NCBI GenBank assembly: GCA_022747635.1
Contig: JAKTNV010000003.1
Span: forward strand, 49,395,475-49,459,474
Source of the DNA: Hetaerina americana
Taxonomy: Eukaryota; Arthropoda; Insecta; Odonata; Calopterygidae
Direction: 5' to 3'
Length of the DNA stretch: 64,000 nucleotides
Position 1 is the stretch's first letter. Each line of letters opens with the position of its first letter. The translations under genes and the position numbers were made by a program. Positions 1 through 64,000 of this stretch are shown one piece after another. The notes beneath the pieces were generated by a model. The model was given only the letters and a program-made list of their open reading frames with translations. It ran no database searches and was not told where the DNA came from.

Positions 1-662
1 TGAACACATCGTCCAACCACTCTGCCGCATCCCAGATGTTGTCTCAAGTCGAGGAAGAAGATGATATCACCTCAGCCGCCCTCAAAAGAATGAGGGCTGC
101 CAGGGCCGGGCGATCCATGACTCTCGAAGAAACCCTGGAAGATCCGGACTCCGTCTCCTCCCGCCTACGTCGCCGGCCCAAAATCGCTATGTCCGACAGA
201 CTAATGGATAGTGTCGGCCTCAAGACCAGCGAGCTGGGCGACCTGGAATCGGACAGCTTCTTCAAGCGGAGGACCCTCCGCGAATCCTCCGAGGAGAACG
301 GCCTGGAGAACGGGACGATGACCAAGTGGACGGCGCTGAAGCCGGAGGCGGCGCGCAAGGCGCTGGAGGCCGCCAGCGCGGCGGACGCCGAGGAGGATGC
401 CGCCGCGGCCATGCGCGCCAAGAGGTCGCGGGCCAGGATCGCGGAGATCGAGAACGAGATGGAGGAGCTGGCGGAGAGGGCAGCCGGGAGAGCGGGGCGG
501 AGGGCCATGGTGACGGCTCGCCTGGCGGAGGCCGCCGAGATGGGCGATGGCAGTGGCAGCGTCAACGCCTCCTCTTCCTCAGCCACATCGTCTACAGTGA
601 GGGTGAAGAAGACTTCGATCCAACAGTCGGCGACGGCTGAAAAGAAGATGGTCAGCTTCTAG
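1..662 (+). CDS. 3'-terminal coding exon of an unrecognised low-complexity protein (partial)
   Basis: The frame is open from the left edge (codons start at position 3) to a TAG at 660-662, giving about 219 visible residues. The first ATG at 36 is probably internal, because codons upstream of it are also open. The protein begins with a Ser/Asn-rich stretch, then an acidic patch (VEEEDDITSAALKRMRAARA), an Arg-rich middle (SSRLRRRPKIAMSDRLMDSV), and from about visible residue 110 an Ala/Glu/Arg-rich region with strong helical and coiled-coil character (ARIAEIENEMEELAERAAGR). It ends in a Ser/Thr-rich, basic tail (AEKKMVSF). Third positions are very GC-rich between about 280 and 560, unlike the AT-rich flanks, which argues for real coding sequence. 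I recognise no catalytic domain and cannot name the family. A long open frame on the opposite strand is its shadow. The 5' exons lie outside the window. Confidence 0.62.
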   Translation, partial: NTSSNHSAASQMLSQVEEEDDITSAALKRMRAARAGRSMTLEETLEDPDSVSSRLRRRPKIAMSDRLMDSVGLKTSELGDLESDSFFKRRTLRESSEENGLENGTMTKWTALKPEAARKALEAASAADAEEDAAAAMRAKRSRARIAEIENEMEELAERAAGRAGRRAMVTARLAEAAEMGDGSGSVNASSSSATSSTVRVKKTSIQQSATAEKKMVSF

Positions 663-3600
663 CGACACTTGGACGAGTTCCCTTCTGCTTAACATTCTGG
701 AGGAATTTAAGCACAGAATAATAATTCTTCGATGATGATGATCGATGACGATGCTGATAGTATGGAAGACGATGGCCGAACTCATCGCGTAAGAGGGTTC
801 TCACAGAGAAAAGGCCTTTAATGTATGAAAACTCCTTTCTTGTGAAAGCTACAACTTTTGTCAATTTTAGAAACTGTATATTACTATCTGTCTCTTCTAT
901 GAACAAACCTGAAAACACAAGCAAACACTAGCACACTCTTGAACATATCTTTTCAAGAAGTCTATTTGACGGGGCACATCCTATACTTATGTTTATCGCT
1001 AGCTTCATCAGCGATCTCTTGTACATATCGTATATAAACGGAAAAATTTGATTTTTCGCTAAACTAATGATTCATAGCTTAATCTGTATGATGCCATAAG
1101 CAAGTTTTTTTTAGTAAAATTCAATTCGTTTACTGTTTCTCGTGCTAAAATTAGGAAATGAAAAAAAATTAATCTCAAATTCATGTTTCAAAACATATGT
1201 AACGCATTTTTTAAGAAGAGACTTGTTAATAATTTTCAAGCTTAGTGAACCCCTCAATATATTTGCTATAATATACATGCCGGAATTGCATTTGCGCGAG
1301 GGGAATTGTTATTTCTTACTTGATTTTCATAGTTCAGTTATTAAGACATTTTTCTATACATACTTCTTTCAACATTTGTATTTAGCATTATAATTTTTAC
1401 GCCCATTTTTTTAAAACTAATTGAGCTTCTTAATCAGAAAATATACTCGGAGAAGCACAAACATTTGTCAATCGTTGAACCCCAAAAATTGTATTCGTTA
1501 AAAGCAGGTGATATACTTTTCTTGTTATGCCATGTACAGTTGTATGTTGGTACTAAATGCACAAAAAATTAGAAATTAGTGTACATTATTTGAGTCACAT
1601 TTATTGCATGAGTATATATCAAAAATGTTTTCAATTTGTTTTGCTGGAAAGTTGATAATTACCGTCGAGATGGAAGCACTGCTATTTGCCATATTTGTCG
1701 CACATTGTTCAATAACTGATTGCATACCTAACATTATTATTTTATTACAGAGGGACATTTGCTTATGGAAACCTTCAATTTTGTAACCAAATCCCTTGCA
1801 ATTTCTTAAACCATACCAACGATGCTTTAATCTCCTTGTCGTGCTGCAAAATAGAGCGCTGCAAAACAAAATTACGTCCGTATAAGCGTATTAATTATAT
1901 ACGCTTTACTTGGCTTTGACGTTCCTATTTTTTTAGTGACATTTGACACAGTGGTTTTCCTATTAAAAATTGAAGAGAAAAATTATAATTTCTAACGTGG
2001 TATGTATGAATAGCTTATTATCTTCTTGGAGACGTATTTACCTGCCGATTCCTTATTCAAATATTGAACTAAGACTCGTAGCAGTCATGTTACTGTGATG
2101 AAACTCAATGAAAGTTAATTTTTTTGTTAATAATTGCAAAAATTAATTCAAAAGCCGCTGAAAAGTTAAAAAAACTGAAATGCAAAAGTTTAAATTAAAG
2201 AAATGTATTGTTAAAACAATTGTTTCCTAAATTTTATTTTGACATTTTGAAGTATACTTAACTTACCTCATCGTGAATTTCTACTTTAGCTTTCTGGCAA
2301 CATTGTCGAAAAGGCATAAATGGTTAGATTTAAATTACAAATATTAACAACGGTGAACTCATATAATAATGGTAGAACCTTTTCTTCCGGCTCGTTAATT
2401 TTAAAGAAACGCCGCAATAGAAAATTTTCATCAAGCTGCATTCGTCTTTATTTGAGTTATTATAATTTTTTCACCAACAAAAAATTCGAATAAAGCAAAA
2501 TTAGTTAAACCATTGGTAGGAATTTTTTATGCTTTAAGTTTGGTATTTTTACATGTCTATTTTTGGAAATAGAAGAGCACGCCGAAGGAATTCAGTTTAT
2601 TATAGTAATTACTTGCAGTGAGTCAGTTTGGAGAGAGAAGTGCGGTTCACTATTAGCAGAGGTTTATTGGCAATTGAAAGGAGTCTATTTAAAGGCGCTG
2701 CAAATAATTATACTGTTATGCGTTACTTCCTCCTTTGTCGAGGAAGTGATCTCTATTTTTAGTCGGGGCGCTAAATCTTAGACATTGGATAGGGATTGGA
2801 GAGAAAACGGTGAGAATTTCGGTGAATTAAATCGCTAGAATATTCACCATTTTCTTCAATTTCGTCCCATATCAAGTGCCCATAAATGAAGTGTAAGGAA
2901 CAAAATGACTATCTAATCTAAAGGAATAAACGATCATTCGAAACACATTCCCCAAAAATATAAGACTAGTGCATGAAGGAGCGTTACAATTTACATATAA
3001 AAAGGATCAGTTTTTGAAAGTTTCTGATAACATTGTACTTTTTATAATTTCAAATAAAATTGTGGGAATAATATTCTCTTCGATATTTGTCACGAGGAGT
3101 TCATTCTGTGAAAAACTAGTAAATTCTTCGAGAAGCAGTCGTGAAAAATCCACTTGAGTTTCCTCAATGGAAGGAGAATATGATAATTTAATTTCTCGTG
3201 AAGTCGAGACAAACTAAGCAACTGACATTCCATGAGGAGGAGGAGTAGGGCGGAAACAATGAATTGCTCCTGGAACGATTTCAAGTCGTCTCGCGCGGCA
3301 ACTCGCTCGTTACAGGAGACGGGTTCGCCGGTGTTGGGCGGAGCGAGGAAGGGTGCCGGCCGAGCAGAGTAGGGAATCCGGCGGTCGGAGAGACGGGGTC
3401 GAGGGAAGATGGGTGAGGGAAGAAGTCGTGGGGTGAGGGAATTGGAAGGGTCGTGGGGAAGGGAGGGATGCAAAGGGGGAGAAGGGGGGAGGAGGAGGAG
3501 GTGGAAGAGGTTCTCGGGGGTTGAGGAAGACCGGGAATATTGGTATAGCCCCAAGCTTGGACAGGTGAAGCGGCTATTATTGTGCTCCATGGGAGCAGTG

Positions 3601-6480
3601 GGGGAAGGGAGCTGGGGGGGGGGGGGTGGTGGAGGATTGACGGGAGTGGAGGCGAGGAAATGGGGGAAGGGCAGAAGGGGAGAAGAGGGATGAATGTTTT
3701 TGGGTGCAGAGAGCTCCCCGAGTCTCGAGAGAAGATCCGCTTCTTCCCCTTTATCCTGTTTTGCAGTCCCGGGTAGCCGGCGCCACAGTATCTCAGACGC
3801 CGTGATCTCATAACCTAGGAACCCTTGCGGGGAAATGTACGCAAGACAAGGCCGGTGGAAACTATTTAAAAGTTCTTAAACCTTGACTTTTTTTACTCTT
3901 ATGCTTAGTCTCAGAGAATAAAAATTTCGAACAACATTACACAAGGAAATTGGCAATGATAGTCATTCCTAAGTTCCAAGGCTCTCTCTCAACAATGGTC
4001 GTCTTACTCTGAACTATTAAGTTACCCACGAGCATATTCCAATTAGACTCGGTAGGCAATTAGGCTTATTATATTGCCAAAATATCTGGCCCAATATCGA
4101 AATATTAGTTGGCTCATGTTACAATTGTTCATTTTCTTGTAATTTACGAGAAAATAGAAATAATGTCTATTTTTAAATTAATTAAGTAATGTTATTTATT
4201 ATCCGGCACAATACCTACCTACCTGGTCCAAAACCGAAATATGTTTATAAGTTGTATAGTTGTTCATTTTCTTCTAATTTTCGAGAAGGCAGAAATAATA
4301 TTAAGTTACGCTATTTATCATTCTGTAAAATAGGTAGGCATACTGCTATTAAGTTTCATTGACGTTTTCTTCCTTAATCATAATTGCTCCGCGTAGTGTT
4401 ATCATGCCACCTCAAAACGGAGACTAATGCATCAAATATCTCAATACGTGCATGAGTATATGATAATTTAAGTATTACCACATAAGTGAAATAAATATTT
4501 GTTTTGAGGAAAATATATTTTTTAGGAGATAAATCACCAAACAATGAATCAGTGATCCCCAAAATATTGCGAGAGAGAATATAATTATTCTTCATAACTG
4601 AGCATACTTTTAACTAATCTTAAGACCTTTTCTCGTAGTTATCAAGATTCATTCAGCAATCAAAAGCTTTTTTAAATCTAAATAACTGTAGAGAATACAC
4701 TATCTGCCTTAAAATACTATGAGTTAGAAATTAAATATGAAGTTATAGGAAGTATGAACAATAGTTTTCATGAAATATTTATATTTAACTGAGTTTCCAT
4801 TATATACAGATGGAGTTTCTTGAATAACTTCAATGATGCATACTATTTAGAGTAAGAAGACCATATTGGGGTGGATTTGATTTAAGAGAGTGCAATTTGC
4901 GCATGCTATTTTCCACTCTAACAACGGATTAATAATAAGGAATGAATATAAGTTTGTGATGAAAGTGAAAAATAATGCATTTAAGAAGAATTTAATTTTT
5001 TAGCTTCCATACTCAGAATAACCCTAAGGAAGTCTTAATTTCACCTCGCACCACTAACCAAGCTACTTGAAATCCATATTTTCGACCTTCTCCGCTGATA
5101 AAATCTTTGCTATACATACAGCTCCAGGATGATTGAGCTTAATCACCGCATTAAGCGTAACCTGCACAGCTTTGAACTGCCTCTTTAAAGCTTAGACGTT
5201 ATATCATGGACGACATGCTTTTTAATCTTGCACTTTGGTAAACTCTACCTATTATTTGATGCCATCTTCTCACATTTTCCTCGCTTCCACTTGAGCTAAC
5301 ACTCGGAGCGCGTTGCACCGCCTGAGTATCAACAGAATCACCCTCCCCCCCCTCCTCCCTCTCACCCCCACCCTTAGAATCCTGCTCTCACCTCACCTCT
5401 TTCATCGCTATCCCCAGCGCTCGCACCCCTTACACCCCGCACCACCGCAACCGACGTCACGTCCTCCGTCCCTTCGCTTTCCCTCGTCCTTACGGGTGGC
5501 TGTCAAACACGTTCCCAACACTTCCCGCTCACGTCCCTGCTCACGTTTCAAATTCCTTGACCCAACACCCTTCGTCATATATTATACCTGCCGCCACCCG
5601 AAGGCCTGATTCGCCAAAATTAGTCGATACTCATCCAAGAAGAGTCTATATCGTAACTCGCTTACCTATTTACCAGAGAAATTTTCTGGCGAATCCCATG
5701 GATATCCTATTTTCTTAACTGATCGATAGCGGATTCTTAATCATTATTTGAGGGTGCAACAAAGCTATTAAAATCCATTGAAAATGACGTAATACGAGTG
5801 GATTCAAAATCTTACATCTTCTAATTTATTTCGGATCGACTCATTACAACAAAAAGTTAAAACTTTTGTAAATTCAGCTACGCAATCTCTATTCTAATGG
5901 ATACATTTTTCACAACGTAGACGCCATTATTCCATTGTCGAAGAGAACGTTTCGGTCACGGTTCCTTTTGCCCACTGGAAATCCCGGCTGGTACGGAGCT
6001 GAGTCTTCTCGTTTTCATTTCCACGCGATCTTTGGCCTTATTTGAAATGTCGCACCCACGAACGAATATTTTAAACACATCCATTACACCATTGCCGCAT
6101 GTATCACTCAATTGACGTTGAAGTTCGATGGCTGTTAAATCTCGCGGGTTTCTTGTACGCTAAACGACGTATTTTAAGTATGAAAAACTCTTCTAGCTCT
6201 AGCGGAGGCTATACAAACTCTGAGTAATGTACGGTAGAGCCATCTATGTTTTTTATCGATCAAAAGTTTCCAAATATAATGAGCTCCACCATATCTTTAT
6301 ATCTACTCCGTCTTGATAAAAAAGAATACTAGGGTACTCTAACCCACCTCAAACTCTAAGAATTAAAATTATGCATTACGCTTGAGAGTTTTCGGTTGAC
6401 TGTTATGTTGAGTTAAATGGAAAAAAATTTTTAATGTCACAGAGATGCACATATATGAACAAGGGATGGAACTAATTAGA
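663..6480. other. Intergenic/3' flank, no gene seen
   Basis: AT-rich DNA downstream of the terminal exon. No reading frame here resembles a protein family. Two compositional patches stand out: a GA-rich, CpG-containing stretch at about 3280-3760 with a run of G near 3616-3628, and a C-rich stretch at about 5290-5600. Both generate long open frames rich in Pro/Ser/Arg that look like composition artefacts. Confidence 0.6.
3400..3700. repeat. GA-rich low-complexity tract with poly-G run
   Basis: The + strand is almost entirely G and A, including a 13-bp G run near 3616-3628 followed by GGTGGTGG. The upstream part (3290-3400) is CpG-rich. It could be an old promoter-associated simple sequence. 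No initiator or splice donor was clear enough to call a gene start. Confidence 0.6.
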
Positions 6481-6494
6481 TGTATTCTCTAGAA

Positions 6495-7010
6495 GTACAT
6501 CGTGAATGGGCAAAGAAGCGTTCACAAAGAAGCGGGAGTTGATGGCACACACATAAAAGTAAAGGCGTAAAGAGGGGACTAGGGAACACTTTTATACGGA
6601 GCGTAGGTTTTTATGGATCGAAAACGCAAGTCGAAGAGACATGAGAATAAACGGAAATTCGAAGGCGTCGAGACATGGTTGTGGAAAAGAATGGAGAAGA
6701 TTATAAGAGTATATACGGAGAGGAAAACAAACGAAATCCTAGGCATGGTAGGTTGAGTGAGACCAGTTGTTGGTTGAAATTCGATGATGGTAGAGCCAGT
6801 GGATTCTGGAGACACTGAGAGGCATTGGGATGGTGATGACAGTAATGGAGGGAAGGATGCTAGAAAAGCGAGTCAAAGGGAGGAAAAGAATAGGCATTTT
6901 GAATTAACTCACGGGGATAAAAAATGCAGCGCTACAGAATGAGTCGTTGTAATATGTAGAATGGAGTTAAGGAATTTCTGTACCATGTTAGTCAGTGCTC
7001 ACGAATACAG
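6495..7010 (+). mobile_element. Decayed 3' end of an RTE-like LINE
   Basis: Frame-shifting translation gives pieces that align by eye with the 3' part of the better LINE copy at 41.0-42.8 kb: MGKEAFTKKRELM (about 6506-6545), a WSVGFYGSKT-like stretch (about 6598-6630), ERKTNE-ILGMVG near 6720-6750 and VMEGRMLEKRVKGRKRIGIL near 6843-6902. These correspond to the conserved region after the reverse transcriptase domain of many insect non-LTR retrotransposons. There are several frameshifts and stops, so it is non-functional. No target duplication was identified. Confidence 0.6.
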
Positions 7011-10000
7011 TAGTGTGTAGTACCAGGGTCCGTCAATAATATACCCTAAACCGGTTACTTACAAGCTAATAATGATCTGGAATGCCTTTTTTGAATTTAA
7101 ACGCCTTTTATCATAAACAAATAAAGCGGTCGGACCTGTCTACCAATCGTCAGTTCACATTGTGACCATAACTTTTCCCACCGATGTGAAGGTTTTCTTA
7201 AGTTGATAGTTCTAAGGGTTAAGAGGTGCTCCGAGGAAAAAAGGCTCCGTAAATACCACCCAAGTGCACTGTTGTCGCAAGTAGGTCACAGAGGAAGTTC
7301 CGATTATTGCCCTGTCTCGAAAACGGCCCATAGATATCCATGTGCACTCAAACCCACGCACTAACTGCTCACATTAATGCTTACCACTTTGGTACGTACA
7401 AAATACTAAGAATTTTCACGGTCAAAAATTATTATTTTTGTCCCTTTAGTCCAATATTTCGAGTATGATTTGACCAACGCTGAATGTCCGTTTCAAAGTG
7501 CACTTTAGTGGAATAGCCTTTCTCTGGTACTGGTTATCTATATCTTTAAAAAGCATTCAAAACGGAGAGAACTGATTTTTAAACTTTCCTTCAAGTACAC
7601 TGCTCAAATAATACCACTCGTTGAACCAATTCCCCGTTTCCAAGCTATGAGGACGCATAAAAAGCAATGCTCCGGCTCTAAAACCATCTGATTTTCAAGG
7701 CATCCCGGTGGAATTACCTTTTCCTCTTCGACCTTTCGCCCATCCTATTCTTGCTCTTCACGTCCCAGTCTCTCAAGCCCTCGTTACCCTCCTTTCCGTT
7801 CTATCTTGTTTTTGATGACTTTGCTTCTATTCTCTTAATCTGGATCTTCGAACCCTTTTTTCCATTTCCTGGCTCTATTCGCCCACGCACATATGTTCTT
7901 GCCCCCTGCACTTTTTTGTATTGAGGCCATATTAATCCCTCATTGGCCGCATATTTTTACAATCTTAATATAATCTGGATAGTAAATAATGCACTTCTCC
8001 ATCCAGCATCCTTTTTCAGTTCCTTTCTAAAATGATGTAAATATTTGTATTCGGCGCACATTTTCAGCTCTATCCCAGGCTCAATTATTACGCAATCAAT
8101 CTTCTCGTTCCCTGCATCATTTTCAGACTGAATTAAAGTATTTAAGCTATTCATTTTCTCGTCTAACTAATACCTCATTCTCCTTTTCCTCATTTAGTGC
8201 TATTTTTTCTTGATACTTTCATCATCATATTTGTTTTACCTTCACTTCACGCTCTTCGTAATTTCCGTTTCTTCTCTTTGATACAGCGAGCACATTATTT
8301 AATACTACCTTTAAGATTCTTCGATATGCAGGAATAAGCTGACTGATTTCTTGCATTGTAAAATTCATTTGTTGATCAAAATATTTTGAGTTCAAATTTT
8401 TATGGTGCTCTAGGATCTCGAAGAAACTTAATGAAACATTTCCCTAGTTCCCAAGTTCCCTAGAGGCCTCCCAGATACTGCATAACACCGACGAATATCG
8501 ATCGAGGGAAAATTATACGTAACCTCTGAGTACGTTACGGATGAGACTAAAATAATGGAATACATTTGTAATAACATTCCTTCGCTTTTCTAAGTCCACT
8601 AAAAAGAATTAAATCGGCAAATACCAACATAGTGAAGAATTTCTACCTTTAATTTCATAATGAATCCATGTTATCACTATTTTTACATGTTTACAGGATG
8701 CATCAAATGAATAGTCAACATACTATATTTATTGTTTAAAGTGATTTAGACATTGACTGCTATGGATGCGGTGCATTACAGCTTAGTTTTCACACTAACC
8801 TATACCAAATATTTTAGGTACATTATAGAGTTTCTTTGTTAATTTCAATCATGGAATTTTCTCCTCTCGTTAATGCTTTTGTTTCAGCAATGATGCTACC
8901 ACTTTGTGGTACAAGTGTTGAAAACCAACTCACTTTTCATAAATGAGGGAAAAATAATAACGGCCGTAGGCTTCTGAACTTCTCTATCAACGAAAACTTA
9001 CCATATCTTTTTTCCATTTTAGGAATTTTACCATTTTTGTTGGATATAAATGAAAAATTACTAATATTTTAGTGAGTGAACATAAATATCCACTTCTCAA
9101 AAGAATGGGCTAGGTAGCGGGGAATAATTAAAGACGTGTGCATGAAAACTGCATTATTTAAATAATCATTCACAATGGGTGGGGCTAAAACTAAGAAAAA
9201 ACTGTTTCACATTTACAGATAAAGTTTGATATTCAATTATTAAGGAACTATCAAGTGACTACTATTTCCACTACTAGAGTCTGGCTTGAGATATAAAAAC
9301 TGAGATAAATTTCGTCCGAGAGCCGGTTAGAGGTTTTAATCCACTTTGATCCATATCCGCCATTATGTGGCCATTAGCGAAAACCATAAACACATTTCAG
9401 GCACGCTTTCCCTACTCTTTAGTTGCACGATAAATTATCGTCCATTTATCTCCTCATCGAACGATCTTGCTCCCGAGAGCAGAAGAGCTTTACCCCGCAC
9501 CCTTCCCATGCAAAATCATTACCCCCTCCTGAATCGTCTGAGCTCTCTTCACAGACTCTACTTTGAGGTCGTGGCCATCAGCGAAAGAATTCTTTTAGAT
9601 AAGCTTCGCTAGTATGAACCCATTAACCCACTCGTATTACCTCCCAGACCCTCTCTCTCCCCTTTCCTTACGATGGCCATCGGGTTAACACGCATACTTC
9701 CTCTCGCAGTTGAACATTTCGTCATTTTTTTTCGAGCATTTCTCTCCTTCACATCACCCTCCTAAAATTTTCCATTACCCCACCCTCTGCAGTTCTTTCT
9801 TCCTCTCTCTCTTACTCCCGTGCCCTCCTCGTTCTCTTCTCCCTCCGCGGACGTCCCTAGCCCGGCAAAATACGACTTCACCCCGCCTCAACGGATGTAT
9901 ATTCCGGAGACGCGCGTGTTTTGCACCAAAATAGGTTTCCGCATGCCTCAACGAGTTGCGCCTTAACGAGCGAGAGCGCGAACAATCCCTCGGTCGCGGC

Positions 10001-12545
10001 GAAATTCAGTGTGCGAGAGCGTATTTCTCCAGAGCTTGGCAAAAAAAAAGTTCACGGTGAGCTCTCACTGTAGACACGCATTTATTTGGTTTAGTTTCCA
10101 TTAAATAAAGGGGATCTCTCAATATGTTTCTGTTTTATGCCGCGTAAAGATGCTAGTTTTTTCCAGAAAAAATAAAATAGATTACATTGAATTATGAAGT
10201 GCAGAAATTCAGTTCAGAATATTTCACATTACTTGCACCCATCGATTATCTCGATAAAATTTCTTTTAATTGTGCGTCGGATCGAGGCATTATGTTTAAC
10301 ATTCTAAGAGAAATTCCTTGATTTTTTTACCATAAAAGCGAAAAAAATATTCATTTTATTGTGATCCAAGAGATGAAGTTGGTCATATGTTCCTATTTTC
10401 AGAAATGTAAGTTGCTTAAACGTTGCTGTCTGACGAAGGACAGATTCCCCAGACCATGGAGGTCCAATAATTTCTGCCACTCATGATTTAGTTCTTGATT
10501 CGCTTCCTGATTGAGGATGAGCACGTACTAATTTCACCACATGCAATTGATATAGGAAAATCTCGTATTAATGGCGGTCATGTATTTCAAGATTTAAACT
10601 TTTGACGGATGCGTGTCGTAATAGGGTCACGATGGGATGGATCTAACGAGAATCGGGAAAGAGGAAGCATTGCCGGGGTCCAGGAGTAAAAGGGGAGGGG
10701 AAATGTGACCTGCGAGGAAAGGTAAACAGGATTAATGGCGGAGAATGGTCCGTTCCCGAGGTGACGAAGACAGGCAGCTTGGCCACTGCACTGACTTATT
10801 TATGGCGTTCGAATTGAAGACAAAGGACTTGAGTGGAAGAGATGAGCAGCGGGGGCTGAAGTGTATGGAAAAGGAGAGTTGGAGGAGGATTGATGGTTAG
10901 AGATCGGCGCAAAGGGCAAGGGCCACCGGTTGAGAAACGGTCTGGGAAGAGGACTAGTGTTGGTTGAGCGATGTAATCATTCTATTTTCCGTGGAATCGC
11001 TCGAACGAATACGCATTTAGTGAATCGAGAGTGGAATAGTGAACAGTTATTAAAGCTTGTATTGTGGTTTTTATTTTGGAATAAGCTGCATGGCTTGTTC
11101 TTTTTACTTTGACTCCTGGCCTTCGGCAAATCCAGTCCCAGTTACATCCGAGCAAAACATCAACTGAGTTATTTCGCAAAACGTATTTCAAATGCCATCT
11201 ATAAAATAATATCGTCGCTACAGTTTCTTCACGATGCACTTTTAATATGCCAATTGACCCAGGATTATTTGAAAGAAATTAAGTAATAAGATATAAAATA
11301 GAGGCAAATTTTTCACCAGCATATAATTATAGAAATAGCAAAATTCAGTCATCGACGAGGTTTAGATTGGGGGAATGAGCGTGACCAAATTTTATTGGCA
11401 AGTAATTTGATAGGCGAAGGGTGTATGGACTCAATTTAATTCAATACTTTCGATACACGCATTACTCAAGGAAATCCAAGCGACGCTTTTCTCGCAGACT
11501 GTGGACCACAAATGTAAGTATTACACAGTTGAATATTAGTTCAGTAATATTTATCATAATATGTATAGAGTAATTTGCTTTGATTATAAGAGGAATACAA
11601 TCCCACATTGAGTTGAATAAACAGGTAATATTTCAAACTAATGGGGGAAATATTTTGAACCACTATCATTTTAAAACAGAGATATAAATTTAATGGCAGA
11701 AAACTATCCATTAATCTAATGATAAAATTATTTACGTGCGGAATTTTATACCTAATGGATGCATACTCTTTTACGAAAATAACTTCATAAATTCATAAAA
11801 TAAATTTTATTTCTGAATAGGACTGAAATCAATCAAGGAATAGGGAGTATAGAAGGGAAGAAACGATTTACAGGAAGTTATTTCTTACAAAGTGGTGAAA
11901 TAAATTCCGTCCACTCAGTCATTTTTTGCAACTTTCTAACAGACAGACTGGAAAATTGGGGATGACGGATTGCCATTCCAAATTCAAACTATTTTGGTGA
12001 TCGCATAGGATGAAGGTCCCGAAAAAACGGTGACTGCTAATTTATCTCTTTACATACCCTGAGGTGGAAGTAAAGATGAAGGGAAGGAAAAATGTAAAAT
12101 ATATGAGAAAAGTTTCAACACGATATCAATCAGCGAATTCTGCTCTGAAAAAATAGGAATTTCACCCTCCAATGGAGAAAAAGATCCATTGAAAATTTAT
12201 TTATAAGCCAATACCCTGGGGATGGTATGAATAAAAATGACTCCAATGCCTTATGCATTAATGCAATGAATACAATGAATTATTGATGAAATTTAAACGT
12301 AAAAATATCGGATTTAAAGAGGATGTGCACAAAATATTTACAGGGTATCTGAGGCCTCAAAAGTAAATATACTGTATTAATGCATAGAATATCAAATATA
12401 CTGTCTTGAAGTAGACTATTATCTTGGGAAAGGAATACTAAAACAGAGATGCTTATGATAAAGCTGAGTACACCGAAGCCTTATTTTCATGTCAATGTTT
12501 TCAAAACCTAGCCGAAAGTCTAACTGTTCAAGATTGACCTGAAAC
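7011..12545. other. Intergenic, no gene seen
   Basis: AT-rich sequence with no coding similarity that I recognise. The C/T-rich patch at about 9630-9860 leads into the CpG-rich promoter candidate annotated separately. Short open frames elsewhere lack codon bias or recognisable motifs. Confidence 0.55.
9800..10056 (+). promoter_or_regulatory. Candidate CpG-rich promoter and short noncoding first exon
   Basis: A CpG-rich stretch (about 9820-10020, with repeated CGAG, GCGCG and CGCGGCG motifs) is followed by an arthropod-type initiator TCAGTG at 10006-10011, putting a possible start at A10008. A good splice donor (ACG|GTGAGC) follows at 10056/10057. This could be the 5' UTR exon of a + strand gene whose next exons I could not find. 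It is inferred from sequence pattern only. Confidence 0.35.
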
Positions 12546-12812
12546 TATATTTTTAGATGCAACTATTTCAGAGCGTAAAAATCATTCGCCTTGACTGGGA
12601 CTCGAACCCAGATCCCTCAATATCCGGTCGAGTGCTTTAGCCACTTAAGCTACCGAGGCGTCCTCTTAAACTCCGAAATTTTGGGGCTTTTAAAGGAACT
12701 AGATGATTTTTACGCTCTGAAATAGTTGCATTGAAATGCACATTAGCGGATGACTCCGTTAAAAGTTACTGTTGCGGCATCTCCCGCAGTTTCTTTGGAA
12801 TATATTTTTAGA
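12546..12812 (+). mobile_element. tRNA-like element insertion, inverted plus direct block, 12-bp target duplication
   Basis: The body at 12558-12800 is flanked by perfect 12-bp copies of TATATTTTTAGA (12546-12557 and 12801-12812). The left block (12558 to about 12705) is the reverse complement of the family unit seen in the 26.6-30.1 kb array and carries the 73-nt tRNA-like sequence on the - strand. The right block (about 12703-12800) is a direct segment ending in CCGCAGTTTCTTTGGAA. The two blocks meet at an ATG shared by both unit orientations. Because both cover the same unit segment, they form 29-bp perfect inverted repeats at 12557-12585 and 12703-12731. The copy differs slightly from the array (for example AACTATTTC where the array has AACAATTTC). 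Confidence 0.85.
12587..12659 (-). repeat. tRNA-like sequence (SINE head)
   Basis: A 73-nt cloverleaf can be drawn on the - strand: acceptor GCCTCGG/TCAAGGC with one C-A mismatch, D arm GCTT/AAGC, anticodon arm CTCGA/TTGAG with loop CCGGATA, a 4-nt variable loop, and T arm CTGGG/CCCAG with loop TTCGAGT. The A box (TAGCTTAAGTGG) and B box (GGTTCGAGTCC) are good Pol III promoter matches. Position 33 is C instead of U, so I treat it as tRNA-derived rather than a working tRNA gene. Confidence 0.75.
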
Positions 12813-15800
12813 GTCAAACATTCCCGAATTGGCATATTCGACTAATGACAGCATGTTTTATCTTCTGTTAAATTGAAGGACGAGAAATGTTTTTCTTTAC
12901 ACTCAAAATCTAGTCTTATAAATTGGACACCCAAATATACGTGACCTGGTAAATATCATTTCTCATGACAGGAACAAGCTATATTCCTAATCTATTTATA
13001 AAATACCATGCCTTAAATAACAAAAACGAAGAAAAACGTCCATAAAAATCAATATCAGTACATTTCTTTATATTTGGATGATGCTAAATATTATCATAAT
13101 ACATTCAAATAAAAAATACGCTTTTGCTCATTATTTTCAGCATTACCGAGAAACGCATCATATACAGGTAATAATTAAAATCATGCAAATGGACGGTTGT
13201 GAAAAGAAGATGTGGGGGTGTTAGTTTAGGCAGGTACTCGTATGCATTCAGCGAAAAATCTTTGAAGGTAACACAACAAATACCATCAAAATCAATGTAA
13301 AACACTCCAATATAATTCTAAATAAACATTAACATTTGAAAATATACATTTCATCTCATTCACATGATACCCTCATACAAAATTTATTAAAATAGCTTGA
13401 AAGTTTTTAAATGCTCATTATGTTGGAAATATTTGACGAGAAATGTATGGTTGCTAACAATACAAGGATTATCAGCGATTAATTGAGTTAAAGTGAGTGG
13501 TAAAATTTGATAAACCTACCAAAACGAAAGTAGCACTCATTTACAGTCTCATAAATACATTTGTCGGTGTGGTATCCGTACTTTAAACTTTTATAGATGA
13601 TTTAAAGCAAAATCGTCTATAGAAAGTATTATCCTAAAAATATCGAAATATTAACTGCCTCTAATTTAGATGCATATATTATTCAAATAATAATGGGAAC
13701 AACCGAACGATTTAGTTGACAGTTTTTTCAATATGAAACAAATAGACCACTTACTGAAGAATGCTCGAGTAAAGATAAACCAGCCTATTTCGACTATTTT
13801 AGCTCGGTGGATATTCAAATAGTACCGAACCTTAGAAACAGTCTATGTAATTAATGAGACCGACATTTTTTAGAATTAAATGCACTATTGCCTCTTCCGA
13901 TCTCATTCTTTGCCCTGTACGTTTTCCGCGCACACTAAATAAACTACGCTCAAAGATTATTATTACCCGTTCATCAGATCTTATTAGCATTTGAGTACAT
14001 TTTCGTGGTCACGCCGAAAATATATTTCAAGAAAATGCCTCCGTTTTTAGCGTCGAAACAGGCCTCGTAATGGAATTAGGGGCACTAAAGACTGCGACAG
14101 AGGTTCGGAAATTAAAAAAAAAACCTCGCTCGTGTATTCACTTGGAATTAAAGAAAAATAAAGCTTTGGATGGAAGAGATGACCTTTGGCCCTTCGACCT
14201 TAGCCATTCGAAACTATTGATGTCTGCTGCAAAGCACAGGGTAGAAAAGTTGAGGCGGCGGCCAGCTAGGATGCCGATTAGTTCAAACAACCGGGAATGA
14301 ATCAAAGCAGCAAGATAAAAATACCCAAAGATATAGAAGTGTTTCTTAGCTTAAACACATCCAGCGCTTATTCCTTCAGGGTGCATATTAAATATGCGAG
14401 TACGCAAGATACAAAAATGAATCACGTAATAAAGAATGTAAGTACATAGTGATCCACGGACTTTTTATTTCTTAATATTCAATTGATCACGGAAAATTAT
14501 GACTTATAGCTATGATGGTGAAAAAACAATTCCTATATAACTGCGCATACAACTACTACTGAAAGAAAAGTGGGACACACCACAATTAATTGGCATAGAT
14601 CCTAAATTGATTTCACAAGAGAACAATAAGCAAAAATTATTCCGAAAGTGACATAATTAAAATTCCTTAACTCAGAGTATTGGATGACCCACAAGAGAAC
14701 AATAAGCAAAAATTATTCCGAAAGTGACATAATTAAAATTCCTTAACTCAGAGTATTGGATGACCATCAATTTCTTTCAAATCTCATCAAATGACGTATA
14801 TATAAAGTAGGAAAGATGTTTATTCCGGTTCGCTGCTGAAATTTCACCCGTGATCAACAGAAAAACACATTTATATCAGAAAGTAAATTCGAGACCAACA
14901 TTAATATTGCAAAAATAATACAAGTACGTTGAATTGCAAGAGAGAATTTTCTAAGTTTTATGGGTACTCAGAAATAAATTAATAAAAGCACATGCCCTAT
15001 TCATGCGAAATATGCGAATTGAAAACAGATCAATGCTAATGAATGAATTTCTGCCGTGACATGATGAAACGGCCTCATGTGGTTGAAAAATTCTCAATAA
15101 TGCCTCATAAGTTCCAGATTCAATAATACATATTTATTATTTTGGAAATCACGAAGGGAAACAATAACCCCACAGGAAATATTATTTCTCAACTCTAATG
15201 TTATTCGTTAGTGAGGCCATTGATTTCTATACCATTTGACACAGGGAAATGGAAGCTAAAATCTATAAATAGCACTCGTAAAAAAATCTTCCAGTTTTGT
15301 TTCCGTACATGATATTTCTATACTAATACTAGTATATTAAAGTAATTTTCTCAAAGGAAAACCAATGTTTAAAGCCTTAACTTAAGGAAACGAAATAAAA
15401 TCATATTCAAGCAAGACGTCTTTGCATCCAATGCCTCTTATGACCAAAACAGAAGGAGGCGATTCCTATAGACGGTGTCACAAGGGGGAAAGAAGGACGA
15501 AAGCACAAATTATATGGACGGGAAGGAAGAGACAGGAGACAAGAAAGTAGACGAGTGGAATTGGAGCAATGGAAAAGACTCGAAAGAGTGTTGAGGAATA
15601 AGGGACGGAGAATAAAATCGTGAGGGGGGAAAACAGAGGTTGGTGTGGAAGAAGAGAGATCTCTCCGACGGAGATAGACGAGGAGAGGGGGAGATGAGGA
15701 GGGAGAGGGATAAGCTGACCTGGCGAACACCCAGGAAAATGTAGTCTTGCGTTCGCGATCCTGCACCGCCATGGCTTTGCCAGCTTGGTGGACCCAATGG

Positions 15801-18690
15801 AGGGAGGGGAGAGAGGAGGGGCGAGAGGGAGGTGGGCTGTGCGCTCAAAATAAACCTCCCAAGATGTTTCCACCGCGCCCATAAGTCCCATCCCCTTCCA
15901 CTTTTCCTCTCCTCTTCCTCTGCCCCCTCTATCTCTCTCCCACACGCCCTTCTCCCCCTTCTCACTCTGCACCCGCTCTCCTGGTCCACATTATTACTGT
16001 CGTCATCCACGTATCTCAACCACATTTCACACCGCCGCGACGCTTTGAGAACCTCCGCCACGCCGCGCCACCGAGGCCCGTGAGCTAATGCGTCACCTGA
16101 CGGAGGCTCGGGGTAGGATATTGCCTCGGCAGCTGATGCGGTGGGGAATTCGGATCGTATGCAATGGTGAAAAAGGTAAGTAATACGAAGGTAAGTGTGT
16201 GTCGGGTAAGTTTTAACTCTCCGGAGTAAAAGGAGGCACCAGAAAATAAAAAATAATCCATATTGAAGGGAATCAAGTGGAATCAGGTGAATCGAGAAGC
16301 TGAGAGTTCCCCATCTTCCAGATCTGGATGAGGGGTATGGAATAGGGAAAAAGTTAATAAAACCGTCCGGGTGACGGAGGGGGGGGAAGAAAGGGGTTGG
16401 TCGCAATCCATGCCGGCCAAAATTAGTTCAGCAGGGGGCCCCATTTTCTTATTTAGTGGGTGCCGACCTGATACATGTGTCGCATTTTTTATGCGTATTC
16501 GTGGAATGGGGATATAAATATATATTCCACGAAAAGAGGGCTAAGATTCAAGGTTTCTTCTCGGAGATTACAGACGGTGACCTAAGCTCCAACTTCCGAC
16601 CACTGCAAAAAATGAGCGAATTAAAACGCCGATAAAAAGTGGGAACATGAGGTATTCTCGTGCGTTCGGAAGCGCCATGGTCTTCCGACGTGAAAATTGG
16701 GAACCTCGGGAGCGTAATTTTTTAAATGATATCCCACCTTTAAAAAAGTTTAAAAGCCCACCCTTTCAAAAGTCAATGCGTGGGTATTTAAAAAAAGATT
16801 TTCCAAAGGTGCGTTTGAGAAATTGAGTTTTTTCGATCAGTGACAATTATTTGATTTTTTTCTTTTATCTAAGCCACTCGTAATTAATTATCCGAGAATA
16901 TAGTCTACTAACGGCTGCTTTTCTAACAATATATTTCGCAAAAACCGGTAAATGTATCGCAATACGAGAATGTCTATTCAATTGCTATATATTCTTGGTA
17001 ATGGGTGTGGTAGGAGAGCAAAAATTATTTAGACTCGGCGGTTAGGAAAGGGTCCAGCGTCCAACTATTGCTATTACAGCGTAGTTATGTTAGATATATT
17101 CCTTGAAGCCTCGGGTATGTGCTTTCACCAATTAAAACCGTTTTTGGATTTAAGTGAGGGGGGGTAACAGAATGAAATAACAGAATGAAAGCAAAACTTC
17201 TGTAGCATTAATTTTTGTCTTCCAGTGATACTATTTACACCTAAGATAGGTTATAGCAACAAATGTAATATAATTGTGATGAGACACCGACTTTGGATGG
17301 CAAATGTTTGTTGTAACGATGTATGCAGAGTAATATGATAAGACGGAGCTACATTTTCTAATTAAGTGAACTTTTACCGTCCATCTTCGCAATGCCTGAA
17401 AGTTCCGTAATCAGAAGATCCTAATGATATACGCATTATGACCGCGTCACTCTAGTAAGTACTGTAGGGTATGAGGCATAATGTTCAAATGGTTTACCTC
17501 TTTTCATTCAAAATATCGAGACATGCTTCCTAAATTCATTTAATAAGGTTAATGGAGTATTTTTTATGAATAAAATTTTGTTATATAAAATTTAGGAATG
17601 GGAATATTATTTACGGGTTATGTTATGATATTGCAGATAAAAATAATTATTTTACGTCAAAATTATAAAAGAGGTAACTCGGAAAAATTAATAGAAATCC
17701 AAAAATGACTCCGTAGATATAGTTCCAAGGAGTTATCAATATATACTGTCTTCTGTCCGTTAGTTGTCTATGAATGAACATATCAGGACGTTCGCATTAA
17801 ACGCAGTTTAAGGCGGGCGCACCGAAACTTTATCAAAATACAACCAGCATAAAGATTATGAGGAAGGTTTTCACATGTTGATTGAACGTAGAAAGATATA
17901 AACGTAAAAAGCTATCATTTTCTTTTTTTTAATTATAGCCATCAAAATAATTTCAAGAAAAACTTACTGCATCGAGAAACGGTTGAAAAGTAAACAACCC
18001 ACTTGCGACACACTGCATTAAAAATACCGAAATACTTCATCTCCAGCTTAAAATAGCCTGAAAAGATCTTAAGTATATTTTTTAGGTGCTCTTGAAGCGC
18101 AATCATATGACTGGGATTTCAAAATACGCCAGGAAATTAATCTTCCTCTTATAGGCTATTCCCGTATCTAAAGGAAATGTGGCTATGCTTCATCGTTTGG
18201 TAGAATGAGTGCGCACTTGATGAAGTTTCATGCATATTTCGAATATGAAATTTTAATGAAATATCGAACAAGTAAAATAACATAGGGATGTATCATTATG
18301 GAAATTTACACAGAATTTAGATTGGTAGCAGGTAGCTAAGAGTGTATAGTTTTTATGGATCGCGATTCTCATATTTCTGATTACGAAGCTTCGAAGTACT
18401 TAGAGGAAATACATTTTCCTGCCCGTCACCATCACCTTCAATCAACGAGGGAGTTACGCACAATAATTAATAATTTACCATTAAATATTAATAAATCACA
18501 CTACACTTATGATGTGGGCATTGCGCATCATATAATAATTGGAATAGGTATACTGAAATGATCAATACATTAATGTAACATCTGTGAACCTACGGTCAGC
18601 ATGGGATAAAATACTATAAATAAATAAATAAATATGTATTTGTATATGTTTATATAAATATCTATATATGTATATAAATGTATATTGTTA
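12813..18690. other. Intergenic, no gene seen
   Basis: AT-rich DNA with a perfect 76-bp tandem duplication (14614-14765) and a GA/CT-rich, CpG-containing patch at about 15480-16430. That patch produces overlapping open frames of up to about 298 codons in several frames on both strands. Their Ser/Pro/Leu-rich content and lack of motifs point to composition, not genes. Confidence 0.55.
14614..14765. repeat. Perfect 76-bp tandem duplication
   Basis: Copies at 14614-14689 and 14690-14765 appear identical, starting CACAAGAGAACAATAAGC and ending TTGGATGACC. It contains no coding or regulatory motif that I recognise, and looks like a recent tandem duplication. Confidence 0.9.
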
Positions 18691-18692
18691 TT

Positions 18693-18696
<4 letters not shown>

Positions 18697-18757
<61 letters not shown>
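18697..18757. repeat. (TA)n microsatellite at the 3' end of a LINE copy
   Basis: About 30 consecutive TA dinucleotides. It lies directly beyond the 3' end of the - strand LINE fragment at 18765-19250, so it may have grown from that element's tail. Confidence 0.9.
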
Positions 18758-18759
<2 letters not shown>

Positions 18760-18764
18760 ATATT

Positions 18765-19250
18765 ATTAAGTAATCTAGCGGTTAAGGTAGATTTTTGGAT
18801 AGGCACAACTACCAAATAAATATTTTGTGGCTTCTAACAAAACATAATCCAACAACCTAGTCTACATCAGGTTCCTCTTCATTTCTCTGTACTTCCCTCC
18901 TCCCTTCGCCCCGTCAAACATCACTATCCTGTTCCTGCCCTTTCCTCGTTTGCCTAACATGCTCCCCCCTATCTTTTCCTCCCTTCAATATTCCACTGCC
19001 GACCAGAATACCTTTCATCCATTTTTCCTGCCTCCTTAGAATTTCTCCCAACAAACCCCTCCCCTCACCCATCATACCTAGTACTTCCTCATTTGTTTTC
19101 CTTTCGGTCCATTTTATCTTCTCCATTCTTCACCAAACCCACAATTCAGAAGCCTCCAATCTACTTCTATCATCACGTTGTACATAACTACGCTCCATAT
19201 CAAAATTTTGACAAATCCCTCTTCATCTCTGTGCACTTCCTTCCTCCCTA
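18765..19250 (-). mobile_element. 5'-truncated copy of the RTE-like LINE
   Basis: The - strand translation gives FVKILIWSVVMY (about 19215-19180) and then MEKIKWTERKTNEEVLGMM and LLGEILRRQEKWMKGILVGS (19126-19005), closely matching the copy at 42.30-42.66 kb. The 3' untranslated part (about 18880-18765) also matches that copy: both share ATTTGGTAGTTGTG followed by a TAGATT-type end. There are internal deletions and a frameshift between the two coding pieces, so it is inactive. The 3' end abuts the (TA)n run. Confidence 0.75.
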
Positions 19251-19320
19251 ATGTATATATTATATAAATAAATATATAAATAAATATATAAATATATATA
19301 TATATATACACACACACACA
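19251..19320. repeat. TA/TAAA-rich and (CA)n simple repeat
   Basis: Mixed TATATAAATAAA repeats passing into TATATA and then (CA)n. It bounds the 5' side of the LINE fragment. Confidence 0.85.
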
Positions 19321-22280
19321 AGTGAAGAAAAAACCTGAACGGTGTCCACATCTTTTTACTTGTAACGGAAATATATAAATCGCAATAAATAAAAAGAGTA
19401 ACTTGAAATCCAAGTAACAAATCAGAAACAGATTTGATAAATTGATTTGATTTGAAAAAACGCAGATATCGCCTGCTAATGGGCTTTGATGTCCTGGCAA
19501 AAGATAAAAGGATGTAGCAAAAATAAATAGATAATAAATCAAATGAGGAAAATTGAGAGTTAAAAAAATTATAAACTTATACAGAGATCTTTAAATAAAA
19601 TCCAAATGGGGGTCGAGTGACTGGTATAATGATGGTTCAAACACAGCCTATTCAGATGAACGCATTTGGAAGTATAGATAGAATGTACACGGTACATTGA
19701 ATATTGGAAAAGTTGTGGTGAAAAGGAAACTATCATTATTAATGTAAATAAAGCATTTCTAAATTAATGGCTTGTGTTTCAGCTTCCTTTCCTGATTACA
19801 ATAGAGAGTATTCTGGCATGCATAGCTAGCGCACGGAGGAGAACGTCTAGTATACCAGCTTCACGAAGCAGACAAATGGTATCTTCCTAGCTATTTATGT
19901 TTAAAACTCATTAACTTTACAAAGTATTAATAATTAGGATTAAAGTCATAAATTATATGATTTAGTTAAGGTCTATTGATATTAATTCAGATCATTCAGC
20001 ATATCACATAGACGTGTATTGTACCAAGTAGAGACACCATGAACATATTTCCTTCACGTATCTTTGAAAGAACGACGACCAGCATACGGAATGAACGTGG
20101 GCGCTTAATTCTAAGCCTGTTTCCTCAAATTTTATGGAATGTGGCTAAAGTGTCTCAAATCACTCAGCGCAAAATTTTATTTTCCACTTTTTTAAAGTAC
20201 ATATTAGGAATATTTACTTCTAATTCCCAAAGCTTGCTTCAAGTTTTAAGTAGAAATTATAATAACGTTTACTTAGGATAAAGATTATTGAAATTATATA
20301 ATTTTAGGCCGAAGGTCAGTAGCTAAAATGTAATTAATATTCATTGGCGATTTGGAAAAAGAAGAGAAAGAAACGCCACAAATATTTTATTTTCACGACT
20401 GTAGTCGTGAACTCGGGCTGTAAAAAAATGATTGCGGAAATAACAATGGTTTATATGTGATCCTTTCCCAATGATACACATATAGTATATCGTAAAACAA
20501 CTACCACACGCATTACTAGACCAATTATAGCAAATTTTACGTCGTCTAAATGCGAGTTCACCAGTGCACAGCAGAAAACAAAAATCCTACCAATGGATGA
20601 ATGTGTATCCGCATCGTGCATGCCATTAGGGATTGCATTACAATCATGACAAAATCTTCGGAATTTCACGGTAAACACACCTTTGAAGCACTCTGAACGC
20701 ATATTGAAAATTTCGCCCTTGTGTGCGTCTCCTTGCATTTTATATAGGTGAGGGTGTGTGTGTGTGCATGCATTTGATTTGGATTTAATGAGACTGTTGG
20801 CGGAGGAAAAAATATACATTTGAGTACACTAAAATTGACATTTTGTATACATACATATAGAGTATGAGCGCGCTAAGAATTGATTTTGACACAAGTCTTG
20901 ACGAGTTGCGAAAAATGAGTGTCAGTTGCTAAAATATAATCTTGGTAGCCACAATTTAGGGCCGAATATGGATGAAAGGGCGTATGTGCTCTGGGCGATG
21001 TTGACGTCAATTAGACAGAGCACATTTTTTAGAGGTGCTCACATGAATGAGCCAATCCATTAGAGCCGTTAAAATCAACAATTTTTGCACATTACCTACA
21101 TTTTATGGGCAATAATTAATACAGGTCATACCTCCTGAACGTGAATGAGTGACTTTAAAATTGAATTACAAGGTATCATTAAACTGCATATACACATTGA
21201 GCTGTTTTGAAGAGAGAATTCATACATTCGTTTTTGGTCATCTGTTTTCCATGATAATTCAATCACTATCCAGAAAACTGTTTGAGCCCTCACTTTACAT
21301 GAGTACTTATAAAAAATAAATTATAATGGATTCCAAGAATCCATTATAATTTAGTTTTTAAATTTCAAATCCAAGAATCAGCTTCACTAATTAGGAAATG
21401 GAATTATGATCTAATAAGCAAAAGTTCTTTTACAGTGATAAGTGCAGGTCTGAAAGTAGCTTATTACGTTTTGGAGGTATATCAAACCTGAAAATATGTT
21501 TTTAAATACATTAATTCAAACCCTAACCTATTCTTGAATGAAACTTACTTTTTTAACGTAAAATTATGGCTATTTATTAAGGCAATCTAAACTTGAAAAA
21601 GATAGCAACAAAATACTAAAACGTACACCTGGTAACAAAAGTTAATGTGCTCTCATCGGTATGCAGTATGCTGGGGAAAACTAAGATCATATACTTAAAA
21701 AGCGAGGGGAAATATATTTTGATGAGTTAGAGTAGAACTAAAGGTTTTTTGGGGAAGAAGAGAGAGAGCAGCAATAGGGCGTCTCTCGTGGGGAGACTTT
21801 CCTGGGTTTCGGAATTCAATTAAAGCGGGAATTAATATTAGGTAATTATCACAAAATTATACCTCAGCAAGGAGTTTTATTAGGTTAATTCATATTTCTT
21901 GAAAAGGTTATAAGCACAATAATCACTACAGTTATGCATAAACCTATATATATTTAAAGAGCACTTTGCTGAGTGAAGAGAGAATAATCTTGCTGCTGTT
22001 TTCAATCAACAGATTTGCCCCCCATCTATACCAACAAAAAGACCTTTAAAACTTTCGTATTTATTTTTATTGAATACGGTGTGAATTTAGTTTATCAGAG
22101 AAATAATAATGAACAAAATAACTTAAGTTTAAGAATTGTTTGTATTTTCCAGCATAGATTTCAAATTATAAAAATAGCATTTTCAGAAAATTCACCTAAA
22201 GACATATTTCAAATAGAGTTCGGAACATGGAGTCAACATATATATGGGCATAGTGAAGGGATGGGAAGGGAGGAAATCAT
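19321..22280. other. Intergenic, no gene seen
   Basis: AT-rich sequence. It holds a short-loop palindrome at 21318-21352, annotated separately. No reading frame of known type. Confidence 0.55.
21318..21352. repeat. Perfect 15-bp palindrome with 5-nt loop
   Basis: Arms AAATTATAATGGATT (21318-21332) and its exact complement (21338-21352) surround CCAAG. Pairing extends outward for several more bases with one mismatch. It lies in otherwise featureless DNA. Confidence 0.9.
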
Positions 22281-22289
22281 ATTTTACAG

Positions 22290-23420
22290 GGTAATTTTTG
22301 ACTCCCGCAGGTCAAAAGTTAGGATAAGGAGAATATGTAAGTTAAGAAGAGGGAGGAAAGGGAAAGGGGTGGATGAGAGTGAGGGAGCGTACCAGGGAGA
22401 GCTTGAGGTCATGTTTAGATTGTGAGTCACAACGTTGTTGGAGGAGTGCGGAAAGACAAGAACAATAGAGGTGAGCGTGAAGGAGGAACAGCGATTTAGA
22501 AGGTTCACTTTAGGTTTAGATGTTGCTATAATCTCAAACTCTTCACGAGAATCCAACTTTGCGCCTTTCCTGAAGATGCAAATAGCCTCCGGAATAAACC
22601 CATTAAAATATGTTTTCATTCCAAGTGTTTTGACCAGTTGGAACTCATATTTGCCCTAAGCAGGCTTTTGTTGTGCTCCAAGATCCTGGTGTATACCAAG
22701 TGACGAGCTTGGCCGACGTATTCAGTGGTACAGTTGGGGTCGATACAACTGGATCTAAATACAAGGTTCTGGTTAGAAGAATTAAACTTCTGTCGTTGAA
22801 AAGAGTTTTTCTTGGAATGTGCGAATTATGGCGAGAAAGTTCGCGACCTTGAAAGATAAGGGCGGCAAACTTAATTTTGCGCTAATGTCTGGCAGGGTCA
22901 CTCGTGTTAGTGGATACCAAAGTTCTAGTCAAATTTATCATCATTAATTCTTTCAGTTAACGCTTAAACGTATTTTCAATGAGATTTTAATTACAGCATT
23001 TTGAAAACAAATGCAACTGGTGATGTAGTATTCATTTTCATGATTACTTAGGTCCATACAAGCCAATAAAAGGTGGTAAACCGTTAAATAAAAGGCCGTC
23101 GTATGAGTGTTGATGGTTAAAATCTCTGGTGGCTAGAATTTTACAACCAAGTCCAAAATTTTAAATAATTTCTCACACATTTTGATGGTAAAGTAATAGA
23201 TGAATTAATTATTTAAATCATTAAACATTTTATAGATTGCGAGAGCCATTTGTCCAACAAAAAAATATTGCCAATATACCGTTACCAGTAAATCATATTT
23301 TTTAAAAGGGGATTATGTTTTTTAAGCCTTTCTTCTAAATTATTCACAAAAATAATCGAAGCAGAGGTGAGTGAGGATAGCCAATCCACAGGTTTGCCCC
23401 CTCTCCTTACACCAATATAT
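22290..23420 (-). mobile_element. Degenerate Penelope-like element (RT end plus GIY-YIG endonuclease)
   Basis: In the - direction, the piece near 23408-23315 reads GGKPVDWLSS...NNLEERLKK, which resembles the G-x-PMGSPLSP...LEER motif of PLE reverse transcriptases. Near 23280-23220 the sequence GILAIFFCWTNGS stands where YVDDIF-CWTG is expected, so the catalytic aspartates are lost. At 22762-22616 a clear GIY-YIG segment reads VFRSSCIDPNCTTEYVGQAR followed by RILEHNKSLLRANMSSN, then a stop. A C-rich tail follows to about 22290. There are many frameshifts. PLEs combine a telomerase-related RT with this endonuclease, which supports the call; the copy is dead. Confidence 0.7.
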
Positions 23421-23439
23421 TTGTTTCGGGCCACCAGCT

Positions 23440-23492
23440 CTAATCACCTTGAAAAGGACTGTTGCACAAGTTAAAACCTAGGTCATTAAATT
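23440..23492 (+). other. Degenerate hammerhead-ribozyme relic, opposite strand to the PLE
   Basis: The + strand reads CACCTTGAAAAGGAC...GTTAAAACCTAGGTCATTAA. It lines up with the intact motif at 35810-35852 (CACCTGAAGA...GTCGAAACCTAGGTCGTGAA). The palindromic stem III (ACCTAGGT) and the GTC site survive, but the CTGAAGA box and the GAAA box are altered and stem II is lost. Its orientation, opposite to the adjacent PLE, fits an inverted terminal-repeat fragment, which PLE insertions often carry. Confidence 0.5.
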
Positions 23493-26010
23493 AAACGGTT
23501 TTGTAAACTTTACCAGGGTAATTTAGTCATGAAATAAAAAATATAAAGTGACGTCTTAAAATATTAAGTTTATTAACTATTGATGAAATGATGGGACCAA
23601 AATTAAACTATTGTTGTCTTCGGCTGCACGGACCGACTCGAGGGATTTGGATATTTATTATTAATCCAAATTCAATTTCATGAAGTAAAAATGCCGACTA
23701 TATCCTATCAATTAAACTTGAAATTAAAGGATATACTCTGCTTTTTACAGGAATAAATAGATTTTCTTGATATATATTGTGTGATTTTCAAAACTGATTT
23801 CATAGAGATCGAAACAGAACGTCAACTTTATTTTAAAGAACACTTTGTATTGCAAAATGAATAATACAGTACAAGGCGGATTTGCAAATGATAAATTTAT
23901 ACAGGGAAACATACATTTTATTGTAGACTGACTGGTGATTTAATATTCTGAATTAAGGATATTATTCTTCATTAATTGTGAGTGTAACGTTCTCACATAA
24001 AGTTGTCAACAGAGACGCAATGCTATCACTACGAATGATATCGAATCTTAATACAATTCATTTGTCTTAATTAGATGACAGGAAACAGAAAACCTTATAC
24101 TACACTTTAACTTATTGTGACTAAACCTACGTAACCATACGTTTCCTTCGGTGGATTTTGAAACTCCAATATATTTTCGGACTCTTGGTACATTCAGAGT
24201 ATTTTAATGGAAATATGATTATTCCATTACAAGATTTGTTTTTCAAAATGTATACTACATAGAATATAAATTGAAACTTAGTTAAAGCATAGCAAGATGT
24301 ATTGATTAAACTCAAATATGAACATTCCGCAAACTTAACTTACAATGACCTCGTTTCAACATTAAAATCCTATCTTTTTATTTAATCTGTTCTTTCTTCT
24401 TCTTGACTTATACCTTAAGCGCGATTTGAAAAAAAAATCAAAACAACATGTCATAGCACAATTAAAAACGTACAGAAATATATTAATGGTTGATTCATTC
24501 CTAACATTTTCCGCTTATACTAATGTATTTAATGTTTAAATAGTAGCTATGGTAATTCATCAAAAACGTTTATAAGACCTTTTGAGTTATTCCATTTGGA
24601 CTGCCATAATTGAAATAAATAGAGTATTCAAGCTATATCTCACATTTTATTACGTGTTCACCGGTATAAAATGAAGTTTTAATGTCAATAAGTATGTGGC
24701 GCGCATACACTTGCAATTGTCGATGAATGAAAAAATGTGCAGTTCATCAAATTCAAAACCACAGCAATGACCCCAAAAATGAGGCAAGGTTGAAGTTCAC
24801 CTACTAAAGTATATGCATGCAATGCAGAGAAGTGACACAAATCAGGGTATGATGGACAGTTCCTTTCTCTTTGCCAACTGTGGTTTCTTATGAAGTTTTG
24901 GCACCCGGAAAATTACACTGCTTAGGTTGAACTTGCCCAGAGGCTTCCTTGAGAATCAAACCCGGACACCACAGTCAGAAGTACTTCGCCTAACCCAATG
25001 AACTGTCTCACGTATAAACAAACCCTTATCTTATAAAATATCATTGAGAAGTCTAGTCCAGTAAATTATTTCTCTTTAATTGCATCAGTAAATTTAGCGC
25101 CACAAATTTCCTTCATCTCTTAGAAAAACTATTGATTTCCATTTCGTTCATGTTTAGTTGGTGACGGGAGATGAACAATGGTGTTAGTAGCAAGGAAATC
25201 TGAATCTGGAACGTTGGAAATGATACGTAACTCAGGCGGTCTCGAAAACATCAGCCAGAAAACATTGCGGGTATTTTTGCGTCGAGTTTCTCAATTCTGT
25301 CTTACAATATCCATCTCTCATGTTTTTTTCCTGTGGGTATTTTAGTGACAGCATGAGGGATATGAGAAATTTGGGGACATATCTGTTCATTGTTTTACGA
25401 CACAACATATTTCCTGGCGTGATACATTTATTTACCAATAGGGAATGGATACCTCCGAGGAAGGTCGGGAATCGAGCTTCTTGCAATCCAGAAAATTGGA
25501 AGTAACGGCCTCTCTCATACTCTTACCCCCACCCCAAGGGCAAGTCCAACCTCTGGTGACAAAAGGTTTAGAATAATGATGGCGGACTCCAGTCACCGAA
25601 TGAGTAGCGGAGTCACTCCGAGGATGAAACCACGGCCCTGCCCTCATCTTCTCAGGAAATTTAGCCACGCGTCATCAATATTCTTCCAGATTTCCTCACT
25701 TTTCATCAGACAAAGATATCCGCCGGGGCAATACCACTCCCTCTGCCGAAATATCTATTACTTATTTTACTTTATCTTGAATTCAAACCCAAAATCTCTA
25801 AGAAATAGTTCACACCGAAAATAAACATATGCGTAGGTCATTAATAGCTCTCGGGCTGTAAATAACATGCAGTTATGTCAGAGAATGTAGGATATAATAT
25901 TTTTTACATCATATCGGATACATATTGTATAAGTTACATCATATCAAGTGCGATATATATTCTTCCAAGGGGCCTTTGATAAATGCACCGATAACGAACT
26001 ATCAGATCAT
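23493..26010. other. Intergenic, no gene seen
   Basis: AT-rich, with a tRNA-like relic near 24945-25015 and a GC-richer stretch at about 25400-25730 that I cannot assign to any family. Confidence 0.5.
24945..25015 (-). repeat. tRNA-derived SINE relic (family distinct from the array)
   Basis: On the - strand, a GTGAGACAGTTCATTGGG A-box-like stretch is followed about 40 nt later by CCGGGTTTGATTCTC, a B-box match. The spacing is tRNA-like. No full cloverleaf was completed, so this is a likely SINE head only. Confidence 0.45.
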
Positions 26011-26545
26011 GAGCAGGCTTGTTAGTAGTAGGAGTAGATTTTGGGGAGGCACCGACAGCACAGGTTATTTGCACCATTAGGGATGGATGGGAAAGGAGAA
26101 AGAGTGGACAGAAACTCGGCGTCAGTATTAGCCTACTCATAACGTAGGCGCCAAAGGGTTCACAGCTTAACGTCCTATCCGACGGACGGCGTACTCAAAG
26201 TGCTCTTCACAAAGCACCTCAAGTGGAGATCGGGAGCAGGCATGTTTTGATAGTAGTTATTAGGGAAGGCTAGGCGATGGCTAAGGCCATTTGTACCATC
26301 AGGGATAGTTGGGAAATTGGGTAGGAGTAGGCTGTTAAGGGATTAGGGGAGGGTAGGAGTCGGTATTAACCTACTCTTAATAAAAGGTGGCAAGGCGTCC
26401 ACAGTTTAACGTGCCATCCGACGGACGTAGCACCCCACTTGCACTACTCTCCGCATAGCACCTCAATTAGGGATCGGGACAGCACTGAAAAGACCCTGTC
26501 ATTTCCAAAATTCAAACCCCGGCCCTTGGAGCGGGAGCAGGCATG
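26011..26545 (+). repeat. Two diverged ~225-245-bp direct copies plus a third fragment
   Basis: Copy A (about 26011-26232) and copy B (about 26236-26478) both begin GAGCAGGC. They share CACCATTAGGGATGG / TACCATCAGGGATAG, then CACAGCTTAACGTCCTATCC / CACAGTTTAACGTGCCATCC with GACGGACG following, then a GCACCTCAA...GATCGGGA end. A third start (GGGAGCAGGCATGTTTTA) is at about 26527. Between B and this start, TTCAAACCCCGG resembles a decayed B box, so these may be old tRNA-derived SINEs in tandem. They lie just upstream of the 335-bp array but are unrelated to it. Confidence 0.65.
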
Positions 26546-26628
26546 TTTTATGTTTACTTTTAGCGGACGCTCTCTGAGCGATATTTCAATACCAGACGTT
26601 TATTGAAATATAAAGAGAGGGAATTATG

Positions 26629-26640
26629 AAGATAATGAGT
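26629..26640. repeat. Target site duplication, left copy
   Basis: AAGATAATGAGT, identical to 30132-30143 on the far side of the array. Confidence 0.85.
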
Positions 26641-27178
26641 TCCAAAGAAACTGCGGGAGATGCCGCAACAGTAACTTTTAACGGAGTCATCCGCTAATGT
26701 GCATTTTAATGCAACAATTTCAGAGCGTAAAAATCATTCGCCTTGACTGGGACTCGAACCCAGATCCCTCAATATCCGGTCGAGTGCTTTAGCCACTTAA
26801 GCTACCGAGGCGTCCTCTTAAACTCTGAAATTTTGGGGCTTTTAAAGGAACTAGATGTTATGACGAAATACCGTACATACAATGTCACATGCATTCGTAG
26901 TCGTGCGCGAGGCGCCACTGTCCACGAGGTTAAAAGCCAACTTTAAACACGTATGGTGTTTTCCCTTTGACAAATTCCAAAGAAACTGCGGGAGATGCCG
27001 CAACAGTAACTTTTAACGGAGTCATCCGCTAATGTGCATTTTAATGCAACAATTTCAGAGCGTAAAAATCATTCGCCTTGACTGGGACTCGAACCCAGAT
27101 CCCTCAATATCCGGTCGAGTGCTTTAGCCACTTAAGCTACCGAGGCGTCCTCTTAAACTCTGAAATTTTGGGGCTTTT
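26641..27178 (-). repeat. Opposite-orientation block of the array (~1.6 units)
   Basis: Starts TTCCAAAGAAACTGCGGG, the reverse complement of the family's right terminus. It contains two - strand tRNA-like sequences at 26739-26811 and 27074-27146, 335 bp apart. It stops after GGGGCTTTT at 27178, where the direct block begins. TTT at 27176-27178 fits either block. Confidence 0.88.
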
Positions 27179-30131
27179 GGAATTTGTCAAAGGGAAAACA
27201 CCATACGTGTTTAAAGTTGGCTTTTAACCTCGTGGACAGTGGCGCCTCGCGCACGACTACGAATGCATGTGACATTGTATGTACGGTATTTCGTCATAAC
27301 ATCTAGTTCCTTTAAAAGCCCCAAAATTTCAGAGTTTAAGAGGACGCCTCGGTAGCTTAAGTGGCTAAAGCACTCGACCGGATATTGAGGGATCTGGGTT
27401 CGAGTCCCAGTCAAGGCGAATGATTTTTACGCTCTGAAATTGTTGCATTAAAATGCACATTAGCGGATGACTCCGTTAAAAGTTACTGTTGCGGCATCTC
27501 CCGCAGTTTCTTTGGAATTTGTCAAAGGGAAAACACCATACGTGTTTAAAGTTGGCTTTTAACCTCGTGGACAGTGGCGCCTCGCGCACGACTACGAATG
27601 CATGTGACATTGTATGTACGGTATTTCGTCATAACATCTAGTTCCTTTAAAAGCCCCAAAATTTCAGAGTTTAAGAGGACGCCTCGGTAGCTTAAGTGGC
27701 TAAAGCACTCGACCGGATATTGAGGGATCTGGGTTCGAGTCCCAGTCAAGGCGAATGATTTTTACGCTCTGAAATTGTTGCATTAAAATGCACATTAGCG
27801 GATGACTCCGTTAAAAGTTACTGTTGCGGCATCTCCCGCAGTTTCTTTGGAATTTGTCAAAGGGAAAACACCATACGTGTTTAAAGTTGGCTTTTAACCT
27901 CGTGGACAGTGGCGCCTCGCGCACGACTACGAATGCATGTGACATTGTATGTACGGTATTTCGTCATAACATCTAGTTCCTTTAAAAGCCCCAAAATTTC
28001 AGAGTTTAAGAGGACGCCTCGGTAGCTTAAGTGGCTAAAGCACTCGACCGGATATTGAGGGATCTGGGTTCGAGTCCCAGTCAAGGCGAATGATTTTTAC
28101 GCTCTGAAATTGTTGCATTAAAATGCACATTAGCGGATGACTCCGTTAAAAGTTACTGTTGCGGCATCTCCCGCAGTTTCTTTGGAATTTGTCAAAGGGA
28201 AAACACCATACGTGTTTAAAGTTGGCTTTTAACCTCGTGGACAGTGGCGCCTCGCGCACGACTACGAATGCATGTGACATTGTATGTACGGTATTTCGTC
28301 ATAACATCTAGTTCCTTTAAAAGCCCCAAAATTTCAGAGTTTAAGAGGACGCCTCGGTAGCTTAAGTGGCTAAAGCACTCGACCGGATATTGAGGGATCT
28401 GGGTTCGAGTCCCAGTCAAGGCGAATGATTTTTACGCTCTGAAATTGTTGCATTAAAATGCACATTAGCGGATGACTCCGTTAAAAGTTACTGTTGCGGC
28501 ATCTCCCGCAGTTTCTTTGGAATTTGTCAAAGGGAAAACACCATACGTGTTTAAAGTTGGCTTTTAACCTCGTGGACAGTGGCGCCTCGCGCACGACTAC
28601 GAATGCATGTGACATTGTATGTACGGTATTTCGTCATAACATCTAGTTCCTTTAAAAGCCCCAAAATTTCAGAGTTTAAGAGGACGCCTCGGTAGCTTAA
28701 GTGGCTAAAGCACTCGACCGGATATTGAGGGATCTGGGTTCGAGTCCCAGTCAAGGCGAATGATTTTTACGCTCTGAAATTGTTGCATTAAAATGCACAT
28801 TAGCGGATGACTCCGTTAAAAGTTACTGTTGCGGCATCTCCCGCAGTTTCTTTGGAATTTGTCAAAGGGAAAACACCATACGTGTTTAAAGTTGGCTTTT
28901 AACCTCGTGGACAGTGGCGCCTCGCGCACGACTACGAATGCATGTGACATTGTATGTACGGTATTTCGTCATAACATCTAGTTCCTTTAAAAGCCCCAAA
29001 ATTTCAGAGTTTAAGAGGACGCCTCGGTAGCTTAAGTGGCTAAAGCACTCGACCGGATATTGAGGGATCTGGGTTCGAGTCCCAGTCAAGGCGAATGATT
29101 TTTACGCTCTGAAATTGTTGCATTAAAATGCACATTAGCGGATGACTCCGTTAAAAGTTACTGTTGCGGCATCTCCCGCAGTTTCTTTGGAATTTGTCAA
29201 AGGGAAAACACCATACGTGTTTAAAGTTGGCTTTTAACCTCGTGGACAGTGGCGCCTCGCGCACGACTACGAATGCATGTGACATTGTATGTACGGTATT
29301 TCGTCATAACATCTAGTTCCTTTAAAAGCCCCAAAATTTCAGAGTTTAAGAGGACGCCTCGGTAGCTTAAGTGGCTAAAGCACTCGACCGGATATTGAGG
29401 GATCTGGGTTCGAGTCCCAGTCAAGGCGAATGATTTTTACGCTCTGAAATTGTTGCATTAAAATGCACATTAGCGGATGACTCCGTTAAAAGTTACTGTT
29501 GCGGCATCTCCCGCAGTTTCTTTGGAATTTGTCAAAGGGAAAACACCATACGTGTTTAAAGTTGGCTTTTAACCTCGTGGACAGTGGCGCCTCGCGCACG
29601 ACTACGAATGCATGTGACATTGTATGTACGGTATTTCGTCATAACATCTAGTTCCTTTAAAAGCCCCAAAATTTCAGAGTTTAAGAGGACGCCTCGGTAG
29701 CTTAAGTGGCTAAAGCACTCGACCGGATATTGAGGGATCTGGGTTCGAGTCCCAGTCAAGGCGAATGATTTTTACGCTCTGAAATTGTTGCATTAAAATG
29801 CACATTAGCGGATGACTCCGTTAAAAGTTACTGTTGCGGCATCTCCCGCAGTTTCTTTGGAATTTGTCAAAGGGAAAACACCATACGTGTTTAAAGTTGG
29901 CTTTTAACCTCGTGGACAGTGGCGCCTCGCGCACGACTACGAATGCATGTGACATTGTATGTACGGTATTTCGTCATAACATCTAGTTCCTTTAAAAGCC
30001 CCAAAATTTCAGAGTTTAAGAGGACGCCTCGGTAGCTTAAGTGGCTAAAGCACTCGACCGGATATTGAGGGATCTGGGTTCGAGTCCCAGTCAAGGCGAA
30101 TGATTTTTACGCTCTGAAATTGTTGCATTAA
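27176..30131 (+). repeat. Direct tandem block, 335-bp period (~8.8 units)
   Basis: Units start (GGAATTTGTCAAAGGG) at 27179, 27514, 27849, 28184, 28519, 28854, 29189, 29524 and 29859. The last is cut at 30131 after TTGCATTAAA. Each unit holds a + strand tRNA-like sequence, at 27346-27418, 27681-27753, 28016-28088, 28351-28423, 28686-28758, 29021-29093, 29356-29428, 29691-29763 and 30026-30098. A T5 run lies 5 bases after each tRNA-like sequence. A 10-bp inverted repeat (AATTTCAGAG / CTCTGAAATT) flanks it. The 67-codon reverse-strand frame repeated in each unit is a by-product of the repeat. Confidence 0.92.
27346..27418 (+). repeat. tRNA-like sequence, first direct unit (representative)
   Basis: A 73-nt cloverleaf with U8, A14, GG at 18-19, A21, TTC at 54-56 and A58 in the right places. 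Stems are GCCTCGG/TCAAGGC (one C-A mismatch, one G-T), GCTT/AAGC, CTCGA/TTGAG and CTGGG/CCCAG. The loop CCGGATA would give anticodon GGA (Ser), but the variable loop is only 4 nt where a Ser tRNA has a long arm, and residue 33 is C. So it is a tRNA mimic or derivative, not a normal isoacceptor. Internal A and B boxes and the TTTTT at about 27424 could support a short Pol III transcript. Confidence 0.75.
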
Positions 30132-30143
30132 AAGATAATGAGT
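30132..30143. repeat. Target site duplication, right copy
   Basis: AAGATAATGAGT, matching 26629-26640. Confidence 0.85.
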
Positions 30144-33100
30144 CTTCACACGACAAAGAATATTAAATTTCAGAAACTGATGATTAATCTTCTGATAAAA
30201 ATGAGATATTAGAATATTTAATCTTATTTTAAACTGCGGCGGTATAATGCAGTAAAAAACACTGAGAACTTACTCTGGCTGAAATTGACTCGGGGGATAG
30301 TGCCAGCCTCCTCCTACAAAGCCCTCGGTGTCTTAAATTCGCAAATTCAAATTAGGGCGGGTCAGTTTTATTCCTCATGATGCCATTTGGTTTTCATGAA
30401 AGTCTCTGGGGGGTCAAAAGCTCGACCTATATGGCCACTACTTCAGAAACGTTCTTTCTTCGATTCTCCTAACATAACAGAAAGATATAACGAGGGAATG
30501 TTGGATAAATGTCGTGGGGTGGCGACCGAATGCTCTGCTGCATGAGATAATCCTATGCGTCCAGTGTATACGTAACTACTAATAACATCAGCTGATATGC
30601 TTGCTATGGTAGAAATCCTTTACCTTGACTATTAAATAATACCTGACTCTTACTGCAATAGTTAATGGCAGAAGCTTTCGGGCATCATAGAATTAAGATT
30701 TGCAGTGGTATCCCAAGTATACCATCAATGGAAGTCAGTCATCCATGAGCAGTTAGTCACACTTCGTACATTTATGAAAATATTTTGAATTTTCAAACGG
30801 TTTAGCGATATTTTCTTAATCTGCGCCAGTTGCTGACGACCAATGGTTCATACGTCCATGAATTAAGATAAGAAACAAAGAAATGGGTGGAATACCCTCA
30901 AGAAAGAAATTACGAGTTGACCAAACTTTCATGCACGTGTTTTTCTCTTGCCTGAACATCAAAGGCTTTGGCCTCGAATGCCTTACCGTGGCTATTACGG
31001 TAGAGAGGCATTCGCCGCAATCAGAATAGAACAAAGGAAGGAGGATTTACGCGTGCGGATGGGAGCACGTGGGCTTAGAGTGGGGAAGCGCCAGGAGGGA
31101 CATGGGAGGGTTGGCGTGAGGCAGGGAGGAGAAGCGAGAGGAGCTAGTAGAGATGGTTGTATGATTTGTCAAGTCTCTGGAGCTAAGTCAGCGCCGTTGG
31201 AGGGCTTCACCTTTGTGTCATCCAGTCCGTGAATTTTATGGAGCTATTGCTGGGGTGGCTATTAACCCAGTAATTAGAACCCTATCGTGAATAATAGCGG
31301 TAGTAAACGAGCACATCTTTGATTTGTCGCGATGGATCAAAACTGAAACTTATCCAGCGAAATTGCCAACTGTCCGACATTAAATACCCAGAAGATGTTT
31401 TTAGTTGCGCACGGGCATTGCTTATTATAATTTTTCCCGATGAGGATTAAATCAAAATGTGAAGATTGGTTGGCTAGGAAAAGAGAGTGTAATGGAAGAA
31501 ATCCTTAAGATACCTTTCAAAGACGACATTCTTTACCAAAATGACACGAAGAAAATGGAAGAATATTCATTAGGAATGGCTAAGTAAGCAAAAATAAACT
31601 GGAGGTAAACCGTGAAAGAAAAACGTTAATAAACTAACGAAATAAATATAAAAAAACATGATTTGGAGCGAAACTTTTCCGGTAGCAGCATAATTTGGAG
31701 CTGTCAGCTATTCGTTAATGAAAGTCTAACGTTAAAAAGCATTGCCGATATTAATACTGAGGTGTCAATCGAGATTTGACTCATTGATTTGCCTTCGATC
31801 ATATTTGCATAAAGTTATTTAGGAAGCTAGATGACCGAGCGCAACGGTAAAAATGATATGGAGTTCGGAATGGCTGGAAGGTGAGATTATTCCTACCCGA
31901 GAGACGATGCAATGTGATTAGTTTTTATGGAAATGTATAATGAATGTGAATAATTATATAATGGAATTATTATCATAAGTATGTGCCTATATATTTACAA
32001 ATTTTACCAACACTATTTGGGTACACAAAACGCGAAGGAATTAATTGCATGAAGATTTAATCAGTAAACAATCCCATCATTTGTATTTAGTTACATGCAA
32101 GCATGGATTACCTACCTCGATTATTTCAACAGAGACCGATCGGTCGAGAAGGTCTTACATCCTGTGGGCAGTTTTTCTGTCACAGGTAGGAACCCTAATC
32201 CGCGCATGGATGGTCTATTTGTCACGACACGGAGTTTACTTTGAGGAAGTGACTGGGTGTCGGCTGCCAGAGCAGTTAGAGATCAAATAATTGAGCAAAA
32301 TACCTTTCAAGCTTCCGCAACCAAATAACACTAATTCTACGCAGGCCTTCTGCTTTGACCAGCGCTTCACATTACAATGAAGCTTCAAATGTACACTTAT
32401 GACGTCATCACTCAATTTGGTTAATGCTACGCATTAATGGAAAAGTTTAAAAACGGATGAACGTCTTCATGTAACTTTTTTACACAGGGCACGATGCCTG
32501 CAGTTTACTATGGTCACATTATTTTTCATCAACCAAAGTATTTTGCTAATAATACAAAATTATAGAACATTTTCAACTGTGTTGGAATGCAACTCATATC
32601 TTCACAAGGACATAAGAGATAGGATGAGGTTACGATTACATGATACAAAATCTATGGTTGTTTTTGCTGATGCATTGTCATTCACTCGGAGCTTTCGTAA
32701 TACACACGAGAAGGTGGAGTATTAGCCAACCCTGGATTTCAAGTAGACTTTAAGAATGTATAGCATAATATGTGTATGGTTCAGTTTGTCGTGCGCTATG
32801 AAAAACAAACTGGAAATTCGATCGCACACATCATTATAAGGAAACAAATTTGTCCTAGTAATTATCCAAGTTTTAAGTATAGAAAGTAGCAAAGAGTAAG
32901 TATCCTGTGAACAAGTATTGTCGCTAAGTTGTGAAACATTGTGCAACACTAAGAAAAAAATTGGAAGTAATCTCCTTAGCCACCATGCTCCATGAGAGGT
33001 AAAAAATACACGTAAGATAAAAGTGGGAAAATTATTGTATCCCGAATTTTTACATTAGAAAACCCTATAAAAATTTCAAGCGGTGTGATGACCTGATACC

Positions 33101-33297
33101 AGAACTTGATGGGAAGTCGCAGGTGGCGAAGGACCGATTAAAATAAGTGAATTTCACAGGTTATAAGGCATCGTTCCAGGCGAGTTCCACCCTCATCTGT
33201 CAAAACCAACCTTAGATTAAAAAATAGAAAAAGTATTTTATGTCCGACTGATTGAAGTGGTGGAAGCATATGATACATCGCAGTGATGGAAAATTAT

Positions 33298-33436
33298 ATA
33301 AGGTTATATGAAGTTAAGGTTATGTAAATAAATATAATAAGGTTATATATAAATAAATTTAAGGTTAAGGTTATATAGAAAAAAAAAGTTATATAAATAG
33401 TATAGAAGGTTATATAAAGTTAAGGTTATATGAATA
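33298..33436 (+). repeat. Imperfect minisatellite based on AAGGTTATATAAA
   Basis: Seven or so irregular repeats of AAGGTTATAT with variable AAAT or AAGTT spacers. No coding content. Confidence 0.75.
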
Positions 33437-35501
33437 TTAATACCAACAAAACAGAGTGTACCTCACATATACCTCCTAAATCATGCATTTTATACCTAAG
33501 CCTGGTATTGCTGATGAATCAGGAAATAAATTGCAAGTATGAAAATTCGAATGGAGCCTTAAAAACAGCACAATGAGGATAAATATGCTCACACCCTCGG
33601 ATAGAAATGGGACAAGAAAGACATAGATTGTACAAAAAAGGAAAACATCTTGAATTCCGTCCCAATCTAACAAACATTAATGAATTGTTAGCGTTTTTGA
33701 GACAGGAATCATTTCATTAAGTAAAACAGGATTGCTAATTTACATTGAATATCGAACCTAGTTCAAGCAGCTTTTTGTTAAGTAAACCTATCATCTATTA
33801 CCGACAAATTTCATCAGTCTTTATCTACACCTCAGTACTTTTCTCAGCGATTAAGTATTTTTTTGTCTAATGAAAGCCCACGGCACTGTCACAAATGTTG
33901 CCGAACTATGTCCCGTGGATAAACCTATGTACCGCGGAGGTGGTAATAGGTAACGCGGTGAAAAAATACTACTTCTATACCGCGTACATACAGACCCACA
34001 GCCCATCTACTCGTATGGTTCATTTGTCGGAAATTGATAGTCTATTCTAGAGGTATGCTTGGATTTGTGTGGATGAATCAGAGAAAACAACAAAAAAAAA
34101 CCATCCTCGTATGTTTTAACCATGAACCAACCCTGATGAAATCCAGTGACTACTTACCAAATATGATAATTTTGAGTCATCATTATCAATCAAATGTATG
34201 CTAAAACATACTTATATTATATAATTCTGAGAAGAAAATACTCAAAATGCTATGATATTACGTAATTAATTGAAATACAAACACGTTCATCATAATTCAC
34301 CACCATTTTGGTTTCACTCATCGTAAGTGGTCTCTCGCGACGCTGGATGTCTCTGTGTACCATACCCAGTGTCGATGCCATATGCCCTCGTATATGGTAC
34401 TTGGAGACTCTAAGATTGTAGTTAGTTGAGCATTAATATACTCTAATACAGCTAAGGTTTTCTGGGGTAGTTTGATCGTTTGCTTAATTTTTCTTGTTCC
34501 AAAAATGTAAAAAAATCATCTCCCTATGCATGGTAAAAAAATACTACTATAATTGATGCGTTGAATGAATAGTTAAACATTACCGAAGAAAAACGCAAAA
34601 AAATATGAAAAAATAATAATATTATGAAAATATTTTTATAACTGCAAATTTGACTCGGAGTCAATAATCTATGTGAAAAAAAGAAGTAGATATGATTTGT
34701 AATAAAGGTCGTATATGTTTTTAACTTTTGAGATAAATACAGTGTGCGACTGTAATACTTTGGAAATAGAGAGTAGAGCAAAGTTTAATTTATTTATAAA
34801 AGATAAATTACAAAAACATTTTGTAATTGCATGAATTTCCTAATTTCCTTATCTCATGTTACCATTTAATTATTGAAATTCAATGAAAAGGTTTTTCTTC
34901 CAAATACCCTTAATTAACTCGCCATTTCTTTTCCAAGTTCACTTGGCATTTTCTTTGAACTCATTTCCGAGGATCTTGTTTAATTCTTTTTTCTACCACT
35001 GTCATAATTGTTTTCTCATCCCATGACTCATCATGACTGATCACGACTCATCATTTTTTCTCTATATTTACACCCAAGTCCTTTAAATATTACTTTCAAT
35101 AAACTTGGGTCCAGTTTAACAATTGATACAGTCAGAATTTTTTACGACAGGTGTGTTCAATGAAATTATGCTTTCTGCATAAGTTTTCACCATAAATCAC
35201 ATAATTACATAGCTATTTAAGGTAGGCTTTAGGAGGCTCCTAAATACTATTTTACAGTGCACATCGCGGATACTTCATTTAGCCTAAACGCTTATATGCC
35301 CTGCATTTATTTAATTTCAGTTCTTCGCATGGCATAAATATAACAACACCAAAATCCAATCTCTAAATTTTCAATGAGTTTTTCTCGATACTGCATGCAC
35401 GGAATTTTAGTCGAATTGATCTGTGGTTAGAAAAATCAATACATATACTTTCCGTCAATATTTCATTGAGATGTACTTGAGATGGTGGACAAATTATTGT
35501 C

Positions 35502-35541
35502 AAAAACTAAACGCAGATCATTAGATCTGCGTTTAGTTTTT
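35502..35541. repeat. Perfect 18-bp palindrome with 4-nt loop
   Basis: Arm AAAAACTAAACGCAGATC (35502-35519), loop ATTA, exact complement at 35524-35541. It lies about 220 bp outside the PLE insertion at 35.76 kb. Confidence 0.92.
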
Positions 35542-35809
35542 TTGGGTATATGATGGGCACCTATACAAACCATATTTGTTAAAGCCCTATATTTTTCATT
35601 GATTTTATACTAATTTCCACATGCATTATTCGAAATAAACTATTGGGTTCACTAGTTACATGATTAGCTATTACTTTTTCCATTTGAATGAGATGAGTTA
35701 ATGAAATCAGGTTCACGATTTCATAAGGTTTTCGTTTTATATAAGGCTCATTAAAATATTGCAATGTATATTGAAAAAGAAAACTTGGTTTTTCCACATA
35801 AAATATTTA

Positions 35810-35852
35810 TTCACGACCTAGGTTTCGACGCTCAGCGTCATCTTCAGGTGAA
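35810..35852 (-). ncRNA. Hammerhead ribozyme (type I, PLE-associated)
   Basis: On the - strand: stem I TTCAC/GTGAA (5 bp); core CTGAAGA; stem II GACGC/GCGTC closing loop TGA, with one unpaired T between the core and stem II; core GAAA; stem III ACC/GGT with a 2-nt TA loop; and cleavage triplet GTC. The predicted cut follows C at 35815, between 35815 and 35814. PLEs are known to carry hammerheads in their terminal repeats, commonly with a very short stem III that may act better as a dimer. The extra T is the one departure from the textbook core. Activity is inferred, not shown. Confidence 0.8.
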
Positions 35853-36079
35853 ATACAGGCCAAAATCTTTCTTTATATAACAGAAGGAATGGGGAGGTGG
35901 GGGGTGGGTGTATGGATGTAAGAAAGGAAGAGGAGATAATGGGGGAGGGAAAGGAGCGGGATTGGGGTATTACTGTGAAGGAGGAGTCAAGGTTAGCCTC
36001 CGGGGGGGGGAGGGAGGGGTGGGGGAGGTTAAGGAAGCATGGTAGGGAAAGGGTTGCCTGGCGGGGGTCCGCCTTGGGG

Positions 36080-36675
36080 TTAGTGGAGATAGGACAAAGA
36101 GTTTGGGAGTTTAAGGTTGAGGAGGGGTGACCGGGAGTTACATAGCACGTCGTTCACAATATTACAGGTAGAATTCGCTCTTTCCAATATCTCCATATTT
36201 TCCAAAATGTCCAACCGGGGGCCTTTTCTTTCGAAATGGAGAAACTCCACGCTAAAATCACTTTTATGGTTCTGGTCAATCAAATGCTTGGCAAATTGAG
36301 ATTTTCCATTACCGTTCTTCAGGCAGGCCTGGTGCTCCTTCACTCGTTCTCGGAACTTCCTTCCCGTCTGACCTACGTAGACGGCGGAGCATTCACAGGT
36401 TAGCTTGTACACTCCGCTCCTTTCCGATTTTGGGATTTCGTCTTTGTTATTTGCGAGGATGTTTCGCAAGTTGCGTCTATTGTAAAAGGCTGGCTTTATC
36501 CGTTTTTTTGGTAACACTTTAGCGACCGAGAGAGACAACTGTCCTAGGAAGGTAAGCCTGCGCCACTTGGCTTCTGAGAAAACATTATGATTTAAACCAT
36601 ATATTAACAGCGTGCTTAGTTTTTTCCTTTTACTCTGGTATAAACGATCAATTAACTGGGGCGTGTAACCGTTGC
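36080..36675 (-). pseudogene. PLE C-terminal fragment: linker and GIY-YIG endonuclease
   Basis: The open frame runs to a stop at 36080-36082. The frame's first ATG is at 36682, inside the loop/arm-2 part of the palindrome. The genuine PLE sequence begins at about 36675 with NGYTPQLIDRLYQ. The endonuclease has GVYKLTC (about residues 90-96 of the frame), YVGQTGR (102-108) and RERVKEHQ (111-118), with Cys residues at 96 and 98, then HL and a conserved-looking FLHFERKGPR stretch. These are the GIY, YIG, Arg and Glu positions expected of the nuclease that nicks target DNA for PLEs. No RT domain is upstream, so the protein cannot be autonomous. The nuclease frame itself looks intact. Confidence 0.75.
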
Positions 36676-36697
36676 ACAGCAACGGTTACACGCCCCA
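36657..36697. repeat. Perfect 19-bp palindrome at the PLE 5' end
   Basis: Arm TGGGGCGTGTAACCGTTGC (36657-36675), loop ACA, exact complement 36679-36697. Pairing continues outward with one mismatch. One arm is natural PLE coding sequence, so the other is an inverted copy made at or after insertion. Confidence 0.92.
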
Positions 36698-36718
36698 ATT
36701 AGGTTGGTTGCAATGTAT

Positions 36719-39700
36719 TTTTAGTTGAGCTAATTGTAAGAGAAACACTTCACCAGCACTCAGTCTTGGCAACTTTCGCCCATATAAAACGAGCAACGCG
36801 AGTGCTGAACTAATTTATTTGTATTACAGAGATAACTCAGTATGAGTGCAAATATGTATCCGAGTACTATTTCGTGCACATTTCCAAAATTTCACGAAGC
36901 ACATAACTGAAAAAAAAAGAGAGCAGTCATTCCTATATTTGAAAAACATTGCATGACCTTGTCCACAGGACTATGGTAGATATTCCTAATCTTTGTTGCG
37001 AAGCTAAATCACGGCAGAGGCTTTTACCTCCCCGCTTCGCTGCTATAAAAAACAACCTCGTCCCTCATGCAGATTGAATCTTTGCCAGGCAAGGAACAGG
37101 GAACTTCTAGCGTTATAATAAATTAAAATGATACTAACAAGAACACGCATTAAAAGAGGCTTCAGAGGTACTGAGGCAAGAAAACATAAATATTTCCTTG
37201 AGCCATTAAGTGCAATGCTTAGGCATCCAAAATTATGGAGGGACAATGGCCGAAGGATCCTAAGTTCAAAAATCTTAAGAAACCTTGAAGTTCTAAACTT
37301 TCACGATAAAGTGTAGCGTTACTATAGGTTTTCTGAGTTCCAAAAAAAGTAATTAGTACAATTACGTCAGGCGCGCAGACACCGGAGAGTTAAAGAATCA
37401 ATAATGAACTTTAAACTTTACATACTTTTATTAGTTTCTGACAGTCATTGTGAGCTCGGAATCCATTATGCATGCCATGCGCGTTAATCATCGATTTTAC
37501 TGAATCGACATTGCACGAGTCCATAAAATTGTTAATCTTAAATGCAATAAAAATGCCATAAAATATGAGTAATAACCTTACAGTAATTTCATTTCATATT
37601 AAATTTCTTTCTCCCTTGGGCGATGATAATTTTGTGCTTATTTTACTTATCCACCTCACTGTTATTTCTGTTAACGATATAACAATAGTCGTTAATATTA
37701 ACTTAAATATTTAATGCCATTAAAAAATTTTAAAATTTAAGCTATCTTTCAACAACAATGTTTTTAATATTTCCTATATCATTTTACTTCTGATCAATTC
37801 CCGAAGCATCCTTTGCAAAAACTTGGTCTAATTTTTATGCATATCATAAAATTACTCTAGAGTTACATTGCTTTTTTGCAGATTTTTGTTGAAAGACACT
37901 AAAATAACAGATCCCATTGATCAATTAATCTTGTTTCGCAATCCGTTCTTTTTCTACTTTAGAACTACTATTATAACCTCGAACCTATCTGAACTTCAGC
38001 GTTCCGCCTAAGATTCTTTTAACTATTATTTCAAGATTTCTCAAGTCTATTAAACTAGGTCTCTATTTATAACCCTTTCTCTTTAGTGCTTAGCCAATGA
38101 CAAATCATTTTGCCGCAATAAATCACCGCTTGACAGAATTATTGAGACTTAGTTACATGTTTATTATCAACAAGGACATTACAATAGTGCAGACTAATGA
38201 CAACTTAGGTCGTCGCTATTTAATTTCACATAAAGAACTTTTTTTTCGCCACGATAAAATCATCACTAATCATGTTAGTTTACTCAATTATTAGCCCGCT
38301 GTATATTTTCCGATTACTGGAGAAACGTCTGCTGTCGATACCATCATCAAGTTAGGCGAAGTGATGGGGAAATGTCTCACAATGCATTTCATGAAATGAA
38401 AAAGTTCATTTCATTACAAATGGGGTTTTTAGGTCCAACGAAAAATAACTTGCAGGACTACAATTTCTACACAGGCGCCAAAAGCAACAACATAACCGAT
38501 TCATTTTTCCCGAATCAACTTCCATTCAGACAAGTGACTTCCTACTTACTATATCCCTCCGTGACTTCCCCCGATGTATCTGCGCTTCGATTTTAGATTA
38601 GTGAAATGCATACACGATTTACACGCTGTTTTCCGCTTGTATTACAAGAAAATGGCATTTAAAACACCGGCATTTATTGAAAGAGCGTATGGATCCGGTT
38701 CAATAACTCTGGTCTTCTGGTGACCATTTCACAAATCTACGAGCTAGTATGCGAGTCCTTGTGATTTGCACATTAAATTATTCGGATGGCGCATCCCTTC
38801 TTACTTTCCTCAATTGAACAGTATACGTTTTATATTAAATTTTAGACTGTTTTCAGAGGACGCGTAAGTTGACTTGTAGCGTTGAGAAACGCCTGGTGTC
38901 TCGAAGCTCTTTCACGTCCCACACCCAATCAGCTCTTGGTCACGTTTCGCGAAGAGGGAGAAGACCTATCCACATCTCTCGCCCCCATCGCCGTGGGGAA
39001 ACCCCTTGAACACACTCCGGGGAGACATTTTTCTTTCCACGCTCGGATCAGACATACCCATCGCTCCGTGTTTTGTTTTCACACCGCTCACCGGGAGGGA
39101 GATTGTGAACGACACCGGAACGAGGCGGAAACGGACCGGTCATAGGAAGAGGGCGCGGCGGCAATCTCCATGAGGGAGGGAGAGGTCATGGATGGCGGTA
39201 AACGAGGGGGAGGGCAGGGTGGAGTTGGAACTATCGGCGATGAGGAGAGGGGGAAATAATTGGGTGCTTCTGGAGGTGGATTGTTATCATGGGGGGGTAG
39301 ATTATTGCGAGGGGAGAGTCGTGCTTGGGGGATGGCGAGAGAAATAGAGGGTTGCGTATGTGTGGGAGGAAAGGCGAGAGGGGGTTGGGAAAGAGATGAG
39401 GTTAGAGGTGCGCTGGGAGAAGGGATGAGGGTGTGGGTAGTGGGGATGGGTGTTCGGAAAGTGTGGTGAGGTGGATTGAGGCGGAGGTGGTGTTGGTGGA
39501 GGAGAGGAGGGGGTGGGAGATGGGCTTGGAAGTTAGTCAGGGTGGACCGGGAGGGGGAGGATCTATTCCCGTAGTGGCAGCCGCCGCCGGGAGGATATCA
39601 TCGGGCGAGGGGATAGTTTTTCGGGAGCTCTAGTTTATCCCCCGCACCGGAGCGCCGGCGCGTCTCCCTTAGTCTGCACGCCCCCTTCCTATTCTCCTCG

Positions 39701-40840
39701 CTTCTCCTCTTCCTCCGCCAGCCCCGTGGACCCCTTTCATTCCCCCCTCCCCACAACCCGCGACCCATTCCCTATACTTCCACCCCCAATGGGGCGCATA
39801 GCAGCCGGGGATAGAGCCTTACTAAGGACCGAATACCTCAGCCGCTGGCCTATAGACCCACTTGCAACGAAGACAGATTCGACGTGCGGCACTGACGCGC
39901 GTGGTGAGAGACGATGCCAGATGATCGCCACATTACGATACTCAGTGTGGGCGTCTGGGATACTCGGCGAGTATTTGTGAAAATATTATTGATTACGAGT
40001 TTTTTAATCGATTTGGCAGAGCCATGGTCGGAGGAGCTCGGGATTAAGCGAAAATCAACTAAGATTAAAATCTTTTCTCTGAAATTTTTTCGGGGAGGAG
40101 GATTATTTTCTTTTCCCCAGGGCACAAAAAGTCTCAGCTGTATTTTGAAGGACACCGTGTTTTGAAGATCTTGTGTCTCATCACAGAGCGATATTAGATT
40201 TTTCTCTTTTCCGTTCATGACCTAAGGTTTTGAAAGTATGCCATTCCTCTATACTGATGCAAAGAGATTAAATTCTGAGATGAATGGTGTTGCTATAGCA
40301 CGAAAACATTTTTGTCATTAGGATGGGCAAAAAAATTAAAAAAAATAAATTTAACTGTGGCCTTTCTTTGAGTTGTATGATTTCATGTACCTCCAGGACA
40401 GCCCTGCCTTTACTCTATAGATGCTTCAGGGTCATCAGGTTGGGTTTTAAGCTATTTCAAAGATTCTGCCAAATAAAATTAAATCATTTTTGACATTAAC
40501 GTAAGATCGCTAAGGGAAACTTATACTACAGATGAAGTAGTATTTATCCACGGAACTTATGCATGCGCGTATGCATATGGCCTCGCTAGAATGATCACTG
40601 ATATATTATGGTATCACAGTATCCAACTACTTCCTCAAAAAGATAGAAATTTGTTGAGAAAACGACCCTTAAATTTATTCTTCTCACCTTATCCACGAAA
40701 AGATATAATCAAAATCTAGCAGTACCTAATAACATAACAGTATGGCAGAATATAATATATGCATGAAAAAGTTCATTTATTCCGATTCTAGGCCATTCGC
40801 AAATATTGATGAGTGCGTTATGGTAACATAATTCTGTTTT
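36719..40840. other. Intergenic, no gene seen
   Basis: AT-rich to about 38.8 kb, then GC-rich with CpG and GA-rich patches (38880-39950), part of which is listed as a promoter candidate. The open frames in the GC-rich part are low-complexity. Confidence 0.5.
39600..39950 (+). promoter_or_regulatory. Possible CpG-rich promoter
   Basis: A CpG-dense stretch (for example CACCGGAGCGCCGGCGCG near 39645) is followed by an initiator-like TCAGTG at 39942-39947. No convincing splice donor or coding exon follows, so strand and function are uncertain. Confidence 0.22.
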
Positions 40841-40940
40841 TGTCAAATGTATTGCAAGCCTCGCATACGTATCATTTTACTCCATTCGTATTTTTCATTA
40901 AAATATATAAAAACGGGTGAAAACATTTATGTTTATATAC
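40841..40940 (+). repeat. Left arm of ~100-bp imperfect inverted repeat around the LINE
   Basis: Reads TGTCAAATG...TATTGCAAGCCT...AAAATATATAAAAACGGGTG then AAAACATTTAT. This is clearly the reverse complement of 42806-42902, at roughly 75-80 percent identity by eye. Confidence 0.75.
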
Positions 40941-41204
40941 ATAATATAAATAAAGTAAAATAAAGAAAAATGAGCATGGTGGAAGACGCAATGCGAGGAT
41001 ATGGAAAGTTTGCAGAGGAAGGATGAAATTGGGGCGCTATACAGCAAGGTTTTATCACTATAAAGAAGTAAGAAGGGGAGATCTGTGTTAACATCTAGAG
41101 ATAAGTCGGGTAAGATAATAGTTGGTATATAAAAGATCCAAGAGAGATAGAAGGAATATGTAGAAGAACTGTATGGTAAAGAACTTAGGCCAACAAAGTT
41201 AGAC

Positions 41205-42303
41205 ATGGAAAAGGAACATGACGTAGAGGAAGATAACTTAGGTCCAGGCATACTCGACGATGATATAGAAAGGGCTTCAAGGGAGATGAGGGTAAATAAG
41301 GCCGTTAGGGTAGACAACATTGCTGCGGAACTACTAAAAAGTGTAGGCAAATATGGAAGGAAGAGGCTTTGTGGACTGATTCTTAGCATCTATAAGGAAG
41401 GAAACTGGCCGGAAGACTTTGTGAGATCAGTGTTAGTTCATATCCCGAAAAAGGTAACGGCTATAGCATGTGAGGACTACAGAGCAATAAGTTTGATATC
41501 CCACGCAGCTAAAGTGGTTCTCAGGATCACCAACAAAAGGATAGAGAGTAGGGCAAATGATTACTTAAGGGATGATCAGTTTGGGTTTAGGAAGGGGAGA
41601 GGCGCACGTGATGCCGTTGCAGTAATGAGATCAATAATCGAGAGGGATATAAAATGCAATTAGGATGTATTTGCCTGTTTCGTAGATTTCGAAAAAGCGT
41701 TTGATAGAGTGAATTGGGAAAAAATAATGAGTATATTGCAGAAAATAGGAATAGATTGGAGGGATAGGAGGCTAATCCGCAACCTGTACATGTCTCAGAC
41801 TGCTCAAGTGCTAGTGGGGAACGGGGAGTCCGGTTGGGCAGTGTTAGGAAGAGGTCTAAGGCGGGGTTGCCGATTATCACCGTTGCTGTTCAACCTGTAT
41901 GCAGAGGAAATGATTAAAGAGGCATGGGAAGAACTGGAAGTAGGAGAAGAATACAAAAAATCAGTTAGGTTTGCTAAAATCATTTAGAGCTGGTGACCAA
42001 GCTCTAATTTGTTAGTCAGCCAAGGGGTTGCAAACTTTGCTGAGCGAATTGGAAACTTAATACAATAGATATGGGATGAGAATCAATACTAATAAAATAA
42101 AGGCTATGCGATTTTACAGAAAGAAAAAGGCTAAGCTAAACATTAAAATAGGAGGGCAAAAACTAGACCAGGTAGAACAGTTTACGTATCTCGGAAGTGT
42201 TTTGGACCAACACGGTCAAAGTAATAGGAACGTAAGGAGAAGAATTGCGCTAGGCAAAGTCTTTCAGAAGGAGGAAGGAGTTGATGACGAGGACGCTGAG
42301 TAA
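41205..42303 (+). pseudogene. Broken non-LTR reverse transcriptase
   Basis: Pieces are 41205-41663, 41664-41986 and 42076-42303, interrupted by a TAG at 41661 and frameshifts. Visible motifs: EDYRAISLISHAAKVVLRIT, DDQFGFRKGRGARDAV, motif A FVDFEKAFDRVNWEK (41685-41726), and motif B GLRRGCRLSPLLFNLYAEE (about 41851-41910), where the usual Q of RQGC is R. Motif C is lost: near 41986 the shifted frame reads RAGDQALI where FADD or YADD is expected, so a catalytic aspartate has become glycine. Later FTYLGSVLDQHG is the conserved post-RT motif. The enzyme cannot work. Confidence 0.82.
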
Positions 42304-42395
42304 GGATGTTAAGAAAATACTTGTTAAAACTTGGATTTGGAGCGTGGTACGGCGCGGAAACGTGGCCACTGAAGCTGAATGATAGCAGTAGATTT

Positions 42396-42441
42396 GGAGG
42401 CTTTTAAAATGAGGGTTCACACCCTCATTTTAAAAGCCTCC
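42396..42441. repeat. Perfect 21-bp palindrome with 4-nt loop inside the LINE
   Basis: Arm 1 at 42396-42416 (GGAGGCTTTTAAAATGAGGG plus T), loop TCAC, exact complement at 42421-42441. Arm 1 is ordinary LINE coding sequence (LEAFKMR), so arm 2 replaced normal LINE sequence by an inverted copy. Confidence 0.93.
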
Positions 42442-42805
42442 CTAAAAGGATGGAGAAGGTGAAATGGACCGAAAGGAAAACAAATATGGAAGTACTAGGT
42501 ATGGTGAGTGAGGAGAGGGGTTTGTTGGGAGAAATCCTATGGAGGCAGGAAAAATGGATGAAGGGCGTATTAATGGGCAGAGGGATGTTGAAAACTGTAA
42601 TAGAGGGGAGAATGTTAGGCAGACGAGGAAAGGGCACGCATAGGATAGGAATGTTGGACGGGATGAAGTGAGGAAGTAAGTACTCACAGATGAGGAGGGA
42701 CTTGATGTAGAGTGGGTTGCTGGATGGTGTTTTCTTAGGTAACAAAATATCTATTTGGTAGTTGTGTCCATCCCAAACCTAACTTTACCGGTAGATTTAA
42801 AAAAT

Positions 42806-42901
42806 ATATATATAAATGTTTTCACCCATGTTTTATATATTTTGATTGGGAATACGAAGAGAGCAAAATTATATGTTAGGCTTGCAATGCATTTATTTGA
42901 C

Positions 42902-42902
<1 letters not shown>
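42806..42902 (-). repeat. Right arm of the inverted repeat around the LINE
   Basis: Contains AAATGTTTTCACCCATG and GGCTTGCAATGCATTTATTT then GACA, mirrored at 40841-40940. It lies between the LINE 3' end and a (TA)n run. Confidence 0.75.
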
Positions 42903-42974
<72 letters not shown>

Positions 42975-42976
42975 CA
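42903..42976. repeat. (TA)n microsatellite
   Basis: About 29 TA dinucleotides followed by interrupted TA. The YIYIYI open frames here are artefacts. Confidence 0.9.
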
Positions 42977-45107
42977 AATGCTATATATATAAATAAACCA
43001 TATATATGCCATATATATAAATACCATCAATAATCGATATAAAGTATTACATTCACTGTTAGACAACCCGAAAAAAAAGCATAAAAGGGGACAAGAGCCA
43101 ATGAGAGTTTCACAGGCGCTACTCATGATTGTTTAAAATTCGACTGCTCAGTTGTATTAATTACTTGATGAGTAATTTGATAATCAACTTACCCCGTGTT
43201 ATGGCGACTTCGAATGGTGCCAAGGTATAGAAACGGATACTGAACTGAGAATGTCTGATTTCATCCTCAATACGATATTGCACCTTGTGGATTCAGATGT
43301 TAAAGAGTGCTATAAATATCAAGATATGGTGTGTACTGTTTCACTTCAAGCTCATATAGTGGATTTCAACAATTTAATTTAGTTTACTCATTAGAGGGAA
43401 ATCATCAAAACAATTTTGTTCAAAGTTGCATAGATGAATCAAAATAATTTTCATTTCTACTCGTATATTAATATTGTTTTGGTAATTTTTGGAGGTCTTA
43501 ATAATTGGGTTCAAACTTATCCGAAGCCCAAAGCAAAACCTTATAATTGGGTGCGGGTTCTGAAAAAATAATGGTGTAGTCATTACCGTGCTTAGCCTCT
43601 CTCCCAGATAAATTTGCACTGTAGCCAATGCCTAAATTCAAAAACTTTTCGCCCCGGCCATTCTCGCTTGAGAAAGACAAATAAATTACATTTAACCGTC
43701 GTTCTGTTATAAGGATGCGTTTAAGGGAGAGTTGGACTAAAGGTAATGATTCTATAGGCAAGAATGCTCGTGTTTATTGATGAACTATGAGAGTAAAATG
43801 GGAACTGATAATTGGGAAAAAGATATATATATATCAAATACTATAATCCTAAGTAATGTATGGATTTTTGAAAATTCGAGTGCGGCGAATTTATGATTCA
43901 CGCATAAACTTGCTAAGCAATATCAGATTACCTACAGAATGTTTTTGGCATTATTTTAAATGGTTGAAAAAACTTTATGAGTCACATAATTTTGTTTTGT
44001 TCCAGTACTACGGAATCTTACGTCGAATTCTGAGCATGTATTGTGAAATATTTAGTCCAATAAAAAATTATGTCCCAAGTTCATTTTTGGTAATTTTTTA
44101 CTTTAATTTTTCTTTCCATTGGTTTCCACGAAATGCTTTCCGATCAGTGTTTAGACTTTGCGTATTCCCAAATTTATGTCTTCTGTCATATTATTTTGAC
44201 CCATATTGCCCTTAATGTTTGAACCATCGAATTCTCACTCTAAAATTATTATGCGAAAGTTTCCCGACGAAAACGACGAAAAGGCACCGCTACTAACTCG
44301 CCCCGCGGAGTCGTGGACGCAATTGCATCCATTAGCTGGTCCAACCCCTCCTCTCCATTCGCGCCTTCTATGCGGATGCGCCCCTAGGAACGCTTGATCT
44401 GTGGAGGGGCTCCCTGAATTTACGGCGGTCAGAACGGACCGCGATGAGTTCATCCGGCGGCATGATTCCAGCTCTCGGGCAATTACTCCTGCGGCCAAAG
44501 GGGGAGGCGGCGACAGAGGCCGCTGAGAGTGAAAGCGGCAGAGGCAGCTCACTCATCTCGCTTTTTCTTGGGAACGGAGCAAGTTTTCCATGTCAACGTT
44601 TTCCGGACGAGATGCGGACCCTCCTCAAGGTGGCGAGGTCGTGGTTAAGCCTCCGGAAGTGTCTTTCCCTCCGATCGTGGGCGGCATATTAAGGAGCCCA
44701 CCCGAGTGAAAGCATTCCTCCCTTGTATTTCATCCAGAGGCACGCACGCTGCCGCTCAGGCGTGGATGAGTGAAGTGTGGCTCTCGGCCTGGCTTAGAGC
44801 GTCTCTCTGAGTAACCACAAAAACAATGTGCCGCGGTGCCGTAACCTCACGCGGGAAAGGGATAAGCCCACTCTTTTGCATCCGAAACGCGAAAGCAAGA
44901 CGCCTTAAAGGATACCAAATTAAAAGTAATTTCCGTTTAAACGAATATTTTGAAACATTTACTTACCATCGACAGCAATGGATAATATTCGAAGTGGAAA
45001 GGTAACTGACATTCAGCCTAATGACTCAGTGATGGTGTTAGGAACATTTAGGCTCATTTCTTCATTTTTCATTTTATCAGGATACCACGAAACAGAAAAC
45101 TGACATG

Positions 45108-45215
45108 GGAAAGTGGCTCAGAGATTAGGTCAGTTTACACGGTTATTCAGCTATTAAAAAAATTACGCTACATCATTATATTCCTCCGGGTGCAGGTTCG
45201 ATCCCCAGACTTCCA
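45108..45215 (+). repeat. tRNA-derived SINE relic
   Basis: An A-box-like GTGGCTCAGAGATTAGG (45112-45128) and a perfect B box GGTTCGATCCC (45195-45205) are about 70 bp apart, longer than in a tRNA. This suggests a diverged SINE head with an insertion. Confidence 0.42.
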
Positions 45216-48200
45216 ACTAGAAGGCGAGTGAATTAAACATGAGTTCTCCACGGGGCTGCCATAAAGTGAAATCAGACAAGAGATTTCGGGTGTTATTAAT
45301 TCACATCTAGCTCATATGACCCAAAAATTCACAGTTATACACTCACCTAATTGTAACATCCAGTGTATAGAATAAGTATAATAGTTTCCTTAGCTTTTCT
45401 TAGCTGATATACGTAAGGCCGTGCTAAGTGGAACGCAGTAGACGTTACCGACCAACCAAAACCTAACTTCAATTGATATATTTTTTTGAATGAAATACGG
45501 CGCTAGTTTTCATGGCTAAGGTTTGGGAAGTACATTTTCATTTTTTTTTCAAAAATGGCCTACAGTAATCACGGTAACTGCTACTTATTTCTAATAGCGA
45601 CTCTATTAAATTGTCTTAAAATTTCTGCGATACATCTAGGTTTGCTTTGCCTTATATTCCAAAGTAAATTCATAAAATATTAACATAAGAAATGAGAGCA
45701 CAAGTCTCATATACAAGTAAATAGCGAGAAAAACTTATCTTTTAATAGATAATGTGAAATCCTAAAGCCATGAAACCAGTTATGAAACATTATAAAGTAT
45801 ACTGTCATCCTGACGAACCGTCCCATTTCAATTTTTTGATATTTGATTATTCCAAATTTATCATTGTTGCTGCCGTCACAGCTAGTGAAAGTGCTTCGTT
45901 ATGATAGAGATAGTTTTAGTGTGACGTCGAAATAATACAGAAAAAAGATCTACTTTACTTTTTTCCGCTGTCCTTTTTAAATACGCTAGAGTAAATACAA
46001 TTTTCCCAGAGTAACTGCATATTCTTCGTGTGAATTTCCCTAAACAGTACTAGACTTAGGATTGCAAGTTTTTGACATGTTTAAAAGTATTTATTTTTAT
46101 CAAGCCTAGTGTTTTAGGCCAGGTAGATCAATTAGACTATTGTTTTATTAAGGTTTACCGCACATATTCATCTGACGACTTCTCAATCCTCTTTACTCGA
46201 GGATGTTTTGTGCGGGAGTATTTCAAACTCGTGATATGCGTGAAAATTCGAGACACACATGTGGTTCATAGAAAAATATAATTTTTTCAAACAAGTATCC
46301 AAAGCATCGCTATTGTTAACAATATTAATTTATTGAATGCGTTTTCAACATGTCAGCAAATTAATTTATGTGGAGATTAATGCATGCTGTTAAAGTGTAA
46401 GCTGAAAAAGTTCATCCTGACGTAATTTATTCAATAATTGTAGTACAAATTCATTATCATATCCCCGGCATTAAGAATATCCTGGAACATTGAGCATCTC
46501 ACAAGCCTGTCTCGCCATGTAGTTCATCTAAACTTCTCCAGAAGATTTACGCCGAAGAATCGACAGGGTGTAGTAATTATATCTATTGGACATTTTCCAA
46601 TGGGATAAGGAACTGAGTTCCAAGGAAGGTTAGGACAGCAGATATTGCATCACAACCAATGAGAGCGACGCGGTTCAGTCGACATGGCTGTCTATCGATT
46701 CATTTAAATCATTGTGTATCGACCGCAATGTAAAATAGTTGTGAGCATCTCAGACGAAAAACTGTTACACATTCGATTGCAATAATAATATCTTCACATT
46801 AATAGGAGTTTATTACTGTAATTCAATTATCGCTGAACGTATTCCCAATACTGCTGTCTAAGTAATAAGTGGAGTAAATCAAATTGACTATCCCCAATTT
46901 TTTCTAATAATAGGTCTCGCACGAACGTTAAAATACTTCCAGAATATTTTATGCATACAAACTTTAGGAATTCACCACAAATAAAAGAATTTGGATGTGA
47001 CAGCACGTTCATTAACCAAAGCAAACCATTTGAGTGCAAAAATTTCAGAGGGTAAAAATGAGATTAAAAAACATTACAATTTTATGTGCACCTGAAAATA
47101 TTTTCGTGAAATTCAGTTACGAATTAAAAAAATACATAAGAAAGAAAACGTAAGTTAGCATTTTTGATGGAAGTTCGCCATTTTCATTATACCATAAAAG
47201 TAAGTGTTTAAAGGTCATTAGGTGATCATAACTCTTCAATTTAAAGTCATGGATTAAATATTCTTAAACATGACGAAATTAGCTCTCTTAAAACGAAGTT
47301 ATGCACCAAATATTAAATTCCAATACACTTTTGAATTAATAAAGTTTAGCACATTATTTACATTTATACATGTCGATAAAATTTTGACCTTAACTAAAGA
47401 AAATAGAATTGGCTGAATTATAAGCGGGAAGCATATTGATGTAGAAGCTAGAGCTATTCAGCTTTCCATTTCTATCACCTTTGGAAGTGGTAAATGGCGT
47501 GATGAAATTTGTCTTTAGTGTGCATGAATAAGGGCTCAGTTATCACTTTTGCACATAGGTTATCTTCATTCTCGTCCGCACTTCATCATTCTATTGTTAT
47601 TGAATGTCTTACAGTAAAGCATGGAGTTGGCCACGCATCACATGGCACCCGAGTTAGCTTCCTGTCCACTTAAATCGACTGCTTCGAAACCGAAGGGTCT
47701 TAAATAACGGGGACTGAGTAGACGCAGCTATTCTTATCAGTTGCACAGCATCTAGTAATCTTACGATGGTCTTGAGAGCAGGGACACTTCCAGTCTTTAG
47801 TCTTAATGAGATCGGGGTGGAATTGAGACTCACAGCCCTCGTTAACGTTCCCTAGGATTCCTATCCTGTGGCGGTGAGTTTAAATGACTGAAAGCGACAA
47901 CTATTTGGACAACGAAAATAATAGAAAGAGAAAGAGAGAGCAGAGATGAAATAATATAAAGAGAAGTGGAATCCTGTTCCCAATTTACGCATTCACGAAA
48001 TAAAATACCTAGATGAAAATGAAAAATTACGTGAAAGAGAATACCAATACCTTCTCCTGACATTGTATTGTGATTTTGACTGACGTAAAACTATAAAAAG
48101 CAGCGCTTTCCTAAACTGAATTGATGAGAGTTCGTGGGGACAGAAACATGTACCATGAAAAGATTTGTTATATTTATGTTCAAAATTACTATTTTGATCT

Positions 48201-48821
48201 CGTTAGTATTATTATCTGAGGGATAGATAATTTCGTCGGAAGCAAATTGTACCTACAGTAGAGCTTTGGAATTAAACCCATGTTAAACCGCTGTGTTTAA
48301 GTCTGCATTCTGGTCTGGAAGTGGTGTCACATGATGCAATAGTAATTGTGTAAGTCTTTTGAAAACAGCTGGGATCAACATCCCTGGCAACTATCACATC
48401 CCCAAGTTGTGCTGTGAAACGCAGAATTAGGCCCTTGTGTTCATGGCAGAAAGGAGATTTTCCGAGGCATTTTTGCGCTATTTATATGTTACTGATTCAT
48501 TCTTTACGGAACTTAAGGGCCACACACACTAACAAGAAGCAATGGAAGAGGGGAGAAAATGCTCGCCGATGCCAATTTTGCCCGCACATGCGGACCATAT
48601 TCGTAAAACAATGATCGGCAAACTCGGTGTAGTAGCCAACGATTAAAGTTAGAACGAGAAAAATAATAAAAGTAATTTGGGAGGAATTGGCCTTTATTTC
48701 CATCTAGCGCTCATATTTATGATCGCTTTTGCAACTGGAATACTAAAAAAATATGCGACAAAAAATAACAGATATTATATTCAGATACATATGTTTAGTT
48801 TTGAAGTATTAAATAATATTT

Positions 48822-48882
48822 CTCGACTTGGAATCGAATGGAAGTTTCACTGACTGCCAATTCGATGGCTAGAATGTGTCAG
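48822..48882 (-). repeat. tRNA-like SINE relic
   Basis: On the - strand TAGCCATCGAATTGG (48871-48857) resembles an A box and CCATTCGATTCC (48841-48830) a B box. The spacing is shorter than in a tRNA, so this is weak support. Confidence 0.3.
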
Positions 48883-49782
48883 AATGCTATTAGCTATAGT
48901 GGGCGGAGTCGGAGTCCCCTCCATTGACGTCAAGCGTGACAAATGGTAGGGAATATTCATTGTCATTTTTTAATACCATTCCAGTTCCAAAATCAAGACT
49001 TACTTTCCCGTACACTAGTTTCACGAAGGAACTATGCAAAAGGTCATAGGAACCTAGACCCTAGCTAGATTGGATAAATTTATATTGCGATGGGGCTGCT
49101 TTCTATTCTTTTAAAAGGACAGAGAAAAAAATGAATGATAAGAGAGAATACTTGCTGAGAAATATTTACACGTTAAAATAAGCACATTTATGGACAATAT
49201 ATTTTTAATTAGTTCAAAAATATAAGTTAATAAAAAATAAATCCAATGCGTTATCAGCTAGTTGATTATATACATTCATCGTCTACACATCAAAACAAAC
49301 ATATTTATCAAAAGACAGAATAGCTTGCTATATGTGACAACGGAAAAAATTTCTCTATATCGTTATATTTTTTCGTAAGCATTTTTCATTTTTTATCGAT
49401 TAGCTAATCGATTTTCAATTATTTTTTGTGTAACTTTTCGATAGTACCAAAAGGTAGCTTGATCATCTCACTAATATTCAGTTGGATAATGAACACAGAA
49501 TATTATAACTTTTTATTTCACATTTTAATCATTAAATATTCAATTTTAAACACTCCTCCATGGAAATATAAATCTATGTAATCTACATTTGACTGGGAAT
49601 CCTGGAAGTCAGAGAAGAGAGCCATGTCATTGGTTAACAAATCCGGTTCTTGAATCAGACACGTAACTAAACATATAGTATTTAAAACATGAGTCATTCA
49701 GACCTGGACTTCAAAATCTAGACATTTTCAGTCAAAACCAAAATTGCTGAAAATTAGCCAAATTTCTTGAATTCAGTAAGTT

Positions 49783-49882
49783 NNNNNNNNNNNNNNNNNN
49801 NNNNNNNNNNNNNNNNNNNNNNNNNNNNNNNNNNNNNNNNNNNNNNNNNNNNNNNNNNNNNNNNNNNNNNNNNNNNNNNNNN
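49783..49882. other. Assembly gap, exactly 100 N
   Basis: A run of 100 N, the usual placeholder for a scaffold gap of unknown size. It lies 1.3 kb upstream of the first visible XPR1-like exon, so exons of that gene could be missing here. Confidence 0.99.
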
Positions 49883-51192
49883 AAGTTCGATTTCACCAAA
49901 AGCCAATTCCCAGCTAAGAGTTATCGGTCCTTAATGAGTAAGTGGTGAAAACCAACGGAATGAATTAATGTTGCTATTAAAAAAAATATTTAATTCAATT
50001 TATTTGCCTATTTCAATGCGTAGTACTCAATGGGAAATGCTTAGCTAACAGGGTTTAAGTTTGCTCAAATCTCTTTTCTTGAACTCAAGCCCTTAGAACT
50101 TTGATCATTTAAGATAACTTGAAAGTTCGGCAGTCACTCATCGCAGATTTAAACTTCCATTTTTAGATAGATGCGGTAGACGAGGAATTTCATTTTTGAA
50201 ATACGTTTCTGTAAAAATAGCCGGAAAATCTGAGAATTTCAAAGAGTTGTCTTGATAAATTTTGTTAAAAAATGTTTTCCCACAGTGAATAACTCGACAC
50301 AAAAGTAACTGAAAGTAAAGCGTCATCTTTGATCTCCGCGTTCAGTATGTTATTATTTTCTAAAGCAATAATAGAAATGTAGCTGGATGACTTTCAGAGC
50401 GTGGGATACTTAATGTGAAATAAATTAATTGGAATTAAAATTTTATTATAGTTTTTTTGGGAAATGTAAGTTTATGCCCTAATATTACGAATGAGAGAGA
50501 AGTGTCATTTTATTACCTGTGTATTGAACGGAAACTTGTTCGAAAGAGCCTCTCTGATAATATTTTGTTCTAATTTTAGCTAAACCCTCGAATTTATTCG
50601 TGCTTGTTACATAATTAGGGCTTTTATCCTAGAAAATAATTTTTCTGAAGTATTAAAATTTTAACTTTGCACAATATTTGTTAAATTTTCCTAGCATTGA
50701 AGAATTTTCTAGTTTAGTGTTGATATTACAATTTATCACTTCAATTCAAGGAAGTTTTTAATAGTATTTATATCAAAATTTTATTTGGGGTTTTGAAGGC
50801 CATGAAATTACACATTTTAACTTCAATTCAGGGAACAAAAACTTTTAAATCTAAGGCGAGTTCTTCTTTCTTAAGCTGTTTTTAATATTTTTTTGTAATC
50901 CTCAAGTATGCTCCGATCATCTCTGAGACTAAAATACTCTTCAGGTATATTATAATCGTTGTTGACAGTTGTAACAGAGTGTGACTTCTTAAGTGAAATG
51001 ATATATTGTAATGCTCTTGTGCCAAAATGTTATACAATTATTTTCGGAGATATGCGATTTATTTTTTCTGCGTATCCGTAACAATCTGGGAGTATTTGAA
51101 AACCATAAAATTTGTTCATGCAAATATTACAATCAAATCAACACTAAAATATTAAGTATTACTGTTCATAAAAATATGGGTGCAAATTTCAG
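49883..51192 (+). other. Probable intron upstream of the first visible XPR1-like exon
   Basis: AT-rich DNA ending in the acceptor ATTTCAG at 51186-51192. No exon recognised in it. Confidence 0.5.
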
Positions 51193-51560
51193 TATTTTAT
51201 TATGATGGAGAAGAAGACTGGCATGTAGTTCTACGGATCTATCGTGGACCTCTTGTGATAGTGGAAATGACCTTCTTCACCGGATTTAACTTTGGAACAT
51301 GGCAGAAATACGGGTTGAACCACATAAGGATCTTTAATATGGATCCCAAGGATCACTTAACGAAGTACGATATTCTGGAAATCGCCTGCCTCATGGGGAT
51401 TCTTTGGACGTTAAGCGTTCTCGGGTTCCTTCACTCATCATACCTCCACATTCCGCCTTATGTGTTCCCCCTGGCCATGTTCTTATTCGCTCTGGCTATA
51501 TTACTAAATCCTCTTCACGTTTGCTGGTACAAAGCTCGCATTGGATTTCTGAAAATTTTG
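51193..51560 (+). CDS. XPR1-like exon 1 (visible)
   Basis: Begins by completing a split codon (2 nt) after an AG acceptor and ends in phase 0 before GTAAGA. Encodes IYRGPLVIVEMTFF, GLNHIRIFNMDPKDHL and three hydrophobic helices, ending LNPLHVCWYKARIGFLKIL. Confidence 0.9.
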
Positions 51561-54500
51561 GTAAGAAACGATTTCAATTTGCGACCATTTTATGTAAATA
51601 ATATCAATTTTAATACGTAGCTACTTTAATACTTGGCTGGAATATTTTCCTTAGGGAAGGACCTTAGTTTCACCATATTTCCGAGTTTATTTTACGGATT
51701 ATTGGCTTGCTGACCAAATGATAAGTTTGTGGCTTGCGTTCATGGACTGGCACTTCTTTTTCTGTTTCTACATATACATCGACAACTGGGCGACAGCTGG
51801 AGGTAACAGCAATATTTATAGAATCGCTTACTTTTGAATTACCTGCCATTACAAATTTTCGGTACAATTACAATGATATACTATATTTATTCTAGACACC
51901 AGCCACTGCTTGGAACAATCCCTTGCCTCAAGATCTGTTGCAGCATCCATTCCAGCTGCCATAAGATTCATTCAATGCCTCAGGCTCTATAGGGATACTA
52001 AATTAAAATTCCCACACATTGCAAACGCTGGAAAGTACAGTACAGTTTTGTTTGTTTTCACCTTCCTCGCTCTTTTTAGGATCAAAGAAGGTAATTATAT
52101 CTTAAAACAAAATTACATTATTTTAAATCAAATTTTTTATGGCACTGAAAACCGTTAGAAAAGAATCTGAATAGTAAAATAATTTCACAATAACATAAAG
52201 AAATAAGAATTAATAAGCTGCACTGAATGCAACAATTTCAGAGTGTAAAAATCATTCGCCTTGACTGGGATGACTCCGTTAAAAGTTACTGTTGCGGCAT
52301 CTCCCGCAGTTTCTTTGGAAGCTGCACTGAGTTTAATGTATTTAGTGGTTTCGTTGCCTCATGAGTTTCAATATAAAATACGACAAACTAAAGATAATAA
52401 TCACTAAATAATATTTAAAATTTAAATTGTAAACCATGATTTTTTTAAAGGTGACTACTCATCCAACCTCTACAACCCATACTTTGGTTTGTGGGTTCTT
52501 GCCTCAGTTACAAATGCAATTTGGGCGTACCTTTGGGACGTGATTATTGATTGGGGACTTTTTGATACATTTAGGGGCAAAAATAAATTTTTGAAAGAAG
52601 AAATGATGATTCCAAATAAGGTAAGTTTCACATCATTTTGACTCCCAGTAATCCAGCATGTAGTTTAAGGGCGATCACTGTAAATTCATCTCTGGTCAGT
52701 GTATATATTCACAGCAACATTTGTAACCTTATTTAAGTTTTAAATTGACAAGAAGTCAGCAGGATTCTACAAACCCAATTGTGCAACAAGTATCCATAAT
52801 TCGCAATATCTCCTATCACGCCCTACTGTGGCTATAAATGGAATGAAATTATCATGATATAAGCGTAGGAGAAAATTATTTAAATGATGGAATTATTTTA
52901 GTAAATAGAAGCAGATAATAAGTTAAAAAAAAATGTTGATCTTAATTTCAAAATCTTTAAGTGCCAATTTCAAAGTTCCTATTAACTGATAATAGATTCA
53001 AAATTGCATTTAAATATTAATAACTATACAAAAATGAAATAATTCATATTTTGCAGCCACATTACAAGTTTCGAGGCTCAATATAGGCATAATACGTCAG
53101 GTGTCAGTCTATGGAAATTTCTAATATCTATTTTAATGAAATATGCAGCTCTAAAATTTTGCATATATATATTTTCAAACAAACTTGGTTTTAACAAATT
53201 TTATGAAACTTAAGGTACACAGCCCGAACATGTACAGAGTGCTTTAATGCATAATAAACGTCAATACCAGTATTACATCTAATTTGATTAAAATCTACTT
53301 GCATATTTTTGAAAATTTTCATTAGGATTCAACTAATATATTTTGTACTCATGCATGCTAACTATAGCTACCAGGGACTAGTGTTACATTAGCACATAAC
53401 CAACGCACAAAAATAAAAACAATTGAGATGAAAACTCCATAACACAATACACCCATGCATTTGCCAGAATCCTGCAGGCCATCATTTGTTTAACCAGGCT
53501 ATCTATGGATTTAGGCAACCAGCGAATAGAGTTCTCCTGGTGTGTACGCCACCCACTTCACACAACAAATGGATTAAAATTCGTATTTCCGTGGACTGAC
53601 ATTAATATCATCATCACAAATTAAAAACATTGGTAGCAGTTCTTCAATTCCTGATGGGAATAAAGCGTATGAAAACCTGGGAAACCAGAAACATAGATAT
53701 TCTGCGCTGAAAATACTCAATTACAATTTAAATGGAACTACGTACGTTAGTAGGAACTGATTCAGGATCATAGTCGGGTACTTCTTCCTCATTAAATAAA
53801 TTATTTTTATTTCAGTCAATAGTGCTACAATTAATTAGTCCTGTTCCTAACATTAATTTGATTACTTCCACTTTTAATTCTACATTACTTACAGATGAAT
53901 GAGTTATTAGAATGACTAAAATGCTCCCTTGAATTAGCTGACGTCATATCATTCAAAAAGGCGCAAATCTTAACTGTTTGTCATCCAACGGCTAAAGGAC
54001 ATTATCAGTCATTTTAACATAGTACTAAAATGACGTCATATATTATACCAAACGCCGCTAATTCCAATTCACCAACTTCATTGATCTAATAGACCCACAT
54101 TAAACATATTATAATCTTTAAAACGTATTAATTCTTAATGCGTTTTCCAAAAGTATATTTATTTTTTAAGATAGTAATCCGTAGTGAATTGCAATTCCAG
54201 ATAATGTGTAAACTACATTGCTTGTATAATAAAATAAGCACTGCTATCTTTTCAAAAGGAATAAATTACATGTATTTACAAAGAGGAACGATGCGTTATT
54301 AAGTCTGAATAATCACTATGTTACATTTAGCGGAAAGCAAATTATTCTTTCTTTTTCAGTATTAGTAATTCAAAGTGGTGAGCTAAAACTTTTTATCATT
54401 TTGATAGATTATATTTCTTTACAGGGTTACTATTATTTTGCAATTGTCGAAGACTTTGTATTGAGATATAACTGGTTATTACTTTACCTGATGACGCAAA

Positions 54501-55875
54501 CAGGATATGCAAGTTTGGATTTAATGTTCACCATTCTTTCGCCTCTCGAGGTAGTCAGGTACGTGAAGTTTACATTTAAAATATATCTTATTTCGGCGTC
54601 GAATTCAATGATAATCAATTGTTTTTACCATATTCAGGCGATTCATCTGGAATATATTCCGTCTGGAGAATGAGCACATCAAAAACCATGCACATTATCA
54701 GTCTGTGCGACGCATTTTATTGACTCTTAATGAAGATCCTGGCGTAAAAGTTCAGGTAGAAAGTGACGATAACAAAAATGGGAAATTCAGAAAGAGAGCA
54801 ATAGTTGCGGAAAAGGAAAATAACGTGTCTCCACCCACGAATAATAATGCACTACCATCGTCGTCAAGAAAAGGTTTGTTAATTTCGCATGTGCTTTTTT
54901 TGAGAAAAATTATGTATTAATGAATCAATTATTACATTTTAACATATTTAAAAGATTTATACTTCACATGCTAAATAAAAAACTAAAATTCTACCTATTT
55001 CGTTGGAATTATATTTATGGCATACAAAAAGCTCCCGAATGAGAGCATTATACTTTATAAGCCCAATTAAAAAAATAGCTGGAAAAGGTTTAAAATAATG
55101 ATAGTATAAGCTTTTTTGCACTTATAACTTACAACTTTTTTTGGCTTGTATGCACGCAAAAAAATTACCCATCTTTTTATTGTTAATTATTATATTAAAA
55201 ATACGAAAAATTTTAAAAACTATGAAATGCCAATTGTGTTTTCACATTATACTTGAGATTTATTGCACGGATGATAGGGATAATGAGAGAAAGTGCTCAT
55301 TCTGGGGATTACATCCGTTATCGATTGACATACTGGTGTTTAGGGGTTTTTGAAACTACCAATTTCTTCGTTTTCAAGAATTTGTATCAAAAAATGCTAT
55401 TTAAAATGTCATGTTTTATGATGAAATAGAAGTTACGAGAAATATTTTGCACCAACTATTTAATACTCATAATGTAATGGTCTTGGTGACGCTATACGTT
55501 TCCAACAAAGTCTTCATATACTAGGCATAATATATAGTATTAATTGCCTAAAAGTGGTTTTTTGAGTGAATCCTACAAAACTTCTATTCTCTCTAATAAA
55601 TTAAATTACTAACCGTAATTAAAAAAATGTTTCGCGATCGGAAGGGATGCTATATGATTTGGTAACTCAAACTTGAGCCCAGCACCTATTAATCAACGCA
55701 AAGACCAGTGCTATATTTCGTAACCTAATAATAAAATACTTTTTCAGCAACAAAACAAATACTACCGATGAAACTGATAAAAGGAAGCTACAATATCGAA
55801 GAGAGCAAACAACCAAAACACGAAGATGTTTCCACGGGGGTTTTTGTGATTAAATCATGGCAGGACTATCATTGA
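51193..55875 (+). CDS. XPR1/SYG1-family phosphate exporter, EXS half (partial, 7 exons)
   Basis: Join 51193-51560, 51655-51802, 51896-52090, 52451-52620, 54425-54558, 54638-54873, 55748-55875. All visible junctions are GT-AG and phases agree, giving about 459 residues to a TGA at 55873-55875. The family exports inorganic phosphate across the plasma membrane, with a cytosolic SPX domain sensing inositol pyrophosphates; the vertebrate protein is also a retrovirus receptor. Hallmarks: IYRGPLVIVE, several membrane helices, FTDYWLADQM, RFIQCLRLYRDTK, NAGKYSTVLF, a WD...IIDWGLFD stretch, VEDFVLRYNW and RRFIWNIFRLENEH. The C-terminal tail (SSSRK to SWQDYH) is short and hydrophilic. The SPX domain and first helices are missing: upstream, in the gap, or not recognised. 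Sequence is rather diverged from vertebrate XPR1, so it may be an arthropod paralogue. Confidence 0.9.
51655..51802 (+). CDS. XPR1-like exon 2
   Basis: Encodes GRTLVSPYFRVYFTDYWLAD and a helix MISLWLAFMDWHFFFCFYIY. This is the conserved 'D-W-LADQ' segment of EXS. Donor GTAACA. Confidence 0.9.
51896..52090 (+). CDS. XPR1-like exon 3
   Basis: Encodes SIPAAIRFIQCLRLYRDTK and NAGKYSTVLFVFTFLALF, the family's best-conserved block. Acceptor TTCTAG, donor GTAATT. Confidence 0.92.
52215..52330 (+). mobile_element. Minimal copy of the tRNA-like element in an XPR1-like intron
   Basis: The body (about 52227-52320) lies between AAGCTGCACTGA copies at 52215-52226 and 52319-52330; the AA of the right copy also fits the element end. 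It is an inverted piece (ATGCAACAATTTCAGAGTG ... CCTTGACTGGGA) joined directly to a direct piece (TGACTCCGTTAAAAG ... TTTCTTTGGAA), with GGA at 52268-52270 fitting both. It keeps both family termini but only the T-arm end of the tRNA-like part. Confidence 0.85.
52451..52620 (+). CDS. XPR1-like exon 4
   Basis: Encodes YFGLWVLASVTNAIWAYLWD then VIIDWGLFDTF and FLKEEMMIPNK, matching the EXS W-D...DWGLF pattern. Donor GTAAGT. Confidence 0.92.
52621..54424 (+). other. XPR1-like intron 4 (1.8 kb)
   Basis: AT-rich intron bounded by GTAAGT and TTTACAG. I saw no nested gene or clear repeat. Confidence 0.75.
54425..54558 (+). CDS. XPR1-like exon 5
   Basis: Encodes GYYYFAIVEDFVLRYNWLLL and a membrane segment ending LSPLEVVR. 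Acceptor TTTACAG, donor GTACGT. It follows a 1.8-kb intron. Confidence 0.9.
54638..54873 (+). CDS. XPR1-like exon 6
   Basis: Encodes RFIWNIFRLENEHIKNHAHY, the conserved end of the EXS domain, then a charged tail (VESDDNKNGKFRKRA). Donor GTTTGT is weaker than the others. Confidence 0.85.
55748..55875 (+). CDS. XPR1-like terminal exon
   Basis: Acceptor TTTTCAG. The phase fits exon 6 and the frame runs to TGA at 55873-55875, encoding a 42-residue hydrophilic C-terminus ending SWQDYH. No homology of its own; assigned by phase, acceptor and the polyadenylation signal that follows. Confidence 0.7.
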
Positions 55876-55933
55876 ACTATGTTTCTGATTTAATTTCTTG
55901 AATAACACATGTTTTCATCCAATTTATTAGCGA

Positions 55934-55939
55934 AATAAA
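55934..55939 (+). terminator. Polyadenylation signal of the XPR1-like gene
   Basis: AATAAA 59 bp after the stop codon, followed by AT-rich DNA. Confidence 0.6.
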
Positions 55940-58900
55940 ACTTTTGAAATAATTTTCCTAGCAATTAATTGGTATCTCAGTTAACTGTCAGTGAGATGAA
56001 AACCCTTAACCTTTAGAGTAGAGAGTATGAAGATTTAAAACTTATATAAAAATAAGAAGAGTAATGGTTAAGATTTTCGTAGAATTCAATTATTTTTTGT
56101 AAGTACGTGATTATTCATCGAATGAAGGTTTCAAAATGCCATCGTTCGTGCATCATTAATGCAAGCGTTCGTCAATATTGACCGTTTTCAATGAAACATA
56201 AGAGACAACCTTTATTTTGGTTACTGCAGGGGATCCAAAAGTCCGACGATATTTGTGGAAAGTTTGTGGCATCCCCGGGTTGAACTGAGAAGAAGAAAAA
56301 CCTCAAAACTGATTTTTTTTCGCTGTGAGCTTTTTTCACTCTTGAGTTTTCACGAAAGCACTCTCGTTCTCCATTAGTGCCACCACCACCTCGCACTTTC
56401 CTCCTTCCCCCCCCCCACCATCGCTCCCTCCCGCCAACATCACACTTCCCTCCTCCATTTCCACCTTTCTCTTTCTCGCCTTTGCTTTCAGGCTCGGGGG
56501 AGCCCTTGGCCCACTTGCCGTCTTCGTCTCCACGACGTGGGAATTCAAAAGACAGGGCCAGGGAGAAAGAAAGGATGAGACCCGTGAGGGGAGTTGAGTG
56601 AGACGGCAAATGGCTAACGGCGTGGGAAGAAGATTGTCGGGGAAAGAGACGTGTCGGGAGATGGAGGGGGGCAGGAAGGGATGGAGACGGGGGGAAGTTG
56701 GGTGGGGAGTCGAGTTTAGGGGAGTTGCCGAGGAGAACATTAGGGGGAAGCCGGGAAGAAAGATGGATAGACAATGTGGGCGTCAATATTTCGTCATTCT
56801 TAACACTACCAGGGGTGGAAAGGTTGAGGGAAGGGATGAAGGGAAGAGAGTGGACGGAGAGAAAATAGTTTCAACGCGGGATCGTTCAGAGGTGACCCTT
56901 ACAAGTGCAATTCGGAGGACCAACGCTTTTTTGGCGCATTGTAACACGAGAAGACTCGTTTCTTGAAACATATGGGGCTGGTTTGCCAAACAAATATTCA
57001 TTTATCTATCCTACAATCCATTAGAAAAATTATACTCTGCCGACTGCATCTCCTCTTGACTCCATTGGAAACCAACATGCTATGTATGGTCGCAGATATC
57101 AGTGTTTAATTGGCTGGAAATATTAAACACACAACCGTTGTCAAAGCACTGTGATATTGGGCTAAATTAGTACGAAAAAATGGGGAAATATTATATCATA
57201 CAGGTATATATAAATCTAGTTTATGAATAGAAAATTAATGAACTCAGTTTTTAGTGTTTTGTATCTGTATGTGTTAAAATTAAGTGCTCATTGTTCTTTC
57301 ACCGGGTATGGCGAACTTCTGAATAAATTTCCAATACTTTATTGCACGTTTTGAAAAATATAATAAATCATACATTAATGAATTTTAAAAATTATTAATA
57401 TTTTGGTTTTATAAACGATTAAACTCAAAAGGAATTTGGATCTCGATGGAACGAGATTATAGTTTGGTACATATTTAACGGTGACATTAATGTAACAGCT
57501 AAGATTTTAATTTAAGCTAAGATAATTCCCAAAATTTGATATCTTCAAGGTTATCACCCACGAAATAAAAAAAATCCCATTTTGCGCAACATTAGAGATA
57601 AATGTACCGTATTTATGCCAATATCGCAAGAACATTTTAGGGGGTGGATAAATTAATATGTCATGCCATTATCCGACGGCCTCCTTTCACTGTCAGAATA
57701 TTTTTGTGTCAATCTTGTACCGTGAATAAAATGCAATGGGTATCTGAACTTCGGGGCAATAATGTCACAACCTCTGGAAAAAAACCACAGAAACCAAAAA
57801 TACACAGAAATAAATTACAGAAATAGGTGGAGCGCAACCAGGAGGATTAATTTTTAGTTTCGATTCTTCATACAAAATAAATATCGCAGTATAATGATAC
57901 ATCAGCGTGGCAGTGATTATGAGATGTAACAAATAGTTTGGTGCATGCTTCCATGACTACTCTATCAATCAAATCGTATCATACATACCTCCTCAAATAA
58001 ATTTGATATCACGGATGACATGCTGTATCGGTATAAAACATTTTATCCGCTTGTTCCTTCTATAAAATAATTACCGTGTATCATAAATATCGAGTTTCAT
58101 ATTGTGAATCATAAATATCAGGTGGATAACATTATTTTTATCATGCGAAATATACTGGCTCTAGCAAAATGATTCTATTAACACTCTTCAAATGAACCAT
58201 GTCGATGAACCATAGATGCCAATGCGGGTACAGGGTTCTGTCAGAAAGAAAATTCAGGCAAATGTGCGCGTGAATAAAGCTAGTTTGAATTCCGGAGTAT
58301 TCATAAAGGATTTAGCATAGTAGTTACAAGGCTGTATAGATAATTATCATTTTGAGAATAGAAACTCTAACTGCAGTTAGCACAGAACATAACCTTGATT
58401 CATCGTTGACATTTTAATTCTCTTGAAAAGCAGAATACACGCACACACTTTTTTATTTTACGAGATGGGGTCATCGTCATTTTGATAGACAAAAGTTCCG
58501 CCGTGCAATGAAGTAGGTTAGATGTATAAAAATGCGCTAATCGTTATCCTCTAAACTCATATAAAAAATAATGATAACAGGCGATTGGTGGAACTAGATG
58601 TGTTCTTGATGGGTGCTCAAGAAATAGAAGCATTTGAAGTAGACTGAAAAATTAACACGAGTAGTTACATATTTCGAAGCTTGCGCAGTAAAGTAGAACC
58701 AATTTATGGTTTATGAAACCACTGGAATGAGCGGCCACGTGGACGACTTCATCAAGCGACTTTCGGACTCCTGCATCAAACTGCATGCTATCCTCTGACT
58801 GGCCCAAAAATGATTCCCACCATATCATAAATTTGCTACACCTGACCCAAAGACTTCATCGAGATTTATTTACAAACGGGTACAACTTGCCAAATGGTAG

Positions 58901-60356
58901 GATTGGGGGGCACCTGGTGGATGAACTCTCAAACGGTAGTGGGTTCGTGCTCCTGAAGATAAGTAACGCTTATTTCGTCGGTTAGATTCATTCGCGAAAT
59001 ACGTTCCTCTGCGACTCAGTAGAGCAGAAACTTGAAACGGGTGACCCAGAAACACATTTTATCACAATTTTATTTTCCATTTACGGCTCGTCTAAAATCA
59101 CACGGTGCTCCAGAGGTTGTCACATTTCGGTCCTCTGAGACTCTGCTCTTTTATTTAAAGAAGGTTGGATGAAATAAATTATAGGATGTGATGCAACCAC
59201 AATTTAACGGAAGCCATTGGCTGGTCTAGACTAGAGTAGACTAGAAACCAGAAGAGTCATCCATCAGATTCGACTACTGAAGGAGGAAGCTATAATTTAC
59301 TTACTGAGAAAGCTATAGTCAGGCTAATAAATCCACTGACACACACACCTGAACCTATTATCCCGTTTAACCATGCACTCACATCATGACGCTATTTCTG
59401 CATCTTCACATGCGATACAAATGGGGAGAAGGTAATTAAAGTGATTCAATGGAAGGTAATGCGGGGTGACTCAGCTGACGGCCTATTTTTCGAATTATCA
59501 AATCATCCTATTGTTACTTCACGCTCCAAATAAAGTTCGAAGATATGTTACCAGTAATTTGATCATGGTACACTGCATTATTTCATTGAATTCTCTTATC
59601 TATTTTCTTAATTTAAACCGGCTCATTAATTCATTTCTTCTACGATGAATTCAGATATTGTACTCGTGTGATTCTCCAATAACGCTTGGTACCCATTAAA
59701 CGATTTTTGAGGTCAAAAAGCGTGCTTCTACAACTTAAAAAAAAAAAAAATGAGTGAGCAAAATAACTAACTTGGAAAAATTTCTTCCATGGAAATATCG
59801 TTTTCTAGGTTAAGTTTTTCTTCCGTTCTTTAATTTTACTATTCCGTCCCACTTTCCGCGATGACCACAAAAATAGCGGACGGCTTTTCCACTGCCCGCC
59901 GCGAAACCTTTTCTTCCGGGATGTCCCCCGAGTAATCGCTCGTCGGACCCTTGACGGAACGTCTTCGACACCCAGCAGAAGGCTTTCCCAAAGGTCAGAA
60001 ATCGGGAAAAGACAAATGCTGTGCGGGAGGAGGGACCTGATGAATTGCCCTCGTGAGTGGCAGGTGGTGGTGGAATGGGTGGCTGGTGTGTGGGAGGATG
60101 GTATGGTGGCGAGATGGAAGGAGATGGGTCAAACTGCCCCTGGCACACGCAACCCACCCCCTTTCCCACCTTCTCACACTCCCTCTTCGATGCTTCCCTC
60201 CTCGGATGATGGTGTGGTGGGAGGAAGAGGAAGTGGTGGTGGCGGAAGGGTGGGGGGGAGCGGTCTGCGAAGGGGTTGAGGGTGGGGGTGGCATGGGGTG
60301 GTGTGTGTGTGCAATGGGGGTGGGGAGGGCAAGAAGGTGGGAGATCCGCGGGGCGT

Positions 60357-60391
<35 letters not shown>

Positions 60392-60449
60392 AAGAGATAG
60401 ATAGAGCGGAGGAGCTAGGGGTGGGCGGGAGAGGTTCCCAAATAGCAAG
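55940..60449. other. Intergenic, no gene seen
   Basis: Includes GC-rich, CT/GA-asymmetric stretches at about 56330-56900 and 59830-60450 that produce long low-complexity open frames on both strands, and AT-rich DNA between. A short poly-A run is at about 59738-59750. No supported gene. Confidence 0.5.
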
Positions 60450-60709
60450 GGCGTTCGCGTTCACTCTCGCCGTGAACGGCACAGAACATATCTCTCTCGA
60501 TTGCCGACGACGCAGCGCTTGGGGAGCCCTTCGTTCATTTTACCGGGAAGAGGAGAGAGAGAGAGAGTGAGAGAGAGAGAGTGAGAGAGAGAGAGAAGCA
60601 AGTGCGAAGAAGAGGAAGCCCAAGTTGAGGGACTCGGCGAAGAGAAGAGCTCCAGGGACGACGCAAAACAGGAGTGCCGCTCCCTCGCACGCCGCTCGAA
60701 TCGAGAGAG
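60450..60709 (+). promoter_or_regulatory. Candidate CpG-rich promoter and noncoding first exon
   Basis: A CpG-dense region (about 60460-60530) precedes an initiator match TCATTT at 60534-60539. It continues through a GA repeat and CpG-rich sequence to a strong splice donor (GAGAG|GTGAGA) at 60709/60710. This resembles a 5' UTR exon of a + strand gene with long first intron; its coding exons would be beyond 61 kb or outside the window. Confidence 0.38.
60553..60598 (+). repeat. (GA)n simple repeat
   Basis: GAGAGAGTGAGAGA-type repeat inside the putative first exon. GA repeats are common in insect promoters and can bind GAGA-type factors. Confidence 0.85.
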
Positions 60710-61863
60710 GTGAGAGGTGTGTTTCATTGTGCGCGGTTTTGTGTGCGTGCTTGTGCCGCGGGGATGGCGATTCTTTTGTTCCGCTTGGATGTGCTCCCAG
60801 TAGAAATCGACCTTTTCGCGGCGGCATTCGTCAAGGATCCGGTTACCCGTTCAACTTTTTGCCCTTTGATCTTTGCACTCTGGCTGTTATTTTAACCTCC
60901 TCTTTCTGAGGGTGGTTCTCAGTGATTTGCTATCGAATCGAAATTATGTTGGAATACCAGCGCACGATGTTTCTTCTCAAGCTGTTTTCAGCTCGCTGGA
61001 TTATTTTAACTTCCTTACAAATGCATGCTTTCACAGTAGTTTGAACGGAATTGGGTGGGTAAAATTCTAAAAAGAGCGGGATGAATTGGATGCCTTCAAT
61101 GAAAATTGATGCAGTGATGACGCCGCAGAGCATGGGCAAATTATGGTTTTAAGAATAGGTTAAATAGGGTTGGGAGGTAAAACTAGGTACCAAAATATTC
61201 GCTGCTATTACTCTCTAAACTTACACTAGCACAGTTCAGTATTTAAATGCTGTGTCGTCCATAGTGAGTATATTTGAAATTATAGTTTAATAAAATTAAT
61301 GTGAAACATAATAAAAAATAGTTACAGTCATCGTTTTGGCTAGAAAATCAACTGATAAGAATATCATTTGGATAAAAACTAAGGTTTCAGTGAATTTATT
61401 AATTATTTGATTATTATAAAAGTTTTGATTTGGATTTTAGATGATTAAGGTAATTATTTTATAGAGTAAATGGATCACAACAAATATTTTTTGTCTCACT
61501 GCGCGATAGTATAAATGTTTTTCATATCATCGGTAGAGTGATTGACCCCTTTTTTTGGTTGGTTCCAAATTTAGAATGCGTGGAGACTGCAGCCAAAGAC
61601 TTCTGATCCGTTCTCAAGAGTCAACCGATACTCTATTTTTTACCTCTGTGATCTCTGCCCTAATTAATTTTGCAGCGCCGACGTCGCCAAATTTTGTAAA
61701 CTGAAATAGATCCTTTGTTGCTAATGAAGTTAAGCATGGAAAAGCAGCAATATTGTGTGCGCTGTGTGCTAAACGAGACCAAATTGGATGCCTTTGATTC
61801 TATCATTAAATAAGTAAATTATATATTAGAAATCGCCATATGTGATTTTATTCATATAAACTG

Positions 61864-61930
<67 letters not shown>

Positions 61931-64000
61931 TTTATAAATATAACGAGAGGAAAACATTAACTCTCTTTAGCCCAAATTAACGTTTACCAGAGGTTTTTAT
62001 CAATAGAGAAATGGCGAAGTATCATTTTGAAAAGGCTTTTTATTTATTACTTCCGTTTTAGTTTAACTGAACGATCTCCCAATATGCACGGAAACCAAGG
62101 AGAGGAATATTTTAGAAATCACATTAAAGGTCATAATACATAAGAAAATTATAAAATTGAGAGAATTGTGTAAGAAAAATAGTTCATATTTAGAAATTTT
62201 ATAATTTTAGTCGGTATTCGGTTAAAGAGATGTAGATTTCTGGAAGAATTTACGGTAATCATTTATTTGAGACTGACAATATTATTGATCAATTTATAAA
62301 AAAAAACTTGAAATGGAATACAGAAGTCTGTTCATATCATATTTTGTATATATTCAAACGATTTAGAACACTAAAAATTTGATGATAAAATAATGGAAAT
62401 ATTTATAATACGAATTGAATGTGGTCTACGGAACGATACGACCTCATCAAATGGAATGACAAATGACGCTACAGGTAAAATGGAATAGAATGATAAAAAT
62501 GCGATCCTGTCGTTTGTTTCCCTAATTTCCGTTACACTGGTTTTTAGGATTTATATAGGATTTTATATATAGGAATTATGTTTATACCTGTGTACACACA
62601 AACACATGTGTATAAATATAAATAAATAAAAATATGTGTGTGTGTATGTGTGCGTTTATACATATATATGAACTTAATTAAAATAAGTAGATTTCATTTT
62701 ATTATACCAATGGAAATGTTAGTTTTTATTTTACAGTACGTTATTTAATGACACATATCAATAATTCTAGGAGGTTTTGGGAAATAATTTAAATGCTAAT
62801 ATTTATTTTATTTCATTTTATGTATCACTCGAAGTCATGAATTGATAATATGTTTCAATCACAAATTTTAAATTTTTCAAAGGAAGAAAAGTGGCCTTTT
62901 ACTAATTTCAGCTCTTGATGCAAAATATTATGGCCCATTACTTCCAATATACCTTCCAAGCAAATTCCTGCATATTAATTGGTTTATATTTTAATACAAT
63001 CCGACGGAAATTGAATTAGCTTTAATTCTGAAACGTACTACAAGCGCTCGGCACCGGGTATACAGACGGGCGCCGAAGGGCACCGGTCGCGTGTCTTTTT
63101 TTTTGTGGACGCGTTATTTCCGTCTTATCACTTGGCAAGCTCTCGAGAAAGCGTAAATTCAGGCATTCTAAAGTAGGGAAAAAATCTTAAATTCTCCATT
63201 AAAAATCTCCTAATGCAAGCATAGCTGAAAACGTCGCTCATTCCATCTAATAAGCTGCACTGCATCACTGATTGGTGGGTTAATTTTGACATTTGAAAGT
63301 CAGAGTCAGCCACATTTAACACAATGGTTCATTCTTGTACGTAGTGCCAAAATGAGTTACATACCAATTCTGTCCTAAGTTTCTCATAATTTTAGGATTC
63401 TGCTTAAGGAGATGACTGTTGAGTCCAAAACTGGCCAGGGTCCTGAGTAATACTAACTTTTTAGCCAAATCTCAATTTGCTCCTCAGTCATTAGACGGAC
63501 GTTTCAAAAACATCAGTGAACCACCCGGATGTGGCACGGAAAAAGTGTATAGTTGATTTCAACTGAACGCAAGAATCTGAAAAATACGGTTTTTGAGTCA
63601 AAGATCTCTGTTATAAACTCAACCTATAGTAAAGACAATCCACATTTGCTAGGTGTGCATAAAAATATGTAGAAAAATAATATGTAGAAAATCACATTAG
63701 CGCACTAGTGATAATAAAGTAGAGCATGGAATTAAAGCAAATAAATGGAAACATGGGCAAAATATTTCATGATTTGTACTTAAAGAATGGTGCATTAGAT
63801 CTAGTTAAGAGGTTCTGCTTGAGGCAGCAATTTGTTATTTTTCTAATATTTCTTAAGTCCTTAAATGTGCGACAATAAACATCTCCTGTTCGAATAATTG
63901 CTTCTCTAGCCAAAATCTAAATTATGCCAAATCCAGATTTTCACAATGAAGACCTACAGGCATACCTGTGTGTTGAACGATTAATTTTTTACGCTGCGAG
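60710..64000. other. Possible first intron or intergenic DNA, no exon seen
   Basis: AT-rich, containing a (TA)n run, TG/TA simple sequence at about 62580-62670 and a small CpG-rich spot near 63045-63110. No coding exon recognised. Confidence 0.5.
61867..61927. repeat. (TA)n microsatellite
   Basis: About 30 TA dinucleotides. Unlike the runs at 18.7 and 42.9 kb, no LINE end was found beside it. Confidence 0.9.

Follow-up and report, generated by a model that had tools for sequence, protein, structure and literature searches.

The 335-bp repeat family of Hetaerina americana is probably a non-autonomous retroelement, in which the reverse transcriptase and endonuclease of a Penelope-like element (PLE) would copy one small tRNA-bearing RNA, likely a 335-nt circle. 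The original prediction held that a multimeric template, such as a circular RNA, had been reverse-transcribed into its target. Insertion as a block from a repeated template was upheld because of the target site duplications (TSDs), the fixed end phases, the variants shared between arms, and the PLE-like ends and TSDs; a circle copied for several laps is what best fits the arrays, as we infer from their structure.

Results

A two-armed array of identical units

In the window, i.e. the whole 64-kb stretch of DNA that was analysed, the family forms an array of 3,491 bp (10.4 identical 335-bp units, 26641-30131). It lies between perfect 12-bp duplications of AAGATAATGAGT, which occurs exactly twice in the window, at 26629..26640 and 30132..30143 (both plus strand, by sequence match). 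The minus arm (26641..27178) holds 1.6 units, and its outer end is unit position 335, here called the tail end (...TTTCTTTGGAA). The plus arm (27179..30131) holds 8.8 units and ends at about unit 266-271, the short end (GTTGCATTAA). At the inner junction the arms overlap by 3 bp (TTT, 27176..27178); the plus-arm match spans 27176-30133, with these 3 bp common to the minus arm and the final 2 bp inside the TSD. The original prediction of about ten identical units in two inverted arms between perfect 12-bp duplications was thus accurate, and the array is as homogeneous as it had proposed: at a period of 335, 2,623 of 2,623 comparisons in the plus arm were identical, and Tandem Repeats Finder reported 8.8 copies at 100%. 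Both outer ends fall at fixed rather than random unit phases. No stop-to-stop open reading frame (ORF) of ≥ 130 aa overlaps 26641-30131, and the array does not encode the reverse transcriptase and GIY-YIG endonuclease by which autonomous PLEs are recognized.

The reference unit (28188..28522, plus strand; position 1 is the first base after GGAA) contains a tRNA-like domain with anticodon GGA at unit 164-236 (28351..28423, plus strand; ARAGORN), which matches Rfam RF00005 with 46.2 bits. ARAGORN placed 11 such tRNA-Ser(GGA)-like genes in the array, two on the minus and nine on the plus strand; one more, at 12586-12660, belongs to copy A described below. Two hairpins are predicted. One, TGCAT-TAAA-ATGCA at unit 262-275, carries the short-end site at its loop; the other pairs 325-333 with 5-13 and carries the tail-end site in its loop. 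This second predicted hairpin joins the end of one unit to the start of the next, which would require an RNA that continues past the boundary. The hammerhead core CTGANGA is absent from both strands of the unit, and its Rfam matches at E ≤ 10 include neither a hammerhead nor another ribozyme; these searches thus yielded no ribozyme that could make a circle. The longest A run is ≤ 4.

Two further copies in the window had been overlooked in the original prediction. Copy A (12558..12800) has its short end on the left (minus arm) and its tail end on the right (plus arm), with arms overlapping by 3 bp near 12703, and is flanked by the 12-bp TSD TATATTTTTAGA (12546..12557 and 12801..12812, plus strand). 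Copy B (52227..52320) consists of a 45-nt minus match (short end) and a 53-nt plus match (tail end), again with a 3-bp overlap, between copies of AAGCTGCACTGA (52215..52226 and 52319..52330, plus strand); its TSD is 10 bp plus AA that may be the end of the element. In both copies the two end points match those of the window array. A 33-bp remnant of the family lies at 47027-47059.

Thousands of copies with near-invariant ends

We counted copies across the genome by sequence patterns. The terminal 23-mer of the unit has 9,839 exact matches in the 1.6-billion-base genome, a count of units rather than inserts, against 0 for the reversed-pattern control, which rules out chance. It has no exact match in viral and prokaryote contigs. 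Exact internal unit junctions number 3,267. The thousands of copies, their near-invariant ends and the link to Penelope had all escaped the first reading.

To describe inserts, we used the window together with 100 places holding the exact tail sequence, by which they were selected, in the first 20.4 Mb of contig C1. All 67 complete two-arm inserts in this sample were divergent, their arms lying back to back. Sixty-four combined a short end (262-274) with a tail end (≥ 333), two paired 279/280 with a tail, and one (L047) had a tail at both ends. Fifteen of 84 tail-bearing inserts were single-armed. Four two-armed inserts without the exact tail had outer ends at 267/334, 326/267, 267/335 and 257/332. 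Among the matches listed, every both-strand cluster showed the same order, both in a first set (11/11, of 38 clusters) and in one anchored on the short end (26/26, of 52 clusters); both sets overlap the insert sample. Below 20.4 Mb, 20 of 32 short-anchored clusters had an exact tail within 1.2 kb. Two of the 12 that did not were read: L096 combines a short end with a tail bearing one mismatch and has a 12-bp TSD, and L095 has a short end, while its other arm had reached unit 307 where the stretch read ends.

Block insertion, as originally predicted, implied that ends would not fall at random phases and that duplications would flank copies elsewhere in the genome. Both were seen in the C1 sample: 66 of 67 two-arm inserts end at 262-280 and 335, and 48 of 67 have an exact TSD of ≥ 10 bp lying ≤ 8 bp from the ends, vs 1 of 1,321 shuffled flank pairs. 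The commonest TSD length was 12 bp (25/67); 19 of 67 inserts had no exact TSD of ≥ 10 bp. A satellite, in contrast, would have no TSD and random end phases.

Both arms of an insert appear to share a template

Across 60 inserts we counted 181 variant sites, of which 63 (0.35) were common to both arms, against a shuffle mean of 0.06 and maximum of 0.15; none of 1,000 shuffles reached the observed level. When four common polymorphic sites were removed, 39 of 146 (0.27) were still shared (shuffle maximum 0.10). This suggests that both arms of an insert are copies of the same template. Unit spacing is array-specific, at 334, 335 or 336 (a cluster with a single spacing has 337), and among the matches listed it was uniform in eight of nine arrays with at least two spacings; one C1 array mixes 333 and 334. 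Spacing was equal between arms in 5/5 C1 arrays measured on both. A hand list of 14 arrays, excluding clusters spaced 319 and 670, gave 6/6 concordant arm unit lengths (chance 0.005), a figure that carries no weight in the argument. The lengths of the two arms are weakly correlated (Spearman 0.33, p 0.006).

The array might instead have grown by later tandem expansion, through slippage or unequal exchange, of a two-arm insert of roughly a single unit, a reading that we consider improbable. At a sister locus 68 kb away (C804:49489586-49493760) the minus arm has 2.6 rather than 1.6 units, while the left flank shows one difference in 150 bp and the right flank is identical over 162 bp. Either arrays can gain or lose units once inserted, or the assembled count may err by one. 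Expansion, raised in the original prediction as the alternative, thus holds to a small degree: it accounts for changes of about a unit, and leaves both the paired arms and the constant end points unexplained. In several arrays the two arms would have had to grow separately, to at least 5/4, 3/2, 4/3, 2/3 and 5/4 junctions per arm, with the same unit-length variant. That the array and its inverted arm are products of repeat misassembly we find hardly credible. Two near-identical copies of the locus that differ by exactly one unit could reflect a haplotype or collapse error, and the exact unit count of long arrays is in doubt, yet dozens of inserts with consistent ends and private TSDs would be hard to obtain in this way. 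A search with the joined flanks of the window array for an empty allele matched only the array-bearing sister locus.

A linear template is a rather unlikely alternative: PLE machinery would copy linear multimeric transcripts of existing arrays from the two start sites, with no circle involved. Arrays are plentiful, as the 3,267 exact internal junctions attest, the progeny of a homogeneous array would be homogeneous too, and the unit yielded no circle-making ribozyme. Genomic copies also seem to serve as templates, since L046 and L049 have an identical inner junction; the arms of L049 differ at several sites, and the pair suggests that an already inverted copy was the template or that two RNAs were used. 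Against this, source arrays would be needed as long as the longest arm, which has at least 11 unit junctions on one strand (at 70179733), and the origin of the first array is left unexplained. Diverged source arrays should also transmit heterogeneity between units, whereas the four arrays long enough to judge, two of them sister loci, have 0 (window array), 1 (L086), 0 (L080) and 0 (L094) variable sites. In L086 a 1-bp deletion is common to all nine pieces covering the site, and 11 pieces differ at one site. Finally, the stops of the two arms do not coincide at a single RNA 5′ end: in 49 of 72 two-arm blocks their unit positions differ by > 10 nt.

These stops are in surplus at the tRNA 3′ end: in 61 blocks, a count that excludes all 11 two-arm blocks containing GGATCC, 16 of 122 fell at unit 235-239 (3.2 per nt, vs 0.39 per nt at 240-262). 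The structure of the tRNA or cutting by tRNase Z may be the cause. An m1A58-type modification in the T-loop was also considered as a stop. We dropped this idea because the many stops at unit 223 reflect a recurrent blunt palindromic join, and the six 223|223 inserts are more plausibly members of one subfamily than products of recurrent events.

PLEs of the same genome have matching ends

The window contains a 5′-truncated PLE of a family that we call F1 (35770..36707, minus strand), with a hammerhead core, CTGAAGATGACGCTGAGCGTCGAAAC, and an 11-bp TSD (35759-35769 and 36708-36718). An ORF fragment of this element (36080-36685) carries what we take to be the GIY-YIG motif of PLEs; Pfam gave no match to this fragment, and its relatives have open frames of up to 950 aa. 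The F1 copy is truncated with a short palindrome and without two-site ends. It shows the presence of PLEs only, and F1 is a candidate for the partner role. The window also contains a LINE reverse-transcriptase fragment.

We then compared three PLE families, each represented by one insert; these were selected as divergent pairs, and their divergence reflects that choice. In all three a short end was paired with a tail end (tails of ∼39-44 nt), and the TSDs measured 12-13 bp; the 335-bp family matches these host PLEs in its ends and in a TSD near 12 bp. The hammerhead core pattern CTGANGA was present in the host PLE ends read. The tail of the 335-bp family is longer (∼65 nt vs ∼40), and comparison of the unit with the start regions of the three families found no significant similarity (best E 1.3).

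The ends also bear on whether the element is an ordinary tRNA-derived SINE, moved by LINE-type target-primed reverse transcription with twin priming. The internal start sites of that process vary, whereas 66 of 67 inserts here have their second end at unit 262-280. The unit has no A run of > 4, and PLEs of this same genome combine a short with a tail end and have TSDs of similar length. With its tRNA-like domain, the LINE fragment in the window and the inverted 5′ segments that twin priming yields, according to the available passages (PMC2837659), this origin has some points in its favour; overall we judge it very improbable.

Discussion

We propose that a PLE protein would cut both target strands ∼12 bp apart; the stagger is read from the TSDs, and the enzyme is a candidate. 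Each cut strand may then prime at the loop of a predicted RNA hairpin, at the short site (∼266-271) or the tail site (335), one of each being used in 66 of 67 two-arm inserts if the ends mark priming. Extension would run down the unit numbering and often halt at the tRNA 3′ end, perhaps because of the tRNA itself or its processing, and would sometimes continue for several laps around a putative circle. The two cDNA ends would finally be joined, leaving the arms back to back. In the window array the arm from the tail site would represent 1.6 laps and that from the short site 8.8. A more specific scheme we put forward tentatively, at slightly less than even confidence: a ribozyme-free, tRNA-bearing RNA circle would be the intermediate, copied by a PLE dimer through two-ended rolling-circle target-primed reverse transcription; the two cut strands would share that circle as template, each primed in a different hairpin loop, and would follow one another for up to ten laps or more.

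Several features have precedents. PLEs such as Poseidon of Anolis (PAc) and Penelope of Adineta vaga also form tandem copies with an inverted arm, and have an optional 31-bp tail at one inverted pseudo-LTR end (PMC11167929; available parts of PMC3846280). The A. vaga element has TSDs of 8-10 bp in the cases seen there (PMC3846280, in part). Both strands are cut and extended by the PAc enzyme, and the tail is explained by its use of two neighbouring start sites inside the RNA; the start site did not differ between strands (PMC11167929). Unlike PLEs, the 335-bp unit has a tRNA and neither a long ORF nor a hammerhead. Metazoan non-LTR retrozymes, as described in the accessible sections of PMC7229834 and PMC7761336, are likewise non-coding tandem repeats of 150-450 bp with TSDs, with a proposed circular RNA template and PLEs as candidate machinery. 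Their defining type I hammerhead is absent from both strands of the 335-bp unit, which has a tRNA-like domain instead; because no hammerhead is detectable, the family, judged by its sequence, is not a retrozyme by definition. Its end structure points to PLE machinery, which those papers, in the same sections, could only propose.

With tRNA-derived SINEs the family shares a tRNA-like, or tRNA-related, region, non-autonomy and thousands of copies. Its tRNA, in contrast, is internal, and its inserts are two-armed, at times multi-unit, with no fixed 5′ end and no A-rich tail; judged by tRNA position, ends and A runs, it is not a 5′ tRNA monomer with a LINE-type 3′ tail. Short non-autonomous copies have been assigned to Penelope in Heliconius (PMC6685494); the likeness rests on shortness and non-autonomy, the available passages describing no tRNA, circular template or end anatomy. 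Helenus elements, tRNA-bearing TRIMs, are also non-autonomous retroelements with tRNA-derived sequence, and by the portions of PMC10886601 at hand they have LTRs, a primer-binding site and 4-5-bp TSDs, which the 335-bp family, with its commonest TSD of 12 bp, lacks. Among the matches listed in the open literature, titles and opening lines of abstracts revealed no tandem element that bears a tRNA, lacks a hammerhead and has PLE ends.

The mode of PLE integration and the enzyme that moves circular-RNA retroelements in animals are open questions. PLEs have been named a strong candidate machinery for retrozymes (PMC7229834, available part), and the metazoan repeats were said to lack any motif that would point to the machinery (PMC7761336, available part). 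The 335-bp family is an abundant natural record of the PLE-insertion end signature on a small non-coding tandem element, and suggests that such arrays can arise without a hammerhead. If it is copied by a PLE, it would be a natural record of how the enzyme inserts DNA. It would predict a rule of one of each for the two start sites, unreported by the in vitro PLE study (PMC11167929), and two-ended copying of one RNA would become testable with one short RNA.

Results

The array in the window (26641-30131) consists of 10.4 identical 335-bp units in two inverted arms, a minus arm of 1.6 units (26641-27178) and a plus arm of 8.8 units (27176-30133), with 3 bp common to both at the inversion point. 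It is flanked on each side by AAGATAATGAGT, which occurs exactly twice in the whole window; the block of about 10 identical units, inverted 1.6 versus 8.8 between duplications, is thus as originally predicted. In every full unit, positions 164-236 form a tRNA-like domain (ARAGORN tRNA-Ser GGA; Rfam 46.2 bits). BLAST with the unit revealed two further inserts in the window, copy A (12558-12800; target-site duplication (TSD) TATATTTTTAGA) and copy B (52227-52320; TSD AAGCTGCACTGA or the last 10 bp of AAGCTGCACTGA), both with an inverted junction, and a 33-bp remnant at 47027. One pair of outer ends is common to the array and both copies: ...TTTCTTTGGAA (the 'tail', unit 335) and GTTGCA(TTAA) (the 'short' end, unit ∼266-271). 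The window also holds a LINE-type reverse transcriptase fragment (41151-41663; Pfam RVT_1) and, at 14614-14765, a 76-bp stretch perfectly duplicated in tandem.

A 23-mer from the tail matched exactly at 9,839 places in the 1.63-Gb host genome, its reversed pattern at none; the tandem unit junction gave 3,267 matches and a short-end 26-mer 5,882, all of these counting units rather than inserts. We read all 100 places among the tail matches listed in the first 20.4 Mb of contig C1, a sample therefore picked by tail. Dropping two re-sightings (L019, L024) and a segmental duplicate (L052) left 93 blocks, of which 84 (81 from C1 and 3 from the window) had an exact tail and 9 were met in passing. 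L051 and L052 (C1:12453821 and 12463221) lie 9.4 kb apart and represent a single insert whose flanks are identical at both places.

The 84 exact-tail blocks comprised 67 complete two-arm inserts, 15 single-arm inserts and 2 cut by the edge of the stretch. In this tail-picked sample the arms diverged in 67/67, and the outer ends were fixed in unit position rather than random in phase: short + tail in 64, 279/280 + tail in 2, and tail + tail in 1 (L047:4001-4441, without a clear TSD). Four of the nine blocks met in passing were two-armed (outer ends 267/334, 326/267, 267/335 and 257/332). When clusters were anchored on the short end instead, 20/32 below 20.4 Mb had an exact tail nearby; of the other 12, two were read, one (L096) with short + tail bearing one mismatch, the other (L095) with its second end cut off. 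Six single-arm inserts of 66-70 bp (L034, L035, L053, L076, L012, L056) are just the start-site-to-start-site stretch (unit ∼266-270 to 335). Another six inserts of the sample (L014, L036, L037, L039, L058, L060) are joined bluntly and palindromically at one and the same point, the tRNA T-loop (unit 223|223), and probably form a subfamily of short hairpins.

Of the 67 two-arm inserts, 48 sat between exact repeats that were ≥10 bp long (12 bp being commonest, 25/67) and no more than 8 bp from the insert ends, versus 1/1,321 when left and right flanks were paired across different inserts. Target duplications thus flank most two-arm inserts in the C1 and window sample.

Template of the arrays

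Among the first 100 unit junctions listed on C1 we found 38 clusters, 11 with both strands, always ordered minus-then-plus (11/11). Unit spacing was uniform in 8/9 arrays having at least two spacings (334 in five, 335 in two, 336 in one; the ninth mixed 333 and 334), and equal between arms in 5/5 arrays with both arms measured. In the L086 array (TSD ACCAATTGACTTA; arms of 5.6 + 4.5 units), a 1-bp deletion recurs in all 9 pieces spanning that place, with one singleton difference among 11 pieces. In the 60 inserts with arms that cover overlapping unit positions, 63/181 variant sites (0.35) were common to both arms; shuffling arms between inserts gave a mean of 0.06 and reached 0.35 in 0/1,000 trials. 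One exception is L049, whose first insert has clearly different arms. L046:3732-4209 and L049:2252-3064, two inserts 1.4 Mb apart, are joined internally in exactly the same way (unit 289 to 172, AG); together with the differing L049 arm variants, this suggests possible re-mobilisation of a copy that was already inverted.

The TSDs, fixed ends and arm-shared variants support the predicted reverse transcription of a repeated template as a block. In predicted foldings, the short site lies at the loop of a TGCAT-TAAA-ATGCA hairpin and the tail site in a hairpin loop built from one unit's end and the next unit's start; because the latter crosses the unit boundary, the functional template would be either circular or multimeric RNA. 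A linear multimer transcribed from a homogeneous array is a possible template. We favour the circle because the units are homogeneous and specific to each array, because the two arms stop internally >10 nt apart in 49/72 two-arm blocks, and because each of the four long arrays read has at most one variable site.

As for later tandem expansion, the predicted alternative, the array's flanks recur once, 68 kb downstream (L094; C804:49489586-49493760), enclosing the same array with one more 335-bp unit in the minus arm, all units at both loci being 100% identical. Either unit number can change or the assembly is uncertain by one unit. This near-identical sister locus is either an unpurged allele/haplotype or a segmental duplication; the window's Penelope-like element (PLE) fragment is likewise repeated 67,956 bp away.

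Relation to Penelope-like elements

The window PLE (35770-36707) is truncated at the 5′ end, where a near-palindrome of 49 bp lies; it contains a GIY-YIG motif and a hammerhead core and has an 11-bp TSD. A PLE protein search of the host genome returned 11,811 loose candidates; the 150 scored formed three main similarity groups (∼97, 58 and 55% identity); their open frames reached 950 aa, and minus/plus pairs were numerous. For one insert per group, each chosen for being such a pair, we examined the two outer ends. In 3/3, one short end lay at or just before the ORF's ATG, one tail end ∼39-44 nt further on, and the TSD measured 12-13 bp. An Anolis PLE in vitro cuts and extends both strands, with two adjacent internal start sites, matching the tail (PMC11167929). 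The likeness to the 335-bp unit in insert anatomy (short/tail ends, TSDs) is close; no sequence homology was found between the unit and the three PLE families.

A working mode similar to that of retrozymes is expected of the 335-bp family, but no ribozyme, hammerhead included, was found in the unit, and the family is therefore not classed as a retrozyme. The family is real and abundant: it consists of non-autonomous retroelements that have a tRNA, lack a hammerhead and bear the insertion signature of Penelope-like machinery, and the best explanation for its arrays is that one small RNA circle was copied for several laps.
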